A DNA stretch of 64,000 nt from an uncultured Methanobrevibacter sp. (GTDB lineage Archaea; Methanobacteriota; Methanobacteria; Methanobacteriales; Methanobacteriaceae). Shown piece by piece: positions 1-64,000 of the stretch. Made by a program: the position numbers and the translations under genes. The number at the start of each line of letters is the position of its first letter. Position 1 is the first letter of the stretch. The DNA lies in NCBI GenBank assembly GCA_900314635.1, contig OMVY01000011.1, positions 1-64,000 of the forward strand. The letters run 5' to 3'. The notes beneath the pieces were generated by a model, which worked only from the letters and a program-made list of their open reading frames with translations, was not told where the DNA came from and made no database searches.

Positions 1-92
1 GGTCTCGTTTCGATCCCAGAAGTTAAGTCTTTACGCGTTTGGTTTGTGTACTATGGGTTTCGGTCTATGGGAATTTCCTTTTGCTGCCAGCC
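1..92 (+). rRNA. rrf: 5S ribosomal RNA, 3' part (5' end cut by window)
   Basis: The first bases contain GATCCCAGAAGTTAAGTC, which matches the conserved loop B/helix III region of 5S rRNA. About 70 bases follow and end in GCTGCCAGCC. The 5' third of the molecule lies outside the window. An oligo-T run follows directly, as expected at the end of an archaeal rRNA operon, so the rest of that operon probably lies upstream of the window. Confidence 0.85.
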
Positions 93-99
93 TTTTTTT
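93..99 (+). terminator. oligo-T terminator after 5S rRNA
   Basis: A run of seven T follows the 5S rRNA end without a preceding hairpin. Such T tracts terminate archaeal RNA polymerase, and the position fits the end of the rRNA operon. Confidence 0.6.
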
Positions 100-265
100 A
101 TCTAAAATTTTTTAGTTTTATCATTAACGAACTATTCAATAATTTTTAATCTTAATACTCTACACTATTTTTGCAGACTATCATAACTAATTATATATAC
201 TTTTTTTAACAGAATATTTAATGTCACATCATTTTTAATGACTGGTATGATATGACTCTTTTATG

Positions 266-381
266 ATAGTGTGACTGTGATTAAAAGAACAAGTCATGCC
301 AGATAGGCTGCCCTATTTTGAGGGTTACTCGTGGAGGAAAGGGTAAACTACCTGTGAAGCATATGAGTTAGAATAAGGGCA
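266..381 (+). ncRNA. possible small structured RNA of unknown family
   Basis: This stretch is less AT-rich than its surroundings and can fold. GCCCTATT near 310 can pair with AATAAGGGC near 372-380 with one bulged base. Inside it, GAG-GGTTA-CTC and AGGGTA-AAC-TACCT can form hairpins. Upstream, TGACT can pair with AGTCA and GCC with GGC. It is not a tRNA because there is no T-loop, and the RNase P core motifs are missing. I do not recognise the family. It could be a downstream member of the rRNA operon transcript or an independent sRNA; strand and ends are guesses. Confidence 0.3.
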
Positions 382-509
382 AAATACTTCTTTATTATAT
401 CAATATTCCTTTTGAGATATGATATAATAAGAAGTAAAAAAAGATTTATTTTAAAAAAGAATTTAATCTTTTTTAAAATGAAAAATATATATTTCTGTTT
501 TTTATATGG

Positions 510-595
510 TTAAAAAATAATCAATCTTTTTCTCTACAAATTTTTTAAAATTTGATTAAAAAATAATTAACTTTTTTCTACAATTTTTTAAAGAT
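510..595. repeat. imperfect 46-bp direct repeat, two copies
   Basis: A segment beginning TTAAAAAATAAT and containing TCTACAA followed by TTTTTTAAA occurs at 510 and again, slightly diverged, at 556. The second copy ends just before the stop codon of the minus-strand AarF-like gene, so it lies in that gene's 3' untranslated region. Confidence 0.55.
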
Positions 596-596
596 A

Positions 597-2237
597 TCAT
601 AATCTATTCTGTCGGCTTAATTGGTCAATGACAATCAATATTCCCAGTATCAAGCTTATGGTGAAACCTATCAATCCAAGTATTGGAATGTCAAAAACTT
701 CATATCCCACATCACTCATAATAACAAGGGAAGAACCGACCAGCAAAGCAGCTATGATAATTGATATGGATATTTGGTTAATTAAAAAAGTAAGATCCTT
801 GATTTTCAACTCGATAGATATCTTGTCGTTTTGAATTTTATAAATCAAATCATTAATGTCATGAGGCAGGGTCCTCATGAAATGTTCAACTTCAACAACA
901 TTATGCTGCATATAATCAAATACGGTTTTCGGTGAGAACTTTTTGCTTATTAATTTTCTAGCCAAAGGCTGGATTTCATTGAAGACATCGAATTCAGGGT
1001 CAAGTTTCATTCCCATATCTTCAATTAATGAAAATCCTCTTGCCATTAAAACAAATTCTCTTGGAAGAGTTACTTCATATTTAACCATTAAATTCATTAA
1101 ATCATCCACACCGCTGGTAAAGTTATCAAGTTCAGCTCCATAATATCTGTTAACCATTGAATTTATATCATATTTCAAATCTTTGACAGGAACTCCCCTA
1201 TCGAGGATATCCATATAATTCAATTGGTTGATGATTCCATTGACATTCTTGGAAATGATGAACTGGAACAACTGGGCCAGATCATTTCTAAAATCCTCAT
1301 CCATAACGCCCATGCTTCCCATATCAATGTAACAAATGACATTGTCTGGTAGAATGATTATGTTTCCCTGATGAGGATCGGCATGGAAGAATCCATTAAA
1401 TAATATCTGTTTGATGTATGAATCCAATCCTCTCTTGGCAATCAGTTTAGGGTCATAGCCTTCAGGATTCTCCATGACTTCAGAGACCTTCTTACCGTTT
1501 ATATATTCCATGGTCAATACCTTGGATGTGGTGTATCTGTTGTATACCTCTGGAACATATACTGTTCGGTCATTTCTAAAATCATTTTTTAAATGTGAAA
1601 TATTACTTGATTCGTACTTGTAATCTATTTCCATTCTTATTGATCTTTCAAATTCGCTAATTATGGCTGGAAAATTATAAACTCTGGAACGTCTGACGAA
1701 TTGGTTTATGCGTCCTGCAAAGAAATGCATGATATCAAGGTCGGTATCTATTAATTCTTCAACTCCAGGCTTCTGTACCTTGACCGCCACTTCAGTTCCA
1801 TTGTGAAATTTTGCTTTGTGTACTTGGCCTATGGATGCGCTTCCTATAGGCTTTTCTTCAAATTCTGCAAACAAATTCTCCATATCGTCATCGAGTTCTG
1901 ATTCAATAATCTCCTTTACGGTTTCAAAAGGAATAGGGGGAGTATCATCCTGCAATTTAGTTAATTCATGTGCCAGATCCTGACCTACTAAATCGGGTCT
2001 GGTGCTTAAAAGCTGCCCTAACTTTATAAATGTGGCTCCTAATTCTTCAAAACTTAAGCGTATGCGCATTTCGAAAGTTTCATCAAGATCCAATTCTTCC
2101 TCTTTTTTGTTTCTAAAAGGCAATCTCTTGAAAAAATTGCTCTGCTCAATGAGATATTCCACCTCATACTTTCTCAAGACATCCACTATTTCATTAACTC
2201 TTTTCATGTTCTTGCTTTGAGTTCCTAAAAATGCCAT
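597..2237 (-). CDS. AarF/UbiB/ABC1 family atypical kinase
   Basis: A 546-aa member of the UbiB (ABC1/AarF) protein-kinase-like family. The family hallmark KLGQ is at residues 72-75 (context ATFIKLGQLLSTRPD), followed by the Ala/Ser-rich nucleotide loop IGSASIGQVHKA near residue 130, the catalytic segment HADPHQGN near 285 and the metal-binding YIDMGSMG. Two hydrophobic segments at the C-terminus look like membrane anchors. In bacteria and mitochondria UbiB proteins support ubiquinone synthesis. Methanogens lack ubiquinone, so a role in isoprenoid lipid handling is only an inference. The ATG is preceded by GAGGTAATCTT, a good ribosome binding site. The gene stands alone, with 131 bp to the upstream MutS-like gene. 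Confidence 0.85.
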   Translation of the reverse strand: MAFLGTQSKNMKRVNEIVDVLRKYEVEYLIEQSNFFKRLPFRNKKEEELDLDETFEMRIRLSFEELGATFIKLGQLLSTRPDLVGQDLAHELTKLQDDTPPIPFETVKEIIESELDDDMENLFAEFEEKPIGSASIGQVHKAKFHNGTEVAVKVQKPGVEELIDTDLDIMHFFAGRINQFVRRSRVYNFPAIISEFERSIRMEIDYKYESSNISHLKNDFRNDRTVYVPEVYNRYTTSKVLTMEYINGKKVSEVMENPEGYDPKLIAKRGLDSYIKQILFNGFFHADPHQGNIIILPDNVICYIDMGSMGVMDEDFRNDLAQLFQFIISKNVNGIINQLNYMDILDRGVPVKDLKYDINSMVNRYYGAELDNFTSGVDDLMNLMVKYEVTLPREFVLMARGFSLIEDMGMKLDPEFDVFNEIQPLARKLISKKFSPKTVFDYMQHNVVEVEHFMRTLPHDINDLIYKIQNDKISIELKIKDLTFLINQISISIIIAALLVGSSLVIMSDVGYEVFDIPILGLIGFTISLILGILIVIDQLSRQNRL

Positions 2238-2368
2238 AAGATTACCTCGTATTAAATTAAAAAGGAAATTTATCTTTTTTTAAAATTATTTAATTTTACT
2301 AATACCAATAGTTACTTTATCGTTTTTTATTAAAATTATTTTTCTTTTTGAATTTTTAATTAATATCA

Positions 2369-4372
2369 TTAGAATTTTTCCAGAATTCTCTTATACACTA
2401 CCTTGAGTTCAGGGCTTGAATTTTCGTACATCCTTTTTAGAATAAGCTCCGGAGTACTTTTAGCCAAGTAATTCATCCTAGGTGTTCTGTCCACAATTAA
2501 ATTGTAATTCTCATCAAGGCCTGTGGCTTCAATACCATCAACGCGAACATCTGCAAATTTCATTAATTCATTTGCCATATGGGTTACAATAATTGCATAG
2601 GAATCAGTCTCCTGAATCATTTCTATAAAACTGGATATGATTTTGACAGCCGCTTCAAGTTCTGTAATTCCTTCCAGCTCGTCAAGCAGAACCAGTTTTT
2701 CAGATTTGCTAGTTACAATAGGCATGAATACATTTAAAAATGATTCAAAAGCCCCTGCATCAAGGGACCGTTTTTTAGAGAAATGATAGATTTCATCAAC
2801 CAATTTTATTTTAGCAGATTCTGCTGGGACCGGAAGTCCCATCTGTGCCATAATTGAAATCTGGCTGATTGTTTCAAGCAATGTTGTCTTACCACCACTG
2901 TTTGCTCCTGTTAGAAGTGCGACGTTTTCTTCTTTGCTTAGTTTATAATTCACTCTTTGTATTTTCTCTTCCTTGTAGAGTTCATTTTCACTATCAGTTT
3001 TGTTGCAGGCATCATCCATATTATCTGAAAGTTTTTCCATTCGTTCCAGTTGTTTTCTCTCATTCAAGCACAAATCAAGATGCAGTGCTCCTTCAAGTTC
3101 GAAAACATCTCCAAACTCAGGCAGATTTAAATTATAATAATATGCAAAGCTTCCAAGTGCAAATTCGAAATCAAATCGCACTGTTTCCATCACTTCATCT
3201 TCCGCTCTTGCTCTTATTGCCTCCAAATGCTCTGCAGCAGAGATCTTTTTATCAAAATAATTGTTCTCTGCTTTTGAAAGGACTTCCATCTTGATTCGCT
3301 CCATTTCCATATCATCTATTTCAATAGGATACTTTTTAATGAATGGGTCAAATGAAATGCCACTTTTCTCTTTGATAATTTCTTTTGATTTGGTTAAAAT
3401 CTCATCAAATATCTGCTCTATCTTTGGAGGGAAGTCATTGTTTAATAGCTCGAGAATTTCATCTCCTTTAAGGTCTATATTTTCAATTCTTTCTTTAAGC
3501 TCATGGTCAATATTAGCCTTTTCATTAGTTACAATTTCATCCAAATCTATTTCCTTCTGCTTGTAATTGTCAAGTTCATCAAGGACAGTTCCCACATCTC
3601 CTAAGACAGTATCTTCCCCTAAGATTTCCCTTATTTTTGCCACTGTTTCAAAAAGAGCCCTGTTTTCTCTGAAATAATCAAGGGTGGTTTCAGGAACCAG
3701 TTGATAGGATGGAGCATCCTTGTTGATCATTATTAGGTTTGGCATGCCTCCAAAGTCCAGAAATCCTTCACTGTAGATGTAAAATATGAATTCATATCCT
3801 CTTATCTCTTCAATGAATAAAGGGGAGTCAGAGGCGGTTATTATTGTATAGTAATTGTTTAATCCAAGATCCATCAAGTAACTGGCATCCTCTGCGCTTT
3901 CGACTAGAATTGCTTTACTTGCATCGTAATTGGCTTTAGGTGTTTTAATTTCATCCAGCTTTTTCATTAAACGGCTTAATTCCTTAATATTCAACTGGCT
4001 GACCTTTTCCTTTGCCTGCATTACAAAGGATAATCTCTCGGCAATGGCAAACTCGTCTTTTATTGGAGCAAGAAGGAGGATTCGGTTTTTTGAATAGCTT
4101 GTATTGGAATATTTGAGAATTTTCTCTACAATCTCATCGTAAAGCTGATATGCCCTTTCGCTTTTTAAAAACTGCTGGGCAGGGTTTCCAATCAGTTGGT
4201 TCATAATTTCAACAGCTTTCCTCTGACTGATGCCTTCAATTGCAATTAACTTTTCCAAATCAAGATTTTCAACCATTTGATTAAGCTCTTCGGCACCTCC
4301 CAGTTCATGGAGTATCTTTTTGGACATTTTATCTCCGATTCCCTTTATATTCCTCAAGTCTGCTCCTTCCAT
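2369..4372 (-). CDS. MutS-family ATPase with N-terminal helix-hairpin-helix
   Basis: A 667-aa MutS-related protein. The N-terminus carries helix-hairpin-helix DNA-binding sequence (LRNIKGIGDKMSKKILHELG, then a second IEGISQRKAVEIM). The middle is a helical lever/clamp region with long charged helices. The C-terminal third is a MutS ATPase with Walker A TGANSGGKTT, Walker B LVLLDELEG and the IIVTHM switch. There is no MutS1 mismatch-recognition domain with its Phe-X-Glu motif and no C-terminal Smr nuclease domain, so it resembles the archaeal MutS2/MutS5-like group rather than true mismatch repair MutS. A role in recombination or branched-DNA processing is inferred from the family. The start lies at the edge of a 31-bp tandem repeat array and uses CGAGGTATTCAA as ribosome binding site. 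Confidence 0.8.
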   Translation of the reverse strand: MEGADLRNIKGIGDKMSKKILHELGGAEELNQMVENLDLEKLIAIEGISQRKAVEIMNQLIGNPAQQFLKSERAYQLYDEIVEKILKYSNTSYSKNRILLLAPIKDEFAIAERLSFVMQAKEKVSQLNIKELSRLMKKLDEIKTPKANYDASKAILVESAEDASYLMDLGLNNYYTIITASDSPLFIEEIRGYEFIFYIYSEGFLDFGGMPNLIMINKDAPSYQLVPETTLDYFRENRALFETVAKIREILGEDTVLGDVGTVLDELDNYKQKEIDLDEIVTNEKANIDHELKERIENIDLKGDEILELLNNDFPPKIEQIFDEILTKSKEIIKEKSGISFDPFIKKYPIEIDDMEMERIKMEVLSKAENNYFDKKISAAEHLEAIRARAEDEVMETVRFDFEFALGSFAYYYNLNLPEFGDVFELEGALHLDLCLNERKQLERMEKLSDNMDDACNKTDSENELYKEEKIQRVNYKLSKEENVALLTGANSGGKTTLLETISQISIMAQMGLPVPAESAKIKLVDEIYHFSKKRSLDAGAFESFLNVFMPIVTSKSEKLVLLDELEGITELEAAVKIISSFIEMIQETDSYAIIVTHMANELMKFADVRVDGIEATGLDENYNLIVDRTPRMNYLAKSTPELILKRMYENSSPELKVVYKRILEKF

Positions 4373-4380
4373 TTGAATAC

Positions 4381-4504
4381 CTCGTGTTTTTTAATTTATA
4401 ATCTTGGATATCTTGTGCTTTTTAATTTATAATCTTGGATATCTTGTGCTTTTTAATTTATAATCTTGGATATCTTGTGCTTTTTAATTTTTGATTTTGG
4501 ATAC
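4381..4504. repeat. 31-bp tandem repeat, four copies, in the mutS leader
   Basis: Four contiguous units start at 4381, 4412, 4443 and 4474, exactly 31 bp apart and nearly identical. On the plus strand each contains CTTGTGCTTTTTAATTTATA followed by ATCTTGGATAT. Read on the minus strand, the unit next to the gene supplies the Shine-Dalgarno sequence of the MutS-family gene, and the outer units are decayed copies of it (CACAAGATAT against CACGAGGTAT). There are no spacers, so this is not a CRISPR array. Confidence 0.9.
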
Positions 4505-4620
4505 CTTTAAAGAATTTCTAATTTCAAAATTTTTTTTATTTTTTCATCCTCTATAATTGCTACTAATTTTAAATCTTATTAAAAACTTATTAATAAATTT
4601 AAACGTTTTTTATTGTTTCC

Positions 4621-7600
4621 CTATTTAAGCCCTGTATTGAAGTTGCCCTCACTTGCATTGTCGCTGTATTTTTTAATGATTTCCTGGGAAATGGCTAAAT
4701 CAAGATGACTATCAATTGATTTTCTATAAACCATTCCAATCTCTTCAATATATTCTGCAGATTTCCACCGAGCATCTATGCTGAAGTGTTGAAGTCCTTT
4801 TGATTTTAAGAATTCAATTTCCTTAATCAGGCAGAATTCTTCGCTGTTTAAAATTATTACCTGATCTTCTATCATACTTCTTTTAATAGGGTAATATTGA
4901 TTTTTTCTACTTTTTAAATAAAATTCATTATTTGCAATTATTGGCCTTGATTCTTCTTTTTCCAATTTTCTCTGCTTTTTATTGTACTTTTCAATAAGCT
5001 TCAGTTGCTTTTTGGATATGATTTCTTTTCTGCTTGTCATTGATTCAATATTTCCATGGACAAGCAGTTCAAGTTCTGGAATTTCGCATTCATTATCATT
5101 GCTTTTGAAAGTTTGGTAATCATCCAGCAGATTTACAATATCCTTGGAATACAACTCGGGTGATATGGATAATGATTCGTAATTTTTCAATTCTAAAATA
5201 GTGCTTAAATTAAATGCATTTAATGGATAATTTCCATAAAGTTTGATGCCGAACTTATCTTTTAATGAATCATCAAATCCAATTAAACTGCTCATTATGT
5301 TTATCTTCAAATCCATCTTGCTCATGATTGCAAATATTTTCACTATTGATTCCTTGACATCCTTGTGTGCAATGTCTGGAAGTTTCCAAATTAGTTCATA
5401 ATTCTTGTCATGACTTATTTCAATAGCTTTTTTTAGAAAATTCACACAATAGCTTATGTTGATTTCATTTGATTTCATTGGATTGTAGTTTTCCACGTTT
5501 TCCTTTGAAATTTCTTCAAATGTTTTTTCAGGAGGTATTTCCAGATACACTCTGTCGTATAATGGTTTTCCATCATTAAGTGTGAGCCTGCTTAATTTGG
5601 AGAGTATTTTCAAATCATTGATATAAACTGCCAGGGTTCTGTTTTGAGAATCGTCAGAATCAAGTTTTTCTGAGTTTTCAATATCGGATTCCAATCCTTC
5701 ATCCTTTGATTTTCCAGATTGTGACTTGATTTTCTTTATATTTTTAACTAATTTGCCAATATTGTCTTCAGCGGTTTTCAAGTCCTTCTCCTTAGGCATG
5801 TAGCTTTTTATGATTTCTTCTCTAAGTGCATCGAAAAAATTGCGTCTAAGTTCATTCACCTGGCTTATCGGTGCGAACAGATTCTTATTGTTATCTACTG
5901 TAATCTTTTCAATATAATAAGGCAGGTCACCTATTTTAAGCAGTTGCTTTCTGATTGTTTCATTTGAAATAGGCTTGTTGATTGCTTCCTGGAAAGGATT
6001 TTCTCCTTTATATGTCAAAGTAATGACCTTTCCATTGTCCAGTTTCAGATTGCCTTTGAGATGAGGGTAGTTCTCCCCGTCCACTCTGAAGTAGAGCTCC
6101 AGCAGTGATTTCTTGATGCTGTGCCTTTTCTTGTCTCCTGACAAGTCTCTCACATCATTCAATAATGAGTTTCTCTTAGTCAGATAAACCTTTGAACCTT
6201 TAAGAAGTGGAATGTCTATTCTTTTGTTTGCTCTAACCTTTTTAACAATCAGGATCCTATGGGTTACATTCTTATCCTTCTCTCTTTTAATCCAGTATTT
6301 GTCCTTCGGGTCTCTCAGCACGGGATTTGCTGAAATATCGAATCCGTAATTGTAGCTTTTTCCAATATATTTTGAAAAATCAGGCTGGTTTTTCTTATGA
6401 TTATGTTTTTTCCGCCTTCTGTTGTTTTGTTTGGATTTATTGGGCCTGTCATTTTCCATATTTTTAATATTGTCCTCATTAAAATTGACTTCGATTAAAA
6501 TGCCGTCGCCTTTTTCAGGAATGGTTAAAAGGTCATCTTTTAAGGCGATATGGATTTCACCGGTCTCTGCATTGTATCTGTGGATTTCTCCAATCAACAA
6601 TCCGTTATGTCCCGGCTTTCGCCGGTTCATTATTTTAGGATTATTTTTTGGAATCAAATGGCCTGTTGTGAATTCCCTGTTGAAGACAAGTTCCAACTCT
6701 TCAAGGGATTTCCTATTCCTTTCCTTTTCCCTTTGCTTAAGCTCTCGGATTGCCTCTCTGTTTTGAGCTTCTTTCTTATGAGTGTTTTTGCCTTTCTTTC
6801 CTTTTTTAATTCTTGTGTTGTTTTCTATTTTCCTGTTTATTATTTTGGAGGTATTGTCATGCTTCAGGCTGTTCAATCTTTGCCGGTAATTGCTGACGAC
6901 GGTTGCTACATAGTCGTTGCTTCTCATTCTTCCTTCTATTTTCAGGCTGTCGACTCCCAGATTTACTATCTCATCAAGATGTTCGTATAATGACAAATCT
7001 CTTGGGGAGAGGAGATACCCACCTTCTGTTTTCGGCAGGATATCCTTGCTTTTGTTGATATTTAATTCATAGGGCTCTCTGCAGGGCTGAGCGCAGGTTC
7101 CTCTGTTTCCGCTTCTGCCTCCTTGGAATGATGATAAAAAACAATGGCCGGAATAGGAGTAACAGAGGGCTCCATGAGTGAATATCTCAACTTCCATATT
7201 TAATGAATGGGCATGGTTCACTAGTTCCTTGAGTTCGTTTAATTTGGTCTCTCTTGGAAGGACTATTCTTTTGATTCCATGTCTGTAAGCCCAGTCGATG
7301 CCTTCTATGTTGTGTATGTTCATCTGTGTGGAAGCATGGACTGGAAGGTCTGGGATGTTTTCATGTATGATTTTCACAAGTCCGATATCCTGAACAAGAA
7401 CTGCATCAACACCCATTTTATATAATTCCAGAACATATTCACTGACCTTTTTCATTTCATGTTCCTTAATCAGTATGTTTACGGTTACATACACTTTGAC
7501 ATTGTAGAAGTGGGCATATTTCACAGCTTCTCTTATTTCCGCTAGATTAAAGTTTTCAGCATACTTTCTAGCTCCAAATTCCTCTCCTGACAAGTAGATT

Positions 7601-7677
7601 GAACTTGCTCCGGAGAGTATTGCAGTTTTAAGATGTTCGCTTGAACCTACAGGCGCCAGTAATTCAGGGATATTCAT
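4621..7677 (-). CDS. U32 family protein (RlhA/YegQ-like), long form
   Basis: A 1018-aa protein of the collagenase-like U32 family. The TIM-barrel N-terminus contains HASTQMN, LPRE and the family signature around HGALCYSYSGHC. Cys172, Cys179, Cys195 and Cys199 are candidates for the Fe-S cluster ligands used by tRNA/rRNA hydroxylases of this family. Family members RlhA and TrhP hydroxylate rRNA or tRNA in bacteria, so an RNA-modifying role is more likely than peptidase activity. Compared with its neighbour at 7869-10439 it carries extra Lys/Arg/Asn-rich low-complexity insertions near residues 275-325 and 405-430. The later part resembles the DUF3656 segment of RlhA. The start has AAGGAGAAAAAC upstream. 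Confidence 0.8.
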   Translation of the reverse strand: MNIPELLAPVGSSEHLKTAILSGASSIYLSGEEFGARKYAENFNLAEIREAVKYAHFYNVKVYVTVNILIKEHEMKKVSEYVLELYKMGVDAVLVQDIGLVKIIHENIPDLPVHASTQMNIHNIEGIDWAYRHGIKRIVLPRETKLNELKELVNHAHSLNMEVEIFTHGALCYSYSGHCFLSSFQGGRSGNRGTCAQPCREPYELNINKSKDILPKTEGGYLLSPRDLSLYEHLDEIVNLGVDSLKIEGRMRSNDYVATVVSNYRQRLNSLKHDNTSKIINRKIENNTRIKKGKKGKNTHKKEAQNREAIRELKQREKERNRKSLEELELVFNREFTTGHLIPKNNPKIMNRRKPGHNGLLIGEIHRYNAETGEIHIALKDDLLTIPEKGDGILIEVNFNEDNIKNMENDRPNKSKQNNRRRKKHNHKKNQPDFSKYIGKSYNYGFDISANPVLRDPKDKYWIKREKDKNVTHRILIVKKVRANKRIDIPLLKGSKVYLTKRNSLLNDVRDLSGDKKRHSIKKSLLELYFRVDGENYPHLKGNLKLDNGKVITLTYKGENPFQEAINKPISNETIRKQLLKIGDLPYYIEKITVDNNKNLFAPISQVNELRRNFFDALREEIIKSYMPKEKDLKTAEDNIGKLVKNIKKIKSQSGKSKDEGLESDIENSEKLDSDDSQNRTLAVYINDLKILSKLSRLTLNDGKPLYDRVYLEIPPEKTFEEISKENVENYNPMKSNEINISYCVNFLKKAIEISHDKNYELIWKLPDIAHKDVKESIVKIFAIMSKMDLKINIMSSLIGFDDSLKDKFGIKLYGNYPLNAFNLSTILELKNYESLSISPELYSKDIVNLLDDYQTFKSNDNECEIPELELLVHGNIESMTSRKEIISKKQLKLIEKYNKKQRKLEKEESRPIIANNEFYLKSRKNQYYPIKRSMIEDQVIILNSEEFCLIKEIEFLKSKGLQHFSIDARWKSAEYIEEIGMVYRKSIDSHLDLAISQEIIKKYSDNASEGNFNTGLK

Positions 7678-7868
7678 GTTTTTCTCCTTGTTTGATTTGA
7701 TGATTATTTTATAATTTTCAGTTTTTTGTTAATTAATGCATTTTTATTAGTTTAGAATTTATTCATATCATTGATTTTATGGTTTATCGTTTTGGTTTTA
7801 TTTTTTAAATTAATGTATATCCTGTTTTATCGCTTTTGTTTTTTTATTTAATTAACGAATCTTTGTTA

Positions 7869-10439
7869 TTAGCATTTGTTAGGCTTTTCATGGATTCTTC
7901 CGTTTATGAAGTTTCCCTTGTTGAGACGGGTCATGGTAATGCTTTCAATCTGCTCCTTCAATATTTTCAAATCCACATTATTGTCTTTTCTCAATGCCTG
8001 GGCATAAAGGGAAATGATTTGTGTTGAATATTTATATCCTGAGAATCTGCAGTCTATAATAACAGTATTTACTCCCAGGTCCTTTATGAGTTCGATTTCA
8101 TCAATCAGACACAGGCAGTCCTTGTTGATGAAATGGCTGTGCCTGTTGTAGTCGAATACCACCTTGTATTTGAACTTCTTGCGTTTTTGATCTTCTAAAA
8201 TCGCATAATCTGAAGAATCCTTGATAATGAAGTCCCGACCTTCATTTAAATTGGAAAAATCATCCTTGCTGCTCATTACTTCAAGATTTCCTTGAATTAT
8301 GATGTTTAAATCGGTATCTTTGTCTTTTATGTATTGATATTTTGTCACGAGCTCTTTTATCTCTCCATATGAAAGTTCGGATGATAATATCAGGCTCTTG
8401 AATCCAGAATCTGATAAATTCTTCACTGAATAACTGTTCCAGACATTCAAGTTGTGGTTTCCCAGGACATCGCAGTCAAAGCTTTTTGCAATTCCAGGTG
8501 TGTCATACATTATTGAGATGAAAATACCTTCTTCTTTTAGCTCATTTACAATACTGCTTGCCTTTTCAATCTCTTCATCTGTTATGAATGAAGAGAGAAC
8601 CCAGACCAACCTATCTTCATTTTCAGCATTATTGTTTTTAGCAATGATGCCATAAGCCTCTTCCAGCAGGGTCTTGACATTGTCAAAATACTCGTTCTGG
8701 CTGTTGAATGAAAATGAAGGGTCAAATAGGAATTTATGTATCGGGAAGTTTGAAATAGCCTTTATAAGTTCGAGATTGTCAACGAAAACTGATAACTTGA
8801 GATTTTCATTTCTTATCGGAAGATCTTCATAATTTTTATATTCTTTAACAAACCTTTTCACGGTTCTATTGCTTTTTTTAATCTCTTCCTGGTCCGGTTT
8901 TTTAAAATCAAGCAGCAGTTCTGTTGCTTGGTCCAGAATATTTCGTCGAATCCTGTTGATTTTACTTATTGCCATGAAACTGTTTTGAGGAAGCTCTGGA
9001 ATATTCAATTCTTTTATGTAAAAAGGAGTGTCGCCGGTTTTAAGCATCTGCTTTTCAATATCCTCTTTTGTTATGGGTCTTTTAAGGGCCTCTTCAAACT
9101 TTGTCTGGCTATGATATGTGAAATTCAATTCATCTGATTTTTTCTCGTTGTTTATCGCTTTTTCTTCTATGGTGAACCTTACATCAACATTGATGCTTGA
9201 ATCCTTGTTCCATTTGAAGCTGAGGCTTAATGGAATGTTAGGACTTACTGATTCATCCTTGAATTGATTTAGCCTGTCATGGGTTGATTTTGAATAGCTG
9301 ATGTATACCTTGTCTCCAGGACGCACTTTCCTGGTTGTTTCGATTTTGATATAATCTTCTGTCTGCTCCTTTATATTGTCAATGTAGATTCCTTTTATCT
9401 TGTCCTTGTATTTGAATCCGATTCCATCTCCGATTTCAAGGGTTATAGGGAATTCCTTGTTGTCCTTGCTTATTGTTATGAGCTCTCCATCCTGTGCGGT
9501 TATTGTTCCGACATACACTCCTTCATGTCCTGAGCTTTTTCTTCCCAGAACCTGCCCTGGTTTTTGGTTAAGGATGTATCCATCGGTGAACTGTCTGTTG
9601 AAAACCATATGCAGGTCCCTTTCGAAATTTCCTTCATTGCCATCAATCAGATTCCTGTATGAGTTTACAATGGTTCCAACATAATCTGCAGACTTCATTC
9701 TTCCTTCAAGCTTTAGTGAGAATACTCCTGCATCCTCTATCTTATCCAATCCCTTGTAGGTTGCAAGGTCATGGGTGGATAGGAGAAATCCGTTTCCCAC
9801 ATTGTAGTTCTTGTATTTCAATTTGTACAGCTTTCGGCATGGCTGTGCGCAGGCTCCCCTGTTTCCGCTTCGGCCGCTGTTATATGAGGAGATATAGCAG
9901 TTTCCGCTGAAGCAGTAGCATAATGCTCCGTGTCCGAAGACTTCAAGCTCCATTTTCACATTGTCTTCTTTCATTTTAGCAGACATCGCGCTGATTTGAT
10001 CCACATTTCTCTCACGGGGAAGAACGATACGGGAGATCTTGTTGTCAAAGGCCCATAGGATGCAGTTGTAATCGCTTAATGTCATCTGGGTGGATGCATG
10101 GACTTCAAGGCCAGGAATAATGTTTTCAATCAATTCGATTATTCCAATGTCCTGCACGATAACTGCATCGACTCCCATTTTGTATAATTTGAACAGGTAA
10201 TTGACAACTTCTACAACTTCAAAGTTGTTGATGAGTGTGTTGACGGTTACATGAACTTTGGTGCCGTTTAGATGAGCATATTCCACAGCTTTTCCAATCT
10301 CTTCCAAGGTGAAGTTTTTTGCAAATGCTCTGGCTCCAAAGTTTTGTCCTGATATGTAAACAGCATCAGCTCCTGCATTCACTGCTACGACAAATGTTTC
10401 ATAGTCTCCAGCTGGTGCTAATAATTCTGGTAAGGTCAT
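7869..10439 (-). CDS. U32 family protein (RlhA/YegQ-like), short form
   Basis: An 856-aa paralogue of the downstream gene, alignable through most of its length (both begin LPELLAPxG and share KVxVTVNxLI, YKMGVDAV, HASTQM and the SGNRGxCAQPCR block). Its cysteines at 174, 176, 181, 197 and 201 form the same probable metal-binding set. It lacks the basic low-complexity insertions of the paralogue. The family is known for O2-independent RNA hydroxylation in bacteria (RlhA, TrhP); the substrate here is unknown. The two genes are adjacent on the same strand with a 191-bp gap, which suggests an old tandem duplication. The ATG has a GGAGATAACAAA binding site. Confidence 0.8.
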   Translation of the reverse strand: MTLPELLAPAGDYETFVVAVNAGADAVYISGQNFGARAFAKNFTLEEIGKAVEYAHLNGTKVHVTVNTLINNFEVVEVVNYLFKLYKMGVDAVIVQDIGIIELIENIIPGLEVHASTQMTLSDYNCILWAFDNKISRIVLPRERNVDQISAMSAKMKEDNVKMELEVFGHGALCYCFSGNCYISSYNSGRSGNRGACAQPCRKLYKLKYKNYNVGNGFLLSTHDLATYKGLDKIEDAGVFSLKLEGRMKSADYVGTIVNSYRNLIDGNEGNFERDLHMVFNRQFTDGYILNQKPGQVLGRKSSGHEGVYVGTITAQDGELITISKDNKEFPITLEIGDGIGFKYKDKIKGIYIDNIKEQTEDYIKIETTRKVRPGDKVYISYSKSTHDRLNQFKDESVSPNIPLSLSFKWNKDSSINVDVRFTIEEKAINNEKKSDELNFTYHSQTKFEEALKRPITKEDIEKQMLKTGDTPFYIKELNIPELPQNSFMAISKINRIRRNILDQATELLLDFKKPDQEEIKKSNRTVKRFVKEYKNYEDLPIRNENLKLSVFVDNLELIKAISNFPIHKFLFDPSFSFNSQNEYFDNVKTLLEEAYGIIAKNNNAENEDRLVWVLSSFITDEEIEKASSIVNELKEEGIFISIMYDTPGIAKSFDCDVLGNHNLNVWNSYSVKNLSDSGFKSLILSSELSYGEIKELVTKYQYIKDKDTDLNIIIQGNLEVMSSKDDFSNLNEGRDFIIKDSSDYAILEDQKRKKFKYKVVFDYNRHSHFINKDCLCLIDEIELIKDLGVNTVIIDCRFSGYKYSTQIISLYAQALRKDNNVDLKILKEQIESITMTRLNKGNFINGRIHEKPNKC

Positions 10440-10494
10440 TTTGTTATCTCCAATAAATTTTAGGAATCTTTTTTTATTTTTATTAGGTTTTAAT

Positions 10495-10556
10495 AAAAAT
10501 TTAATTCAATAATTTTTATAAAAATTTAATTCGATAGTTTTTAATAAAAATATCAT
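10495..10556. repeat. short AT-rich direct repeat of about 25 bp
   Basis: AAAAATTTAATTC recurs at 10495 and 10520, and a third, shorter AAAAAT copy starts at 10546. The array lies in the 284-bp gap between the divergent U32 and tmk genes. It is low complexity, so it may have little significance. Confidence 0.4.
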
Positions 10557-10694
10557 TTATCTATTATTAATTTTTGTTAATTTTATTATATACATATTAT
10601 TATAAAGCGAATTTTTTCAAATGCATTTCTCAAGTTTAAAAATATTTTTTTTAAAAATTATTTTTAATTCAAGATAAGGGATTTTTAAAAAACA

Positions 10695-10702
10695 TTATAT
10701 AT
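10695..10702 (+). promoter_or_regulatory. TATA box of tmk (probably leaderless)
   Basis: TTATATAT is centred about 25 bp before the tmk start codon, the distance from TATA box to transcription start in archaea. There is no Shine-Dalgarno sequence before the ATG, so a leaderless transcript is likely. Confidence 0.55.
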
Positions 10703-10723
10703 CTCAAAAATAAATTTTATTTT

Positions 10724-11314
10724 ATGTATATAGTTTTAGAAGGAATAGATGGTGCGGGAAAATCTACTCAGATAAGTCTTTTAAAAGACTTTCTGGAGCA
10801 GAACGGCTTGGAAGTGGAAACAGTTGTGGAGCCGACAGACAGTGAAGTCGGAAAGCTGATTAGAAAGCTTTTGACACGCCATGACGCTACAAGCGATGCC
10901 ATGCAAAAGACTCTGGGTCTTCTATTTGCTGCAGACCGTCTTTTAATCATGGAGAAGTTAAACAAGCTGGAAGAAGAGGGTAAAGTCATTATCAGCGACA
11001 GGTCCTTTTATTCATCCCTTGTTTATCAGGAACCTCGTGAATGGATTCAAGAACTCAATAAATATGCCAAGATACCGGATCTTGTTCTTCTTTTAGACCT
11101 TGATGTTGAAAAGTCAGTTGCAAGAACTGATGGAACCGATGAGTTTGAAAATGTTGAGTTTTTAACTGCTGTTAAAGAGAATTATCTTAAAATTGCAGAA
11201 GAAAATGGCAATTTCAAAATAATTGATGCAAATAATGGTCCGAACAAGGTCTCATCAGATATTAAAAAAGCAGTAGCGCCATTATTTGATATTTGCGCGG
11301 ATTGCATTCGCTAA
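10724..11314 (+). CDS. tmk: thymidylate kinase
   Basis: A 196-aa dTMP kinase, which phosphorylates dTMP to dTDP for DNA synthesis. The P-loop EGIDGAGKST is at residues 5-14. The DR motif of the family appears as DRSFYSSLVYQ, and the TMP-binding EPTDSEVG follows the P-loop. Length fits the family. It is the only plus-strand gene in a block of minus-strand genes and probably forms its own transcription unit from the TATA box 25 bp upstream. Confidence 0.93.
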   Translation: MYIVLEGIDGAGKSTQISLLKDFLEQNGLEVETVVEPTDSEVGKLIRKLLTRHDATSDAMQKTLGLLFAADRLLIMEKLNKLEEEGKVIISDRSFYSSLVYQEPREWIQELNKYAKIPDLVLLLDLDVEKSVARTDGTDEFENVEFLTAVKENYLKIAEENGNFKIIDANNGPNKVSSDIKKAVAPLFDICADCIR

Positions 11315-11368
11315 TTTTGAATAAGTAATATAAATAAAAAAAGTAAGATAAAGATTAATTTTCTTTAT

Positions 11369-11569
11369 CTATTTTTCAAGTTCTTCAAGTCTTTTTTTCA
11401 TTTCGCCTACAATATAATCTTGAACTTTTTCTAATTCTTCCTTGGTTCCGAGCAATTTAGGGCCGTACTCAGTTTGCTTCAGTTCAACATTGAAATCTTC
11501 ATAAACATGAGCAAGCATTTGCTCTCCAACGCCATTGGGAAGCTTCATTTCATATAAGTCATCTTCCAT
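11369..11569 (-). CDS. 66-aa conserved-looking protein of unknown function
   Basis: A small acidic protein whose C-terminal half (KEELEKVQDYIVGEMKKRLEEL) is a predicted amphipathic helix. I do not recognise the family. It is likely real because it has a good ribosome binding site (AGAGGGATAAA before the ATG) and follows tyrS on the same strand after only 38 bp, so it is probably co-transcribed with tyrS. No cysteines, membrane segments or catalytic motifs are visible. Confidence 0.7.
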   Translation of the reverse strand: MEDDLYEMKLPNGVGEQMLAHVYEDFNVELKQTEYGPKLLGTKEELEKVQDYIVGEMKKRLEELEK

Positions 11570-11607
11570 TTTATCCCTCTGTTTTTTTGTTAATAAATGA
11601 TTTTAAA

Positions 11608-12594
11608 TTATTCGTCTTTGTAATTTTCAGCCATGAACTCTCTTGCAGGTCTGAAGAACTCAATCAGGTATTTTGCAATTGCATTTTTCAAATCCATAGG
11701 GTGCAGTTCCTCGTTATCAAACATTGTGCATAACTCGTCCTTGCTTAATTCAAGGTTTCCTCCGAATTTTTCAGGTCTTTCGATAAGCAATGTTTCATGA
11801 TATGGGTAAACGAAGTGTTCTGCGATTTCTATGATTGGGTTTCCTTCGACTTCTCCCTTAGGACAGTAGCTTTTCTTGATTTTGTCCTTGATGACATCCT
11901 CTTCATCATCGATGGCTATGAAGTTGCCTTTGCTTGATGACATTTTATCATCACCGTCAAGGCCATGCAGCAATGGAGTGTGGATGCATACAGGCACTTC
12001 CTCTCCGATTTTTTCCAGGGATTCCCTTGCAAGCATGTGGATTTTTCTCTGTTCCATTCCTCCTAATGCAACATCCACTCCTAATGCAGGCATGTCCGCT
12101 GTTTGCATGAGCGGATAGATTACGCTTGCTACTTTTGGATTGTCATCGTGTCTGCTTACCTGGTCCATACTTCTCCTAGCTCTTTTCAAAGTGGTTAAAG
12201 TAGCCAGCTTGTAAACATTGTTGGTGTATTCGAGAGAGTATCTTCCTTTAATCTGGAATTCAGAACCGAGTATGTATTCGGTATCTTCAGAGAGCCCCAG
12301 AGCCTGGAAGCATTTTTTATTGTATTCTGCGGTTTTTTCAATCTCGTCAAGCTGTCCTTTTCCATTGAGAAAAGCATGGTAATCTGCAAGAAGTATTTTG
12401 ATTTTAAATCCCAGGGATTGTAATTGCTTGAGTTTCATTATGGTGATTGCATGTCCTAAATGGACTTTTCCAGAAGGTTCATAACCAGTATATGCAACTG
12501 GGTGTTCTTTTTCTAATTTTGCTTTCAACTCTTCGATATCAACTATCTCAAGAGTGCCTTCTTGGATTTTTTCTAATTTCTCATCAATGTTCAT
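11608..12594 (-). CDS. tyrS: tyrosyl-tRNA synthetase (archaeal type)
   Basis: A 328-aa class I synthetase that charges tRNA-Tyr. The HIGH-type motif is [11 protein letters not shown] and the KMSKS-type motif is DKMSSSKGN. The compact length without a C-terminal S4 domain is the archaeal/eukaryal form. The start has AAGTGATCAT upstream. It lies downstream of nmd3 on the same strand (120-bp gap) and upstream of the 66-aa gene, within a translation-related cluster. Confidence 0.93.
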
Positions 12595-12681
12595 ATGATC
12601 ACTTTATTGCTTTTATGATTAAATAAGTATGATTTTTGCGGATTTTCTATTCAAGAATTTTGTTTAGTTTCTTTTTCAATC

Positions 12682-12733
12682 AGATTATGAATATTTTAAA
12701 CTTTTATCTTCTAATTAGATTATGAATATTTTA
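12682..12733. repeat. 35-bp direct duplication over the 3' end of nmd3
   Basis: A 17-bp string beginning AGATTATGAATATTTTA occurs at 12682 and again at 12717, the latter inside the last codons of nmd3. The outer copy is therefore a duplicate of the gene's end, including the stop context. Confidence 0.6.
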
Positions 12734-13755
12734 TTTTCATATTTTAAAACTTCTATCTCGTCACCGATATTCAAATCTTTGAATTTATCATTCATTTCAA
12801 AATCAATCGGACTGTAATCCTCAGGGTCCAGGATTTGAATCCATGAAGGTGAAATTGAGCTTATCATGGCTTTTTCAACATCCTTTTCACTTGCAATCAT
12901 TTCCATGGAATCATAGTCTCTCCATTTGAGGGAGATGTCCTCATGACTTTCCAAATCTTCAACTTGGATTCTGCTTCCAGTGATTGCGGTGATTCTAGCT
13001 ATTTTGCTATTGAACCTAATAAAATCGCCGACGTGTATTTTTGGAAGCCTGAATGAAATCCATGTTCTGTATAATCCTTTTCCCGTGTTCTTGTCTTCGG
13101 TAATAAGTCTTGGAGATTCCTTGGTTGTTCCTCCAAGCTCTTCTTTAAGCTGGCCTGCAACCTTGCGGGCTGTTTTCAAGGATCCGATATAGTAATCCTT
13201 GCCTTCTTTTGGAGTGGCTATTTGTGGAATATACGCCAGCTTGTCCTTTCTCGCCTGCTTTTCAATGACTCTTCTAATAATCTCTTCGGCATTAGCTATT
13301 TCCTCTGAATCGAGTTCCCTTTCATCAGCACGCAATTGGATTACCGCTTCATAATAACCTGAACTTTTTTTACTGCAATCAGGACATACTGTGTGGTTTA
13401 TCCTAACATTCGGGGTGTGGGCTTCACTCATCAGTTCTCCAAGCACGGTAGCTGTGGCTTCAACATAACATTCAGCTATTGTTCCCCTCATCTGGTCGAT
13501 TTCCAGCTCGATTTCCTCATCTTGTGCCAGTTCATCCACTTCGATGTTGTTCTCCAAGGCCCTGTATATGATTTCTTCTTCAGGGATTTCTTCTTCCTGC
13601 CATTTTCCGCCTTCTAATTTGGCATTGCAATGCTTGCAGACAGTTACAGTAATATTTTCAGGAATCTTGAGAAACTGGTAGCCCTTCAAATAGCAATCCT
13701 TGCATACTCCTTCAAATAATTCAACATCTGTTCTTCCGCACTCTGGACAAAACAT
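12715..13755 (-). CDS. archaeal NMD3-like ribosome assembly protein
   Basis: A 346-aa homologue of the eukaryotic 60S export adaptor NMD3. The N-terminus has paired zinc-binding knuckles (CPECG, CKDC, CKHC, then CPDC), followed by a mixed alpha/beta region and a C-terminal barrel-like domain (HVGDFIRFNSKIARITAITG). In eukaryotes NMD3 binds the large ribosomal subunit. The archaeal protein presumably acts in subunit maturation, since archaea have no nuclear export. It sits between aIF2-beta and tyrS, a sensible translation neighbourhood. The ATG has a GAGTG upstream. Confidence 0.88.
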   Translation of the reverse strand: MFCPECGRTDVELFEGVCKDCYLKGYQFLKIPENITVTVCKHCNAKLEGGKWQEEEIPEEEIIYRALENNIEVDELAQDEEIELEIDQMRGTIAECYVEATATVLGELMSEAHTPNVRINHTVCPDCSKKSSGYYEAVIQLRADERELDSEEIANAEEIIRRVIEKQARKDKLAYIPQIATPKEGKDYYIGSLKTARKVAGQLKEELGGTTKESPRLITEDKNTGKGLYRTWISFRLPKIHVGDFIRFNSKIARITAITGSRIQVEDLESHEDISLKWRDYDSMEMIASEKDVEKAMISSISPSWIQILDPEDYSPIDFEMNDKFKDLNIGDEIEVLKYENKIFII

Positions 13756-13879
13756 AAAAACACTCTTTAAAAATAATGGTTAAAAATCAAAATCTGGTTT
13801 AATTTAAGAATTTATAAGTAAAGGCTATGCTTAGCCTTTGTTTTTAGAAAATTTAAAATAAAAATAAAATAAAAGAAGA

Positions 13880-14287
13880 TTATAAGGATTTAAGTGGAGC
13901 TCTTGCACCACATGCTGCGCATTTCAATATGAATATCCTGTCTTCTCTTACGATTTTTGTATCCGGCCTGTTGCATTCGTGGCAGATAACGAATTTTTCA
14001 ATGTACTCGTCAATTCTCTCATTTATGAGGAAGTGATTGAATTTACCTTGCAGGATTGCTCTTACTCCCTCAAGGTTTCCAGCAGTACCTAATTCCCTGA
14101 GCAGGAATTTGAGTATGTGCTGAGGGTCTCTGTTTAAAGAGTCTGCAACATCCTTGAAGTTTTGAATAAATGTTCTGTTACCTTGAATTACTGAATATGC
14201 CTTTACCGGTTCGAATCTTTTGCTTTCAAAAACTTCCGGAGGCAATTGGTCAATAGCTCTGTTTAATAAGTTTTCATAATCATCCAT
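13880..14287 (-). CDS. translation initiation factor aIF2, beta subunit
   Basis: A 135-aa protein, the beta subunit of the heterotrimeric factor that delivers initiator tRNA to the small subunit. The core contains [20 protein letters not shown], and the C-terminal zinc ribbon is CHEC with CAACGA. A longer reading frame reaches 14308, but the second ATG is preceded by AAAGGTGAAATC, a proper binding site, and gives the usual family length, so 14287 was chosen. It is followed by nmd3 and tyrS on the same strand. Confidence 0.93.
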
Positions 14288-14308
14288 GATTTCACCTTTG
14301 TGATTCAT

Positions 14309-14600
14309 ATTTTTTAAAATATCTATTAGTAAAAATCTAAGTTTTCTATTAGTAAAATTAAGTGTGAATTTTTCATATTCAACTTTTCATCATTATATAA
14401 TTTACATTAATATAAGTTATGTATTTTATTACTTATTAATCTAATGTATACATCAATTCATATTAAATAAACTTTTTTGAGATAATTTCAAAATAATTGA
14501 AAAATTTCAAAATTTTTTAAAAAAATAAAAAAAGAAATTTAAATCAATCAATGAATGATTTAAATTTGAAAAAATAATCTGATTAGAAAAGAAAGAAATA
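14309..14600. other. AT-rich gap between aIF2-beta and mcm
   Basis: No gene is seen here. A minus-strand TTATATAAT-like stretch near 14395 could be the TATA element for the aIF2-beta gene, about 110 bp before its start. Oligo-A/T runs near 14517-14540 may terminate the mcm transcript. Confidence 0.4.
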
Positions 14601-16604
14601 TCAGTCAACTCTTCTAAGGTAGCCATTGGTTGGCTCATAAATGATTCCCTTGCTTTTGAGTTGTCTAACGCTGCTTTCGACTTTTTCTTCACTCATATCA
14701 TATTCATCAACCATGATGTTCTTGAGGGTTTCCATAGGAGCATTTCCATTATACTCCTCCTGAAGATTGACAATCACTTCAACAATCTTGTTGATCTTGT
14801 CCCTGTCGGATTTAGGAGTTCTTCCTTCCACTCTGTCAATATCGATTGTGTCTGTGTCAGGGTCGTAACCAACTTGTCTGAGACATGTCTGCTGTAATCT
14901 GATGGCTCTATGAGCATCTTCAGCTTCCACCTTGTCCTTCAGCTGGAGCTTTGCGCTGGCTTCAGCCAGACGGATAATAGCCTCCAATTGCCTTGCAGTA
15001 ATTGGAACAGGAGCTTCATCCTCGATTCCTCCGCTTCTAACAGATACATAAAATTCTTCAAGAACCTTGTTGGCCTCGTCAGTTAGAACAGGCTGTACGT
15101 TACGTCTTGCATAAGCAATGTATTTTCTTAAAAGTTCCGGTTCGATTTCATAGTTTACAGTATTGTTCTGGTGTATTTTCAGAATGTGCTGGGCCAGTTT
15201 TCTATCGTTTTCAACATTTGGCTTGTCCTCAATGACGAATGTCAGGTCGAAACGGGACAGAATAGGTGCAGGCAGGTCGATCTGTTCGGCTATGGCCTTG
15301 TATCTGTCAAACCTTCCGAATTTAGGGTTTGCCGCTGCAAGCACTGCACAACGGGTATTCAATGTCGCCATGATTCCTGCCTTGGCTATGCTGACTGTCT
15401 GTTGTTCCAAAGCCTCGTGCAAAGCGGAACGATCTTCTGAACGCATTTTGTCCAATTCGTCGACACATACGTTTCCCTGGTCACCAAGTACCAGAGCACC
15501 TGCTTCAAGGGACCAGCCACCAAGCTCGTCTCTTACGGCAGCAGCTGTCAATCCCGCTCCTGAAGTACCTTTACCACTGGTATAAACACTTCTTGGAGCA
15601 AGTTTTGATACATATTTAAGAATCTGGGACTTACCGATACCAGGGTCTCCGACAATCAGAATGTGGATATCTCCTCTTAAACGTGTTCCGTCTTCCAATT
15701 CCTTTACAGCTCCTCCAAAGAGCTGCAATGCAATAGCTTCCTTGACTTCACGGTATCCTCTGATTGAAGGCGCGGTTGAATTGATGATCTTGTCATGGAT
15801 GTGAGGGTCTTTGGAGAGTTCTATGATTTTCTCCTCATCCTCTTCAGAGAGCTTAAGCTCTTCGAATTCCTGTACAAGATGTTCTATGTGATTTACGTAA
15901 AGATAATTCTTGAACCTTCCAGTTCTTTCTTCCCTAAAGGTTTTAAGTGTTCCGGTTATCCTGACCTTGTCTCCAGGATTGAGGCAGTCCACAAGGTCGT
16001 CTTCTAAAACTAGCAGCATCTGTTTTGGCTCTGTACCCCCAGAGAGGTTTTCCAATGGCTCCTGCATTCTAGCGCTTTGGGTGTCAATGTATTTGGAATC
16101 ATCAAGCAATGGCTTGAATGATCTTCCTCCGCATTCCGGACATAGAGATGGAGATACAATATTGCCTGTAGCAGGCTGTTCCTGTTCCCATTGTCTAGCA
16201 CATCCTCTGCATTCGAACATTCCTACTTCAATGCGGGGGCGGATCTCATCGGTTTTACGCACGATTCCATCGGCTGCTACAAATTTGCCAATGTATTTGC
16301 TTAGCAAGTCGCTTAAGGGAATCACATTGGTGAGATTTTTGAACCTGATGTTTAATACAGCATCTTTCATAAGCGGGTCAATGTTTTTAACAGCTTTTTG
16401 TGATGCGGTTATTACTTCCTCAGGCTTGTCGATTAATAAATCCGCCAAATCAGGATCGAACATCTCCAGATTATTGTAATCGATGACGAGTGACTTTTCA
16501 TCAGGATATTTTTCCAGAACTTCAAATACATCGTCCTTGTAAGTTGTTGAGAAGAATTCTTCAAACTTATCAAGTGATGTTTTTGGTTTATCATTAGAAC
16601 TCAT
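14601..16604 (-). CDS. mcm: replicative DNA helicase MCM
   Basis: A 667-aa minichromosome maintenance protein, the hexameric helicase of the archaeal replication fork. The N-terminal domain has a zinc knuckle (CRGC and CPECGG) and an OB fold. The AAA+ core has Walker [10 protein letters not shown], Walker [10 protein letters not shown], sensor region LAAANPKFG and the arginine finger SRFDL. The C-terminus ends in a winged helix. There is no Shine-Dalgarno sequence before the ATG. A TATA-like TATAAAAA lies about 30 bp upstream on the minus strand (16631-16638), so the mRNA is probably leaderless. Confidence 0.95.
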
Positions 16605-16957
16605 AGTATACTATTTTATAGTTTTACTCTTATAAAAACTTAATTAATTTGGCATGTTAAATGTTTATCAAGCCATATTTTTGTTAATTAATAACTATTT
16701 TCTGTCTTTTTAACTTTTTATTTAATATTTTGCTTTTATTTTGTATTTGCTTCATTCATATTAGACAGTTATTGAAAATTTTATGAAATTTAAAACCATA
16801 TTGATTTTTAGGAATTTTTAATTTTCATTGGATAATTATTTTTTATAATTTAAAGCGGTTAACTTGCTTATGAAAATTTTTAAATAGATAAAACAACAAA
16901 ATTTATTTAATAATCCTATTTGAGGGGTTTAGTTAATTTTTTATTTTTGGTGAATGT
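16605..16957. other. divergent promoter region, mcm / 143-aa gene
   Basis: This 353-bp AT-rich gap between divergent genes contains the likely TATA element of mcm (minus strand, 16631-16638). TATA-like AT-rich sequence also lies near 16880-16905 ahead of the plus-strand gene. No ORF or RNA is seen. Confidence 0.45.
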
Positions 16958-17389
16958 ATGAAGAAATCAAGATTGAATTTATTTAAATCAACTTCCATGC
17001 TGATTTCAGTTCTAGGGGTTATAATGATTATCTTAATGATTGTTCTTGTAGCTTATGTGGGCTTCAATGTAGTTTCATCCAGTTTGACTGGAGGTATTTC
17101 ATCCGGAACCCAGTATGACCAGCTAGCTGATTTGAATGCGAATTACACCCAGCTGGAATCTCAGTTCAATGCTACTGCTTCGAAGATTTATGCCATGGAT
17201 GACATTGCCAAGGAACAGGAACTGGTTAATGCCCAAGTGGAATTGGTCCGTGCGCAAAATGACTTGGAAAGTGTTCAAAGCGCATTGGATGCGCATCAGT
17301 CATCTTCCGAAGTTGATTCACGTTTAGAAATAGCTAAGAATGACTTGAAAGTTGCATGGGATGCGTATAACAGTCTTTCAGTTAAATAA
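16958..17389 (+). CDS. 143-aa membrane-anchored coiled-coil protein, unknown
   Basis: The N-terminus is basic (KKSRLNLFK) and is followed by one long hydrophobic segment at residues about 14-38. A polar linker and a heptad-like helical region (residues about 50-135, rich in Ala, Gln, Leu and Glu) come next. The likely topology is a short cytoplasmic tail with an extracellular coiled coil, but orientation is inferred only. I do not recognise a family. The preceding TTTTTGGTGAATGT provides GGTGA close to the start codon. Confidence 0.75.
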   Translation: MKKSRLNLFKSTSMLISVLGVIMIILMIVLVAYVGFNVVSSSLTGGISSGTQYDQLADLNANYTQLESQFNATASKIYAMDDIAKEQELVNAQVELVRAQNDLESVQSALDAHQSSSEVDSRLEIAKNDLKVAWDAYNSLSVK

Positions 17390-17498
17390 TCAGGATAATT
17401 TTATCCTTTTCTTTTTTTATTTTTCTTTTTTCAAATCATCTTTTTTTCAATTTAAATAATCTATTTTCAGTTCAATGGTGATGTACATTCTAACTAAT

Positions 17499-18146
17499 TT
17501 ATTCTAAATCTTTATTTTCTCTTTTTGCCTGATTTTTAGGCCTTTTAAAACCTAATGCGACAATATACATTTCAGAACTTCTATTTCTGGAGGAAGGTGG
17601 TTTTGTTGATTTGACTTTTCTAAATCTCTTTTTAATATCATCTAAAACAGTTTTATACTCAGGGCCCTGGAATGCTTTGATGACAAGGTTTCCATCATTC
17701 TTTAAGATATTATCCGCTATGTCCAATACAGCATTGATCAAATCGATTGATCTAAGATGGTCTATTGATTTGACACCGCTTAATGAAGGTGAGGCGTCAG
17801 ACATTAAGACATCCACTTTTCCATTTGTAAGCTCCATTACCTTCTCTTGAACGATATCCTTTGTAAAGTCTCCTCTAATTCCGTAGAAGTTTCCTTCAGG
17901 GAATGGCTTGATTCTGTTCAAGTCAACTCCAACGACGACTCCTTCTTCGCCTATTTTTTCCAGAGCCACTTGAGACCAGCCTCCAGGAGCAGCACCCAAG
18001 TCAACTACAGTGTTTCCTTCTTTTATTATTTTAAACCTTTTATTTAACTGTTTAAGTTTATATGATGCTCTTGAACGGTAATCTTCACTTTTTGCTCTTC
18101 TATAATAGGGATCTTTCTTTCTCTCCATTTCCCATCTGCTTCCCAT
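17499..18146 (-). CDS. rlmE: RlmE/FtsJ-type rRNA 2'-O-methyltransferase
   Basis: A 215-aa SAM-dependent RNA methyltransferase. The SAM motif is VVDLGAAPGGWSQ, and the K-D-K-E catalytic set of the FtsJ fold is visible (SYKLKQL, MSDASPS, VIKAFQG, SSEMYIVA). RlmE methylates the 2'-OH of a uridine in the A loop of 23S rRNA, and the archaeal orthologue probably does the same. The basic N-terminus (RKKDPYYRRAKSEDYRSRA) is typical. The start follows AAGGAGCTATACT. Confidence 0.92.
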   Translation of the reverse strand: MGSRWEMERKKDPYYRRAKSEDYRSRASYKLKQLNKRFKIIKEGNTVVDLGAAPGGWSQVALEKIGEEGVVVGVDLNRIKPFPEGNFYGIRGDFTKDIVQEKVMELTNGKVDVLMSDASPSLSGVKSIDHLRSIDLINAVLDIADNILKNDGNLVIKAFQGPEYKTVLDDIKKRFRKVKSTKPPSSRNRSSEMYIVALGFKRPKNQAKRENKDLE

Positions 18147-18295
18147 AGTATAGCTCCTTATTTAAATGATTTTTAATTGATAAGTTTATTTGGTTTTTAT
18201 ATTTTTTTAAGACTTAATTTTATTAAATTTTTTTAATATGCTTTTATTCGCTTTTTTTAAATATGCTTGTTTTAATTGTTTTTTTAAAACTATTT

Positions 18296-18781
18296 TCAGA
18301 CTTTAACAAATTCAATTTCAACTTTATCGCTGTTTATTTCTAAAGTAGCTACGGTTTTTTCACTTGCTCTTGGAACAGTTGGACTTCCGGGATTTATTAA
18401 AATGATGTCTTTAATCTTCTCGGCATGAGGAATGTGTGTATGGCCGCTTATAAGAATATTAACTCCCATTTCCATTGCATTATATGCCAATTGCTCCATA
18501 TCTCCCCTGAGCAGGCGGTCTCCATGTAAAATGCCTATCTTTTGATTTTCCGCTTTGATTATTCTTGATTTCGGCAAATCAACTCTGCCAAATCTTCTGT
18601 CCATATTCCCTTCTACAGCAAGGACAGGAGCTATTTTTTCCAACTTTTCAATAACCTCATAATCAGTAACATCCCCGGCATGCAATATCAAATCAACTCC
18701 TTCAAATGCTTTTATGACATTTTCCGGAAGGAGGGATAATCTGTCTGGAATGTGGGTGTCTGAAATAAGTCCGATTTTCAT
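18296..18781 (-). CDS. YfcE/MJ0936-type metallophosphoesterase
   Basis: A 161-aa calcineurin-fold phosphodiesterase. The metal-binding series SDTH, AGDVTD, EGNMDR, GHTHIPH and INPGS is complete. Small archaeal members such as MJ0936 hydrolyse phosphodiesters in vitro; the natural substrate is unknown. A TTG upstream would add four residues, but the ATG at 18781 has GTGA at suitable spacing and starts directly with the first beta strand (MKIGLISDTH), so it was preferred. No operon partner is evident. Confidence 0.88.
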   Translation of the reverse strand: MKIGLISDTHIPDRLSLLPENVIKAFEGVDLILHAGDVTDYEVIEKLEKIAPVLAVEGNMDRRFGRVDLPKSRIIKAENQKIGILHGDRLLRGDMEQLAYNAMEMGVNILISGHTHIPHAEKIKDIILINPGSPTVPRASEKTVATLEINSDKVEIEFVKV

Positions 18782-18997
18782 ATTTTCACGCAAGTTTTTA
18801 ATAGCTGATGCTATTTTAATAAATAATCTAACAATAAAGTATATGTTTTATCTAAATAATATATCTTCGTGTTTTTTAGCTTCAAATTTTAATTTTTACA
18901 TCTTCTTTTAAAATTAGTTGATTTTTATTTAATAAAACAGCTTAGAATTATTTTATCATTTTTAAAAATCTGTATTTTTTAATCGATTTTATAAAAC

Positions 18998-19005
18998 TTT
19001 ATAAG
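18998..19005 (+). promoter_or_regulatory. TATA box of purP
   Basis: TTTATAAG lies about 56-63 bp before the purP start. This would place the transcription start near 19028 and leave a short leader with the GTGGAG binding site. Confidence 0.5.
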
Positions 19006-19060
19006 TTTGTGCATACATAATATTATTATCTAATTATTGATTATTTAGTGGAGATTAAAA

Positions 19061-20152
19061 ATGGGAGAAGTTAAAAAAGAAAGAATCCTTGAGATTTTAG
19101 ATGGGTATGATAAAGAAAACATCACTATCGCAACTTTAGGTAGTCACACATCTTTACATATTTTAAATGGTGCGAAAGAAGAAGGCTTCAGAACTGCAAT
19201 TGTTTGTGAAAAAGGTCGGGAAGTTCCTTATGAACGTTTTGGAGTAGCTGATGAATTCATCATGGTCGATCAATTCAAAGACATAGTTAATGAAGAAGTG
19301 CAGGAAAAGCTCAGAGCAATGAATGCGATTGTTGTTCCTCACGGATCTTTTGTTGCTTATGCAGGTCTTGACAATGTTGAAGATAAATTCAATGTTCCTA
19401 TGTTCGGAAATCGTGACATCCTTAGATGGGAGGCTGAGCGTGACCTTGAGAGAAAACTTCTCGTAAATGGAAATGTCAGGATTCCTATGAAATATGACAA
19501 GCCTGAAGACATAGACCGTGCTGTTATGGTCAAGTTCCCTGGTGCAAGAGGTGGAAGAGGATACTTCGTAGCATCTTCATTCGAGGAATTCAACAGCAAA
19601 ATCGAAGCAATGAAGGCTCGTGGCTGGATTGAAGATGAAGATGTGGAACAAGCACATATTGAAGAATATGTATCCGGATGTAACTACTGCATACACTACT
19701 TCTACTCCGCTTTGGATGATGAAGTGGAACTCATGGGTATGGACAGCCGTTATGAATCAAGCATTGATGGTTTTGTAAGAATGCCTGCAAAAGACCAGCT
19801 GGATATTGACATCAGTCCATCATATGTTGTAACCGGAAACCACCCTGTAGTAATTCGTGAATCCCTGCTCACCCAGGTCTTCGATATTGGTGACAAATTG
19901 GTTAAAAGTGCTGCAGAACTCGTAAAACCTGGTTTGAACGGTCCTTTCTGTATGCAGACTCTTGTAAACGATAACCTTGAAGTTGTTGTATTTGAAACAA
20001 GTGCAAGAACTGATGGTGGTACAAACACCTTCATGGAAGGTTCCGCTTACACTTACCTTAAATACGGCTCTGGTATGAGTATGGGTAGAAGAGTAGCACG
20101 TGAGATTAAAAACGGTATAGAAAGAGATGAATTAGAAAAAATCATTACATAA
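19061..20152 (+). CDS. purP: 5-formaminoimidazole-4-carboxamide ribonucleotide synthetase
   Basis: A 363-aa ATP-grasp enzyme. PurP makes FAICAR from AICAR, formate and ATP in archaeal purine synthesis, replacing the folate-dependent PurH transformylase step. The sequence begins with the typical N-terminal block ITIATLGSHTSLHIL. The ATP-grasp features are VKFPGARGGRGYFVASS and FETSARTDGGTN. Length and order match methanogen PurP. The GTGGAGATTAAAA sequence serves as binding site. It is a single-gene unit followed by T-rich terminator-like sequence. Confidence 0.95.
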   Translation: MGEVKKERILEILDGYDKENITIATLGSHTSLHILNGAKEEGFRTAIVCEKGREVPYERFGVADEFIMVDQFKDIVNEEVQEKLRAMNAIVVPHGSFVAYAGLDNVEDKFNVPMFGNRDILRWEAERDLERKLLVNGNVRIPMKYDKPEDIDRAVMVKFPGARGGRGYFVASSFEEFNSKIEAMKARGWIEDEDVEQAHIEEYVSGCNYCIHYFYSALDDEVELMGMDSRYESSIDGFVRMPAKDQLDIDISPSYVVTGNHPVVIRESLLTQVFDIGDKLVKSAAELVKPGLNGPFCMQTLVNDNLEVVVFETSARTDGGTNTFMEGSAYTYLKYGSGMSMGRRVAREIKNGIERDELEKIIT

Positions 20153-20270
20153 ATTTTTTCTAACTTTTTTATTTTTTTTATTTTTCTGTTTTGTTTCTTT
20201 TAACTTTTTTTATTTTTTCTGTTTTATCTTAACTTTTTTTATTTATTCTCATTTCTAGTTTTCATTGCTT
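20153..20270 (+). terminator. T-rich terminator region, convergent genes
   Basis: Several runs of six to eight T, spaced by short CTGTTTT and TTAAC segments repeated two to three times, lie between the convergent purP and GNAT genes. Archaeal terminators are T tracts, so this probably stops transcription from the plus side. Confidence 0.45.
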
Positions 20271-20275
20271 TCTAG

Positions 20276-20818
20276 CTATTTTCTATTTTTATAGTTGAAA
20301 AACGTTAATTTACTGAAATGCTCGGTTCTTACCTCGCCCATTAAGTCGCAGTAAGCATTTTGATTACTATGAACATATTCAAATCCGCATTTTTCCTGAA
20401 CCCTTCTGGATTTTTCATTTCCGTCATAATAACCACACCAGACCGCATTGAAATTTAATTTTTCAAAGCAGTGTCGAATTATTTCCATGCAGGCTTCTGT
20501 GGCATATCCATTGTTTTGGTATGGAACTCCAATCCAAAAACCGATTTCACATTCGTCATTTTTAAGTTTCAGATGACTATGACAGCCGGTCAGTACTCCA
20601 ATGGATCCTATGGCTTCATTATTCTCTTTTAAAGTTATTGCATATGTTTCAGGCACTGCAAGCACGAATTTTATAATATCTTTGCTGTTTTCAACACTTT
20701 CATGCACTGGCCAGCCTGCTGGAGGACCTACTCTTGGATCTTTTGCAAGCTCATACAACTGTGGAGCATCGCTTTCATGCCAGCTCCTGAGAATCAGTCG
20801 TTCGGTTTTCAATATCAT
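20276..20818 (-). CDS. GNAT acetyltransferase, RimJ/RimL type
   Basis: A 180-aa N-acetyltransferase. It begins with the family-typical LKTERLILRSW, continues with EIGFWIGVPYQNNGYATEA (the acetyl-CoA loop, QNNGYAT) and ends with NEKSRRVQEKCGFEYV. RimJ/L relatives acetylate protein N-termini or small amines; the substrate here is not predictable. The gene is convergent with purP and probably monocistronic. The upstream AGGTCAGACC is a weak binding site. Confidence 0.85.
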   Translation of the reverse strand: MILKTERLILRSWHESDAPQLYELAKDPRVGPPAGWPVHESVENSKDIIKFVLAVPETYAITLKENNEAIGSIGVLTGCHSHLKLKNDECEIGFWIGVPYQNNGYATEACMEIIRHCFEKLNFNAVWCGYYDGNEKSRRVQEKCGFEYVHSNQNAYCDLMGEVRTEHFSKLTFFNYKNRK

Positions 20819-20998
20819 GGTCTGACCTTTTTAAAATAAAAAAGCAATTTAAAATTTCTTAAATCAGATAAAAATAGTTTTTTTTTTAGTTTATAGTTAA
20901 CTAGCATTCTTTTTAGAATTTTTTAAAAAATAATAAGATTCAGTCTTTTTAGAATTTTTTTTTTAAAATAAAAAAAAGAAAAAGTATTTCAGTGAATA

Positions 20999-21529
20999 CT
21001 ATTGTTTTCTTCTTGGTTTAAACATGTTGATAATGTTTTGTTTAACACTTCCAGTATCTTGAAGTCTTTTCTCCTTTTTAGGAGGGATGTTTTTGGTAGT
21101 GCCGCCGGTCTGTTTGTAATACTCCTCTTTGGCTTTTGCCCTGTTCTTATAGAGGTGGGCTCCAAACCAGCTCATAACTGCGGATAATCCTAAAACTATT
21201 ATTGCAGTTAGCAGGTCACTTGTTTCAGTAGCTTTATATGCTCCAAGATAACCCATGTTTGCCAGATAGAGTAAAGGTGTACCTCCGATAACACCTAAAA
21301 TAATAGCTTTAATATCGCTGCGTGCTTGATATCCGATTAAAAGAGGTCCTGCTGCTCCAAAAGCTATCAATGCATCAATTCCTCTGTCATATGCGAGAAT
21401 AGGGAAGAATGCATATATTGCAGCACCTACAATCAAGCTCATCATATTAATTTCAGGTAGCCAGGCAGGCTTTGTACTGATCTTACTTTCCTTACCTTTA
21501 TTTCCTTTAGATTTTCCAGCATCTACCAT
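20999..21529 (-). CDS. 176-aa membrane protein, unknown
   Basis: A basic, Lys/Gly/Ser-rich N-terminus (residues 1-22) is followed by about four hydrophobic segments: near 30-45, 52-67, 70-88 and 101-122. A basic cytoplasmic-looking tail ends in KPRRKQ. The pattern suggests a small four-helix membrane protein with both ends inside. No family was recognised. The start has GGTGATTTA upstream. It is separated from the DUF5518-like gene by an array of 36-bp repeats. Confidence 0.75.
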   Translation of the reverse strand: MVDAGKSKGNKGKESKISTKPAWLPEINMMSLIVGAAIYAFFPILAYDRGIDALIAFGAAGPLLIGYQARSDIKAIILGVIGGTPLLYLANMGYLGAYKATETSDLLTAIIVLGLSAVMSWFGAHLYKNRAKAKEEYYKQTGGTTKNIPPKKEKRLQDTGSVKQNIINMFKPRRKQ

Positions 21530-21622
21530 TAAATCACCAAATACTACATTATTCCATAATATTTCTATTTTTCATATGATTTAAAGTTTTATTAAATGAT
21601 TATGGAAATTTTTTCTATTTGA

Positions 21623-21738
21623 TTTTAATAGATATTTTTAATTGTCTATAGAAATTAATTTTAATAGATATTTTTAATTGTCTATAGAAATTAATTTTAA
21701 TAGTTTATTTTTAATTGTCTATAGAAATTAATTTTAAT
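21623..21738. repeat. 36-bp tandem repeat, three copies
   Basis: Units starting at 21623, 21659 and 21695 share TTTTAATAGATATTTTTAAT followed by TGTCTATAGAAATTAA. The first two are identical 36-mers, and the third has a one-base insertion. The array fills the gap between two small membrane-protein genes. Confidence 0.85.
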
Positions 21739-21756
21739 CCTTATTTAAAAGAATTA

Positions 21757-22131
21757 TCATTTGTTTTTTCCAGCTATTGCTCCGCCTAATGCTCCAGTAA
21801 TTCCCATAACAATGGCATAATAGATTATTTTATAAATCACATATGCAAGGCTGCCGACTCCGGTAAAAGTAAATCCTACAAGACCTCCAAGTAGGCCCAT
21901 AAGTGAGGTTCCGCCTATTGTAATCAAAATAATGAATAAAACTGCCATGATGATGGTTCCAAAGGCCCCGGCAAGTGCGGCATTCCATAATCCTCCAAAT
22001 ATTCCATCTTTAGAAATATAACCTACAATAAATCCTACAATCATCAATCCGAAGAATTCGTAGTTTCCAAAGAAGAGGTAAACTACTAATGTGAGTAGAA
22101 ATCCTAAGGTTACAGCACTCATTTTTGCCAT
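21757..22131 (-). CDS. DUF5518-like small membrane protein
   Basis: A 124-aa, very hydrophobic, Gly-rich protein with about four predicted membrane helices and short loops, ending GGAIAGKNK. Its pattern resembles the DUF5518 family of small membrane proteins common in Methanobacteriales; function is unknown. The binding site GAGGTGAGAAT overlaps the stop codon region of the upstream flavodoxin gene (9-bp gap), so the two are probably translationally coupled. Confidence 0.75.
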   Translation of the reverse strand: MAKMSAVTLGFLLTLVVYLFFGNYEFFGLMIVGFIVGYISKDGIFGGLWNAALAGAFGTIIMAVLFIILITIGGTSLMGLLGGLVGFTFTGVGSLAYVIYKIIYYAIVMGITGALGGAIAGKNK

Positions 22132-22140
22132 ATTCTCACC

Positions 22141-22602
22141 TCATTGCTTTAAAGCATCTGTAAATTCTTTGAGTCTGCTTTTATCGCCAACTGTTCGTTT
22201 AGTGGCGGAGTAAGTAGCTATTCCTTCCTTTCCAACCAGTTTTACCATGTTTTTCAATGTGGATTCATCTCCGCTTCCTCCACAGGTTGCAAAGAATGCG
22301 ACATTGTTGAATTTGCCTTTATTCTGGCTTAAGTAAGTATAAACAGGGCTTGCCATTGTTGAAGCCCATACTGGAGTTCCAATAACCACCAGATCGTAAT
22401 CTGCAGGATTGTGCTGGGCATCTTCGATTTTAGGAGTTTTCTTAGTCATTGACTCGTATCCCGCTTTTGCATATCCTGTTTTTCCATCATAATCCTTTAA
22501 AGGTTTTATTTCTTCAATATCACAATTTAATTCATTCTGTATCTCTTTAGCTATTTCTTTTGTGATATTGCTTCTAGAATAGTAAACAACTAAAGTTTTC
22601 AT
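22141..22602 (-). CDS. flavodoxin family protein
   Basis: A 153-aa flavodoxin-fold protein. The FMN phosphate loop is VVYYSRSNITKEIA, followed by the second loop VVIGTPVWASTMASPV and the third ATCGGSGDE. It is a small FMN-binding electron carrier or NADPH-dependent reductase domain; its partner is unknown. A GTG nine bases upstream is part of the GGTGA binding site, so the ATG at 22602 with six-base spacing is the better start. It forms a two-gene operon with the DUF5518-like membrane protein. Confidence 0.88.
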   Translation of the reverse strand: MKTLVVYYSRSNITKEIAKEIQNELNCDIEEIKPLKDYDGKTGYAKAGYESMTKKTPKIEDAQHNPADYDLVVIGTPVWASTMASPVYTYLSQNKGKFNNVAFFATCGGSGDESTLKNMVKLVGKEGIATYSATKRTVGDKSRLKEFTDALKQ

Positions 22603-22634
22603 TTCATTCACCTTTTTTATAATATAAATTTATA

Positions 22635-22800
22635 GTATTTAAATATTGTTATTAGTCGGTTGACTGTATTTGAATATTGTTATTAGTCGGTTGACTGTAT
22701 TTGAATATTGTTATTAGTCGGTTGACTGTATTTGAAAATTGTTATAGTCCTTGTTTGTATTTGAATATTGTTATTTGGTCAGTATTGTCTGTATTTGAAG
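22635..22800. repeat. 31-bp tandem array running into the 3' end of lhr
   Basis: GTATTT(A/G)AATATTG begins units at 22635, 22666, 22697 and 22728, exactly 31 bp apart and nearly identical (shared core TTATTAGTCGGTTGACT). Diverged units start at 22757 and 22791. The last ones lie inside the terminal codons of the helicase gene (stop at 22779), which encode FKYRQY. The array therefore looks like amplification of the gene's end. Confidence 0.88.
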
Positions 22801-25550
22801 TATTTGTCATTTTTTGCATCCAGATAAGCGAATTCCTCATCATATTCCTTGTTGATTTCTTCTTTTATGGATTCCAATTCCTCGTCTTCAATCAAGTCCA
22901 ATTCATCCTCGGCCAGGTCTATGATTTCCTCTTCCTCATCTTGAAGGCTGCTGAACTCGTCGTCTTCCAGTTGGTCCATTATCTTATCGATCACGGCCTT
23001 GTGCATCCTTTTTGTAAATTCCGCCTTGTCGTTTTGATTCAACACATCCAGATAACCCTGGGAGACTAAATTAAAAGCGAAGGGGGTTGGAATCAGAGTG
23101 TTTATTGTTTTCACTTCAATTTCTCCGCTGTCAATCCATGAGAGAACCCTTTTCGCATTTTTAATATCCATATAGTCTTCTGTAACCTCTCTTTTTGACT
23201 CCTTCAAAATCGGGAAATTATCATCCATTTCCTGAACGAACTTCAGCAGGATTTTTCCTCTAACCTGCTGTCTGCCCACGGACTTTTCCTGCCCCTTGTA
23301 TCTTCTGAAAGTCATCAGGCTTCTGCCTGCGCAATGCCTGAATCTGCTTGCCAAAACTTCTGTCTTGTCAAGAGAGCGAAGCAGAATGTTTTCAAAATTA
23401 TCCGGGTTAAGCTTCTGAAAGGCTTCGTAAGCTCCAATCTTATCTTCTGAGCTTAAATAGAATCCATTGTCAGTAATTGATATTGTGATGTTCTTGTTGT
23501 TTCTTTTTGAAGCAAGGTAGGCTGTTGCTCTTGCAATTGCCTCATTGGTTTTCCTTCCATATAAATTATGGAATATTACAAATCTTCGCCCTCCAAAGCC
23601 TTTGTAGTGTTCAATTAATAGTTTCTGCCTATGCGGGACTTGGGCATACTGGTATTGCTCGTTGAAGTATTCATAAATCGAATTTGCCGCAAAATCATCA
23701 ATATATAGATAATCATGCATGAATTGAATGATTTCCTTCTTGCTTTCTCCCGCTTGGAATCTGCTGTCGAGAATATATCGGAACCTTTGTATGTCTACAG
23801 CCAGGTCAAATGCTAGAGGCAGCTGCTCTGAATACCATGAGGGAATGGTAGGAGGTCCGGATGCCGGAGACACGTTTATTGTCATTCCCTTTCCATAATT
23901 AAAGCGATAAACTCTTCCACCGAGAACGAAAGTGTCTCCTTTCTTGAGTTTTTCCATGAAATCCTCTTCAACCTTTCCGATTACATCTCCATCACATTTT
24001 ACAAGCACTGCAGAGTGATCAGGTATTGTTCCAATGTTGGTTGAATAATAAACCCTTGCAAGCTTTCCTCTTTTTCCAAAGATTCCCTCGTCATAATCAA
24101 CCCATATCTTTGCATATACATAACGGTCTTCAAGTCCGACGTATTCTCCTGCAAGATAGCTTAAAACATCCTCATAATCATCTTTTTCTAAATCTTTAAA
24201 GCAATAGCTCTTTCTAATCACATCATAGGCATAGCCGATGTCCCATTTGTTTTCAATTGACATTCCGTAGATATGCTGTGACAGGACATCCAGGCAGTTT
24301 TTCGGGATTTTTATCTCATCTATCTTTCCTTCTTTTGCATTTTTAAGCAGAACAGAACACTCCACCAGCTCGTCTCTGTCCGTTACGATTATCCTGCCCT
24401 TTGATTTTTCATGAAGTTTGTGTCCGCTTCTTCCAATTCTCTGCAGGGCTCTGGATACGGATTTTGGTGAGTTTATAAGTATGACAAGGTCGATGTATCC
24501 TATGTCTATTCCAAGCTCGAGGGAGGTGGAGGATACGACAACCTTGAGTTTGCCCTCTTTCAATTTGTTTTCGGCTTCAAGACGCATCTCCTTTGAAAGG
24601 GAGGAATGGTGTGCCATGATATTGGAATTGTTGAAATGTTCGGGATATAGTTTCTTGAGGTTGTAGACATATCTTTCAGTTGCACTTCGAGTATTAGTGA
24701 AAATCAAGGTGGTTTCATGTTCCATTACCAAGTCGTCGATCATTGCATAGGTTGCAAGCCTTGTATCCTCGCTTTCAGCAAGCACTATGTCATCTACTGG
24801 AGATACCACCTGAATGTCCAGTTCTTTTAGATAATTCACATCAACGATTTTACAGTCCCTTTCAACGCCGTATTCATAACCGACCAGGAATCTTGCTATT
24901 TCCTCAAGGGGAGAAACGGTTGCTGATAAGCCTATTCTTGTAAATGAGCCGATTAAATGCTGCAGTCTTTCAAGGGACAGGCTTAAGTGGACTCCTCTTT
25001 TGTTTTCAGCAAGAGAATGGATCTCATCCACTATGACATACTTTACATGGGATAGTTTCTCTCTGAATTTCGGTGCTACAAGCAAAATAGACAGGGTTTC
25101 AGGAGTTGTGATTAAGATATGCGGAGGATATTTCAACATCTTGTTTCGCTTGTACTGGCTGGTATCTCCGGTTCTAACAGCCTGCCTTATGCCAAGGGGT
25201 TTTCCAGCTATTTCCTCCATTTCCTCTAATGGCTTTCTCAAGTTTCTCTCTATATCGTTGTCCAATGCCTTGAGGGGAGAGATGTAAATGCAGTAAACTT
25301 TGTCTTCAAGTTTTCCATCATCTGCAAGGGAAGTTAGTTCATTGATGATTGATAGGAAGGCAGTCAGGGTTTTTCCAGAACCTGTAGGTGATGAAACCAG
25401 AATGTTTCGGCCTTTATGGATTTCAGGAATCGCCTGCTTTTGCGCTGGTGTGAAATCATCAAAATTTTTATCAAACCAAGTTTTAACGTATGGGTGAAGG
25501 TTTTTATATATTTCCTTCTTTGTGTAACTTTTAGTTTGTCTTTTTATCAT
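22779..25550 (-). CDS. Lhr-type large superfamily 2 helicase
   Basis: A 923-aa ATP-dependent helicase of the Lhr family. The motor has Walker [10 protein letters not shown], motif II VDEIHSL, motif [10 protein letters not shown] and motif [14 protein letters not shown] winged helix and the Lhr core domain follow. The C-terminal tail (about residues 860-923) is very acidic and ends FKYRQY. Archaeal Lhr proteins translocate 3'-5' on single-stranded DNA and act in repair. No Shine-Dalgarno sequence is seen, and a TTTTATAATTT about 20 bp upstream suggests a leaderless mRNA. The gene's 3' end overlaps a 31-bp repeat array. Confidence 0.9.
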
Positions 25551-25746
25551 GTTATCTTTTAAATTATAAAATCAGGATATTTTAAATTCACTTTTAAATT
25601 TTAAATATTAGTTTAAACTAATTATAATTAATACTTATTTGCAGGTTAATAAGAATATTGCTTATTAATTATTTGGATTATTTTGATTTATAATCTACTT
25701 ATATAATTAAGTTTATTATTGAATTTAAATTTTTATGGTGTTTTCT

Positions 25747-26598
25747 ATGGTGGAAAAATTATCTGTTGATGAAGCTATCGAATACTTGAAAGATGAAGAT
25801 GTGGAAAAGAGAAAGCTTGCCATTAAAAGCCTTCAAAGGGTTAGCGATGAAGCTGTTATCGAGCCATTGATTGAAGCAACAAAAGATGAGAATCCGAAGG
25901 TTAGATTTGGAGCAGCTGAAATTCTCGGAGATATTGGAGATTCAGCTGTTGATAAGCTGATTGATGAATTCAAATCAGAAACTGGGGCCAATAAACGTTT
26001 CTTGGCAGTAGCACTTCAAAAAACTGGAAGCGAAAAAGTAATCGAGCCTTTTGCTGAAGCCTCATCTGACGATGATTTCGGTGTTCGAAAAGTAGCTATT
26101 AGGACCCTTGGAGAACTTAGAGCTACTGATAAGATTGATTGCATTGCTCAAGGACTTGAAGATGCAGATAATGGAGTGAAAGTTGCAGCTATTTTTGCAT
26201 TAGGCGATTTGGCTACTCCTGAAGCAGTTGATATTCTTAAAAAAGCAAGACGTGATGAAAAGGACAAGGACTTGAAGAAAAATTACAACAAGTCAATCAA
26301 AAAGGCGGACAAGATTGCCAAATCAGGTGGAAAGATAAAGAGATCCAAAGGGCAGCCATTAAGCACTATCAAGGAAATGGAAAAAATAGATATTGATGCC
26401 GCTATCAAGGCGTATGAAGTTCACTTGAAAGATGAATCAAGCAAGGACACTCCTTATAAGCGTTTAGCAACCCTTTATAGAAAGCAAAATGATTACGATA
26501 ATGAGGTCAGGGTCTTGAACAAGGCTATTGAGATTTTATCTGAGGAGAATCCTAAAAAAGTAGGTTGGTTTGAGAAAAGATTGGAAAAAATGCAATAA
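25747..26598 (+). CDS. HEAT-repeat scaffold protein
   Basis: A 283-aa alpha-solenoid. At least five HEAT/PBS-lyase-like repeats of about 31 residues occupy roughly residues 5-165 (AIKSLQR, AAEILGDIGD, VALQKTGS, AIRTLGELRA, AIFALGDLAT). A basic linker and a C-terminal helical region with tetratricopeptide-like sequence (TPYKRLATLYRKQNDYDNEVRVLNKAIE, broken by the linker) follow. It is probably a protein-interaction scaffold; partners are unknown. The frame is open from 25735, but the second ATG has GGTGTTTTCT at good spacing and was chosen. A TATA box TTATATAAT lies near 25697. Confidence 0.8.
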   Translation: MVEKLSVDEAIEYLKDEDVEKRKLAIKSLQRVSDEAVIEPLIEATKDENPKVRFGAAEILGDIGDSAVDKLIDEFKSETGANKRFLAVALQKTGSEKVIEPFAEASSDDDFGVRKVAIRTLGELRATDKIDCIAQGLEDADNGVKVAAIFALGDLATPEAVDILKKARRDEKDKDLKKNYNKSIKKADKIAKSGGKIKRSKGQPLSTIKEMEKIDIDAAIKAYEVHLKDESSKDTPYKRLATLYRKQNDYDNEVRVLNKAIEILSEENPKKVGWFEKRLEKMQ

Positions 26599-26644
26599 TT
26601 TTTAATTTTCTAATCTTTATTGCTTTTTTATTTTATTTTTATTT

Positions 26645-26725
26645 TTTTAATTATGCTCGTTTATTTTTTCTATTTTTCTATTTTTTTTTAATTATATTCA
26701 CTTATTTTTTCTATTTATTTCATAT
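26645..26725. repeat. 41-bp imperfect direct repeat over the nitrilase 3' end
   Basis: TTAATTAT plus (G/A)(C/T)TC(G/A)(T/C)TTATTTTTTC occurs twice, 41 bp apart, with about four mismatches in 32 positions. The right copy contains the stop and last codons (ending NRKNK) of the minus-strand amidase gene; the left copy is non-coding. Confidence 0.55.
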
Positions 26726-27543
26726 AAATCGCTTCGTCTGTTTTTTAAGATAGGCAATTCATTTCTTATTCTCCTTATCTCATTCAAATCGACAGCAATG
26801 ATTTTCATGTCTTCTTCAAATCCTGCCTGTTCAATCACTTCGCCCCATGGATTTACAGCTATTGAGTGGCCGTAGGAGTGGTAATTTGCTTCTTTATTGA
26901 GTGCAGGGGCCACGCCGATTGCATATGTCTGATTGTCCAAAGCTCGAGATCTAAACAATAGCTCCCAATGTGCAGGGCCGGTTGTAAGATTGAATGCGCC
27001 TGGGAAAATCAGTATCTCAGCTCCTTCAAGTGCCATTATGCGGGATAATTCTACAAATCGCACATCGTAGCATATTCCTATTCCAATTGTTGCAAGTTCT
27101 GTTTTTATGATTGTAAAATCATTTCCAGGTTCTAATGTGTCTGATTCCTTGAAATATATCTCTCCTTTAACATCAATGTCGAAAAGATGCATTTTTCTAT
27201 GCTTTCCAAGGATTTTTCCCTCATTGTCAAAGAAGATTGAGGTGTTATATAATGATTCCCCTTCCTCTTTTATTTCCCTTTCTGGAATGGAACCTGCTAA
27301 AACATGAATTTCCAATTTCTTGGCTGTTTTTGATATTGCATTCAATGTTTCACTGTTTGTAAAGGATTCTCCGTATTCAATAAATTTATCATTTTCATAC
27401 GGGCAGTTAAACATCTCTGGCAAAACAGCCATGTCTGCTCCTTGTTTTTTAGCATTTTCAATCATTTCTATTGCTTTTTGAATATTTTGTGACTTGTTGT
27501 CCACCACATTCATCTGACAAAGAGCTATTTTGATTGCATTCAT
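26698..27543 (-). CDS. carbon-nitrogen hydrolase (nitrilase/omega-amidase type)
   Basis: A 281-aa nitrilase-superfamily enzyme. The catalytic Glu is in AVLPEMFNCPY, the Lys in GKHRKMHLFDIDV and the Cys in IGICYDVRF. This Glu-Lys-Cys set hydrolyses amides. The closest named relatives by motif are Nit2/omega-amidases, which remove ammonia from alpha-keto amides, but the substrate is not certain. Length is normal. GAGGTTGAAAC serves as binding site. A 41-bp direct repeat has copied its 3' end. Confidence 0.88.
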   Translation of the reverse strand: MNAIKIALCQMNVVDNKSQNIQKAIEMIENAKKQGADMAVLPEMFNCPYENDKFIEYGESFTNSETLNAISKTAKKLEIHVLAGSIPEREIKEEGESLYNTSIFFDNEGKILGKHRKMHLFDIDVKGEIYFKESDTLEPGNDFTIIKTELATIGIGICYDVRFVELSRIMALEGAEILIFPGAFNLTTGPAHWELLFRSRALDNQTYAIGVAPALNKEANYHSYGHSIAVNPWGEVIEQAGFEEDMKIIAVDLNEIRRIRNELPILKNRRSDLYEINRKNK

Positions 27544-27632
27544 GTTTCAACCTCTAAAATTATTGGATTAAAAAAGTTATAATTTAATAAAAAACAGTAA
27601 AAAAGGAATAAAAAAAGAAAAAAGAAAAATGT

Positions 27633-28751
27633 TTAGTAGCTTTCTTCATCAGGAACATAATTTGAAAGATGTATGCTACTAAGCATGTATTGAATTTCAG
27701 TAGTATTTAAAGCACTGAGATCCTTGTTATCGGATTTTCCATTGTTTATTACAAAGCTGTAGTAAACACCATCCTCTAAAAGGCATATGTATCTTGAATA
27801 ACCTTGGTTGCTTGTATTTATAATATAGTCTGCTCCGGTTATGTTCTGATCGCCTAAATCAATGTTGTTTGCTTGGATGATGCTTCCATTTAATGATTGG
27901 GCTGTTGCATTGATGTCATCGCCAATCATTTCATAGGTAATCTCATCGCTTTGAATGGTTGAAAATCCAATCAGTGTGTTGTCTCTTGTTTTAAATGCCA
28001 GGTCTGTGGAAGCTGCATCATCATTTTTATTATTGTATTCTGACCAGTTTCCAGAGTAATTGAAGCTCATAGCTCCACTTGTGTAATTCTTAATTTCATC
28101 AGTTGGCTGACTCTGCATATTGCTGATACCAATTCCTGCAATTGCTAATATTATGAGTGCAATCACTACAATTATGGCTATATGCTTGAAGTTCAGATTT
28201 CCAAAACGAGATTCTTTAGAGGTTTCTTTTGGTTTTTTGATATTAGGTTTAATCTCGGTCTTTTTTTCTTCCTTGGCTTTGGTTTTCACTTCTTTTTTAG
28301 GGATTTCCTTATCTGATTCCTCTATTGAGGTATCATATTTCTTAGCAGGATTTTTAGTTCCCTTGTCCTTTTCCTTAAAGCCTATGGTTGCTGTTTGACT
28401 AAAGCTTGGTTTTGAGCTTGTTTGTCTTTCAATAACTTTTTCTTCTTCAACTCTTTTCTTATCTTTAATTTCTTCTTTAGAGTCGAATTTGTCAATGGCA
28501 TTTCCTAATTTATTGCTGAAACGATTAAGTGCGCCGCCAATGTTGGAATCTTCACTTTTTGGGGAGACAGTTTTTTCAGTTTTAACTTCTCCAAATATGG
28601 ATATGCTTTGTATAGGTCCTTGTGCTTTCTTTTTGGAACTTGGCGGTGTGGCATTGGCTTCAGATTTTGGAGGAAGCTTAGCGCCACAGTTTCCACAAAT
28701 CGGAGCACTGTCATAACTGGCATTTCCACATTCTTGACAATATTTTACCAA
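27633..28751 (-). CDS. zinc-ribbon membrane protein with extracytoplasmic domain
   Basis: A 372-aa protein in four parts. An N-terminal zinc ribbon (CQECG and CGNCGA, residues 5-24) is followed by a long Lys/Glu/Ser-rich disordered stretch (about 30-190), one membrane helix (HIAIIVVIALIILAIAGIGI) and a C-terminal domain of about 160 residues (MSFNYSGNWSEYNN..., resembling PsbP-like/DUF-type surface domains). The zinc ribbon should be cytoplasmic and the last domain outside. It starts with TTG, supported by CAGGAGGTTAAACT immediately upstream. Function is unknown. Confidence 0.8.
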   Translation of the reverse strand: MVKYCQECGNASYDSAPICGNCGAKLPPKSEANATPPSSKKKAQGPIQSISIFGEVKTEKTVSPKSEDSNIGGALNRFSNKLGNAIDKFDSKEEIKDKKRVEEEKVIERQTSSKPSFSQTATIGFKEKDKGTKNPAKKYDTSIEESDKEIPKKEVKTKAKEEKKTEIKPNIKKPKETSKESRFGNLNFKHIAIIVVIALIILAIAGIGISNMQSQPTDEIKNYTSGAMSFNYSGNWSEYNNKNDDAASTDLAFKTRDNTLIGFSTIQSDEITYEMIGDDINATAQSLNGSIIQANNIDLGDQNITGADYIINTSNQGYSRYICLLEDGVYYSFVINNGKSDNKDLSALNTTEIQYMLSSIHLSNYVPDEESY

Positions 28752-28919
28752 AGTTTAACCTCCTGTTAAATACTAATAATTATCTTTTTAGTCTAACTAA
28801 TATTTAAATACTTTTAATATTTTTTAAAATAAGCACATTGGAGTCTATCAAAACTTTTATTAATGTTTATGATAAATAATAAAATTATTAAAAAACCTTA
28901 TATTTTAAGTAGTGATATC

Positions 28920-29405
28920 ATGGTAAAGGCTAACAAGGGAATCAAATGCAAGGATAGAAATTATGCAATTTATAGAATAGGCAATTGGAAAAATGACTAT
29001 AAGATAAATGTTATTGGAACTTCTACAGAAATTCCTATCACTTCTCCAACAAAACACCATGTTGAACTTAATATGGAACAAATCAGAAGTTCTTCATTTG
29101 AATTTAATGGCAAAGAAGTAAATGGGATGGTTGGATTAGCTATTCAATTGAATCCTAGCCTTATTGATGAAAATATAGATGATCTTGTGGAACTGGAAGA
29201 AAAGGAATTCAATTTAATAAGCGAAGAATTGAATAATCTGGAATTGAAGGCGGATAATGAGGAAATCGATCCTAATTCATTCGAGTATCTGATTTATCAT
29301 TTGGTTTATGAAGGACATAACCTCACTTCAAAGCCTGCCAATGATTTTACCCGCGAGTACCATATTACCGAAATAAAAAGATTGAAGGAATTAAGCGGTA
29401 ATTAA
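28920..29405 (+). CDS. 161-aa conserved-looking protein, unknown
   Basis: A soluble protein with a beta-rich first half (YAIYRIGNWKNDYKINVIGTS) and an acidic helical second half. I recognise no family. The frame is open from 28863, but the ATG at 28920 has AGTGATATC before it and the upstream residues are low-complexity, so the shorter start is preferred. It is divergent from the zinc-ribbon membrane protein, so the two may share a promoter region. Confidence 0.7.
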   Translation: MVKANKGIKCKDRNYAIYRIGNWKNDYKINVIGTSTEIPITSPTKHHVELNMEQIRSSSFEFNGKEVNGMVGLAIQLNPSLIDENIDDLVELEEKEFNLISEELNNLELKADNEEIDPNSFEYLIYHLVYEGHNLTSKPANDFTREYHITEIKRLKELSGN

Positions 29406-29472
29406 ATAGGGGTTTTGAAGTAATAAAAAATAGAATTAAATGGGTTAAATATTCTTAAACTTTTTAAATTTG

Positions 29473-32400
29473 TTATTTAACCCGAATTATGTTTTTAATC
29501 TTTGATTTTCCATAAATGGAATAAATAGTATATTTTCCAAGTTTTAAATTCTTAAGAGTCAGAGTTGCAAGTCCTTTACTGTTTGTTTTTATTTTATAAG
29601 TCCTGCCTTTGAATTTAAAACTAATCTTTTTCCCCTTAAGCGCTTTTCCTTTTGTATTTACAAGCTTGGCGGAGAATCTGATTTTTTTAGATTTTTTCTT
29701 TGAAATATTCTCAGCTGTTAAAACAGGTTTTACAACAATCTTATTTGAAAGTTTAAAGCCTTTGTAAGTTGCATAAATAGTATATTTTCCAGCTTTCTGG
29801 CTTATTTTTAATTTTGCATAGCCATTTTTGTCTGTTTTTACTTTTACTGTTTTCTTATTAATTTTAAATGTCACAACTTTGTTTTTTCCTGCCGGAGTTC
29901 CATCATCATTGCATACTCTCACTGTATAGTATTTGCCTGCACCGAAATACATTGTCATTGCACTGCCTGTGATTCTTGGAACCACTTTGAAAATGAAGCT
30001 TTCCACTTCCTTTGTTGCAGGATTGGTGAATTTAAGAGTATAAGTTCCTGCTGCAAGCTTTTGTGAGCATGTTAAAATTCCTTTTGCATCAGTTGTGGCG
30101 GAATAGCTTTTTGAATTGATTTTAAAGCTTATTTTTGTATTTGCCAAAACCTTGCCGCTGCTTTGATAAAATCTGACTTTGAAGGTGTAATCGCTATTAT
30201 AAGCCCTAAGATTATTTGTTAAAACAATGCTTTCCAAAACTCTTGCTGTGAAATTTGAGCTTGTTTCAATATGGAAGTCTTTTCCAGCAAAGGAGGCGGT
30301 TAGCTTGTAAGTACCTGGAGCAAGGTTTAGGGAGAATTTTGCAACTCCATTGCTGTCTGTTAGGCTGTTCTTGCCTAGAATGCTTATAATGGCATTTTCA
30401 ATTGGTTTATCTTGGTAGTCTTTTAATGAGACATTGAAATTCACAGTATTTCCATATACTGTAATATCTGAGATGTTTAAAGAGGAATCATGATAATAAA
30501 CGCTTTCAATATCTACAGTCTGATTCAATTCCAAAGATTTGAATCCTGTTCTGTTAAACTTGAAGCTAATGAAATGGCTTCCAGTTGTATTGAAATAAAA
30601 AGTGAAATTTGCGATTGAATTTTTAATCGCAGCAGAATATGTTTTATTATCAATAGTGAATGCCACGTTTCCATTTTGAATTATGTGGTTGTTCTCATCA
30701 AGAACACGGACAATATAATTCAATTTGTTGCTGTCGATTTCAAAGCTTGATTGGATTGTGGTATTGATTTCATCAAATATTGTAAATGCCTTGATGCAGG
30801 CCACCTGTGATTGATAGGTGTGTTCAGGATATGTTGTTTTATAATCAAACAAATCTGTCCAGTCTTTTCCATTAAAGCTGAAATATGAAAATCCTCTCTT
30901 GTATATCTGCTCATTCAAGGAGATCTTCTCGGAGATTGGAATTCCAATATCTTCACTGGTCCTTATCTTGAATTCTATTGTGAATGCATCTCCAACATTC
31001 AGATGTATGAATTCATTCAATTCTATAGTACGATATCCTGCTTTTGAAAAACCACTTTGAGCAAGCTTCAATGCATTATTCACATATATTTTCAAATCCC
31101 AGTTTGTACTTTTTTCAAAATATGTTGAAACGGCTGAGAGATACTCATCATTAGTTGAATTGAAAACATTCTTATACCATGCAGTGTTTGTGCTGAGCTT
31201 CAGGTAGTCGGTCTTTCCCCCAATGTCATATTGATAGTTCCTGTCAAATCTGATGGTGTCATTCAAGATGAAAGTATATGATGGAGTGTTGGAATTAGGT
31301 TTTGCTATTCCATCATCATAATAGGAAACATAGAAATATCCATCGTCTCCTATGTTGGTTCCCCAGCTGTTTTTAATTATCCATGCTCCATTTCCTGCAG
31401 GGGTTTGCCTGAAATTGTATTTTGAATAATTGTCATCCCATCCAATGATTACAACGGCATGGTTTTCATTTTTAACTGATGGACAGTAATAGCTTGAGCC
31501 GTTTTTGTATCCGGAATTCCAGTATATTCCTGTTGAAACACCTCCGTATTTCATAATCGCCTCTTTAATTGCATTATTATCTGTATAATTGGACCTTTGG
31601 AGGAATTCGATATTTTGAATGTGGAACAAGCTGTTTAAAAGAGGAGATAATGTTGAATGGTCGTCATATTCATCGTCACTTTCATTTATAGGGCCTAGCC
31701 AGCTGGTGAGATAGCCTATGGCCATTCCATCGTAGCCTCCATTATTAGTGTCTTCGCTCCAGCCGTAAATGGAATAATAGCTCATCAGGTTCTTCATGTT
31801 TTCTTCGGATAAGTCATATTCAATCCCTGTCGCCTTCAAAATGCATGATTCGAGACTTGCAATAGCTGCAAATGCCCAGCAATTGCCTCCATTAGACTGA
31901 TCTTTTACAGGGGTATCCTTTAATATGTAATATGAGGGGATGATTCCATCGAATGTTGAATTGTTTAGAATCATTGTGTAATTGGAGCTTCCTAAAATTA
32001 GCTCAGGATGGCCTAGAGTGTAAATATCAGAGCTGTTGTAAGTATTATTTCCATTTTCCAGGGATAATGTGCCGTACATGTAATACACTGATGCGCCTGC
32101 ATATTCCGCATTGTTTGATTCAAAGTAGGAATTTGTCAGTTTCAATGTGGATTTTAGTGAGGTTATAGCACCTCCAAAGAGGGCATGGCAGCTTGTGATA
32201 TTCAAGCAATCTCCTGTTAAACTGGAAGATTTCAAATAAATAGCTCCTCCAGCATCATTTTGAGAAAAGCACCCATTGAAGGAGGTGTTTTTAATGATTA
32301 TTTCTGCGTTATTCTCTCCTGAAATAGCTCCGCCGTAGTTGTACGCCTGATTTTCAATGAACTTTGAATTGCGGATGTCCAGCTTGGCGTTTTCAATATA

Positions 32401-33141
32401 TATTGCGCCTCCATATTCTCCTGTATTGTTTATGAATGTGCAGTTGTTTATATTGACTTGTGCGGTGGAGTAAATTGCTCCTCCAAAGTCTTTGCTGCTT
32501 TTGGAAGAATTTATGAAAACAGTGTTTTCAGCATTGAGGATTCCGCTGTTGCTGATGTGTGATATCAGAACCAATGTGATATTTTTAAAAGATACCCTGT
32601 TCAATGTCTTTATTGATGAATTAAAGTATAAAAAGGTTCCTTCAGCGCTTTGGCCTATGAATGAAACATTATCTAATTTTAAAGAAGAACTTGTGTAGCG
32701 CTGATTCAAATAATATTCTCCATTTGATATGTGGTAATTGGAATTGTTTTTGATGCTTGAAGAATTCAAGCTGTTGTACGGTGAATTGATGGATCCGTCA
32801 CCATCCTTGCTGAGAGAGGCATTAACATAATAATCTGAAGAATCTCTCAAGATATTTTCACTATTGCTTGAGGCGACATATCCATTGGTGTTGCTGTTTA
32901 AAACATCATTTTCATTGGAGGCGGTTGAAGTAATTGTGTCATTATAATGATTAGTTGAAATTAGTATGTTGTCATTTTGACTGGTTGAAGTTAGTATGTT
33001 GTCATCTGGATTGGTTAAAGCTACAGCATCATCTGTGTTGTCTAATTCCAATACATGAGCTTCGCTATTAATGGCAAAGCTGGATGGCATTAAAACCAGT
33101 AGAATCAGTAAAGTTAATGACAGCACTATGACTTTTTTCAT
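29473..33141 (-). CDS. adhesin-like surface protein with papain-like peptidase domain
   Basis: A 1222-aa secreted protein. A signal peptide (KKVIVLSLTLLILLVLMPSS) is followed by a Ser/Asn/Asp-rich stalk. Next comes a right-handed beta-helix of short NNCTFINN and GGAI-type repeats (about 160-400). A C1A papain-like peptidase follows with Cys421 (NGGNCWAFAA), His561 (NENHAVVIIGWDD) and Asn591 (IIKNSWGTNIGDDGYF). At least four Ig-like beta-sandwich repeats with a basic C-terminal end complete it. All three catalytic residues are present, so it may be active at the cell surface, perhaps on pseudomurein peptides or other microbes' proteins (inference). The start has TGGAGGGTCTGA upstream. Confidence 0.88.
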   Translation of the reverse strand: MKKVIVLSLTLLILLVLMPSSFAINSEAHVLELDNTDDAVALTNPDDNILTSTSQNDNILISTNHYNDTITSTASNENDVLNSNTNGYVASSNSENILRDSSDYYVNASLSKDGDGSINSPYNSLNSSSIKNNSNYHISNGEYYLNQRYTSSSLKLDNVSFIGQSAEGTFLYFNSSIKTLNRVSFKNITLVLISHISNSGILNAENTVFINSSKSSKDFGGAIYSTAQVNINNCTFINNTGEYGGAIYIENAKLDIRNSKFIENQAYNYGGAISGENNAEIIIKNTSFNGCFSQNDAGGAIYLKSSSLTGDCLNITSCHALFGGAITSLKSTLKLTNSYFESNNAEYAGASVYYMYGTLSLENGNNTYNSSDIYTLGHPELILGSSNYTMILNNSTFDGIIPSYYILKDTPVKDQSNGGNCWAFAAIASLESCILKATGIEYDLSEENMKNLMSYYSIYGWSEDTNNGGYDGMAIGYLTSWLGPINESDDEYDDHSTLSPLLNSLFHIQNIEFLQRSNYTDNNAIKEAIMKYGGVSTGIYWNSGYKNGSSYYCPSVKNENHAVVIIGWDDNYSKYNFRQTPAGNGAWIIKNSWGTNIGDDGYFYVSYYDDGIAKPNSNTPSYTFILNDTIRFDRNYQYDIGGKTDYLKLSTNTAWYKNVFNSTNDEYLSAVSTYFEKSTNWDLKIYVNNALKLAQSGFSKAGYRTIELNEFIHLNVGDAFTIEFKIRTSEDIGIPISEKISLNEQIYKRGFSYFSFNGKDWTDLFDYKTTYPEHTYQSQVACIKAFTIFDEINTTIQSSFEIDSNKLNYIVRVLDENNHIIQNGNVAFTIDNKTYSAAIKNSIANFTFYFNTTGSHFISFKFNRTGFKSLELNQTVDIESVYYHDSSLNISDITVYGNTVNFNVSLKDYQDKPIENAIISILGKNSLTDSNGVAKFSLNLAPGTYKLTASFAGKDFHIETSSNFTARVLESIVLTNNLRAYNSDYTFKVRFYQSSGKVLANTKISFKINSKSYSATTDAKGILTCSQKLAAGTYTLKFTNPATKEVESFIFKVVPRITGSAMTMYFGAGKYYTVRVCNDDGTPAGKNKVVTFKINKKTVKVKTDKNGYAKLKISQKAGKYTIYATYKGFKLSNKIVVKPVLTAENISKKKSKKIRFSAKLVNTKGKALKGKKISFKFKGRTYKIKTNSKGLATLTLKNLKLGKYTIYSIYGKSKIKNIIRVK

Positions 33142-33317
33142 TCAGACCCTCCACTATATATAAATTTCTTATTTTTATAGTATTTTATTTTTGTCTTTTT
33201 AAATTTGGCGAGTCTTCTTATTTTAAAAGTGAAAATTTTTTAAAAATAGTTTTATTTGTAAAAACGTGTAAATTATCAAGTTTTTAAAAAAAGATATTGG
33301 ATTTTTTATTAATTTCA

Positions 33318-33377
33318 AAAAAATCCAGTTAGAAATTTATAATCCTCAAAAAATCTAGTTAGAAATTTATAATTCCC
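33318..33377. repeat. 30-bp direct duplication over the 3' end of mntP
   Basis: AGTTAGAAATTTATAAT appears at 33327 and again at 33357, 30 bp apart, flanked in both copies by AAAAAAT and CTC/CCC. The copy nearer the gene carries the last codons and stop of mntP; the other is non-coding. Confidence 0.75.
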
Positions 33378-33922
33378 AAACCATTCAGCAGGATTCTTAT
33401 GCCTAAGAGGATAAGAACAACTCCTCCAAGAATTTCAAACTTGTCGCCGAAGTAGTCTCCAATCTTTTTGCCAAGGTATATTCCAATAAGGGTAAAAATA
33501 AATGCTACAACTCCTATTATGATGATTGGGATTAGCACTTCCTCTTTTAAGACTGCATAAGTGACTCCAACAGCAAATGCATCTATGCTTGTAGCTATTG
33601 CAAGCAGTATCAGCTCTTTAAATGAAAATTTATCGCTTTCCTCATCGTCGTCACTGAAGCTTTCCCTTATCATGTTTGTTCCGATAAGTGCAAGGAGTAT
33701 GAATGCCGCCCATGGTGCGAAAGTTGAAATGAGCCATTCCAATTGCATACCTGCAAGGTATCCTATGGCGGGCATTAAGGATTGGAATCCTCCGAAGAAT
33801 ATTGCAAACCATAATATCTGCATTTTGCTTATCTTTGGCATTGTGAATCCCTTGGTAAGTGATACGCTGAAGGCATCCATAGCCAATGCAACGGCAATCA
33901 GTAATGTTGATACAATATCCAT
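33359..33922 (-). CDS. mntP: MntP-type manganese efflux pump
   Basis: A 187-aa membrane protein with six predicted helices in two related halves. The conserved acidic motifs of MntP are visible: AVALAMDAFSVSLTKG in the first half and AIATSIDAFAVGVTYA in the second. MntP exports Mn2+. An upstream TTG would lengthen the protein by two residues, but GGAGATTGAAT positions the ATG at 33922 correctly. In bacteria mntP is often under a manganese riboswitch; none is visible here. The gene is divergent from nothing close and probably monocistronic. Confidence 0.88.
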   Translation of the reverse strand: MDIVSTLLIAVALAMDAFSVSLTKGFTMPKISKMQILWFAIFFGGFQSLMPAIGYLAGMQLEWLISTFAPWAAFILLALIGTNMIRESFSDDDEESDKFSFKELILLAIATSIDAFAVGVTYAVLKEEVLIPIIIIGVVAFIFTLIGIYLGKKIGDYFGDKFEILGGVVLILLGIRILLNGLGIINF

Positions 33923-34005
33923 ATTCAATCTCCAAAAAGATAGCTTTTTTTTTAACTGCTTATGCGCTCATTTTTTGTATTTTTTCTATTCAAATTGTGT
34001 CTCAT

Positions 34006-34791
34006 TTAGAAAAAAGTATCCAGTGTTACTTTTTTGTCCTGTTTAAGCTCTTTTGGAGGTTCGACAGCTACAAATTCGATTCCTTCTTCTTCAAGAAGTT
34101 CCAAAGCATCGTCGCCTATTGATGGCGCAACCAGCAGGCCTCTGATTTTCTGCTTTTCGCTGTTATGTCCTTTGAGCTCCTTGTTTTCAGTATTTTCAAA
34201 GTCGGTTAAATAACGTCTGATCTGTTTTACAGCACTCACTCCTGCTTTGCGGCATTTAAGCTCCAGAATCATCAGATTTCCTTCGCTGTCTTTTCCCAAA
34301 ATGTCAATGAATCCATGTTCTGTGCTATATTCTCGTGCTGTCGGCTTGAATCCATCTTCAATCATATGCGGATGGTCCCAGATCATATCTCCCATGTCTT
34401 TTTCATATCCGGCTATTTCAAGCTCTTCATAGTCTTCGATAAGTGAGTAAGTGGCAAAATTGGTTTTTTTGATTTTAACCTCCAGCCTTTCCTGAGGTGA
34501 GCGTCTGTAGCTTTCCAGAAACAATGTTTCATTTTTAATATATGCTCTTGGCTTAGATTTTGGAGGCTGCCAATTGACTGGAGCCACCTTGTTGTCCTGA
34601 TGGATCAAGAAGCATCCATCAGGCTTCATCATTATGATTCTGTCTCCATAATCAAGCTCGCTCATTGCACGTCCTTCATAGCTTACCTTACAACAGGCAT
34701 TGATTATGATTGTGCCTTTTCGTCTCAATCCCTCTTCAACCAATTCGTATGTCTCTTCATAGTTTGGGTTTTCAATAATTTTATATTTCAT
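34006..34791 (-). CDS. nucS: endonuclease NucS
   Basis: A 261-aa archaeal NucS (DUF91) nuclease, which cuts branched or mismatched DNA and works with the sliding clamp. The N-terminal DNA-binding domain contains CCKVSYEGRAMSELDYGDR. The C-terminal nuclease domain has GFIDILGKDSEGNLMILELKCR (the D-x(n)-E-x-K core is ILELKCRK). The last residues KKVTLDTFF form a PCNA-binding box. The start codon follows GATAGG with a TATA-like TTTATAAAA about 28 bp upstream, so the leader is very short. Confidence 0.93.
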   Translation of the reverse strand: MKYKIIENPNYEETYELVEEGLRRKGTIIINACCKVSYEGRAMSELDYGDRIIMMKPDGCFLIHQDNKVAPVNWQPPKSKPRAYIKNETLFLESYRRSPQERLEVKIKKTNFATYSLIEDYEELEIAGYEKDMGDMIWDHPHMIEDGFKPTAREYSTEHGFIDILGKDSEGNLMILELKCRKAGVSAVKQIRRYLTDFENTENKELKGHNSEKQKIRGLLVAPSIGDDALELLEEEGIEFVAVEPPKELKQDKKVTLDTFF

Positions 34792-35060
34792 CCTATCAAT
34801 ATTTGTTTTTGTTTTTTATAAATTTAATTATTTTTTATCTATTCTTAAGATTTTTATTACTTTTTTATTGGCTTTTTGGATTTTTTATTATTTTTGGCAC
34901 GGGTTTTCAGGGATTTTTACCATTATTATCATTTCATAGGATTTTTATTATTTTCACTATTTTCGTAGGATTTTTAATTTTTTCAACGCTATAATTCGAT
35001 TCTCTTGTTTAATTTTAAATATTTTGAAGGTTAATATAATAATAGTTAACAATCAATAGG

Positions 35061-36077
35061 ATGGGAGTCGAAATCGTGTTGGAAAAAGATGAAATGGTGT
35101 CTGAGATTTTTACCTTGAAGGATTTCAAGTTTAATAATGGAGAAGTCTTAAAAGAAGCGGATGTTGAATTCATGACCTTGGGAACTCCTCGCTATGATGA
35201 AAATGGTGTTATAGATAATGCCATTCTCTATTTCCACGGGTCCGATGGAAATTTCACATCTGTCAGGCGCATATCCGAAGTTACAGGTCCAGGCATGGTT
35301 TTTGATACCGACAAGTTTTTCATAATATCACTCAGTGCTCTTGGCTCTCCTGATTCAGCTTCACCATCCACAACTGGTTTGAAAAACAAGTTTCCCCATT
35401 ATGATGTTGAAGACATGGTCAATTTCCAAAAGGAATTCTTAAAGGCTAAATTTAATATTGAACACCTTAAAGGCCTGATTGGAAATTCTATGGGAGGTTT
35501 TGAGGCATTGGCATGGGCGTGCATGTATCCTGATTCCGTCGACTTTGTCGTATCTCTTGTCAGCAGTTACAAAGTAGGAGGACATAACTATGCCCTGTCA
35601 CGCATAATGAATAACATTCTTGAATCTGATCCTGATTATAATGGAGGAGATTATGAGCTTCCGATTTCCGATTCCCTGAAGAGAAGCCTGAAATTATCCT
35701 CTGATGTCTGTTATCCTTATGGATTGTCATGGGAGGAATACCGAAATAACATGACAAATGAGGAGATTGGTGAGGCAATGGCTGAATTTGCTGAGGAAAG
35801 CCTGGTTCAGGATGTAAATGATGTGGTTTATAGAAATAATTCCTCTCTGGACTTTGATTTAACTGATGATCTCTCAAACATCACAGCCAAGGTTTTGATA
35901 ATAGCTATTAATCAGGACAGGTATTTCCCGCCATATTTGGATGCAGTTCCAATGTCCAAGTTGATAAAAGACAATAAGCTGGTTATTTTTGACTCTTTAA
36001 TGGGTCATGTGGGATCTTATGAATTGAATAAGATAGAAGGCGAGCTGGAAGAGTTCATATGTGAATTCAGGGATTAA
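35061..36077 (+). CDS. alpha/beta hydrolase, MetX-like
   Basis: A 338-aa alpha/beta-hydrolase. The nucleophile elbow is IGNSMGGFEAL (Ser), the acid is probably the Asp in INQDRYFPP and the His is in LMGHVGSYE. The layout (lid insertion after the nucleophile, conserved YFHGSDGN oxyanion strand) resembles homoserine O-acetyltransferases, but methanogens mostly use other methionine routes, so the substrate is unknown. The ATG at 35061 sits one base after an AGG. A GTG at 35076 with GGGAG eight bases upstream is an alternative start that would remove five residues. Confidence 0.82.
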   Translation: MGVEIVLEKDEMVSEIFTLKDFKFNNGEVLKEADVEFMTLGTPRYDENGVIDNAILYFHGSDGNFTSVRRISEVTGPGMVFDTDKFFIISLSALGSPDSASPSTTGLKNKFPHYDVEDMVNFQKEFLKAKFNIEHLKGLIGNSMGGFEALAWACMYPDSVDFVVSLVSSYKVGGHNYALSRIMNNILESDPDYNGGDYELPISDSLKRSLKLSSDVCYPYGLSWEEYRNNMTNEEIGEAMAEFAEESLVQDVNDVVYRNNSSLDFDLTDDLSNITAKVLIIAINQDRYFPPYLDAVPMSKLIKDNKLVIFDSLMGHVGSYELNKIEGELEEFICEFRD

Positions 36078-36124
36078 AAATTAATATTACAAGTTTGATA
36101 TTTAAAAAACAAGGAGTTGATAGG

Positions 36125-36409
36125 ATGTGGAATGTTAATATTTGCGATTATGGTTTAAATGATGAAGAAGAATATTATGTGACTTATAGGATTTATGATT
36201 TGGATGATAAAACCAAGGATTATTTGGTAAACACTTTAGAAGGCAAGATCACTGTAGAGGATAATTCAATTCTTTTTGATGTTGTTTTTCCTGAAAAAAT
36301 ATTCCCATTTAAAACAGAAGAGGCTAAGCTTAAGCCGGACGACTTTATTGCAAGGGAAGAAATTGAAATGGGCTTTTTCATTACCGGTCTTTTAGAAGAC
36401 ATGAAATAA
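36125..36409 (+). CDS. 94-aa DUF5750-like protein
   Basis: A small acidic protein (MWNVNICDYGLNDEEEYYV..., with FPEKIFPFKTEEAKLKPDDF and AREEIEMGFFITGLLE). The pattern resembles the DUF5750 family seen in Methanobacteria; the assignment is from memory and tentative. The frame is open from 36095, but AAGGAGTTGATAGG points to the ATG at 36125. It follows the alpha/beta hydrolase gene on the same strand after 47 bp and may be co-transcribed. Confidence 0.7.
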   Translation: MWNVNICDYGLNDEEEYYVTYRIYDLDDKTKDYLVNTLEGKITVEDNSILFDVVFPEKIFPFKTEEAKLKPDDFIAREEIEMGFFITGLLEDMK

Positions 36410-36638
36410 TTTTTAAATTTTGTAAAAAAGATTAATTTTTGATTATTTTATAAAATAACATTTTTAATAGTTTTTTCTAAAATAAGTGTTTTATTAATTT
36501 TTTTAGTAGAATAATGTTTTTTGATTTTTTTTGAAAAATAGTGTTTTATTAAATTTTTTAGTAAAATAAAGGTTTTAATTTATTTGTAAAAAAAAGAAAG
36601 TAAAAGATAATATTTAAAATATTATCTATCTATTTTTA
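36410..36638. other. convergent intergenic gap with imperfect 54-bp repeat
   Basis: This AT-rich terminator region lies between convergent genes. GTGTTTTATTAA followed by TTTTTTTAGTA occurs at 36487 and 36541, 54 bp apart with several mismatches. Many T and A runs on both strands could terminate both transcripts. Confidence 0.5.
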
Positions 36639-37556
36639 TTATTTGGAAGCTTCAAGCATTCTTTCAACAGCATTGATTGACTTTTCAGCTATGTCTTGGG
36701 GAACTGTGACTACAGGCTCCTCATTTACAAGACAATCTCTGAGCTTTTCAAGTGTATGAAGCTTCATGGTTCCACAAATCGCACCTTCAAGCAATGGGTA
36801 ATATGTTTTATCAGGGATTTCCGCTTTAAGTCTTGTGATGAGATCCACTTCGGTTCCTATTACAAACTCTTTTTTGTCGCTGTTTTTAATGTGGGACAAC
36901 ATTCCTCCAGTGCTTAAAACATAATCCGCCAGGTCCTGAACTTCCTTGTTGGATTCTGGGTGGATGATTATTTCAGCATTAGGGTGCTTTGCTCTTGCAT
37001 CTTCAATATCTTCAATGTGGAAGAGCTTGTGAACATAACAGTGGCCGTCTCCAGGAATAGGTATAATCTTCTTGTCAGTATGGGGCTCGACGAATTTTCC
37101 AAGGTTTGTATCTGGTCCGAAGAGAATTGTGTCCTCTTCAATGCTTTCCACAACTTTTAAAACATTTCCTGAAGTGCAGAGTATGTCTGATTCAGCTTTT
37201 GCCTCTCCAAGGCTGTTGACATACAAGCAGACTGCGGCATCGGGATATTTCTCTTTTGCCGCTCTAACCTGTTCTCCAGTGAGCATATGGGCCATAGGAC
37301 ATTCGGCAGCAATGTCAGGTATCAAGACCTTCTTTTCAGGATTCAACATGTATGCGGTTTCCGCCATGAAGTCCACTCCGCAGAAGACTATGACGTCCTT
37401 GTCTTCAATCTCTTTAGCTTTAATACATAATTCCAAAGAATCTCCAAGAAAATCAGCTATCTCCTGGATTTCCTTTGGTTGATAATTATGAGCGAGGATA
37501 ATTGCATTTTTCTCCTCTTTCAATTTAATAATCTCTTCTTGTAATTCGGTTGTCAT
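36639..37556 (-). CDS. nadA: quinolinate synthase
   Basis: A 305-aa [4Fe-4S] enzyme that condenses iminoaspartate with dihydroxyacetone phosphate to quinolinate in NAD synthesis. The three cluster cysteines are visible in VFCGVDFMAET, ILCTSGNVLK and GAICGTMKLH. The LAHNYQPKEIQEIADFLGDSL opening is diagnostic. The start has GGGGAGAAAAA upstream. The next enzyme of the pathway, nadC, lies about 2 kb away on the other strand. Confidence 0.95.
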   Translation of the reverse strand: MTTELQEEIIKLKEEKNAIILAHNYQPKEIQEIADFLGDSLELCIKAKEIEDKDVIVFCGVDFMAETAYMLNPEKKVLIPDIAAECPMAHMLTGEQVRAAKEKYPDAAVCLYVNSLGEAKAESDILCTSGNVLKVVESIEEDTILFGPDTNLGKFVEPHTDKKIIPIPGDGHCYVHKLFHIEDIEDARAKHPNAEIIIHPESNKEVQDLADYVLSTGGMLSHIKNSDKKEFVIGTEVDLITRLKAEIPDKTYYPLLEGAICGTMKLHTLEKLRDCLVNEEPVVTVPQDIAEKSINAVERMLEASK

Positions 37557-37715
37557 TTTTTTCTCCCCGATTTTTTATTTTTGATTAATTTATTTTCATA
37601 TTTTTAATCAAATAATTGAATTAACATAATTTATTACTAATTTAATTTTTATTTTTAATAAATTTTATTCTTTTTATGATTTTTGTAGATTTTATTAACA
37701 AATATGAATGTTTAA

Positions 37716-38555
37716 TTAATTTTCTATAATATCATCAATGGTGTCTGAACTTACATTGATTAAATTCATATTTGTGTAGATGTTCTCCTCTTTATGTTTG
37801 GATATGAGTTCATTCATTTCATTTAGAATAATTGCTTTTGTAGGCATTATATCCTTGAATTCATTAACCCAGAAGTTTATTTCCACTTTTGGACCTGAAT
37901 CTGTAAATTCAAGAGGCCTGATGAATATCTTTTTAGTTTTATCCACTTGCTCGTACTGCATGATTATGTCGTTGAATTCCTTTTCAAATTCTAAAAGGTC
38001 TAAATAGTTTGGCAATGTGGAAACAACTCTCAGCCTATGGTCTTCATTTGGTTTGTAAATCTTATATGGTTTTGTAGACAATACAGAGTTTGGAACGATT
38101 ATTCTGTGCTGGTCTTGATTAATAAGATATGTATTTCTAAATCCGACTTTTCTAATAGTTCCCTTCTGCCCATCAACCTCTATGACCTTTCCAACTTCTA
38201 TCTGTTTGTCTGTAATGACGAATAGTCCGGATATGAAGTTGGATACGATGTCTTTTGAAGCAAAACCTACTGCAATACCTACGATTCCCAAACTGATGAC
38301 GATATTCTGTATATTGATTCCAATAAGCTGCAGGATCCAAGTGATGGCCAGTATGATTACCAGATATTTGAATAGGTCCTTGAATAGATAATGGGCTGTT
38401 AGATTCAAGTCATATCTTTTCTCAAGGATGCTTAAAACATATTCTCCAATTTTTATGACGATTAGAGAGCTTATTATAATCAGGATTATTGAAATAAATG
38501 TGCTTAAGTCAAAAAAGTTTAAGATTATCTCGAGTATCTGGTTTTCATAGTTCAT
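37716..38555 (-). CDS. small-conductance mechanosensitive channel, MscS type
   Basis: A 279-aa MscS-family channel. About three N-terminal helices precede the pore helix GIVGIAVGFASKDIVSNFISG. The beta domain follows (ITDKQIEVGKVIEVDGQKGTIRKVGFRNT, then IIVPNSVLSTKPYKIY), and a mixed C-terminal vestibule domain ends the protein. It relieves osmotic pressure. The frame extends ten residues further upstream, but AATGGTGAGAAA fits the ATG at 38555. It sits 76 bp downstream of rnz with the same orientation. Confidence 0.9.
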   Translation of the reverse strand: MNYENQILEIILNFFDLSTFISIILIIISSLIVIKIGEYVLSILEKRYDLNLTAHYLFKDLFKYLVIILAITWILQLIGINIQNIVISLGIVGIAVGFASKDIVSNFISGLFVITDKQIEVGKVIEVDGQKGTIRKVGFRNTYLINQDQHRIIVPNSVLSTKPYKIYKPNEDHRLRVVSTLPNYLDLLEFEKEFNDIIMQYEQVDKTKKIFIRPLEFTDSGPKVEINFWVNEFKDIMPTKAIILNEMNELISKHKEENIYTNMNLINVSSDTIDDIIEN

Positions 38556-38631
38556 TTTCTCACCATTTGAAAACAGTATTATCATTTATGGGTTTTGAAT
38601 TTTATTTAAAAGTTAGAAGATTATCTTTAAT

Positions 38632-39525
38632 TTATAAGTCTATTTTCATATAGTCCCTGGCTACTTTTGTATTCTTGAATACTTTCTGCGCTTCTGATTT
38701 TATATTTTTATCGCTAGTGTATCTGGTGCTTATGTGGGTCAGTACCAATTCATTCACATTCGCTTCTCTAGCTATTTCCGCAGCTTCAACTGATGTGGAG
38801 TGGGCATTATCAACAGCTCTTTGATAATCCTCTGCTTCATAAGTTGATTCATGAATCAGTATATCGCTGTCTCTTGCTAGCCTTATCATCGCCTCACAAG
38901 GCCTTGTATCTCCGGAATAGCTGATTTTCTTTCCTTTTTTCGCTTCACCAAGCACTTGTTCCGGTTTTATTATTCTGCCTTCAAATTCAACTTCCTCTCC
39001 ATTGTGAAGCTTTCCGTATAGGGGACCTGGTGGAATGCCCAGTTCTTCTGCCTTTTCTCTTAAAAAGAGGGGCTTTTTCTTTTCCCTTATGGAATATGCA
39101 TAGCTTGGGATATTGTGTTCCACTTTAGCGCATTCTACAACATAGTCTTCAGTTTCAATGACTGTTCCATCTTGAATTTCATGAATGTTTAAATTATAAT
39201 TTATCTGGAAGTATCCGAAGCTGCTGATTGCATTGATTATTTTATGCAGTCCTTTTGGACCGTAGATGTCCAGATCCTTTTCCCGTCCTCTAAATCCAAG
39301 GGATTGGATAAGGCCGCCCAGGCCTAATATATGATCTCCATGGAAATGGCTTATGAATATTTTTGTAATCTTCATAGGGCTTATTTTAGCTTCAATCAAT
39401 TGCCTCTGGGTTCCTTCTCCGCAATCAAAAAGCATGACTTCGGCAAATGCTCTAAGTGCAATTGAAGGGTGATTGCGCTCCAAAGTAGGCACGGCTGATG
39501 ATGTTCCTAAAAATATAATTTCCAT
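38632..39525 (-). CDS. rnz: ribonuclease Z (tRNA 3'-processing)
   Basis: A 297-aa metallo-beta-lactamase nuclease that removes the 3' trailer from tRNA precursors. The metal motif HFHGDHILG, the N-terminal FLGTSSAVPT, the SYSGDTRPC and HESTYEAED strands and the terminal LTHISTRY are all present. The short form of about 300 residues is typical of archaea. The start has AAGTGATTTT upstream. Confidence 0.93.
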   Translation of the reverse strand: MEIIFLGTSSAVPTLERNHPSIALRAFAEVMLFDCGEGTQRQLIEAKISPMKITKIFISHFHGDHILGLGGLIQSLGFRGREKDLDIYGPKGLHKIINAISSFGYFQINYNLNIHEIQDGTVIETEDYVVECAKVEHNIPSYAYSIREKKKPLFLREKAEELGIPPGPLYGKLHNGEEVEFEGRIIKPEQVLGEAKKGKKISYSGDTRPCEAMIRLARDSDILIHESTYEAEDYQRAVDNAHSTSVEAAEIAREANVNELVLTHISTRYTSDKNIKSEAQKVFKNTKVARDYMKIDL

Positions 39526-39710
39526 AAAATCACTTGATTTTTGTATTATTCAATATTTTGTCTGCTCCAGTTCTGTTATATAGAACGTTATCCTTTTTAA
39601 AAATAATTTTGAATTTTAACAATCTTAATTTTGTTAATCTAAATATATAAACTATGATGACAAATATCTAATTAAATATAATATTCTTATTACTTAGACT
39701 TGGTGTAAAC

Positions 39711-40541
39711 ATGGATGATATTATAAAATACATACTTGAGGAGGATATCGGATTTGGAGACATCACTTCCAATACCTTGATTCCAGAAGACAAGTGCTTT
39801 GATGCTCGCATTGTCTCCCGTGAGGAAGGGATTCTCGCAGGGGTTGAAATCATCAAATCATTATTCCAGGAATATGGCATCGAGGTCATCTCATCAATGA
39901 ATGATGGGGATGGAATAGCTGAAGGCGATGTCATATTGGAATTGTCCGGGAATGCAAGGACAATATTGACACTTGAGAGAACCGCCTTGAATCTTTTGAT
40001 GAGAATGTGTGGAGTAGCTACTGCAACCAATCGTGTTGCAGGCAAGGTGAGGGAAGTCAACCCTAAAATAAGAATTGCCGGAACTCGAAAGACAATGCCT
40101 GCCCTTAAAAGATTCGATAAGCTGGCAATAGCTATTGGCGGAGGAGATACTCACAGATACTCCCTCGATGACATGGTCATGATCAAGGACAACCATATTG
40201 CAGTAGTCGGTTCTGTGAAAGAGGCATTGGCTATTGCAAAGGAAAATATAAGCTTTTCCAAAAAGATAGAAATCGAAGTGGAGACAAAGGAGGATGCAAT
40301 CATTGCTGCCGAAGGAGGAGCGGATATCGTCATGTTTGATAACATGGGCTTTGAAGAGTCACAAGAGACTTTGAAGCTCCTTGAAGAGAAGAATCTGCGA
40401 GATAGGGTTCTAATTGAATTCTCAGGTGATGTCAACGAGGACAATATTCTTGATTATGCTCTTCTTGATGTGGATATTATTTCATTAGGCGCTTTGACCC
40501 ATTCAAGCAGAAGTTTGAATCTCGGTTTGGACATGGATTGA
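39711..40541 (+). CDS. nadC: nicotinate-nucleotide pyrophosphorylase (carboxylating)
   Basis: A 276-aa type II phosphoribosyltransferase that converts quinolinate and PRPP to nicotinate mononucleotide. The features are LEEDIGFGDITSNTLIP, LERTALNLLMRMCGVAT, AGTRKTMPALKRFDKLA, GGGDTHRYSLDDMVMIKDNHI and the C-terminal barrel VEVETKEDAIIAAEGGADIVMFDN. GGTGTAAAC precedes the ATG, and an AAATATAATATT lies about 30 bp upstream as a possible TATA element. Confidence 0.95.
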   Translation: MDDIIKYILEEDIGFGDITSNTLIPEDKCFDARIVSREEGILAGVEIIKSLFQEYGIEVISSMNDGDGIAEGDVILELSGNARTILTLERTALNLLMRMCGVATATNRVAGKVREVNPKIRIAGTRKTMPALKRFDKLAIAIGGGDTHRYSLDDMVMIKDNHIAVVGSVKEALAIAKENISFSKKIEIEVETKEDAIIAAEGGADIVMFDNMGFEESQETLKLLEEKNLRDRVLIEFSGDVNEDNILDYALLDVDIISLGALTHSSRSLNLGLDMD

Positions 40542-40630
40542 TCTCTAACCGTTTAGTTCTATAACTTTCAAACTAAAAAAGTTTTTATGCTATTAGTTTC
40601 AATATATTATTAATCATAAGAGGTGTTATC

Positions 40631-41131
40631 ATGGTAAAACTTGAAGATAAATCCTATGAGAAGATATCCGGTTTATTGAAGGATTACTTTGAAAATCCGG
40701 ATTTTGAATTGAACTATTTGATTAATGAAAGCACTATCGTGTTTTTCATCAATTTGAGTGTTAGCAAGGAACTTTCTCCAGATATCATTGAAATCATAGC
40801 CAGCGAGCTTGATGGTATTTTCAAAGGTTCCAACATAGTTAACCAGGAATACAGATACGTCTTTGACATTGATACCTGCTATGTTGAAGAAACCGCTCCA
40901 AACAGGGAAGAGCAATTAAAGGATGTTGAAGCAATCTTGAAAGACTTTTTCGATGATGACTTTATTTTCAACTACCTGTTGAGTGATGATACAATCACCT
41001 TCTTCTATAGCGTCAACAAGGCAAAAGACATACCAGATGATGTAATTGCTAAAATTGCAGATTGCATCGGTGGAGTTTATGAAAATACTCAAATCATTAA
41101 TCAGGAATACAGAGTTAAATTCAAATTATAA
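40631..41131 (+). CDS. 166-aa protein with internal duplication, unknown
   Basis: The protein consists of two similar halves of about 70 residues. Residues about 9-78 carry GLLKDYFENPDFELNYLINE and end NIVNQEYRYVF. Residues about 96-164 carry AILKDFFDDDFIFNYLLSDD and end QIINQEYRVKF. Both halves share DII/DVI and an acidic alpha-beta pattern, so the gene arose by tandem duplication of one domain. No family was recognised. AAGAGGTGTTATC provides a strong ribosome binding site. It follows nadC by 89 bp on the same strand. Confidence 0.75.
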   Translation: MVKLEDKSYEKISGLLKDYFENPDFELNYLINESTIVFFINLSVSKELSPDIIEIIASELDGIFKGSNIVNQEYRYVFDIDTCYVEETAPNREEQLKDVEAILKDFFDDDFIFNYLLSDDTITFFYSVNKAKDIPDDVIAKIADCIGGVYENTQIINQEYRVKFKL

Positions 41132-41714
41132 TATTTAACTCATTTTTTCTTTTTTTTTAGTTTTTCATTTTTATACTAACTTTTTTATTTTTTCTAATAT
41201 TCTTCAAATCCTAATTTTTGATAAAAAATTTTAAATGATGAAATTTTTATTTTAGTCAACTTTTTTTACTACCCTTTTAATGAATTTTCGCATTAATATT
41301 TTTTATACTTTTCACTATTTTTGCTATTTTTAAAAAAGGATTTTTTCATTTTTATTTGCCTATTGAATTATTAACTTTAGCTATTATAATTCGTATATAT
41401 TTGCCAATATCTATATGAAATATTAATCGTAAATGTCATAATTTTAGATACATTTATATATTCCTTTAAACAAATATCTAATTACACCTAGATAAGCAAA
41501 TGAAATTTATAGATTTTTTACAGTTTTTTCAAGTAAAACACTTAGTAAAATAATCTTGTTTTTATTTTTGCTTCTCTGTTATGAGTTTTAAAAAATATGG
41601 ATAAATTTTATGAAAATCAGCTTTTATGAATTAAAATTTATATTGCATTAGTTGTTTTAATTATTTTTCAGTGAATAATTCATAAAATTTATCTTAAATC
41701 TATGGAGGATTTAT
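41132..41714. other. 583-bp gene-free gap
   Basis: AT-rich sequence with T-run terminator candidates near 41140-41180 and TATA-like stretches near 41452-41462 and 41635. The latter is about 75 bp before the next gene and a plausible promoter for it. No ORF, RNA fold or tandem repeat was recognised. Confidence 0.5.
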
Positions 41715-42158
41715 ATGGCAGAAGAAGAATACACTGATGAGCAAATTGATGCTATGGAAGATGAAAAAGAAGATTTACCTTTTGCTAAGGCGGAAGTTGT
41801 CCGTTTAATGAAAGAGAATCTTGATGATGACAAAATGATTAGAGAACGTGTAAAAGTGGAAATGAACAAATTCCTGGGAGATGTTCTTAAAAATGTTTGT
41901 CAACAATTAAACGAGTATCCATACACAACCATCGAATATGAAATGCTCAAAGAGTCTATTTATCCATATACCAACATTAAAAGAATCAATCAGGAAAAAG
42001 AGAGAATCTTATTACACTTGGAAGCTATTAAAGCAGATTGTAATGCTTTATCCATGGATGTTCAAAAGACCCTTAAATTAAAAGATGTTATTGAAGAAGA
42101 CGAATTCACTCCTTTCATGTCAGCTCCTTCTGACGATGAGGACGAATTAGAGGAATAA
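41715..42158 (+). CDS. histone-fold-like protein with C-terminal coiled coil
   Basis: A 147-aa acidic protein. Residues about 20-85 ([20 protein letters not shown], then [16 protein letters not shown], then [13 protein letters not shown]) have the spacing of an archaeal histone fold: an opening LPxA...V.R.MKE helix, a long central helix and a TTIE...ML third helix. A long helix (about 90-130) and an acidic tail follow. Archaeal histones with extra C-terminal helices have been described. The assignment here is by pattern only, so a DNA-binding role is inference. TGGAGGATTTAT is a strong binding site. Confidence 0.7.
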
Positions 42159-42174
42159 TTCCTCTATCTCTTTT

Positions 42175-42297
42175 TATTTTTCTATTTTTTGAATCTATTT
42201 TTTTAATTACTATCAAACTTTTTCTCGTGAATCTTTTTTTATTTTTCTATTTTTTGAATCTATTTTTTTAATTACTATCAAATTTTTTCTCGTGAAT
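42175..42297. repeat. 65-bp direct repeat, two copies
   Basis: Two nearly identical copies, with TCTATTTTTTGAATC at 42181 and 42246 (65 bp apart) and both ending TTTTCTCGTGAATC/G. They lie between the histone-like gene and the AAA+ gene. T runs within them could serve as terminators. Confidence 0.8.
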
Positions 42298-42431
42298 GCA
42301 TATGTATATTCTTATTGTAGAACTAACAGAACTAAGAACAATCAAGAATGCACCTATTTTTCAGCCGAAAATCTAAAATTTTGAACAAAACTTATATAAT
42401 CTTTATGTCTAAATTATTTTTAGGTATGATT

Positions 42432-43973
42432 ATGTTGGAATGGACCATTTCCACAAACTGCGGAAAAATTTTGGATAATTCAAAAAACATTTGTCCAGCA
42501 TGCAATGAAAAAACAGAAAAGTTAGGCATCGATTTTTTAAAAAATCGTCTGGCAAATTTAACCTTTGTAACTAAAACATTGGATATTCCATTGATTAAGG
42601 ATTATTGTCCTCAAATTAAATCACAGAATACAACCATTGAGATTATCATTCTAGATGATCTATTCAGATACTTTAGTTTTTTAAGTCTAAGCGACGGGGT
42701 AATAACTGACAGGGAACTGGAATTTATAAATGAGCTGCTTGAGAGAAACTATTCACAAGATGACATATCTCTCATGGGAGAGGATAAGCTCCTTGATGTT
42801 CCTTTGTCATTCGAATGTCTCCATGAGCTTGACACCTTTGCCCAGAACTTTGACATGACAAGTGTTAAGTCCTGCAATGATTTGTTTGAGGCTTATAAAT
42901 TCCTTGGCAAGTTTTTCATAACCGTTGATGAAAAGCTCGATGACGATGTCCTTGAAAAGTACGGGGATTATATAAATGACCTTGAAAATGCATTGGGGGA
43001 CTATTTGGCTGACGATTATGAAATGCCGGTTTTCAATCCAAAAGAAATCGGACAGTATGTTCCTGAAGAAGATGGTCTTTCAAAAGAAGTCAATCAGCAG
43101 ATTCCTGGAGAAGGGCATGATCTTTCAAATGAAATCGGATATCCTGATTCTGAAGAAGAACACAGTCTTGAGGAATATCTGGATAAATTAAACAAGCTTG
43201 TCGGACTTGAAAAGGTGAAAAAAGATGTAAATTCCTTAATCAATCTGGTTCAGATTAGAAAATTGAGAAAGGAGCGAGGCATAACTCAGCCTCCGATGAG
43301 TCTGCATCTAGTATTCAGCGGAAATCCCGGAACAGGTAAAACCACAGTTGCAAGATTATTGTCAAAGATCTACCATGAAATAGGCCTTTTGTCAAAAGGA
43401 CATCTCATAGAAACAGACAGGTCCGGATTGGTGGGTGGCTATGTTGGTCAAACTGCAATAAAGACAAAAGAAGTGATAACACAGGCAATGGGAGGCATAT
43501 TGTTCATCGACGAGGCATACTCTCTTTGCTCAGCATCTCAAAATGACTACGGTCAGGAGGCCATAAACACAATCCTAAAAGCAATGGAAGACAACCGTGA
43601 CGATTTGATAGTGATAGTTGCAGGATATCCTGAATTGATGGAGAGGTTCCTCCATTCAAATCCAGGTTTGGAATCAAGATTTAACAAATTCATATACTTT
43701 GATGATTACAATGCAGAGGAGCTCTATGAGATATTCTGGAAGATGTGTGATGATGCAAATCTGACAATCGATGGGCCTGGCGATGAATATGTGAAACAGT
43801 ACTTTGCAAAACTCTATGAACGCAAGCCTCAAAACTTTGCAAATGGAAGGGCGGTAAGGAACTTTTTTGAAGAGGTAATAACAGCTCAGGCAAACAGACT
43901 GGCTCCTAAAGAAAGCATAACTGATGAAGAATTAAATACTTTAACCTATGAAGACTTTTTGGTTGAGGATTAA
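42432..43973 (+). CDS. CbbX/SpoVK-type AAA+ ATPase with N-terminal helical domain
   Basis: A 513-aa protein. The N-terminal 25 residues look like a zinc ribbon (TNCGK and CPACNE) in which one expected Cys is missing. A helical domain (about 60-200) with SLSDGVITDRELEFINELL resembles TerB-like sequences. An acidic linker precedes the C-terminal AAA+ domain: LEKVKKDVNSLINL, Walker A SGNPGTGKTT, pore segment SGLVGGYVGQT, Walker B ILFIDEAYSL and arginine-finger region GLESRFNKF. CbbX/SpoVK-type ATPases remodel protein complexes; the client is unknown. The frame is open from 42348, but AGGTATGATT fits the ATG at 42432, which begins MLEWT. Confidence 0.85.
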   Translation: MLEWTISTNCGKILDNSKNICPACNEKTEKLGIDFLKNRLANLTFVTKTLDIPLIKDYCPQIKSQNTTIEIIILDDLFRYFSFLSLSDGVITDRELEFINELLERNYSQDDISLMGEDKLLDVPLSFECLHELDTFAQNFDMTSVKSCNDLFEAYKFLGKFFITVDEKLDDDVLEKYGDYINDLENALGDYLADDYEMPVFNPKEIGQYVPEEDGLSKEVNQQIPGEGHDLSNEIGYPDSEEEHSLEEYLDKLNKLVGLEKVKKDVNSLINLVQIRKLRKERGITQPPMSLHLVFSGNPGTGKTTVARLLSKIYHEIGLLSKGHLIETDRSGLVGGYVGQTAIKTKEVITQAMGGILFIDEAYSLCSASQNDYGQEAINTILKAMEDNRDDLIVIVAGYPELMERFLHSNPGLESRFNKFIYFDDYNAEELYEIFWKMCDDANLTIDGPGDEYVKQYFAKLYERKPQNFANGRAVRNFFEEVITAQANRLAPKESITDEELNTLTYEDFLVED

Positions 43974-44137
43974 AAATTCAAATGAGGATATGGTTGAAAA
44001 CCCCTAATTTTGAGGAATTGATAAATCCTATTAATGATTTTCAAAAATGAAAAATGTAATCCATATAAAAATTAAAAATAATTAGATATTTAAATGATAA
44101 ATATTAAAATAATATTACTTAAAAATAAGGTGATAAA

Positions 44138-44278
44138 ATGGCAAAACCAATTGCAAAAACTCCTGTTTTCGAAGGTGAGGATGCTATTGCTGTATTAAAA
44201 AAGATGAAGGAACCACCTACAAAAAAAGATAAAGAATTTGCTAAAAAAATCAGATCTCAAAGAAGAGTTTTGTTTTGA
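44138..44278 (+). CDS. 46-aa small protein, possible antitoxin
   Basis: The protein begins MAKPIAKTPVFEGEDAIAVL, and its second half is Lys/Arg-rich and ends SQRRVLF. The AAGGTGATAAA binding site is excellent and the codon usage looks normal, so it is likely real despite its size. I recall similar short proteins (xxxIxxTPxLxGEDA) next to toxin genes in methanogens, so an antitoxin role is possible but unproven. It converges with a GNAT gene with 23 bp between stops. Confidence 0.75.
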   Translation: MAKPIAKTPVFEGEDAIAVLKKMKEPPTKKDKEFAKKIRSQRRVLF

Positions 44279-44301
44279 TTCCTCAAATAATCATTTGAAA
44301 A

Positions 44302-44895
44302 TTAATCTTTAGAACAATTAATGTCTTTTAAATCTAAATAAAGAATAAAACTTCTATTAGGGTTCTGTTTTTTAATTTTATCTATTTTTTTTAAAGTTTC
44401 TGTATCACTTTTGCGGCTTGAAAAATTATTTTTCTTAACATAAAAATTCAATGATGTTGCATAAGCATCCACAGTTACAAATCTTAATCCAACTTTAGTT
44501 TTAGATAAGTTTAATATGCTGAGCAATATATTCCTTAAAATATGAGACCCAAGACCTTTTTTTGAATACTTTTTATCTATGGCAAGACGTCCTATTTTTA
44601 TTGCTGGTATTTCATTATTCTCGCTAATATCTAACTCTAATTTAATTTCTTTTTTTAAATTATTATTTTCTAGAGTTTTCAATTTTAAAGTATCAGTTAA
44701 TAAAGAAAAGAATCCAACAATCTCATTATCACAAATAACCAGTTGTGTTAAATTTAAATTCATATCTTGCTGTTTTAAAGCATCATTCTTTAAGAAATTT
44801 GTTAAATCATTGGAATCACATTCAAAGTTTGATAAATCATGTTTTTCATTTAAGATTTCAAAGTAATAATTTTCTTTAATGTATTCAATATCCAT
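44302..44895 (-). CDS. GNAT acetyltransferase (possible toxin-type)
   Basis: A 197-aa N-acetyltransferase. The N-terminal block LSNFECDSNDLTNFLKNDALKQQ resembles GNAT proteins such as the tRNA-acetylating TacT/AtaT toxins. The acetyl-CoA loop is LAIDKKYSKKGLGSHIL, and the late FVTVDAYATSLNFYVKKNNF strand completes the fold. No Shine-Dalgarno sequence is present. TATTTATAAG is centred about 24 bp upstream of the ATG (44914-44923), so the mRNA is probably leaderless. A toxin role rests only on resemblance and on the neighbouring 46-aa gene. Confidence 0.8.
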   Translation of the reverse strand: MDIEYIKENYYFEILNEKHDLSNFECDSNDLTNFLKNDALKQQDMNLNLTQLVICDNEIVGFFSLLTDTLKLKTLENNNLKKEIKLELDISENNEIPAIKIGRLAIDKKYSKKGLGSHILRNILLSILNLSKTKVGLRFVTVDAYATSLNFYVKKNNFSSRKSDTETLKKIDKIKKQNPNRSFILYLDLKDINCSKD

Positions 44896-44913
44896 GAATA
44901 TATTGTATTTTTG

Positions 44914-44923
44914 CTTATAAATA
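44914..44923 (-). promoter_or_regulatory. TATA box of the GNAT gene
   Basis: On the minus strand TATTTATAAG lies about 24 bp before the start codon, with no ribosome binding site in between. This fits a leaderless promoter. Confidence 0.5.
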
Positions 44924-45054
44924 AAATTAACTAATTATTTTACAAAATAAAGTTAATTTAATACTTTAAAATCAATTTAACAAGATTATATCAATTTTTT
45001 AAAATCAAATCAATATAATATTTAATTATTTTATAAAAATAACCGGTGGAAGAT

Positions 45055-45678
45055 TCATTCATCTTCCATTTCGTCCAGGTCTTCGTCATCATCATCGATT
45101 ATTACAAAACCTGTTCTCAAGTGCTTTAATTCTTCTTGGGTCAATGGTTCGGTCTTTGCATTGACATCCATTATCTGGCTTTGTCCGAAAGGATCTTCTA
45201 TGAGCAGAAGTGTTTCGTCTTCTCCGCTTAATAATCCTTCCAGCTTTTCAAGTACTGCATTTGCATTCTTTTGAGACTCGTCATCTGTAAATAATTTCAA
45301 AGCCTTCAATGTTGCGTCTATGAATCTTGTGATGACTCCTTCAATATTGGAAACATATCCTTCGGATTTTGGGCCAGGCTCCACTTTGATTCCGATTTCA
45401 GGAAGTGATACGGTTGCTGTTTGGGATCTTACCACTCTTGATGAGAGATTCTTTCCGGAAATCATCAGGCTGTGCTTTGCAGGTTCCTTCTGCTCAAGAG
45501 CCATTATGTCGTTGTGCTTGAATCCGCATTTCTCACATTCGATTGTGGATTCCATGACCTCTCCAAAATAAGCTATCTTATGAGTGATTGTAGTGTAATT
45601 TGCTGTTCCTTTTCCTCCGCATACTGGGCAGTCTGTTTTCATGCTTCCGCTTTCAAGAGTTTCATCTTTCTTAACCAT
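45055..45678 (-). CDS. ZPR1-type zinc-finger protein
   Basis: A 207-aa archaeal ZPR1-related protein with a single zinc finger (CPVCGGKGTANYTTI to IECEKCGFKHND, residues about 18-58). A ZPR1 beta domain follows, with LSSRVVRSQTATVSLPEIGIKVEPGPKSEGYVSN broken into strands, and an acidic tail ends the protein. Eukaryotic ZPR1 has two such modules and acts as a chaperone in eEF1A biogenesis; a similar role for the archaeal half-size form is inference. TTGGAGAATCGCA precedes the ATG. Confidence 0.88.
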   Translation of the reverse strand: MVKKDETLESGSMKTDCPVCGGKGTANYTTITHKIAYFGEVMESTIECEKCGFKHNDIMALEQKEPAKHSLMISGKNLSSRVVRSQTATVSLPEIGIKVEPGPKSEGYVSNIEGVITRFIDATLKALKLFTDDESQKNANAVLEKLEGLLSGEDETLLLIEDPFGQSQIMDVNAKTEPLTQEELKHLRTGFVIIDDDDEDLDEMEDE

Positions 45679-45828
45679 TGCGATTCTCCAAAATTTGTTA
45701 ATAAACTGTGTAAAATTAATTATTCATGCCAAATGGCAGGATTATTTTATTCTAAATAATAAACACTATTTTTAGTTTTATTTATACAAACTGTTAGTAC
45801 TTAAATTTATTCCATATTTTTAAAACTT

Positions 45829-45935
45829 AATTCCAAACATAATAGTTTAAATAATTATTTAAATGAATTAATTCCAAACATAATAGTTTAAATAATTATT
45901 TAAATGAATTAATTTCAAACATAATAGTTTAATAA
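45829..45935. repeat. 41-bp tandem repeat with internal palindrome
   Basis: Units at about 45831, 45872 and 45913 are 41 bp apart (TTCCAAACATAATAGTTTAA shared). The first two contain the perfect 18-bp palindrome TTTAAATAATTATTTAAA. They lie in the gap between the divergent ZPR1 and DUF1611 genes, so they may be regulatory. Confidence 0.85.
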
Positions 45936-46156
45936 TAATAAAAAATATATAAATATAATAAGTTATATTATCTTTTGTTGACTCATAATTTTATTGAAAG
46001 TTCCATAACAATTATGGCTTGACTTAGAGGTATAATCAATTTAATTAAAAATTCTTATGGAATTGTTTATTCATTTTTCATGAAATCCATTATTTCATGA
46101 TTTTTTATTTACACTGCCTTAAAGGCTATTATTTATTATAAACTAGGAGTGATTAC
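45936..46156 (+). promoter_or_regulatory. structured leader of the DUF1611 gene
   Basis: Two inverted repeats lie ahead of the TTG start. CCATAA-CAA-TTATGG is at 46003-46017. TCATGAAAT-CCATT-ATTTCATGA, with perfect 9-bp arms, is at 46078-46100 and is directly followed by TTTTTTA. The latter looks like a terminator or attenuator hairpin about 55 bp before the gene. The ligand or regulator, if any, is unknown. Confidence 0.5.
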
Positions 46157-47206
46157 TTGTATTCTGTAACTTGTGTTGAAGATCTTCAGGATCTCAACCC
46201 TTATGTGATAGTTGGTGCTGGAGGGGGTGGAGAAAAATTCTCCAACCTTGAGGGCATAGAAACAGTAGGTTTTTTAGATGACAATCCTCAAAAACAGGGA
46301 AAACCTTTCTGCGGCCTTGAAGTGGCATCAAATTTAGATGAACTTTTTGAAACAACCGATGCTAAAACTGTTGCTATAATGCTTCCGATTGGTGCTGAAG
46401 GCGCTGCTTTAAAATATGCCGTTCAGGCATTGGCTAGCGGTAAAAATGTTATTGTATCATTTAGATCATTATCCTTATCAGATAATGAATCATTATTGAA
46501 ATTAGCTGACCAAAATGATGTTGTAATTAAGGAAATCAGTTCAAGACTGGATGTTGTTCGTGAAATCGCAGGTATTGCACCTGAGAAATGCTGCGAAGTG
46601 CTGCCAAAGATTTCATACACACCAAAAGCATCTGTCATTTTCTGCGGCGGAACTTCCCAGGAATGTGGAAAAAGAACCACAACCAAATCCTTAGGTAAGG
46701 AAGCAACTAAAAGAGGCATTAAGAATGCGGTTATTTCCACTGATGAGATGGGTTTGGAACAGCCTACCTACTTCAATTTCAGAGCAGGCAGTTTGTCTGC
46801 AATGGATATTCCATCTGCAATCTTATCTGCAATCAAATATGTTGAAGAGCGCGAAGATGTTGAACTGATCTTTGTTGAAGGTCAGTCCAGTTTGACTGAA
46901 ATGGGAAATCCACACCCAAGAGGTTTATCAGCAGCAATCTTAATCGGTGCTCATCCTGATGCAGTTGTTGTCGGACACAGACCAAATCACCCTTACCGTG
47001 AACCTAGAGGAATTGCTGAAGAGATAAAAGCTATTGAAGCTGTTGAGCCAACCAAGGTTGTCGGCTTGTCAATCAACCTTAGAAACGCTCCTGATGAAAC
47101 TGTAGAAGATTATGAAAAAGAATTCGGTCTGCCTGCAGCAGATATGTACCATGATGGAGCAGCTAAAATCTTGGATGCGATTTTAGAACATTTGGGTAAA
47201 AATTAA
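46157..47206 (+). CDS. DUF1611 family P-loop protein
   Basis: A 349-aa DUF1611 protein. The N-terminal Rossmann-like region ([22 protein letters not shown]) is followed by a P-loop domain with [18 protein letters not shown] and the later strand [15 protein letters not shown]. Some bacterial DUF1611 proteins (DgcN) act in D-glutamate catabolism as acetyltransferases; function in methanogens is not known to me. It starts with TTG, placed by TAGGAGTGATTAC. It is followed by sepF 65 bp downstream on the same strand. Confidence 0.82.
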
Positions 47207-47271
47207 TTTTTTACCTTTTATACAATCAAAATTAAAATTTATGTTTATCAAAAAATAAAGGAAGAGTAAAA

Positions 47272-47664
47272 ATGAGTTTTACAGATAATTTAAAAAAGAG
47301 CCTGGGTTTTGAAGAGGACCCTTATGGAATACCTTATTCTGATGATGGTTTTGATGATAGTTTTTTAGATGATGATTTTACAATCTCTCCGGAACAATCA
47401 TTTTATGAGATTATTTTAATCAAGCCACAATCCATTGATGATATGGATTATGTGTTTGACCAAGTGGTTGAAGAGAACAATCCTGTGATACTTGATTTAA
47501 TCCATTTGGAGAAACAAGGAGTAGCAGAATTCAGAAAAGCTGGAGAAAGACTTAAAGTCTTAAGGGAACAATATAATGCACAAGCTATTCTGCTTGCACA
47601 ATCATCTGAAAAGAACTTGATTATTGTTACTCCATCAAGAGTTAAATTAGTTAGAAAAGACTAG
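47272..47664 (+). CDS. sepF: archaeal cell division protein SepF
   Basis: A 130-aa SepF, which anchors FtsZ to the membrane in archaea lacking FtsA. The N-terminal 14 residues (MSFTDNLKKSLGFEED) form an amphipathic membrane-binding helix. An acidic linker and the SepF core follow (IILIKPQSIDDMDYVFDQV, NPVILDLIHLEKQG, LREQYNAQAILLAQSSEKN). Methanobrevibacter SepF has been shown to interact with FtsZ. The binding site is AAGGAAGAGTAAAA. Confidence 0.92.
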   Translation: MSFTDNLKKSLGFEEDPYGIPYSDDGFDDSFLDDDFTISPEQSFYEIILIKPQSIDDMDYVFDQVVEENNPVILDLIHLEKQGVAEFRKAGERLKVLREQYNAQAILLAQSSEKNLIIVTPSRVKLVRKD

Positions 47665-47702
47665 TTTTAATTTTTAGTCTTTTACTATTCCTTTTTTTTA
47701 TT

Positions 47703-47850
47703 TATTTAACTCTATTTTATTTTATTAGTTAATTTTTTAGCTTTTTAGTATTTTTTATTTTATTAGTCAGTTTTTTAGCTTTTTAGTATTTTTTATTTTA
47801 TTAGTCAGTTTTTTAGCTTTTTAGCATTTTTTATTTTATTAATCAGTTTT
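47703..47850. repeat. 38-bp tandem repeat, about three copies
   Basis: AGCTTTTTAG recurs with its C at 47741, 47779 and 47817, 38 bp apart, embedded in TTTTTTATTTTATTAGTCAG. It lies between convergent sepF and TatD-like genes and, because of its T runs, may also act as a terminator. Confidence 0.8.
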
Positions 47851-47913
47851 CTATATTCTTAGCATTTTGCTGATACTGTTTTTTTAAGTTTCATTAATTA
47901 TCATAAATGGTTT

Positions 47914-48672
47914 TTAAATATCGAAGAACTTTTCAGCATTTCTGTGAGATACTTTTTCAATATCTTTTTCATTGTATCCAAGTCTTTTTAAAGTTCTAAC
48001 TGTGCGTGGAACAGATAATGGATCGGATGGCTTGTTGCTGATATCGCTGTTCAAGAGAAATTTGTCAAAACCGTATTGGTCCATAATATCCACTGCCTCG
48101 CTCACTTCCATCTTTTGAGGCTGGACAGTCAGTCCTATTGTAAATTTCTCATCAATCACATCTTCAATGGTGTTTTTGTTAATATGGTCTATTACAACAA
48201 GCTTTGGGTCTATAGAATTGAGAGCTATTCTTTTAATATCCTTCAGGACTTCCGCTTTGTTTTTGCGAGGAGTATGTATTATGACTTTGGATTTAGTCTC
48301 ATCTGCAAGTTCCAATTGCTTTTTAAATAATTTTTGCTCTTCGGAAGTATTCTCATCCAAGCCGATTTCTCCAATAGCAATTATCTCCTTGTTTTCAATC
48401 AATTCCTCCAGCTTTTGAAAAACGGCTTCTGAATTGCTTATTGCATTGGTTGGATGAATACCAAGGGCTACTTTCAAATCAAGGCCGTATTCTCCCGCTC
48501 TTTTCGGTTCAAAATTTAAAATTCTATCGAAATGGTTTATAAGCACATCAGGATTATTATTTAATTTGTAAGGATAGTATGAACAGGTTATTGCAGTGTC
48601 TATGCCACTTATAAACATTTTATCAAAGTCTTCGCTGCTTCTGGAATCTGCATGCATGTGGGTGTCAATCAT
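47914..48672 (-). CDS. TatD-like metal-dependent hydrolase
   Basis: A 252-aa amidohydrolase-fold protein. The metal motif is IDTHMHAD at the start, with ALGIHPTN, IAIGEIGLDENTSEEQ, VIIHTPRKNK and VIDHINK following, as in TatD-type DNases/hydrolases. The substrate is unknown. Its ribosome binding site (AAGTGAGATC) is the innermost member of a 31-bp repeat array. Confidence 0.85.
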   Translation of the reverse strand: MIDTHMHADSRSSEDFDKMFISGIDTAITCSYYPYKLNNNPDVLINHFDRILNFEPKRAGEYGLDLKVALGIHPTNAISNSEAVFQKLEELIENKEIIAIGEIGLDENTSEEQKLFKKQLELADETKSKVIIHTPRKNKAEVLKDIKRIALNSIDPKLVVIDHINKNTIEDVIDEKFTIGLTVQPQKMEVSEAVDIMDQYGFDKFLLNSDISNKPSDPLSVPRTVRTLKRLGYNEKDIEKVSHRNAEKFFDI

Positions 48673-48675
48673 GAT

Positions 48676-48772
48676 CTCACTTCTTTTTTAATATGTTTCT
48701 ATTGGGTTCACTTCTTTTTTAATATGTTTCTATTGGGTTCACTTCTTTTTTTCATATGTTTTTTTATTGGTT
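48676..48772. repeat. 31-bp tandem repeat in the TatD-like gene leader
   Basis: CACTTCTTTTTTAATATGTT recurs at 48678 and 48709 (31 bp apart), with a third diverged copy after 48740; shared tail TCTATTGGGTT. On the minus strand each unit contains GAAGTGA, the Shine-Dalgarno sequence used by the TatD-like gene in the first unit. Confidence 0.85.
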
Positions 48773-49310
48773 TTACATCTTTTTTTAATACTATTTTTAT
48801 TTTATATGCTTTTATTCTTTTTTAAATTTAAATTTGACTAGGTGTTAAATTCATGTTTTTCTTTTAAATTTAAATCAGATATAGTTTGATATTGGTTTTT
48901 CTAAGATCAATTTAAAACTTTAAAATAATTATCCTGGAATTGGTATTGGCTTGTTAAATTAGCATCAACTTGTAAAAGTGTCCTCACTCGTTCTAATATC
49001 TTTATATATTTAAAAATTAAATTTATTTTTGTAAAAATATGTTTTAATATGTTTTTAGATGTTTTTCAAGATTTTTTTTCTCATGCGGAAAATGGCTGAG
49101 ATTTACTATTTTGTGGATATAGTAAATTTAAGCATAAAAATTTGAGAGTCTAAAAATGTTTTTTTCACTTACTATTTTGTGGATATAGTAAATTTTGAGC
49201 ATAAAAATTTGAGAATCTAAAAATGTTTTTTCACCTTAATTACTAAAAATCTTAAATTTTCAATCAATTTATTGATAATTGGCGATGAAAACAATTGGAG
49301 AAGATAAAAA
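48773..49310. other. long divergent gap between TatD-like and FilR1 genes
   Basis: The gap contains the two 66-bp repeats with inverted repeats described separately. A TTTATATATTT stretch near 49010 could be a TATA element. No ORF was recognised. Confidence 0.5.
49102..49234. promoter_or_regulatory. two 66-bp repeats each with an inverted repeat (candidate operators)
   Basis: TTTACTAT-TTTGTGGAT-ATAGTAAA is at 49102-49126. Its copy (arms TTACTAT and ATAGTAA) is at 49169-49191, 66 bp downstream. Each is followed by AGCATAAAAATTTGAGA(G/A)TCTAAAAATG. They lie 117-209 bp before the first of two FilR1-type regulators, so they may be autoregulatory operators. Confidence 0.6.
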
Positions 49311-50159
49311 ATGAATTTTCAAAACTTTAATGAATTTATTGAAGAAAATCATGAGTTTTCCCGCGATATTCAATTTCTTGTAAATTCCAACATAAGATTT
49401 CAAGTTTTCACTAATCTTGTAAATGGTCCTTTGGAAATGAGATGGCTCAATCAATCTACTTTTTTAAGCTATAGCTCAATTTCCAACAACATTCATAGAT
49501 TGATGGACAAGGGCTATGTCACAAAAAAGGGTAATAAATTCTACCCCACAACAAAAGGAATTATTCATTTTTCCATGCTTTTGGATTTTTCAGAGTCTAT
49601 CGGCATTGTAAATGATTTTTCGATGTTCTGGCAGGAACATGACATAAAGCCTCTTCTTGTAGAGTCCTTAATGGAACTGCATGTGCTTGAAAATTGTGAA
49701 TTGGTTGAAAGCGTGCCTTTGGACATATACCGACCCCATAATGAGTTGAAGAACTTGATAAACTCTTCCAGGAATTTAAAGCTTTTATTTCCCTACCTGC
49801 ATCCAGAGCATCCATCTATCATAAAGGATTTGATTAATAACGGAGCCAATCTAGAGATTTTAGTCCCTGAGGATATCCTGATTAACTTGATTTATGGAGT
49901 GGGTCGTGAAACGATTCAAAAAGGACTGGACAACAAGACACTTTCAATCAGATATTTTAAAAAGGATGTTCGTCTCACGTTGGCTATTGGGGATGATGCC
50001 GCTGCAATCGGCTTGTTCAAGTGTGACGGGGCATATGATCAAAACAGGCTTTTAATATCAAATGATAGTGAAGCTATAAAATGGACTTTGAATATTTTTA
50101 AACATTATAAATCCCAAGGATTGAATTTTAATTTCAATGATTTTAATTTAAATTTGTGA
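49311..50159 (+). CDS. FilR1-type transcriptional regulator, first of a pair
   Basis: A 282-aa protein. An N-terminal winged helix (QVFTNLVNGPLEMRWLNQS, then YSSISNNIHRLMDKGYVTKK) is followed by the FilR1 middle-type ligand domain (LKLLFPYLHPEHPSIIKDLI to LTLAIGDDAAAIGLFKCDGA). The family is a methanogen regulator group (DUF1724). Effector and targets are unknown. No strong Shine-Dalgarno is seen except TGGAGAAGATAAAA. Two inverted repeats upstream may be its operators. It is followed after 16 bp by a paralogue. Confidence 0.85.
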   Translation: MNFQNFNEFIEENHEFSRDIQFLVNSNIRFQVFTNLVNGPLEMRWLNQSTFLSYSSISNNIHRLMDKGYVTKKGNKFYPTTKGIIHFSMLLDFSESIGIVNDFSMFWQEHDIKPLLVESLMELHVLENCELVESVPLDIYRPHNELKNLINSSRNLKLLFPYLHPEHPSIIKDLINNGANLEILVPEDILINLIYGVGRETIQKGLDNKTLSIRYFKKDVRLTLAIGDDAAAIGLFKCDGAYDQNRLLISNDSEAIKWTLNIFKHYKSQGLNFNFNDFNLNL

Positions 50160-50175
50160 AATGAGGTGTAGAATA

Positions 50176-50988
50176 ATGAATTTAACTAATATCAAAGAGG
50201 ATGAAATTAATTTTGAGGATTTGAAATTCCTGCTTAAATCTAATATTCGCTTGAATATCCTGGTGAATTTATATTTCGGCAAGAAGAATTTATCAGGCTT
50301 GCGTGAGGAATTGGGCAAGTCTTCCGCATCTTTGCTTCATGTTTTAAGTGAATTGTCTTCAAGAAAAATGGTTCTTAAAAGCGAGAGAAATTATTACCTG
50401 TCTTCAAAAGGTTATTTATTTGCCTTGAATCTGATTAAATTATTCATGAATTGGAATTCATTCACCAGATTGGAATCATTTTGGATAAAGCATGATTTGA
50501 ACATGATTCCAATAGAATTTTTCCAATCATCCTACCTCCTTGTAAACTCCGAAATTGTCAAATCCGAAGAAGTTGATTTCGCCAAACCTTTGAAAGCTTA
50601 TTTGGAATTGCTGCCTAAATCCAAGATTCTGAATGTGACTTTACCAATATTTTCAGATATTCATTTAAATGCATTGTTTAAAGAGGTTGAGAATGGTTGT
50701 AAATTAAATCTGATTACTACTCCCTATGTTCTCGAATCCTTCCGCCAAAAAGGCTTCATGAAAAGATTATTGGAGCTTTCTCAGGATTATGATGTTACTC
50801 TGTGGAGATGTGATGATTTGAACTTCTTCATGACCTGCAGTGAGAATTTCATGTCTTTAAATCTGTTTTTTATGGATAATCATTATGATGATTCTGCAAT
50901 GCTTTTAAACAAGGATGAAAAAGGCATTATCTGGGGAAAATACTTGTTTGATTATTTGCTGAACAAATCTGTAAAAATAATTTTGTAA
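50176..50988 (+). CDS. FilR1-type transcriptional regulator, second of a pair
   Basis: A 270-aa paralogue of the preceding gene, with the same winged helix (LNILVNLYFGKKNLSGLREE, LLHVLSELSSRKMVLKSE) and a diverged effector domain (LNVTLPIFSDIHLNALFKEV to VTLWRCDDLNFFMTCSENF). The residues after the last strand differ strongly from the first copy, so the two may sense different signals. The frame is open from 50161, but GAGGTGTAGAATA fits the ATG at 50176. The pair is surely one operon. Confidence 0.85.
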   Translation: MNLTNIKEDEINFEDLKFLLKSNIRLNILVNLYFGKKNLSGLREELGKSSASLLHVLSELSSRKMVLKSERNYYLSSKGYLFALNLIKLFMNWNSFTRLESFWIKHDLNMIPIEFFQSSYLLVNSEIVKSEEVDFAKPLKAYLELLPKSKILNVTLPIFSDIHLNALFKEVENGCKLNLITTPYVLESFRQKGFMKRLLELSQDYDVTLWRCDDLNFFMTCSENFMSLNLFFMDNHYDDSAMLLNKDEKGIIWGKYLFDYLLNKSVKIIL

Positions 50989-51009
50989 AAATTAATTGTT
51001 AATTTGCAG

Positions 51010-51180
51010 GTTAAGTTTAATAAAAATTAGGGCTTATTTAGGCTTAAGTTTAATAAAATTTAGGGCTTATTTAAGGCTTAAGTTTAATAAAAATTAAATT
51101 AACTTATTTAATGCTAAAATTAGTTTGTTTAAGACCAAAGTTTAATAAAAAAAGTTAAAGGTGGTGATATTTTAGTGTAT
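51010..51180. repeat. 33-34-bp tandem repeat, decaying
   Basis: TAAGTTTAATAAAA(A)TT(T)AGGGCTTATTT recurs at 51012, 51045 and 51079. More diverged copies (AAGTTTAATAAAAAA near 51138) follow. It lies between the convergent FilR1 and glyS genes. Confidence 0.75.
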
Positions 51181-51225
51181 GGTGAATTGATTAAATCTTT
51201 TTAAATTTTAGATTGAAAGGAGGTT

Positions 51226-52938
51226 TTAAAGAGATAAATTTAATTTTTCTTTAATAACTTCCTTTAATGCCCCTATTTCCACTCTTTCCTGTTCTTCAGT
51301 ATCTCTGTCTCTAATGGTTACTGTATTGTCTTCTTTTGTATCAAAATCAACAGTGATAGCTATTGGAACACCTACTTCATCAGCACGGGCATATCTTTTT
51401 CCAATGGTTCCTGAAGTGTCGTTGTCTACTGTAAATCCTGCTTCACGCAAGTCGTGGGTGATTTCTACAGCTATTTCTCCGAGGCCGTCCTTGTTCATAA
51501 GAGGGAAGACGCTTACTTGAATAGGAGCTATCTCCTTTGCAAACTGGAAGTAATCCTTCTCTTCAGTCTCTTTGAATGAATGCAATAAAGTGCAGTAAAG
51601 AATACGGTCAATACCGAATGATGGTTCAATTACATGAGGAACGATTTTCTCGCCTTTGATTTCCTCTTCAATGTCTTCAAATATGAGATGCTCTTCAAGG
51701 ATTTCATAGCTTCCATCAAGTTCCAAGGTGAATTTTCCATCTGCTTCGATAGCAGCTTTGATTTCGGATACTTCATCTTCAGAGAGGTTTTCAATAAAAG
51801 TCTTGATCTTTGGTGAGTCTCCTTTGAATGCAGGGCCGAATTTCTTGAGATTTGGCTTGATGACAGTCTTCTTTATCAGTTTTGGTTCATCGAATTCCTT
51901 GTAGATGTCCAGTTCCTCATTGCTGAATTTGCTGTGGGCTGTCAGGTCGTAATCTCCCCTGTCGGCAATACCTATGATTTCAACCCATCCGTATTTGTCG
52001 GTGAGGCATTCAACATCCCAGCAGTCAAGGGCATAGTGGGCCATTTCACCAGGCAAGTGCTGTCTGAATCTTAATACATCATCATTGATTCCGATTTCAT
52101 TCAGGAACTTTTTAGCAAGGTATAATTGGTAGATGAGGGTTTCGGAACTTACAATTCCCTGATCCAAGGCTTCTTGAGCAGTCAGTTCCAATGTTTCCTT
52201 CTCATTCAGCTGCACATCCTGGGATGCAAGGTATAAAGTCTCATCCGCTATTTTTGAAAATTTAGGATGTGTCTTGTCTTCAGGATCCAGGAAAATCTCT
52301 GCTTCAGCCTGTGTGAATTCCCTCAGTCTGATGACTCCTTGTCTAGGTGAGATTTCATTTCTGTAGGATTTTCCAAGCTGTACAGCAGCAAAAGGAAGCT
52401 TGTTTTTAAAGAATCTTGAGAGGCGCTTGAAGAGGATGAATATTCCTTGTGCGGTTTCAGGTCTCATATAACCTGTTTTATCTCCTTTAGCACCGATTTG
52501 GGTTTTAAACATCAGGTTGTAGTTCCAGATATTTGCCAGGCTTCCGCCGCATCTTGGGCATTTGATGTTGTTATCTTCAACTATCTTGTCCATTTCCTCG
52601 TTAGGAAGGCTTTCCACATCTATTCCAATAGCTTCTTCGATGATGTGGTCTGCTCTGAACACTTCTCCGCAGTCATTGCACTTTGTCATAGGGTCTGTGA
52701 AGTTGTCGACATGTCCGGATGCCTTTAAAACTTCCATAGGCATTACAGTAGGCCCTTCTATTTCATGGAAACCTTCTCCTGCAATGTATTGCTTTCTCCA
52801 TTTCTGCATGATGTTGTTTTTCAAGCTTGCTCCAAGAGGGCCGTAATCGGTAAATCCGGATACTCCGGAATAAATCTCAAAAGAAGGCCATAAGAAACCT
52901 CTTTTACGTGCGATATTCATCATTTTGTCATGATTCAT
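51226..52938 (-). CDS. glyS: glycyl-tRNA synthetase
   Basis: A 570-aa class II, alpha2-type GlyRS. Motif-1 region EIEGPTVMPMEVLKASGHVD, a zinc-binding insert (CNDCG and CPRCGG), motif 2 with MRPETAQGIF and RNEISPRQG, and motif 3 GIDRILY are present. The C-terminal anticodon domain follows (VSVFPLMNKDGLGE). Length matches archaeal GlyRS. TGGAGTTTATTTT precedes the ATG. Confidence 0.95.
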   Translation of the reverse strand: MNHDKMMNIARKRGFLWPSFEIYSGVSGFTDYGPLGASLKNNIMQKWRKQYIAGEGFHEIEGPTVMPMEVLKASGHVDNFTDPMTKCNDCGEVFRADHIIEEAIGIDVESLPNEEMDKIVEDNNIKCPRCGGSLANIWNYNLMFKTQIGAKGDKTGYMRPETAQGIFILFKRLSRFFKNKLPFAAVQLGKSYRNEISPRQGVIRLREFTQAEAEIFLDPEDKTHPKFSKIADETLYLASQDVQLNEKETLELTAQEALDQGIVSSETLIYQLYLAKKFLNEIGINDDVLRFRQHLPGEMAHYALDCWDVECLTDKYGWVEIIGIADRGDYDLTAHSKFSNEELDIYKEFDEPKLIKKTVIKPNLKKFGPAFKGDSPKIKTFIENLSEDEVSEIKAAIEADGKFTLELDGSYEILEEHLIFEDIEEEIKGEKIVPHVIEPSFGIDRILYCTLLHSFKETEEKDYFQFAKEIAPIQVSVFPLMNKDGLGEIAVEITHDLREAGFTVDNDTSGTIGKRYARADEVGVPIAITVDFDTKEDNTVTIRDRDTEEQERVEIGALKEVIKEKLNLSL

Positions 52939-53111
52939 AAAATAAACTCCATAATAAAATTTTAATAATATAAGAGAACATTATTTTTAATTATTTTCAA
53001 ATATTCTTTTTTAAAATAAAAACATTTTTGATATTAAATTTTAATTTAACAATATATTATATCTTAATTATGATTATTAAATTTAATTAATTAAGGTGAA
53101 ATGTGGTTTTA

Positions 53112-53285
53112 TATTTATTTTATTGAGATGAGAATTAGTTTTGAATTTATGATGGGAATTAGTTTTGAATTTATGATGGGAATTAGTTTTGAATTTATGA
53201 TGGGAATTAGTTTTGAATTTATGATGGGAATTGAATTTATGATGGGAATTAGTTTTGAATTTATGATGGGAATTAGTTTTTAATT
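53112..53285 (+). repeat. 24-bp tandem repeat that keeps an open frame (FEFMMGIS)n
   Basis: The unit TTTTGAATTTATGATGGG plus AATTAG repeats six to seven times in the gap upstream of glyS; one copy is 18 bp. Both lengths are multiples of three, so a 60-residue frame (53101-53283) stays open with the repeat FEFMMGIS. An AAGGTGAA precedes its ATG by only two bases. Either a short hydrophobic repeat peptide or, more likely, a minisatellite. Confidence 0.8.
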
Positions 53286-53405
53286 TATGATGAAAAGTAG
53301 TTTTAATTTATAATATAGAAAAAATAGTTTAAAATAGAATGTTTAAATTCTAAAACAGCTCAAAAAATCTAAGAAATTTTAAAAATAGAAAATCCCAATT
53401 TGGAT

Positions 53406-54317
53406 TTATCTATAATCAATTAAAGCATCCATTCTATCAAGAATGTAATCCAGTGAGTCTTGAGTGTATGATAGGTCGAATACACCTTTAGGACAAACAT
53501 GTGTGCAGTGTCCGCATCCCACGCATTTTTCCTGGTCTATTTTGATCTTGTTTTCGCTCTCATCAAGATAAATGGCTCCACCAAAACAAACATCATCCCC
53601 TAAGCATTTCCTGCATAATACACAGTCTTCGTTTTTGGTTTTGACACTTACTCCATTGATTCTCATGACCTTGTCGCTTATGTCTGTGTGGATGTCTGGA
53701 AGTACTTTCCATAAGCAGCAGCATGGACAGCAATGGCAGATTGTAAGCAATTGCTCTTTCGGTCCGATATTCATCCAGACTGTGTCGATCTTATTTCTGC
53801 CCATCACATGGCTTAATCCAAGGGATTCTGCATAATCAATCTGAGAGAGAGCTTCTTCAACAGTTGCTTCATGGCCTATTTTTTCTGAAATGTTTCTTGC
53901 TGCAGGACCTAGGAAAATGCATCCCAAATCTTGAGGATAGTCCTGACAGTTGTTGGATATTCTGCATAGGCACTGATCCATTACTACAATGTAGGATGCG
54001 CGTCTTACAGCTTCTTTTAACAGGTCTACAGGTAAAAACAGGCTATCATCTTTTTGAAAGCTTTGATTAACTTCAATATTTGCAGAAACAGTGGTTGTGA
54101 TTGGTTCGGCATCCTTTTTATAAGTGCCGTCTTTGGACTCTTCATTTAGAAAATTATTATTCGGCAAAACAAAAATTTCGTCATCTTGGAAAAGGAGTCT
54201 TTCGATGAATCTTTTAAAAAGATTAGATTTTCTAGTTAATCTTGATAAAAAAAATCTTAAATGGAAGCTATGCTTCACTAAAAATACACTAACATCTTCG
54301 TAATATCCTTTTCTCAT
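53406..54317 (-). CDS. 4Fe-4S ferredoxin-type protein, 303 aa
   Basis: The N-terminal 60 residues are basic and unrecognised. A central domain with many cysteines (QCLCRISNNC, CHCCPCCCLW) precedes two C-terminal 4Fe-4S motifs: CVLCRKCLGDDVCFGGA (irregular) and CVGCGHCTHVCPKG (regular). The cysteine-rich middle could bind a further cluster. It is likely a cytoplasmic electron-transfer protein; partner unknown. AGGTCATACC lies upstream. Confidence 0.82.
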   Translation of the reverse strand: MRKGYYEDVSVFLVKHSFHLRFFLSRLTRKSNLFKRFIERLLFQDDEIFVLPNNNFLNEESKDGTYKKDAEPITTTVSANIEVNQSFQKDDSLFLPVDLLKEAVRRASYIVVMDQCLCRISNNCQDYPQDLGCIFLGPAARNISEKIGHEATVEEALSQIDYAESLGLSHVMGRNKIDTVWMNIGPKEQLLTICHCCPCCCLWKVLPDIHTDISDKVMRINGVSVKTKNEDCVLCRKCLGDDVCFGGAIYLDESENKIKIDQEKCVGCGHCTHVCPKGVFDLSYTQDSLDYILDRMDALIDYR

Positions 54318-54537
54318 GGTATGACCTGTAACCTTAAATTGTTTCTATTATACCTTTGAAATTAATCTAATATAATTGTTTGTATTTATTTGGATAATTG
54401 TGAAGTGTTTGAATGTTTATTTTTTTAAGAAATGGGATTTTTTATTTATTTTGGATAATTGTGATGTATTAAAATGATTATTTTTGAAAAATATTTTAAG
54501 CTGTTTTTTAGAAGCTATTTTCAATTATAAAACTAAC

Positions 54538-55326
54538 TTAATTCTCATCTATCTTATTTTTAAGCCTTCTTAAAATGCCTTTTAAAGTGTGGGCTTCACG
54601 GCCTGTAATGAATGCTCGGTTTACAATATTCTTAAAAGTCTTAAGGCCGTTTCTTTTCTTATGCTCTGGAATCGGCAAGGTATCGATAAGATCTTCCATA
54701 TCCTTGATTAAATATTCCTTCTCAAGGGCAGTGCTTTCCTCGAGCCCTTCAACTGAAAATTTATTTCTGTTTTTAAAGACTTCGTATAAGATGATTGCAG
54801 CTGCATGGGATATGTTCATGATTGGATAAGAGGGGTCTGTTGGAATGCTTACAATGACATCGCACATGTCCACTTCCTTATTGGACAGCCCATCTCCTTC
54901 CCTTCCAAACAGGATGGCTATCTTATTGTCGTAGTTCATCTTGTCTGCAAGCTCGTCTGGTCTGATTGGAATTCTAGATAGGTTATAGCTTCCTCCAGGT
55001 GCTCCGGTAGAACCTACAATGAAATCAATCTTCTTATCATCCAGAAATTCCTGAAGAGTATCATAAATTTCTGCATTTTCAACGGTTTTTCTTGCATGCA
55101 TTGCCTGGTAATATGCTTCATCCTTAAGTTCGCAGGGGTTTATAAGAACCAGATTATGCAATCCGAAGTTTCCCATGGTTCTTGCTAAAAAACCAACATT
55201 TCCAGGGGATTCGCACTCAACAAAAACAACATAAATGTTTTTTTGAAGTTTTATTGTGCCTTCATCTCTTTCAAGTTCATTGAGTCTTGATTTTCCTCTT
55301 TTAGCTGGTTTATTTTTAGGTTTCAT
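54538..55326 (-). CDS. trmJ: TrmJ-type tRNA 2'-O-methyltransferase (SPOUT)
   Basis: A 262-aa SpoU/TrmH-superfamily methyltransferase. Motif 1 is ESPGNVGFLARTMGNFG, motif 2 ILFGREGDGLSN and motif 3 IMNISHAAAIILYEVF. A C-terminal helical extension with KKRNGLKTFKNIVNRAF is typical of TrmJ, which methylates residue 32 of tRNAs. The target is inferred from the family. No Shine-Dalgarno is seen; a TTTTTATAAT about 30 bp upstream suggests a leaderless mRNA. Confidence 0.85.
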   Translation of the reverse strand: MKPKNKPAKRGKSRLNELERDEGTIKLQKNIYVVFVECESPGNVGFLARTMGNFGLHNLVLINPCELKDEAYYQAMHARKTVENAEIYDTLQEFLDDKKIDFIVGSTGAPGGSYNLSRIPIRPDELADKMNYDNKIAILFGREGDGLSNKEVDMCDVIVSIPTDPSYPIMNISHAAAIILYEVFKNRNKFSVEGLEESTALEKEYLIKDMEDLIDTLPIPEHKKRNGLKTFKNIVNRAFITGREAHTLKGILRRLKNKIDEN

Positions 55327-55443
55327 GGTATCATTCTTAGATTATTATTAAATTATAAAAAAATATAAAAAAGTGTTCAATTAATTATTTTTTCATTAGT
55401 TTTCGTCTTAATTAAACAAAATAAGATAAAAAATTTGAGCTTA

Positions 55444-56943
55444 TTATTCATAAGCTCTTGCCAATAATTCAATCAGGTTTATGACTTCAATATCATCGAG
55501 CCCTTCCTCTTTAAGGCCGTCAGTAATGTTTGTCTGGCAGAATGGGCAGATTGTGGTAACTATTTCCGCTCCGGTTTTCTCAATCAGCTTGGCTCTTTCG
55601 CTTGCCAGCTTCAAGGCCTTTTTCGGTTTGGCGGATTTTATTCCTCCTCCTGCTCCACAGCATACCGCAGGCTCTTCCATTTCTTCAAACTCGACTCCAG
55701 GGATCATGTTCAATATTTTTCTAGGCTCTTCTACAATTCCCTGTCCTCTGCATAAATGGCATGGATCATGCCATGTGACTTTGGCATTGATCTCCTTCAT
55801 CTTCTCACCATCAAGCTTATCAATCAGAAATTCGCTGATGTCTTGAACATTTAGCTTGTTTCCAAAGTTGGGATGGTCGTTCTTTAATGTTGCTCCGCAT
55901 CCTGCACAGATGGTCAAAACGGTATCGTAGTCTTTAAAGACCTCCTTGTTGATGTCGGCAAGTTCCTGAACAACATCTCTCTGACCTGTTCTAAGAAGCG
56001 GTGAGCCGCAGCAGACCTGGCCTTCAGGAACATCGATATCAATATCCAAAGCATCCAGGACTTTCAATAAGTCGTATCCTACTTTTTGGACTCTGTAATC
56101 GACCATGCATCCGGTAAATAATGCAACCTTAGGTTTTTGCCTATCAGGGTCGTTGATTTTATCCGCCCTTTCCTTGTTTGCATTTTCAATAAACGGCTTT
56201 TCAGGTTTTGATACGGAACGCTTGGTTTCTGTTATTATGTCCTTGAATTTCTTATGTGCGTCAAGAGGCCCCAGGTCTTTCTGGTATGCAACTGCTCTTA
56301 GTTTTTCAATAGCATCTCCAAAACTGTTTATGTTTTTAGGACAGACTTCTCCGCATTTTCCACAGCTTGTGCATTCATATAATCCGCTGTCCAATGCTTC
56401 TATGATTCTATCGGATTCCTCTCTTGGGTCGAAATCAAATTTGGAGATGTATCTCATATAATATGGTCCGAGGAAGTCTTCCTTGAAGTTTTTAACAACA
56501 GGGCATGAAGAAAGGCATGAATAGCACTCGATGCAGCTTCTGACCTTCTTGGTATCCTTGATGTCTGCAGGATTTATGTTTTCCCTAGCTGTAACCGGGT
56601 CTGTCTGCAGATGCAATTGAAGGTTTCTCACTTTCTCGTCAGCTTCGCTTCTATCTACAATCAAATCCTTGATGACAGGGAAATCCAATGGTTCGATAAG
56701 CATTTCATCTTCTATTTCCGCTCTGCAAGCCAGTGCTCCATTTCCATTGATTTTTACACTACATGATCCGCATTGACCGGCCTTGCATGAGCTTCTAAAG
56801 CTTATATCGGCGTCATATTTATTGTTGATTTCTTCCAATGCATCCAAGACTTTCATTCCAGAGCTTTTTTCAATTTCATAAGTTTCGATATGTGGTTCGC
56901 TATCCTTTTCACTATCAAAACGTTTTACATGAATTGTAATCAT
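55444..56943 (-). CDS. tfrB: thiol:fumarate reductase (CoM/CoB), iron-sulfur subunit B
   Basis: A 499-aa two-part protein. The N-terminal half is a SdhB/FrdB-like iron-sulfur protein with a [2Fe-2S] motif (CKAGQCGSCSVKI with CRAE) and two 4Fe-4S motifs (CIECYSCLSSCPVV, CTSCGKCGEVCPKN). The C-terminal half has two HdrB-like CCG repeats (CTGCMVDY...CCGSP and WHDPCHLCRGQG...CCGAGGG). Together with TfrA it reduces fumarate with coenzymes M and B, giving CoM-S-S-CoB and succinate. TfrA is not seen in this window. The ATG at 56943 is preferred; GGGGATTATT lies upstream. Confidence 0.93.
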   Translation of the reverse strand: MITIHVKRFDSEKDSEPHIETYEIEKSSGMKVLDALEEINNKYDADISFRSSCKAGQCGSCSVKINGNGALACRAEIEDEMLIEPLDFPVIKDLIVDRSEADEKVRNLQLHLQTDPVTARENINPADIKDTKKVRSCIECYSCLSSCPVVKNFKEDFLGPYYMRYISKFDFDPREESDRIIEALDSGLYECTSCGKCGEVCPKNINSFGDAIEKLRAVAYQKDLGPLDAHKKFKDIITETKRSVSKPEKPFIENANKERADKINDPDRQKPKVALFTGCMVDYRVQKVGYDLLKVLDALDIDIDVPEGQVCCGSPLLRTGQRDVVQELADINKEVFKDYDTVLTICAGCGATLKNDHPNFGNKLNVQDISEFLIDKLDGEKMKEINAKVTWHDPCHLCRGQGIVEEPRKILNMIPGVEFEEMEEPAVCCGAGGGIKSAKPKKALKLASERAKLIEKTGAEIVTTICPFCQTNITDGLKEEGLDDIEVINLIELLARAYE

Positions 56944-56955
56944 AATAATCCCCAA

Positions 56956-57516
56956 TATTTGTTTAATTATTTGAAAAAATCATTTTAATTGTTCTTTTTA
57001 AGTTTTTAACTATTTTTTAAGTTTTTAACAAATTTTTTTAAATATTTGTTTTTTCAACTATTCTTTAATTTTATTCTTTGATTTTTCAATTATCAATCCA
57101 ATCATTTATTATTAATTTTATAACTGTATTGTATTTATATACATTTTATTATATAGATTTTAGTATTATTCTTATTAATTTGTGCTGGCTTTTATTAATA
57201 TTTGATTATTTTATCATTTGAAAAATAGTTTTTATTAATAATTTGGTTTTTTTTTCCAATCATGGCAACATATTAAATATTTAAAAAATTAATATTATAT
57301 TATGTTGAATTTATTTGAATTTTAAATTTTTGAAACTTAATTTTTTAATATTTTCAATTCTGTTTAATGTCGAATGGATTGATTTGGCATTTTTCTAATT
57401 ATTTAATGTTGAATGCTTATTCGGCATTTTTACTAATTATTTAATTTGAATGCTTTTATTTGGCATTTCTACTAATTATTTAATGACTTTGATAAAAAAA
57501 TTTATGGAGATTTATA
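56956..57516. other. divergent gap between tfrB and iorA
   Basis: AT-rich 561-bp gap with a TTTATATACAT near 57137 that could be a TATA element for either direction, and a diverged 37-39-bp repeat near 57360-57485. No ORF was recognised. Confidence 0.5.
57360..57485. repeat. 37-39-bp tandem repeat in the iorA leader
   Basis: GGCATTT followed by CTAATTATTTAAT recurs at 57386, 57423 and 57462, with GAATG between. The copies differ in length by one to two bases. They lie just upstream of iorA. Confidence 0.75.
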
Positions 57517-59448
57517 ATGGGTTATGATCAGTTAGTAAACTCAAAGATGGGAGAAAAGCTTTTCCTTCTGGGAAATGAGGCAGTTGTCAGAGGGGCTGTT
57601 GAGGCAGGATGTTCCGTTGCAGCCACTTATCCTGGAACCCCGTCTTCAGAGATAGGAAATATATTGTCTGTCATTGCAAAGGATGCGGGAATGTATTTCG
57701 AATTTTCAGCTAATGAGAAAGTGGCTATGGAAGTAGCAGCTACAGCAGCTGTAAGTGGTCTTAGATCATTCACATTCATGAAGCATGTAGGTTTGAATGT
57801 GGCTGCGGATTCCTTTATGACAACCGCTTATTCAGGTGTCAAGGGAGGAATGGTTGTCCTTTGTGCAGATGATCCTTCACTCTTCTCATCCCAGAACGAG
57901 CAGGATACAAGACACTATGCAAGATTATCCTCCATTCCAGTTTTAGAACCTTCAAATCCACAGGAAGCAAAGGATTTCATGGTTTATGCTTTTGATTTGT
58001 CTGAACACTTTGGAATTCCGGTAATTGTTAGAACAACCACTCGTGTATCTCATATGAGGGGAATCGTAAGCTTCGGCGAGATTAGCGAACATACCTGCGT
58101 TACAAAGGATGTTGAATCCGACAGGCACTGGAAGAAAGGGTTCTTTGTTAAGAATCCTAGCGAATTTGTTCCGGTTCCTGCAAATTCACTGAATATGCAC
58201 ACAGTTCTTGCAGAGAAGGTCGAAAAATTAAAATCCCATGCAAATGAATCAGAGCTTAATGAGGTTTATTCATTTGAATCAGGCTCTTTGCAGGGTCGTT
58301 ATGGTGTGATTGCTTCAAGCAGTGCCTTTAATTATGCTTATGATGTTGTAAATCAGAATGGTCTTGGAATGGATATATTGAAGCTCGGATTTTCCTATCC
58401 AGTACCTGAAGACTTGATATTTGACTTCTGCAATAATCTGGAGGGAGTTTTCATAGTCGAGGAAGTGGATCCGATTATCGAAGGTGATGTTCTCGCTGTC
58501 CTTGGAGCCAATGCTCTTGACTGTCCGGTTTACGGCAAGTTGGACAAGACATTCCCTATGGTTCATGAATATAACTGCGATATTGTCAAAGAATCATTCA
58601 GCAAGGTGCTTTCCGATTTGGATGATGTTTCCATTGAAATCGAAGAAGCTATGAAATTGTCAGAAAGTTTGGAGAAAACTATTGCAAACGTGCCGTCCAG
58701 GGCTCCGACACTTTGTGCTGGATGTTCTCACAGGTCTGCCTACTATGCAGCTGTCAGGGCATACAATGAACTTGGATATGCCAAGGAGGACATGATTTTC
58801 GCTTCAGACATAGGCTGTTACACACTTGGAATCAGCCCTCCATATGAAACTGCGGATTATCTGCTTGCAATGGGTTCCAGTGTTGGAGACGGATGCGGTT
58901 TTTCAATAGCCACCAACCAGCATGTCATGAGTTTCATTGGAGATTCCACATTCTTCCACAGCGGAATAGCACCATTGATAAATGCTATTCACAATAAAAA
59001 CAAGTTCGTGCTTACCATTCTGGATAATAGAATCACTGCAATGACAGGAGGCCAGCCAAACCCTGGAATTCCTGTTGATGGAATGGGGGACGAAGCTCCT
59101 GCAATGAATATTGAAAAGATTGTGGAAGCTGTCGGCGTTGAATTCCTGAAAGTTGTAAATCCTCACCAGATAGGCAAGACTGTAAAGGTATACAAGGAAG
59201 CTCTTGAATATGATGGAGTTGCTGTTATCATTGCAAGATATCCATGCACACTCATCAAGGGCCAGAAGAAGAGGCCGGTTATGGAAATCAAGGAAAACTG
59301 TACCAAATGCCTTGACTGCGTAGTAGACCTTGCATGTCCTGCAATTTCATACATTGGTGGAGATGTTAAGATAGACGATGCTCTATGCAAGGGATGCACT
59401 GTCTGTATCCAGGTTTGTCCGAACAAGGCTATCGGAGTGAAGAGGTGA
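57517..59448 (+). CDS. iorA: indolepyruvate:ferredoxin oxidoreductase, alpha subunit
   Basis: A 643-aa thiamine pyrophosphate enzyme subunit. The N-terminus has the pyrimidine-binding region (TYPGTPSSEIGN, ANEKVAMEVA). The TPP domain has GDSTFFHSGIAPLINAI and LDNRITAMTGGQ. The C-terminal ferredoxin domain has CTKCLDCVVDLACPA and CKGCTVCIQVCPNKA. IorAB oxidatively decarboxylates aryl pyruvates to aryl-acetyl-CoA, or works in reverse in methanogens to make aromatic amino acids from aryl acetates. TGGAGATTTATA precedes the start. Confidence 0.95.
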   Translation: MGYDQLVNSKMGEKLFLLGNEAVVRGAVEAGCSVAATYPGTPSSEIGNILSVIAKDAGMYFEFSANEKVAMEVAATAAVSGLRSFTFMKHVGLNVAADSFMTTAYSGVKGGMVVLCADDPSLFSSQNEQDTRHYARLSSIPVLEPSNPQEAKDFMVYAFDLSEHFGIPVIVRTTTRVSHMRGIVSFGEISEHTCVTKDVESDRHWKKGFFVKNPSEFVPVPANSLNMHTVLAEKVEKLKSHANESELNEVYSFESGSLQGRYGVIASSSAFNYAYDVVNQNGLGMDILKLGFSYPVPEDLIFDFCNNLEGVFIVEEVDPIIEGDVLAVLGANALDCPVYGKLDKTFPMVHEYNCDIVKESFSKVLSDLDDVSIEIEEAMKLSESLEKTIANVPSRAPTLCAGCSHRSAYYAAVRAYNELGYAKEDMIFASDIGCYTLGISPPYETADYLLAMGSSVGDGCGFSIATNQHVMSFIGDSTFFHSGIAPLINAIHNKNKFVLTILDNRITAMTGGQPNPGIPVDGMGDEAPAMNIEKIVEAVGVEFLKVVNPHQIGKTVKVYKEALEYDGVAVIIARYPCTLIKGQKKRPVMEIKENCTKCLDCVVDLACPAISYIGGDVKIDDALCKGCTVCIQVCPNKAIGVKR

Positions 59449-59453
59449 TTTTA

Positions 59454-60059
59454 ATGAGTGATGTGAATTATAACATTTATATTTCCGGAGTAGGCGGACA
59501 AGGTATCATTAAAACCTCTGTGATTATTGGGGAAGCTGCCATGAGAGACGGCTATGACTGTGTGATGAGCGAGATTCACGGCATGTCCCAGAGAGGAGGT
59601 TCAGTATCCACAGAGCTTAAGATAGGTAATTTCAAATCATCCATTGTTGAGAAGGGCAAGGCAGACATGATATTAAGCTTTGAACCTATTGAAGTCTTGA
59701 GAGCTGTTGAAAAGGCGAATGAGAATACTGCAATAATTTTCAATACTGCTCCTATGGTTCCGTCAACCTTGACTCAAACAGGAGAGACTTATCCAAGCAT
59801 TGATGGTGAGATCATTCCTAATTTGAAGGAAAACTTCAATTTTGTATATCCTATTGAAGGAAACGGACTTGCAAAGGATGCTGGAAGCATCTTGTCATTG
59901 AACATGGTTTTGCTTGGAGCTGCTGTAGCTAATGACACATTCCCACTTTCCAAGGAATCAGTCATACTTGCAATGAAGCATAATCTGGCTCCTAAGTTCC
60001 ATGAAATGAATGAGAAAGCTATTGAAAATGGATTTAATGCAATTAAAGATTCTTTATAA
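59454..60059 (+). CDS. iorB: indolepyruvate:ferredoxin oxidoreductase, beta subunit
   Basis: A 201-aa gamma/beta-type subunit of 2-oxoacid:ferredoxin oxidoreductases. The diagnostic ISGVGGQGIIKTSVIIGEAA opens the protein and SEIHGMSQRGGSV follows. Its start is five bases after the iorA stop, and the GAGGTGATTTTA binding site overlaps that stop, so the two are translationally coupled. A longer open frame from 59385 overlaps iorA and is not used. Confidence 0.93.
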   Translation: MSDVNYNIYISGVGGQGIIKTSVIIGEAAMRDGYDCVMSEIHGMSQRGGSVSTELKIGNFKSSIVEKGKADMILSFEPIEVLRAVEKANENTAIIFNTAPMVPSTLTQTGETYPSIDGEIIPNLKENFNFVYPIEGNGLAKDAGSILSLNMVLLGAAVANDTFPLSKESVILAMKHNLAPKFHEMNEKAIENGFNAIKDSL

Positions 60060-60237
60060 TCTTTAATTCTTTTTTTTATTTGCATAAAATAATGTATATA
60101 ATTATTTTTTGAGTTTTTGCGTATTTGATTCTGCCAATGCTCCTTTTTTTTTGATTTACCCCAATAAATTATGAAAATCTTTATGATTTTTAATGTATAT
60201 TATTTATTTAAAGTAAAAATCTTTTTTGGTGATTAGA

Positions 60238-60531
60238 ATGAATAATCGCATTGAAATTGCTCGTGAGTTTGATAATCTGTTAAATCGGATAATATAATAC
60301 AGATTATTCTTTTTGGTTCTGTAGCCCGTGGAGATGATACTGAAAAGTCTGATATTGATATTTTGATTGTTTCTCCAGTTGCAGATGAAATCAGGCATGA
60401 TATTCTCAAAAAGCTATTGATATTATTTTTGAAATATTATTGAAGAAAAATATTTCTCCAAAGATTCATCAGGAACTTTAAGACAATTTGCTAAAGAATA
60501 TGTGAAGACAGGTTTATTTAGCAAGGAAAAC
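60238..60531 (+). pseudogene. broken minimal nucleotidyltransferase (MNT-like) gene
   Basis: An ATG with GGTGATTAGA upstream opens MNNRIEIAREFDNLLNRII, then stops at 60295-60297. The frame shifts by one and continues QIILFGSVARGDDTEKSDID, the classical GSxxRGxxxxxSDxD nucleotidyltransferase motif, up to a stop near 60440. A second shift restores a region like KAIDIIFEILLKKNISPKIH, and a third shift is likely after that. Several frameshifts mean a decayed gene. Intact relatives are antitoxins of HEPN/MNT pairs; no HEPN gene is visible next to it. Confidence 0.8.
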
Positions 60532-60694
60532 TAAGACAAAAGATCCATGAGATATACATCTAGACAAATCCAAAAAGGTTGAAAGAGATTTTTATGAGTG
60601 CAATGCACGATGATTTTTCAATGTTTATATGTAAAATTAAAAGTATAAATTAAATGGGTGGAAAGTATAAATAAATAATGTCTAAAATTTTACC

Positions 60695-60859
60695 TTACCT
60701 TATTATGTCATCCTCTTTGAAGACATCTATGGCATCATACATTATTTGTATCTCATTCATGTCAAGGTCTTTAAAGTGTTGGCAGTATTCTTCTGCTCTT
60801 TTTCTGCTTTTGAAATAGGCAATTACATTTTCCTTATCTTTGATTTCGTATAGTATCAT
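60695..60859 (-). CDS. 54-aa small protein, unknown
   Basis: The frame begins MILYEIKDKENVIAYFKSRK and ends DVFKEDDIIR. It has normal-looking composition with alternating charged and hydrophobic residues, but no clear Shine-Dalgarno sequence. It lies in the accessory region between the broken nucleotidyltransferase gene and the recombinase. Reality is uncertain because of its size. Confidence 0.5.
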   Translation of the reverse strand: MILYEIKDKENVIAYFKSRKRAEEYCQHFKDLDMNEIQIMYDAIDVFKEDDIIR

Positions 60860-61485
60860 ATTATTGTCTGTTCATCATATAATTGTTGGTTAAAATTTTT
60901 CCTTTTTTCTGTTTTCATATGTTTTATTGGATATTAAAGCTATTTTTTTAGTTAAATTTCGGAAATTCCAATGATTTGTGCTTTTTTCTTAATGATATTT
61001 TTAGAATCTTTTGAAAAGTAAAAAAATGTTAATATGTGGTTAACTATTTGTTAAATGAATTAAATTTGTTTTTTTCTAATTTAAATCTTTATAAGCTCAT
61101 CATCTAAATATCTTGTAATATATTTCATAGCACTGACTCTGTTTAACTATTTATTGGTTATTTATTTTACTATTTTTAGTATTTTATTTTACTATTTTTA
61201 GTATTTTATTTTACTATTTTTAGTATTTTATTTTACTATTTTTAGTATTTTATTTTACTTATTTTATTTTACTATTTTTTCAAATTTTATTTAATGGTTA
61301 ATAATTTTTTATCAGGAAATTATTTATATTGTAGTTAAAAATCTGAAATTCCATTTATATATTGTTTTTTATTTAATATATAATTTTAGAGAGTGTTTGA
61401 GAGGTAATGGTTAATGTATAGTTTACTATTTATGAAAATAACCTCATTTTATCCTATTTCATTTCTCATTTAGAATATTTTTATC
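60860..61485. other. gap upstream of the tyrosine recombinase
   Basis: AT-rich sequence with a 22-bp tandem array (61158-61275) described separately. TTTATATATTG near 61351-61361 and ATATATAAT near 61375 are TATA-like. No other gene was recognised. Confidence 0.5.
61158..61275. repeat. 22-bp tandem repeat upstream of the recombinase
   Basis: ATTTTACTATTTTTAGT plus ATTTT repeats at exact 22-bp spacing about four to five times. Each unit contains the small inverted repeat ACTA-TTTT-TAGT. Spacing of two helical turns puts all copies on one face of the helix. Confidence 0.85.
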
Positions 61486-62553
61486 ATGATGATGTCTGAA
61501 GAATTATTGAAAAGATTTTGTTCAAATAGAAACATTAAGTATTCCACGCTTAAGTCCTACAGGTCTGCAATTGCCAAGTATGAGTTCTTTCAGGATATGG
61601 ATATGGGTTCCCTTATGGATGAGGCAATTGTTGAGGAAGATGAAGGAATTTCGCTTAAGAACAGGAAAATTAAAAGCAGATTGTTGGATTTCAGGTCTTT
61701 TTTATTGGATTCAGGTTTGGCTATCAGCACTGTCAGAACCTATTTTTCCAGAATCAAGACATTCTATAGGCATTTTGAAATTGAATTGCCCTATTTGAAT
61801 GAGATCAAGTTTGATGAGGAGTATCTCTCATCATATTTTGACTTGCCTACAAGGGGTGATATCAGGAATGTCTGTTCCATTTCATCTAATGCTTTTAGGG
61901 CGCTTGTTCTTTTCATTTCAAGCAGTGGCTGTGCCAAGGCAGAAACCCTTTCCCTTACTGTTGGTGATTTTGTTAAGGCAAGTGATGATTATCATGATGG
62001 AGGTTCCATTGATGATGTTTTGAATTGCTTGATTGGTAGGAGGGATATTGTTCCTGCATTTTATCTTAAGAGGATAAAGACCAATAAGTTCTATTATGCG
62101 TTTTGCTCTCCTGAAGCAAGCCATCATATTGTGAAGTATCTGATTTCAAGAAAGGGATTGTCATTGGATGATAGGCTTTTTGACTTTACTGACAGTTCAT
62201 TGATCTATAGTTTCAAGAAGGTGAATGATAAGCTGAATATGGGATTCGTAGGGCATTATAGGTTTTTTAGGTCTCATGCTCTGCGTAAGTTTCATGCAAG
62301 CAATATAGGACTCAGTGCTGATATTGTTGATGAGCTGCAGGGAAGAGGAAAGACAAGGGTTCGTGAGGCGTATATGAAGACAAATCCCATCAAGCTGAAG
62401 GAGATTTATATGGGTGCTATGCATAATGTGATGGTCTTTGATGATTGGATTGAAGAGTGTGAAAAAGAGGATGATTGTGTGTTTATTGAGAATCAGGTGA
62501 TAAATGTGATTATTAATTTCACTTTGGATGGAATGGATTATAGGGTGGAATAA
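61486..62553 (+). CDS. tyrosine recombinase / integrase family
   Basis: A 355-aa site-specific recombinase. The N-terminal SAM-like DNA-binding domain includes NIKYSTLKSYRSAIAKY and STVRTYFSRIKTFYRHFE. The catalytic domain has a K in the beta-hairpin (YLKRIKTNKFYY), the H-x-x-R box SHALRKFHASN and a final Tyr in RVREAYMKTN. The first catalytic Arg is unusual: the usual GLR-x-x-E position reads GCAKAE. The start is one of three consecutive ATGs without a Shine-Dalgarno sequence. The stop lies 12 bp before an inverted repeat that flanks the promoter region of an adhesin-like gene. Confidence 0.88.
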   Translation: MMMSEELLKRFCSNRNIKYSTLKSYRSAIAKYEFFQDMDMGSLMDEAIVEEDEGISLKNRKIKSRLLDFRSFLLDSGLAISTVRTYFSRIKTFYRHFEIELPYLNEIKFDEEYLSSYFDLPTRGDIRNVCSISSNAFRALVLFISSSGCAKAETLSLTVGDFVKASDDYHDGGSIDDVLNCLIGRRDIVPAFYLKRIKTNKFYYAFCSPEASHHIVKYLISRKGLSLDDRLFDFTDSSLIYSFKKVNDKLNMGFVGHYRFFRSHALRKFHASNIGLSADIVDELQGRGKTRVREAYMKTNPIKLKEIYMGAMHNVMVFDDWIEECEKEDDCVFIENQVINVIINFTLDGMDYRVE

Positions 62554-62564
62554 TTGGCGTATGT

Positions 62565-62588
62565 GTTTCCATGAAAAAAACATAATAT
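62565..62588 (+). repeat. left arm of the inverted repeat (candidate recombination site)
   Basis: The 24-bp arm begins GTTTCCATGAAA and ends AAACATAATAT. It matches the reverse complement of the right arm at 62818-62841 at 22 of 24 positions; the differences are at 62577 and 62586. It starts 12 bp after the recombinase stop. Confidence 0.8.
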
Positions 62589-62817
62589 TTTCATTGTGGG
62601 GTGATCTTTTTTTAGTAAAATGGTGCTATTTTTCATGTTTAATTGGATTAATTTTAAATTAGGTTAAAAATTATTTAATTAAGTTTATATAGTTTTATTG
62701 ACACACATATATTATATAAAATATATTTTATGAGTAGTAAATCTAGTTTGATAAGATTATTATTTTACCAATACTATTCTGATTTATTTTATAGGAATTC
62801 AATTTTTTAAGGCATTG
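62589..62817. promoter_or_regulatory. probable invertible promoter segment
   Basis: The 229-bp segment between the arms has TATA-like elements TTTATATA (62684-62691) and TTATATAA (62712-62719), the latter palindromic. Read on the plus strand they point at the adhesin-like gene through the right arm. If the segment flips they would point back at the recombinase 3' end. No ORF lies in it. Confidence 0.6.
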
Positions 62818-62841
62818 ATTTTATGTTTCTTTCATGGAAAC
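62818..62841 (-). repeat. right arm of the inverted repeat (candidate recombination site)
   Basis: The arm contains TTTCATGGAAAC at its outer end, the reverse complement of the left arm. It lies 105 bp before the adhesin-like start codon. Confidence 0.8.
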
Positions 62842-62893
62842 CTATAATTTTTCATGCCTTAAGCAAAAGATTGGATTTTATATTTTTCTTTCT

Positions 62894-62914
62894 CTCCTTT
62901 TTTAAAAAAAGGAG
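62894..62914 (+). promoter_or_regulatory. hairpin in the adhesin leader
   Basis: CTCCTTTTTT-A-AAAAAAGGAG is a near-perfect inverted repeat with 10-bp arms, 32 bp before the adhesin start codon and just upstream of its binding site. It could fold in the leader RNA and affect transcript stability or translation. Confidence 0.5.
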
Positions 62915-62946
62915 TTTATTTATTATAAAACGAGGTGACTAATATA

Positions 62947-64000
62947 ATGAAATTGAAATATGTTGCGATATTTTTAGTTCTTCTATGCTGTCTCATGGGG
63001 GCTGCAAGCGCAGCGGATGATGTCTCAATAGATGCAGTCGATGCGTCTGTTGATGATGCCGTTGCTGTAGATGCAGTCTCCGAGGACATAGGTGATTTTT
63101 CTGAAGTAGAAGAAACTCCTATTTCTGATGATACAAATATAGGAGATGTTCTTAAAGATATGCAGCCTCATGATATTATTTATGTTAATGGGAGTCTCGA
63201 AGACAATGATCCTGAAGAAGATGATATAACAGGTCAAAGTTGGGAGAATGCATATGGTGATGGAGGATGGGGTTTTATATATGCCTTATCTGATATTACT
63301 GATGGAGGTACTATTTATTTAGCTGATGATACTTACAGCAAAGAAATAGATAATGTTGGAAAAAGTTATACTTTAGTTGGATTTAGTATTGAAAATACAA
63401 TTTTTAATTCTCTTGAAACTCGTATAACTGCATATAATTGTAATAGTAGTGTATTGACATTTATTAATATGACTTTAGTCAATGCAAAAGATCTTACAAT
63501 GACTTCTAATTTTATTAATTGTACCTTTATTAATCCTACAATGACTATGTCAAAGGGTATTGCTGAAATTGAACATTTGGATGAAAAGGCTTATGCTGTA
63601 ACTTCTTATTTGAATTTTGAAAATTGTATTTTTAAAGATATAACTAAAGAATCTTCATTAATAACTCTTTATAAGTATGGTCAAGTAAAATTTACCAATT
63701 GTACTTTTGAAAACATAGTTGCGGATTCCATTGTTGGTAAAAATGGAGACTTCATTGATCAAGACGGAATTTACTTATATGATTGTAAATTCACCAACTG
63801 TAACATTAAGGGTGTTGCAGACATTCCCGGCAATATTGAGATTTTAGACTATTGCGCTATTGAAAACTGTGATTATGACTTTGATGCCACCACTGCTATT
63901 GATAAAGTAGGTGATTATGAGCACAATTACTTGAACGCAACCAAGCTTAAGGTTGTTGCTGTTGACTCTGTTGTTGACATCAGTTCCAGTGAAAAGGGCA
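62947..64000 (+). CDS. adhesin-like surface protein, N-terminal part (runs off window)
   Basis: The frame is open to the last base, giving at least 351 residues. A signal peptide (MKLKYVAIFLVLLCCLMGAA, then SAADD) is followed by an acidic Asp/Ala/Val-rich stretch. A right-handed beta-helix region follows with repeated NCTF and INCTF motifs (NFINCTFINPT, NFENCIFKDI, FTNCTFENIV, FTNCNIKGV). It is the usual layout of Methanobrevibacter adhesin-like proteins. GAGGTGACTAATATA is the binding site. The gene lies directly downstream of the probable invertible promoter. Confidence 0.88.
   Translation, partial: MKLKYVAIFLVLLCCLMGAASAADDVSIDAVDASVDDAVAVDAVSEDIGDFSEVEETPISDDTNIGDVLKDMQPHDIIYVNGSLEDNDPEEDDITGQSWENAYGDGGWGFIYALSDITDGGTIYLADDTYSKEIDNVGKSYTLVGFSIENTIFNSLETRITAYNCNSSVLTFINMTLVNAKDLTMTSNFINCTFINPTMTMSKGIAEIEHLDEKAYAVTSYLNFENCIFKDITKESSLITLYKYGQVKFTNCTFENIVADSIVGKNGDFIDQDGIYLYDCKFTNCNIKGVADIPGNIEILDYCAIENCDYDFDATTAIDKVGDYEHNYLNATKLKVVAVDSVVDISSSEKG

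Follow-up and report, generated by a model that had tools for sequence, protein, structure and literature searches.

A Probable Invertible Adhesin Promoter Beside a Divergent Tyrosine Recombinase in a Methanobrevibacter Genome

Introduction

A short non-coding segment between a recombinase gene and an adhesin gene in the archaeon Methanobrevibacter raises the question of whether a methanogen can switch a surface protein on and off by turning its promoter around. This form of phase variation is well known in bacteria. In the fim switch of Escherichia coli (FimB/FimE) and in the capsule loci of Bacteroides, a promoter lies between inverted sites, a tyrosine recombinase flips it, and the surface genes adjoin. 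The DNA analysed here, referred to as the window, is a stretch of 64,000 nucleotides that makes up nearly all of contig C27 of genome G000. The host is a Methanobrevibacter, and a scan with a single protein gave the rumen Methanobrevibacter MAG Tb.RUG.508 as its nearest named relative. An initial annotation, made from the sequence alone, had proposed an invertible promoter that varies a surface protein, and this proposal is supported by reversed segments in relatives, by the exchange of half-sites between them, and by the recurrence of the whole module. We place the probability at about 0.87 that positions 62560-62846 form a site-specifically invertible promoter which is flipped by the recombinase encoded at 61486-62553 and switches the adhesin on and off.

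Two Inverted Recombination Sites Flank a Segment with a Predicted Promoter

The two 24-nt arms that had been described, 62565-62588 (GTTTCCATGAAAAAAACATAATAT) and 62818-62841, are indeed reverse complements of each other apart from two mismatched positions, 62577 and 62586. They enclose 229 nt, and 105 nt separate the end of the right arm from the adhesin ATG at 62947, both as originally given. The left arm does lie just past the recombinase stop codon (62551-62553), at a distance of 11 nt rather than the 12 bp first reported. The repeat can be extended to 29 nt with 25 matches (62560-62588 and 62818-62846), which brings the start of the left site to 6 nt past the stop codon. Among inverted repeats with a gap of 100-600 nt, this pair scores highest in the 64-kb window, and none of 1000 dinucleotide-shuffled versions of the intergenic region reached its score.

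Alignment of the arms across loci reveals 10-bp half-sites similar to TATGTGTTTC on either side of a 7-bp spacer, and the functional unit appears to be not a 24-bp arm but a 28-bp site that includes this spacer. The left site (62560-62587, + strand) comprises the half-site TATGTGTTTC (62560-62569), the spacer CATGAAA (62570-62576) and the half-site AAAACATAATA (62577-62587), while the inverted right site (62819-62846, - strand) reads TATAGGTTTC, CATGAAA and GAAACATAAAA on its own strand. The window locus thus has the two inverted sites around a short non-coding segment by which an inverton is recognized. Spacers vary from locus to locus, and across eight pairs they differ within the pair at 0 of 56 positions while half-sites differ at 46 of 168, a statistic to be taken as supportive because the spacer limits were set by eye on the very alignments from which it was drawn. 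Matched spacers between divergent half-sites are what strand exchange within the spacer demands. A half-site of a different type, CAGTTCTTT, is found in G115 and in one G012 copy.

The interior (62588-62818), whose homologs occur both ways round in relatives, contains TATA-like elements as had been noted. The TATA box TTTATATA at 62684-62691 points at the adhesin and is the sole exact + strand copy between the recombinase and the adhesin start; the - strand of the segment carries TTTATATA as well. Located 3' of the TATA box at 62741-62756 (+ strand) is the element ATCTAGTTTGATAAGA (also given as ATCTAGNTTGATAAGA), which tracks segment orientation in those copies that have it. In the window, the predicted promoter formed by the TATA box and this conserved element faces the adhesin. 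The adhesin leader contains an A-T-rich hairpin, CTCCTTTTTT..AAAAAAAGGAG, at 62894-62914 (+ strand), and the leader as a whole folds no more stably than shuffled sequences.

The Recombinase and the Adhesin

The gene at 61486-62553 (+ strand) encodes a divergent tyrosine recombinase of 355 aa, which is presumed to act as the invertase. Its identity as a tyrosine recombinase holds at the level of superfamily fold: the predicted structure (pLDDT 80) is best matched in Foldseek by archaeal XerA, an integron integrase (IntI4) and Cre, and the integrase families of NCBIfam and Pfam match it weakly. Membership in the archaeal XerA family (NF040815) was rejected, with a score of 24 bits against a cut-off of 220 bits. 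In an alignment of 35 homologs, H264, R267 and Y296 are invariant, as are K198/K201 in the family alignment. Position 151 is Lys or Arg in 34 of the 35 (Arg in four) and Lys in the window protein. The Arg I position is occupied by Ala with Lys151 adjacent, and an Arg stands at the third His position, so that the active site, as read from the alignment, is unusual. The replacement of Arg I by Ala with a neighbouring Lys counts against the invertible-promoter reading. Approximately 220 bp upstream of the recombinase start lies a 22-bp tandem repeat (61142-61265; 5.5 copies, 94% matches), in which changes in copy number could affect recombinase expression. This repeat is not present in the 145 bp compared upstream of the G004 recombinase.

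On the other side of the segment, a secreted beta-helix adhesin-like protein, presumably under the control of the switch, is encoded at 62947-63999 (+ strand) and beyond. The gene runs past the window to the end of the 64,800-bp contig, which cuts it off before its 3' end, with 618 codons seen and no stop. Its product features the signal peptide MKLKYVAIFLVLLCCLMGAASA and a Beta_helix match below the cut-off, and the G004 ortholog ends in Ig-like Big_1 and Big_3_5 domains. In G004, G015, G002, G014 and G016, the adhesin (sometimes with a second adhesin) is followed by a protein ending in GYKRQKDKEEEE and then by a MotA/ExbB-family protein, with a DUF2149 protein next in G016-C1. Judging from G004, the downstream genes for the membrane-anchored and MotA/ExbB-like proteins would also be under the promoter.

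Recurrence of the Module

The module, consisting of a divergent tyrosine recombinase, paired sites, a TATA-bearing segment and a secreted beta-helix/Ig adhesin, was found at about 10 loci in at least three genera. Within G000 itself, contig C14 encodes a paralogous recombinase (70%), whose gene is followed by arms of 28 nt (27 of them matching) that enclose 394 bp, and then by an adhesin. The same order of genes and sites is seen in G004, G015, G002, G014, G016, G070 and G115 and in the more distant G051. With the exception of that from G051, the adhesin-linked recombinases form a clade with 100/100 support.

Two further copies deviate from this arrangement. In G014-C21 (L149:7880-8212), an adhesin promoter retains the right site alone, with no left site and no recombinase nearby; this copy is apparently locked in the adhesin-facing orientation. 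On contig C35 of G000 (L007:1-4390), which encodes no recombinase of the family, there is a homologous segment whose spacer is the same. Its neighbours to either side are a long adhesin and an adhesin/anchor chimera that is frame-shifted, and its right site is longer by one nucleotide. This could be an either/or switch that has decayed, or a switch on which a recombinase encoded elsewhere acts in trans. The ends of C35 and C27 share 99 identical bases, and no third contig that continues this 99-bp end sequence was found.

Homologous Segments Occur in Both Orientations

Comparison of the segment's orientation among related genomes had been proposed as a check, and three comparisons show it reversed between colinear flanks. 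In G014 and G015, the recombinase and adhesin flanks are colinear while the segment from arm to arm is 96-97% identical but lies on the opposite strand. When the G015 segment is flipped in silico, a single continuous alignment of 2123 bp with G014 results. The outer half-sites of this pair stay in place and the inner half-sites are reciprocally exchanged, which puts the crossover at the spacer, the position expected for site-specific recombination. In G016, two copies with colinear adhesin flanks are opposed: the promoter points toward the adhesin in C13 and away from it in C1, a contig that starts within the segment and of which 99 bp are present in C13 in reverse. Finally, between G000-C14 and G070 the recombinase region is colinear at 85%, the segment is reversed at 78%, and the adhesin flank is again colinear; G084 has the orientation of G070. 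Since related genomes carry the segment both ways, surface phase variation of the bacterial kind seems to be in use among methanogens.

Both orientations were thus seen at homologous loci and not for the window's own copy. The window copy, its G004 ortholog and C35 all face the adhesin, with no flipped form among these assembled copies, and this shared orientation counts against the invertible-promoter reading.

The G014 and G015 loci (L025 and L023) show a second feature. Identity between their switch segments is 96-97% and drops to 77% in the recombinase-side flank, and their recombinases are not sisters in the tree. This suggests that the switch segment moves between lineages apart from the recombinase.

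Proposed Mechanism and Alternatives

For this anatomy, which is conserved and in relatives includes reversed segments, the following mechanism may be proposed. Acting within the 7-bp spacer that the two inverted 28-bp sites have in common, the recombinase at 61486-62553 would recombine them and so flip the segment. In the present orientation the TATA box would drive the secreted adhesin (ON), and after the flip the promoter would be directed into the recombinase gene from its 3' side (OFF). Linkage makes the neighbouring recombinase the presumptive catalyst, transcription is expected to follow segment orientation, and the window's own copy is presumably still active. The adhesin-facing promoter kept by G014-C21 fits the assignment of that orientation as ON.

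Instead of turning the adhesin on and off, the flip might select between two outputs: the adhesin and an RNA antisense to the recombinase, or two different adhesins. The - strand copy of TTTATATA and the position of the C35 segment between two diverging adhesin-type genes are compatible with this, yet the second gene at C35 is frame-shifted, and at C27, C14, G002, G004, G014, G015, G016-C13 and G070 the other side holds only the tail of the recombinase gene. A choice between two outputs is possible and, in our judgement, rather doubtful. It is improbable that the inversions are instead old, rare events fixed between lineages, with the window copy perhaps locked, and no ongoing phase variation. 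No within-strain flip was seen among the assemblies compared, and the longer right site of C35 together with the lost left site of G014-C21 indicates that some copies are decaying. However, the G014 and G015 segments are reversed despite 96-97% identity, two copies are opposed within the single genome G016, and spacers match in every pair.

Two other explanations were rejected as highly implausible. Short-read assemblies may break or mis-join at repeats, and the contigs of G016 C1 and G084 terminate inside the segment, so reversed orientations might be artefacts of assembly; the arms, however, are shorter than the ~99-bp overlap between contigs, and the segments of G014, G015, G000-C14 and G070 lie internal to contigs of 18-106 kb. 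Equally remote is the notion that the arms are attachment sites of an integrated viral element whose integrase persists. Although the recombinase has homologs among the integrases of Methanobacteriales viruses, for example that of MSTV1 at 36.5%, the sites are inverted rather than direct and enclose just a promoter, the adhesin-linked recombinases (G051 excepted) form their 100/100 clade apart from MSTV1, and the module recurs without viral genes.

Relation to Known Systems

The invertible promoter favoured here follows a mechanism already known from bacteria. Like the fim and Bacteroides switches, the window locus combines a short segment, inverted sites, a tyrosine recombinase and a neighbouring surface gene. 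It differs from them in its archaeal TATA promoter, its separate and divergent recombinase family and its secreted beta-helix/Ig adhesin, and also in that the recombinase gene directly adjoins the segment, with the left site just past its stop codon. What appears to be new is a chromosomal system dedicated to this task in an archaeon, with recombinases from an archaeal family to which viral integrases are related.

A review of archaeal tyrosine recombinases (PMC8371274) cites the inversion system of the haloarchaeal virus phiCh1. As with phiCh1, so far as that review's account goes, the window switch would vary an adhesion protein in an archaeal setting through DNA inversion by a recombinase. 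Going by the cited titles, phiCh1 is viral and yields variants of a viral structural/adhesion protein, whereas the window switch is chromosomal and would flip a promoter. The portions of the review covered here contain no chromosomal promoter inversion in an archaeon, and the archaeal precedent in the literature searched, as far as these sources extend, is the virus phiCh1 and not a host chromosome. No description of the present system was found in the literature searched, and an earlier mention is possible. With a chromosomal switch of gut methanogens that occurs in both orientations across relatives, PCR and reads can test archaeal phase variation directly. There is also a practical side, as adhesin-like proteins of Methanobrevibacter ruminantium have been examined as vaccine candidates (PMC2812497). 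For methane mitigation, a phase-variable adhesin would make an unreliable single vaccine target.

A Wider Recombinase Family

Phase-variable hsdS loci, such as that of Streptococcus pneumoniae (PMC4948785), likewise rely on site-specific inversion by a tyrosine recombinase, and sisters of the window recombinase adjoin opposed hsdS genes; those systems invert coding sequence, whereas the window locus would invert a promoter. More distant relatives (~50-57%) adjoin oppositely oriented HsdS genes in G000-C7, G027 and G110 and a single HsdS gene in G124, and PglX-like methyltransferase genes adjoin related recombinases in seven genomes, G041 included. At most of the 50-57% homologs no short inverted repeat lies directly downstream, and many of these adjoin HsdS or PglX-like genes.

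The integrases of the Methanobacteriales viruses MSTV1, vir080 and psiM2 are homologous to the window protein at 30-40% identity. These viral recombinases are mostly annotated as integrases, while neither excision nor integration was seen for the adhesin-linked clade. The homolog carried by MSTV1 is joined by further family members in virus-like contigs; the IMG/VR relatives sit in such contigs and none showed an adhesin-promoter switch. It is likely that the adhesin-linked recombinases and the viral integrases share a common origin. A broader proposal, to which we give even odds, is that Methanobacteriaceae hold a distinct family of phase-variation recombinases, whose active site is atypical and whose kin are viral integrases, with some branches operating invertible adhesin promoters and other branches rearranging HsdS or PglX-like genes. 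Surface and anti-viral defence would then be phase-variable under one enzyme family, and the C27 recombinase may flip the two-gene switch of C35 in trans. Given that sister recombinases are linked to restriction genes and to PglX-like genes, switching may be driven in part by viruses.

Several individual loci of this wider family are of interest in their own right. A third related recombinase (56%) is encoded in G000 C7 (L019:7219-15664), flanked by two opposed HsdS genes and beside HsdM and HsdR. Inverted repeats are present between the HsdS genes, and this is likely an invertible type I restriction specificity locus in the window's own genome. In G041 (L075:8560-18999), a related recombinase adjoins several PglX-like methyltransferase genes in both orientations, pointing to a possible phase-variable BREX-like defence in gut methanogens. 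This genome is probably M. smithii PS, because its integrase match at 1,693,324 falls within the published coordinates of the MSTV1 provirus. A virus-like IMG/VR contig with a related recombinase (L088:9215-10551) features two long inverted repeats (33/38 and 25/29) with a spacing of about 1 kb. Genes with repeated C-terminal motifs lie nearby, and the locus is possibly a viral tail-protein inversion system.
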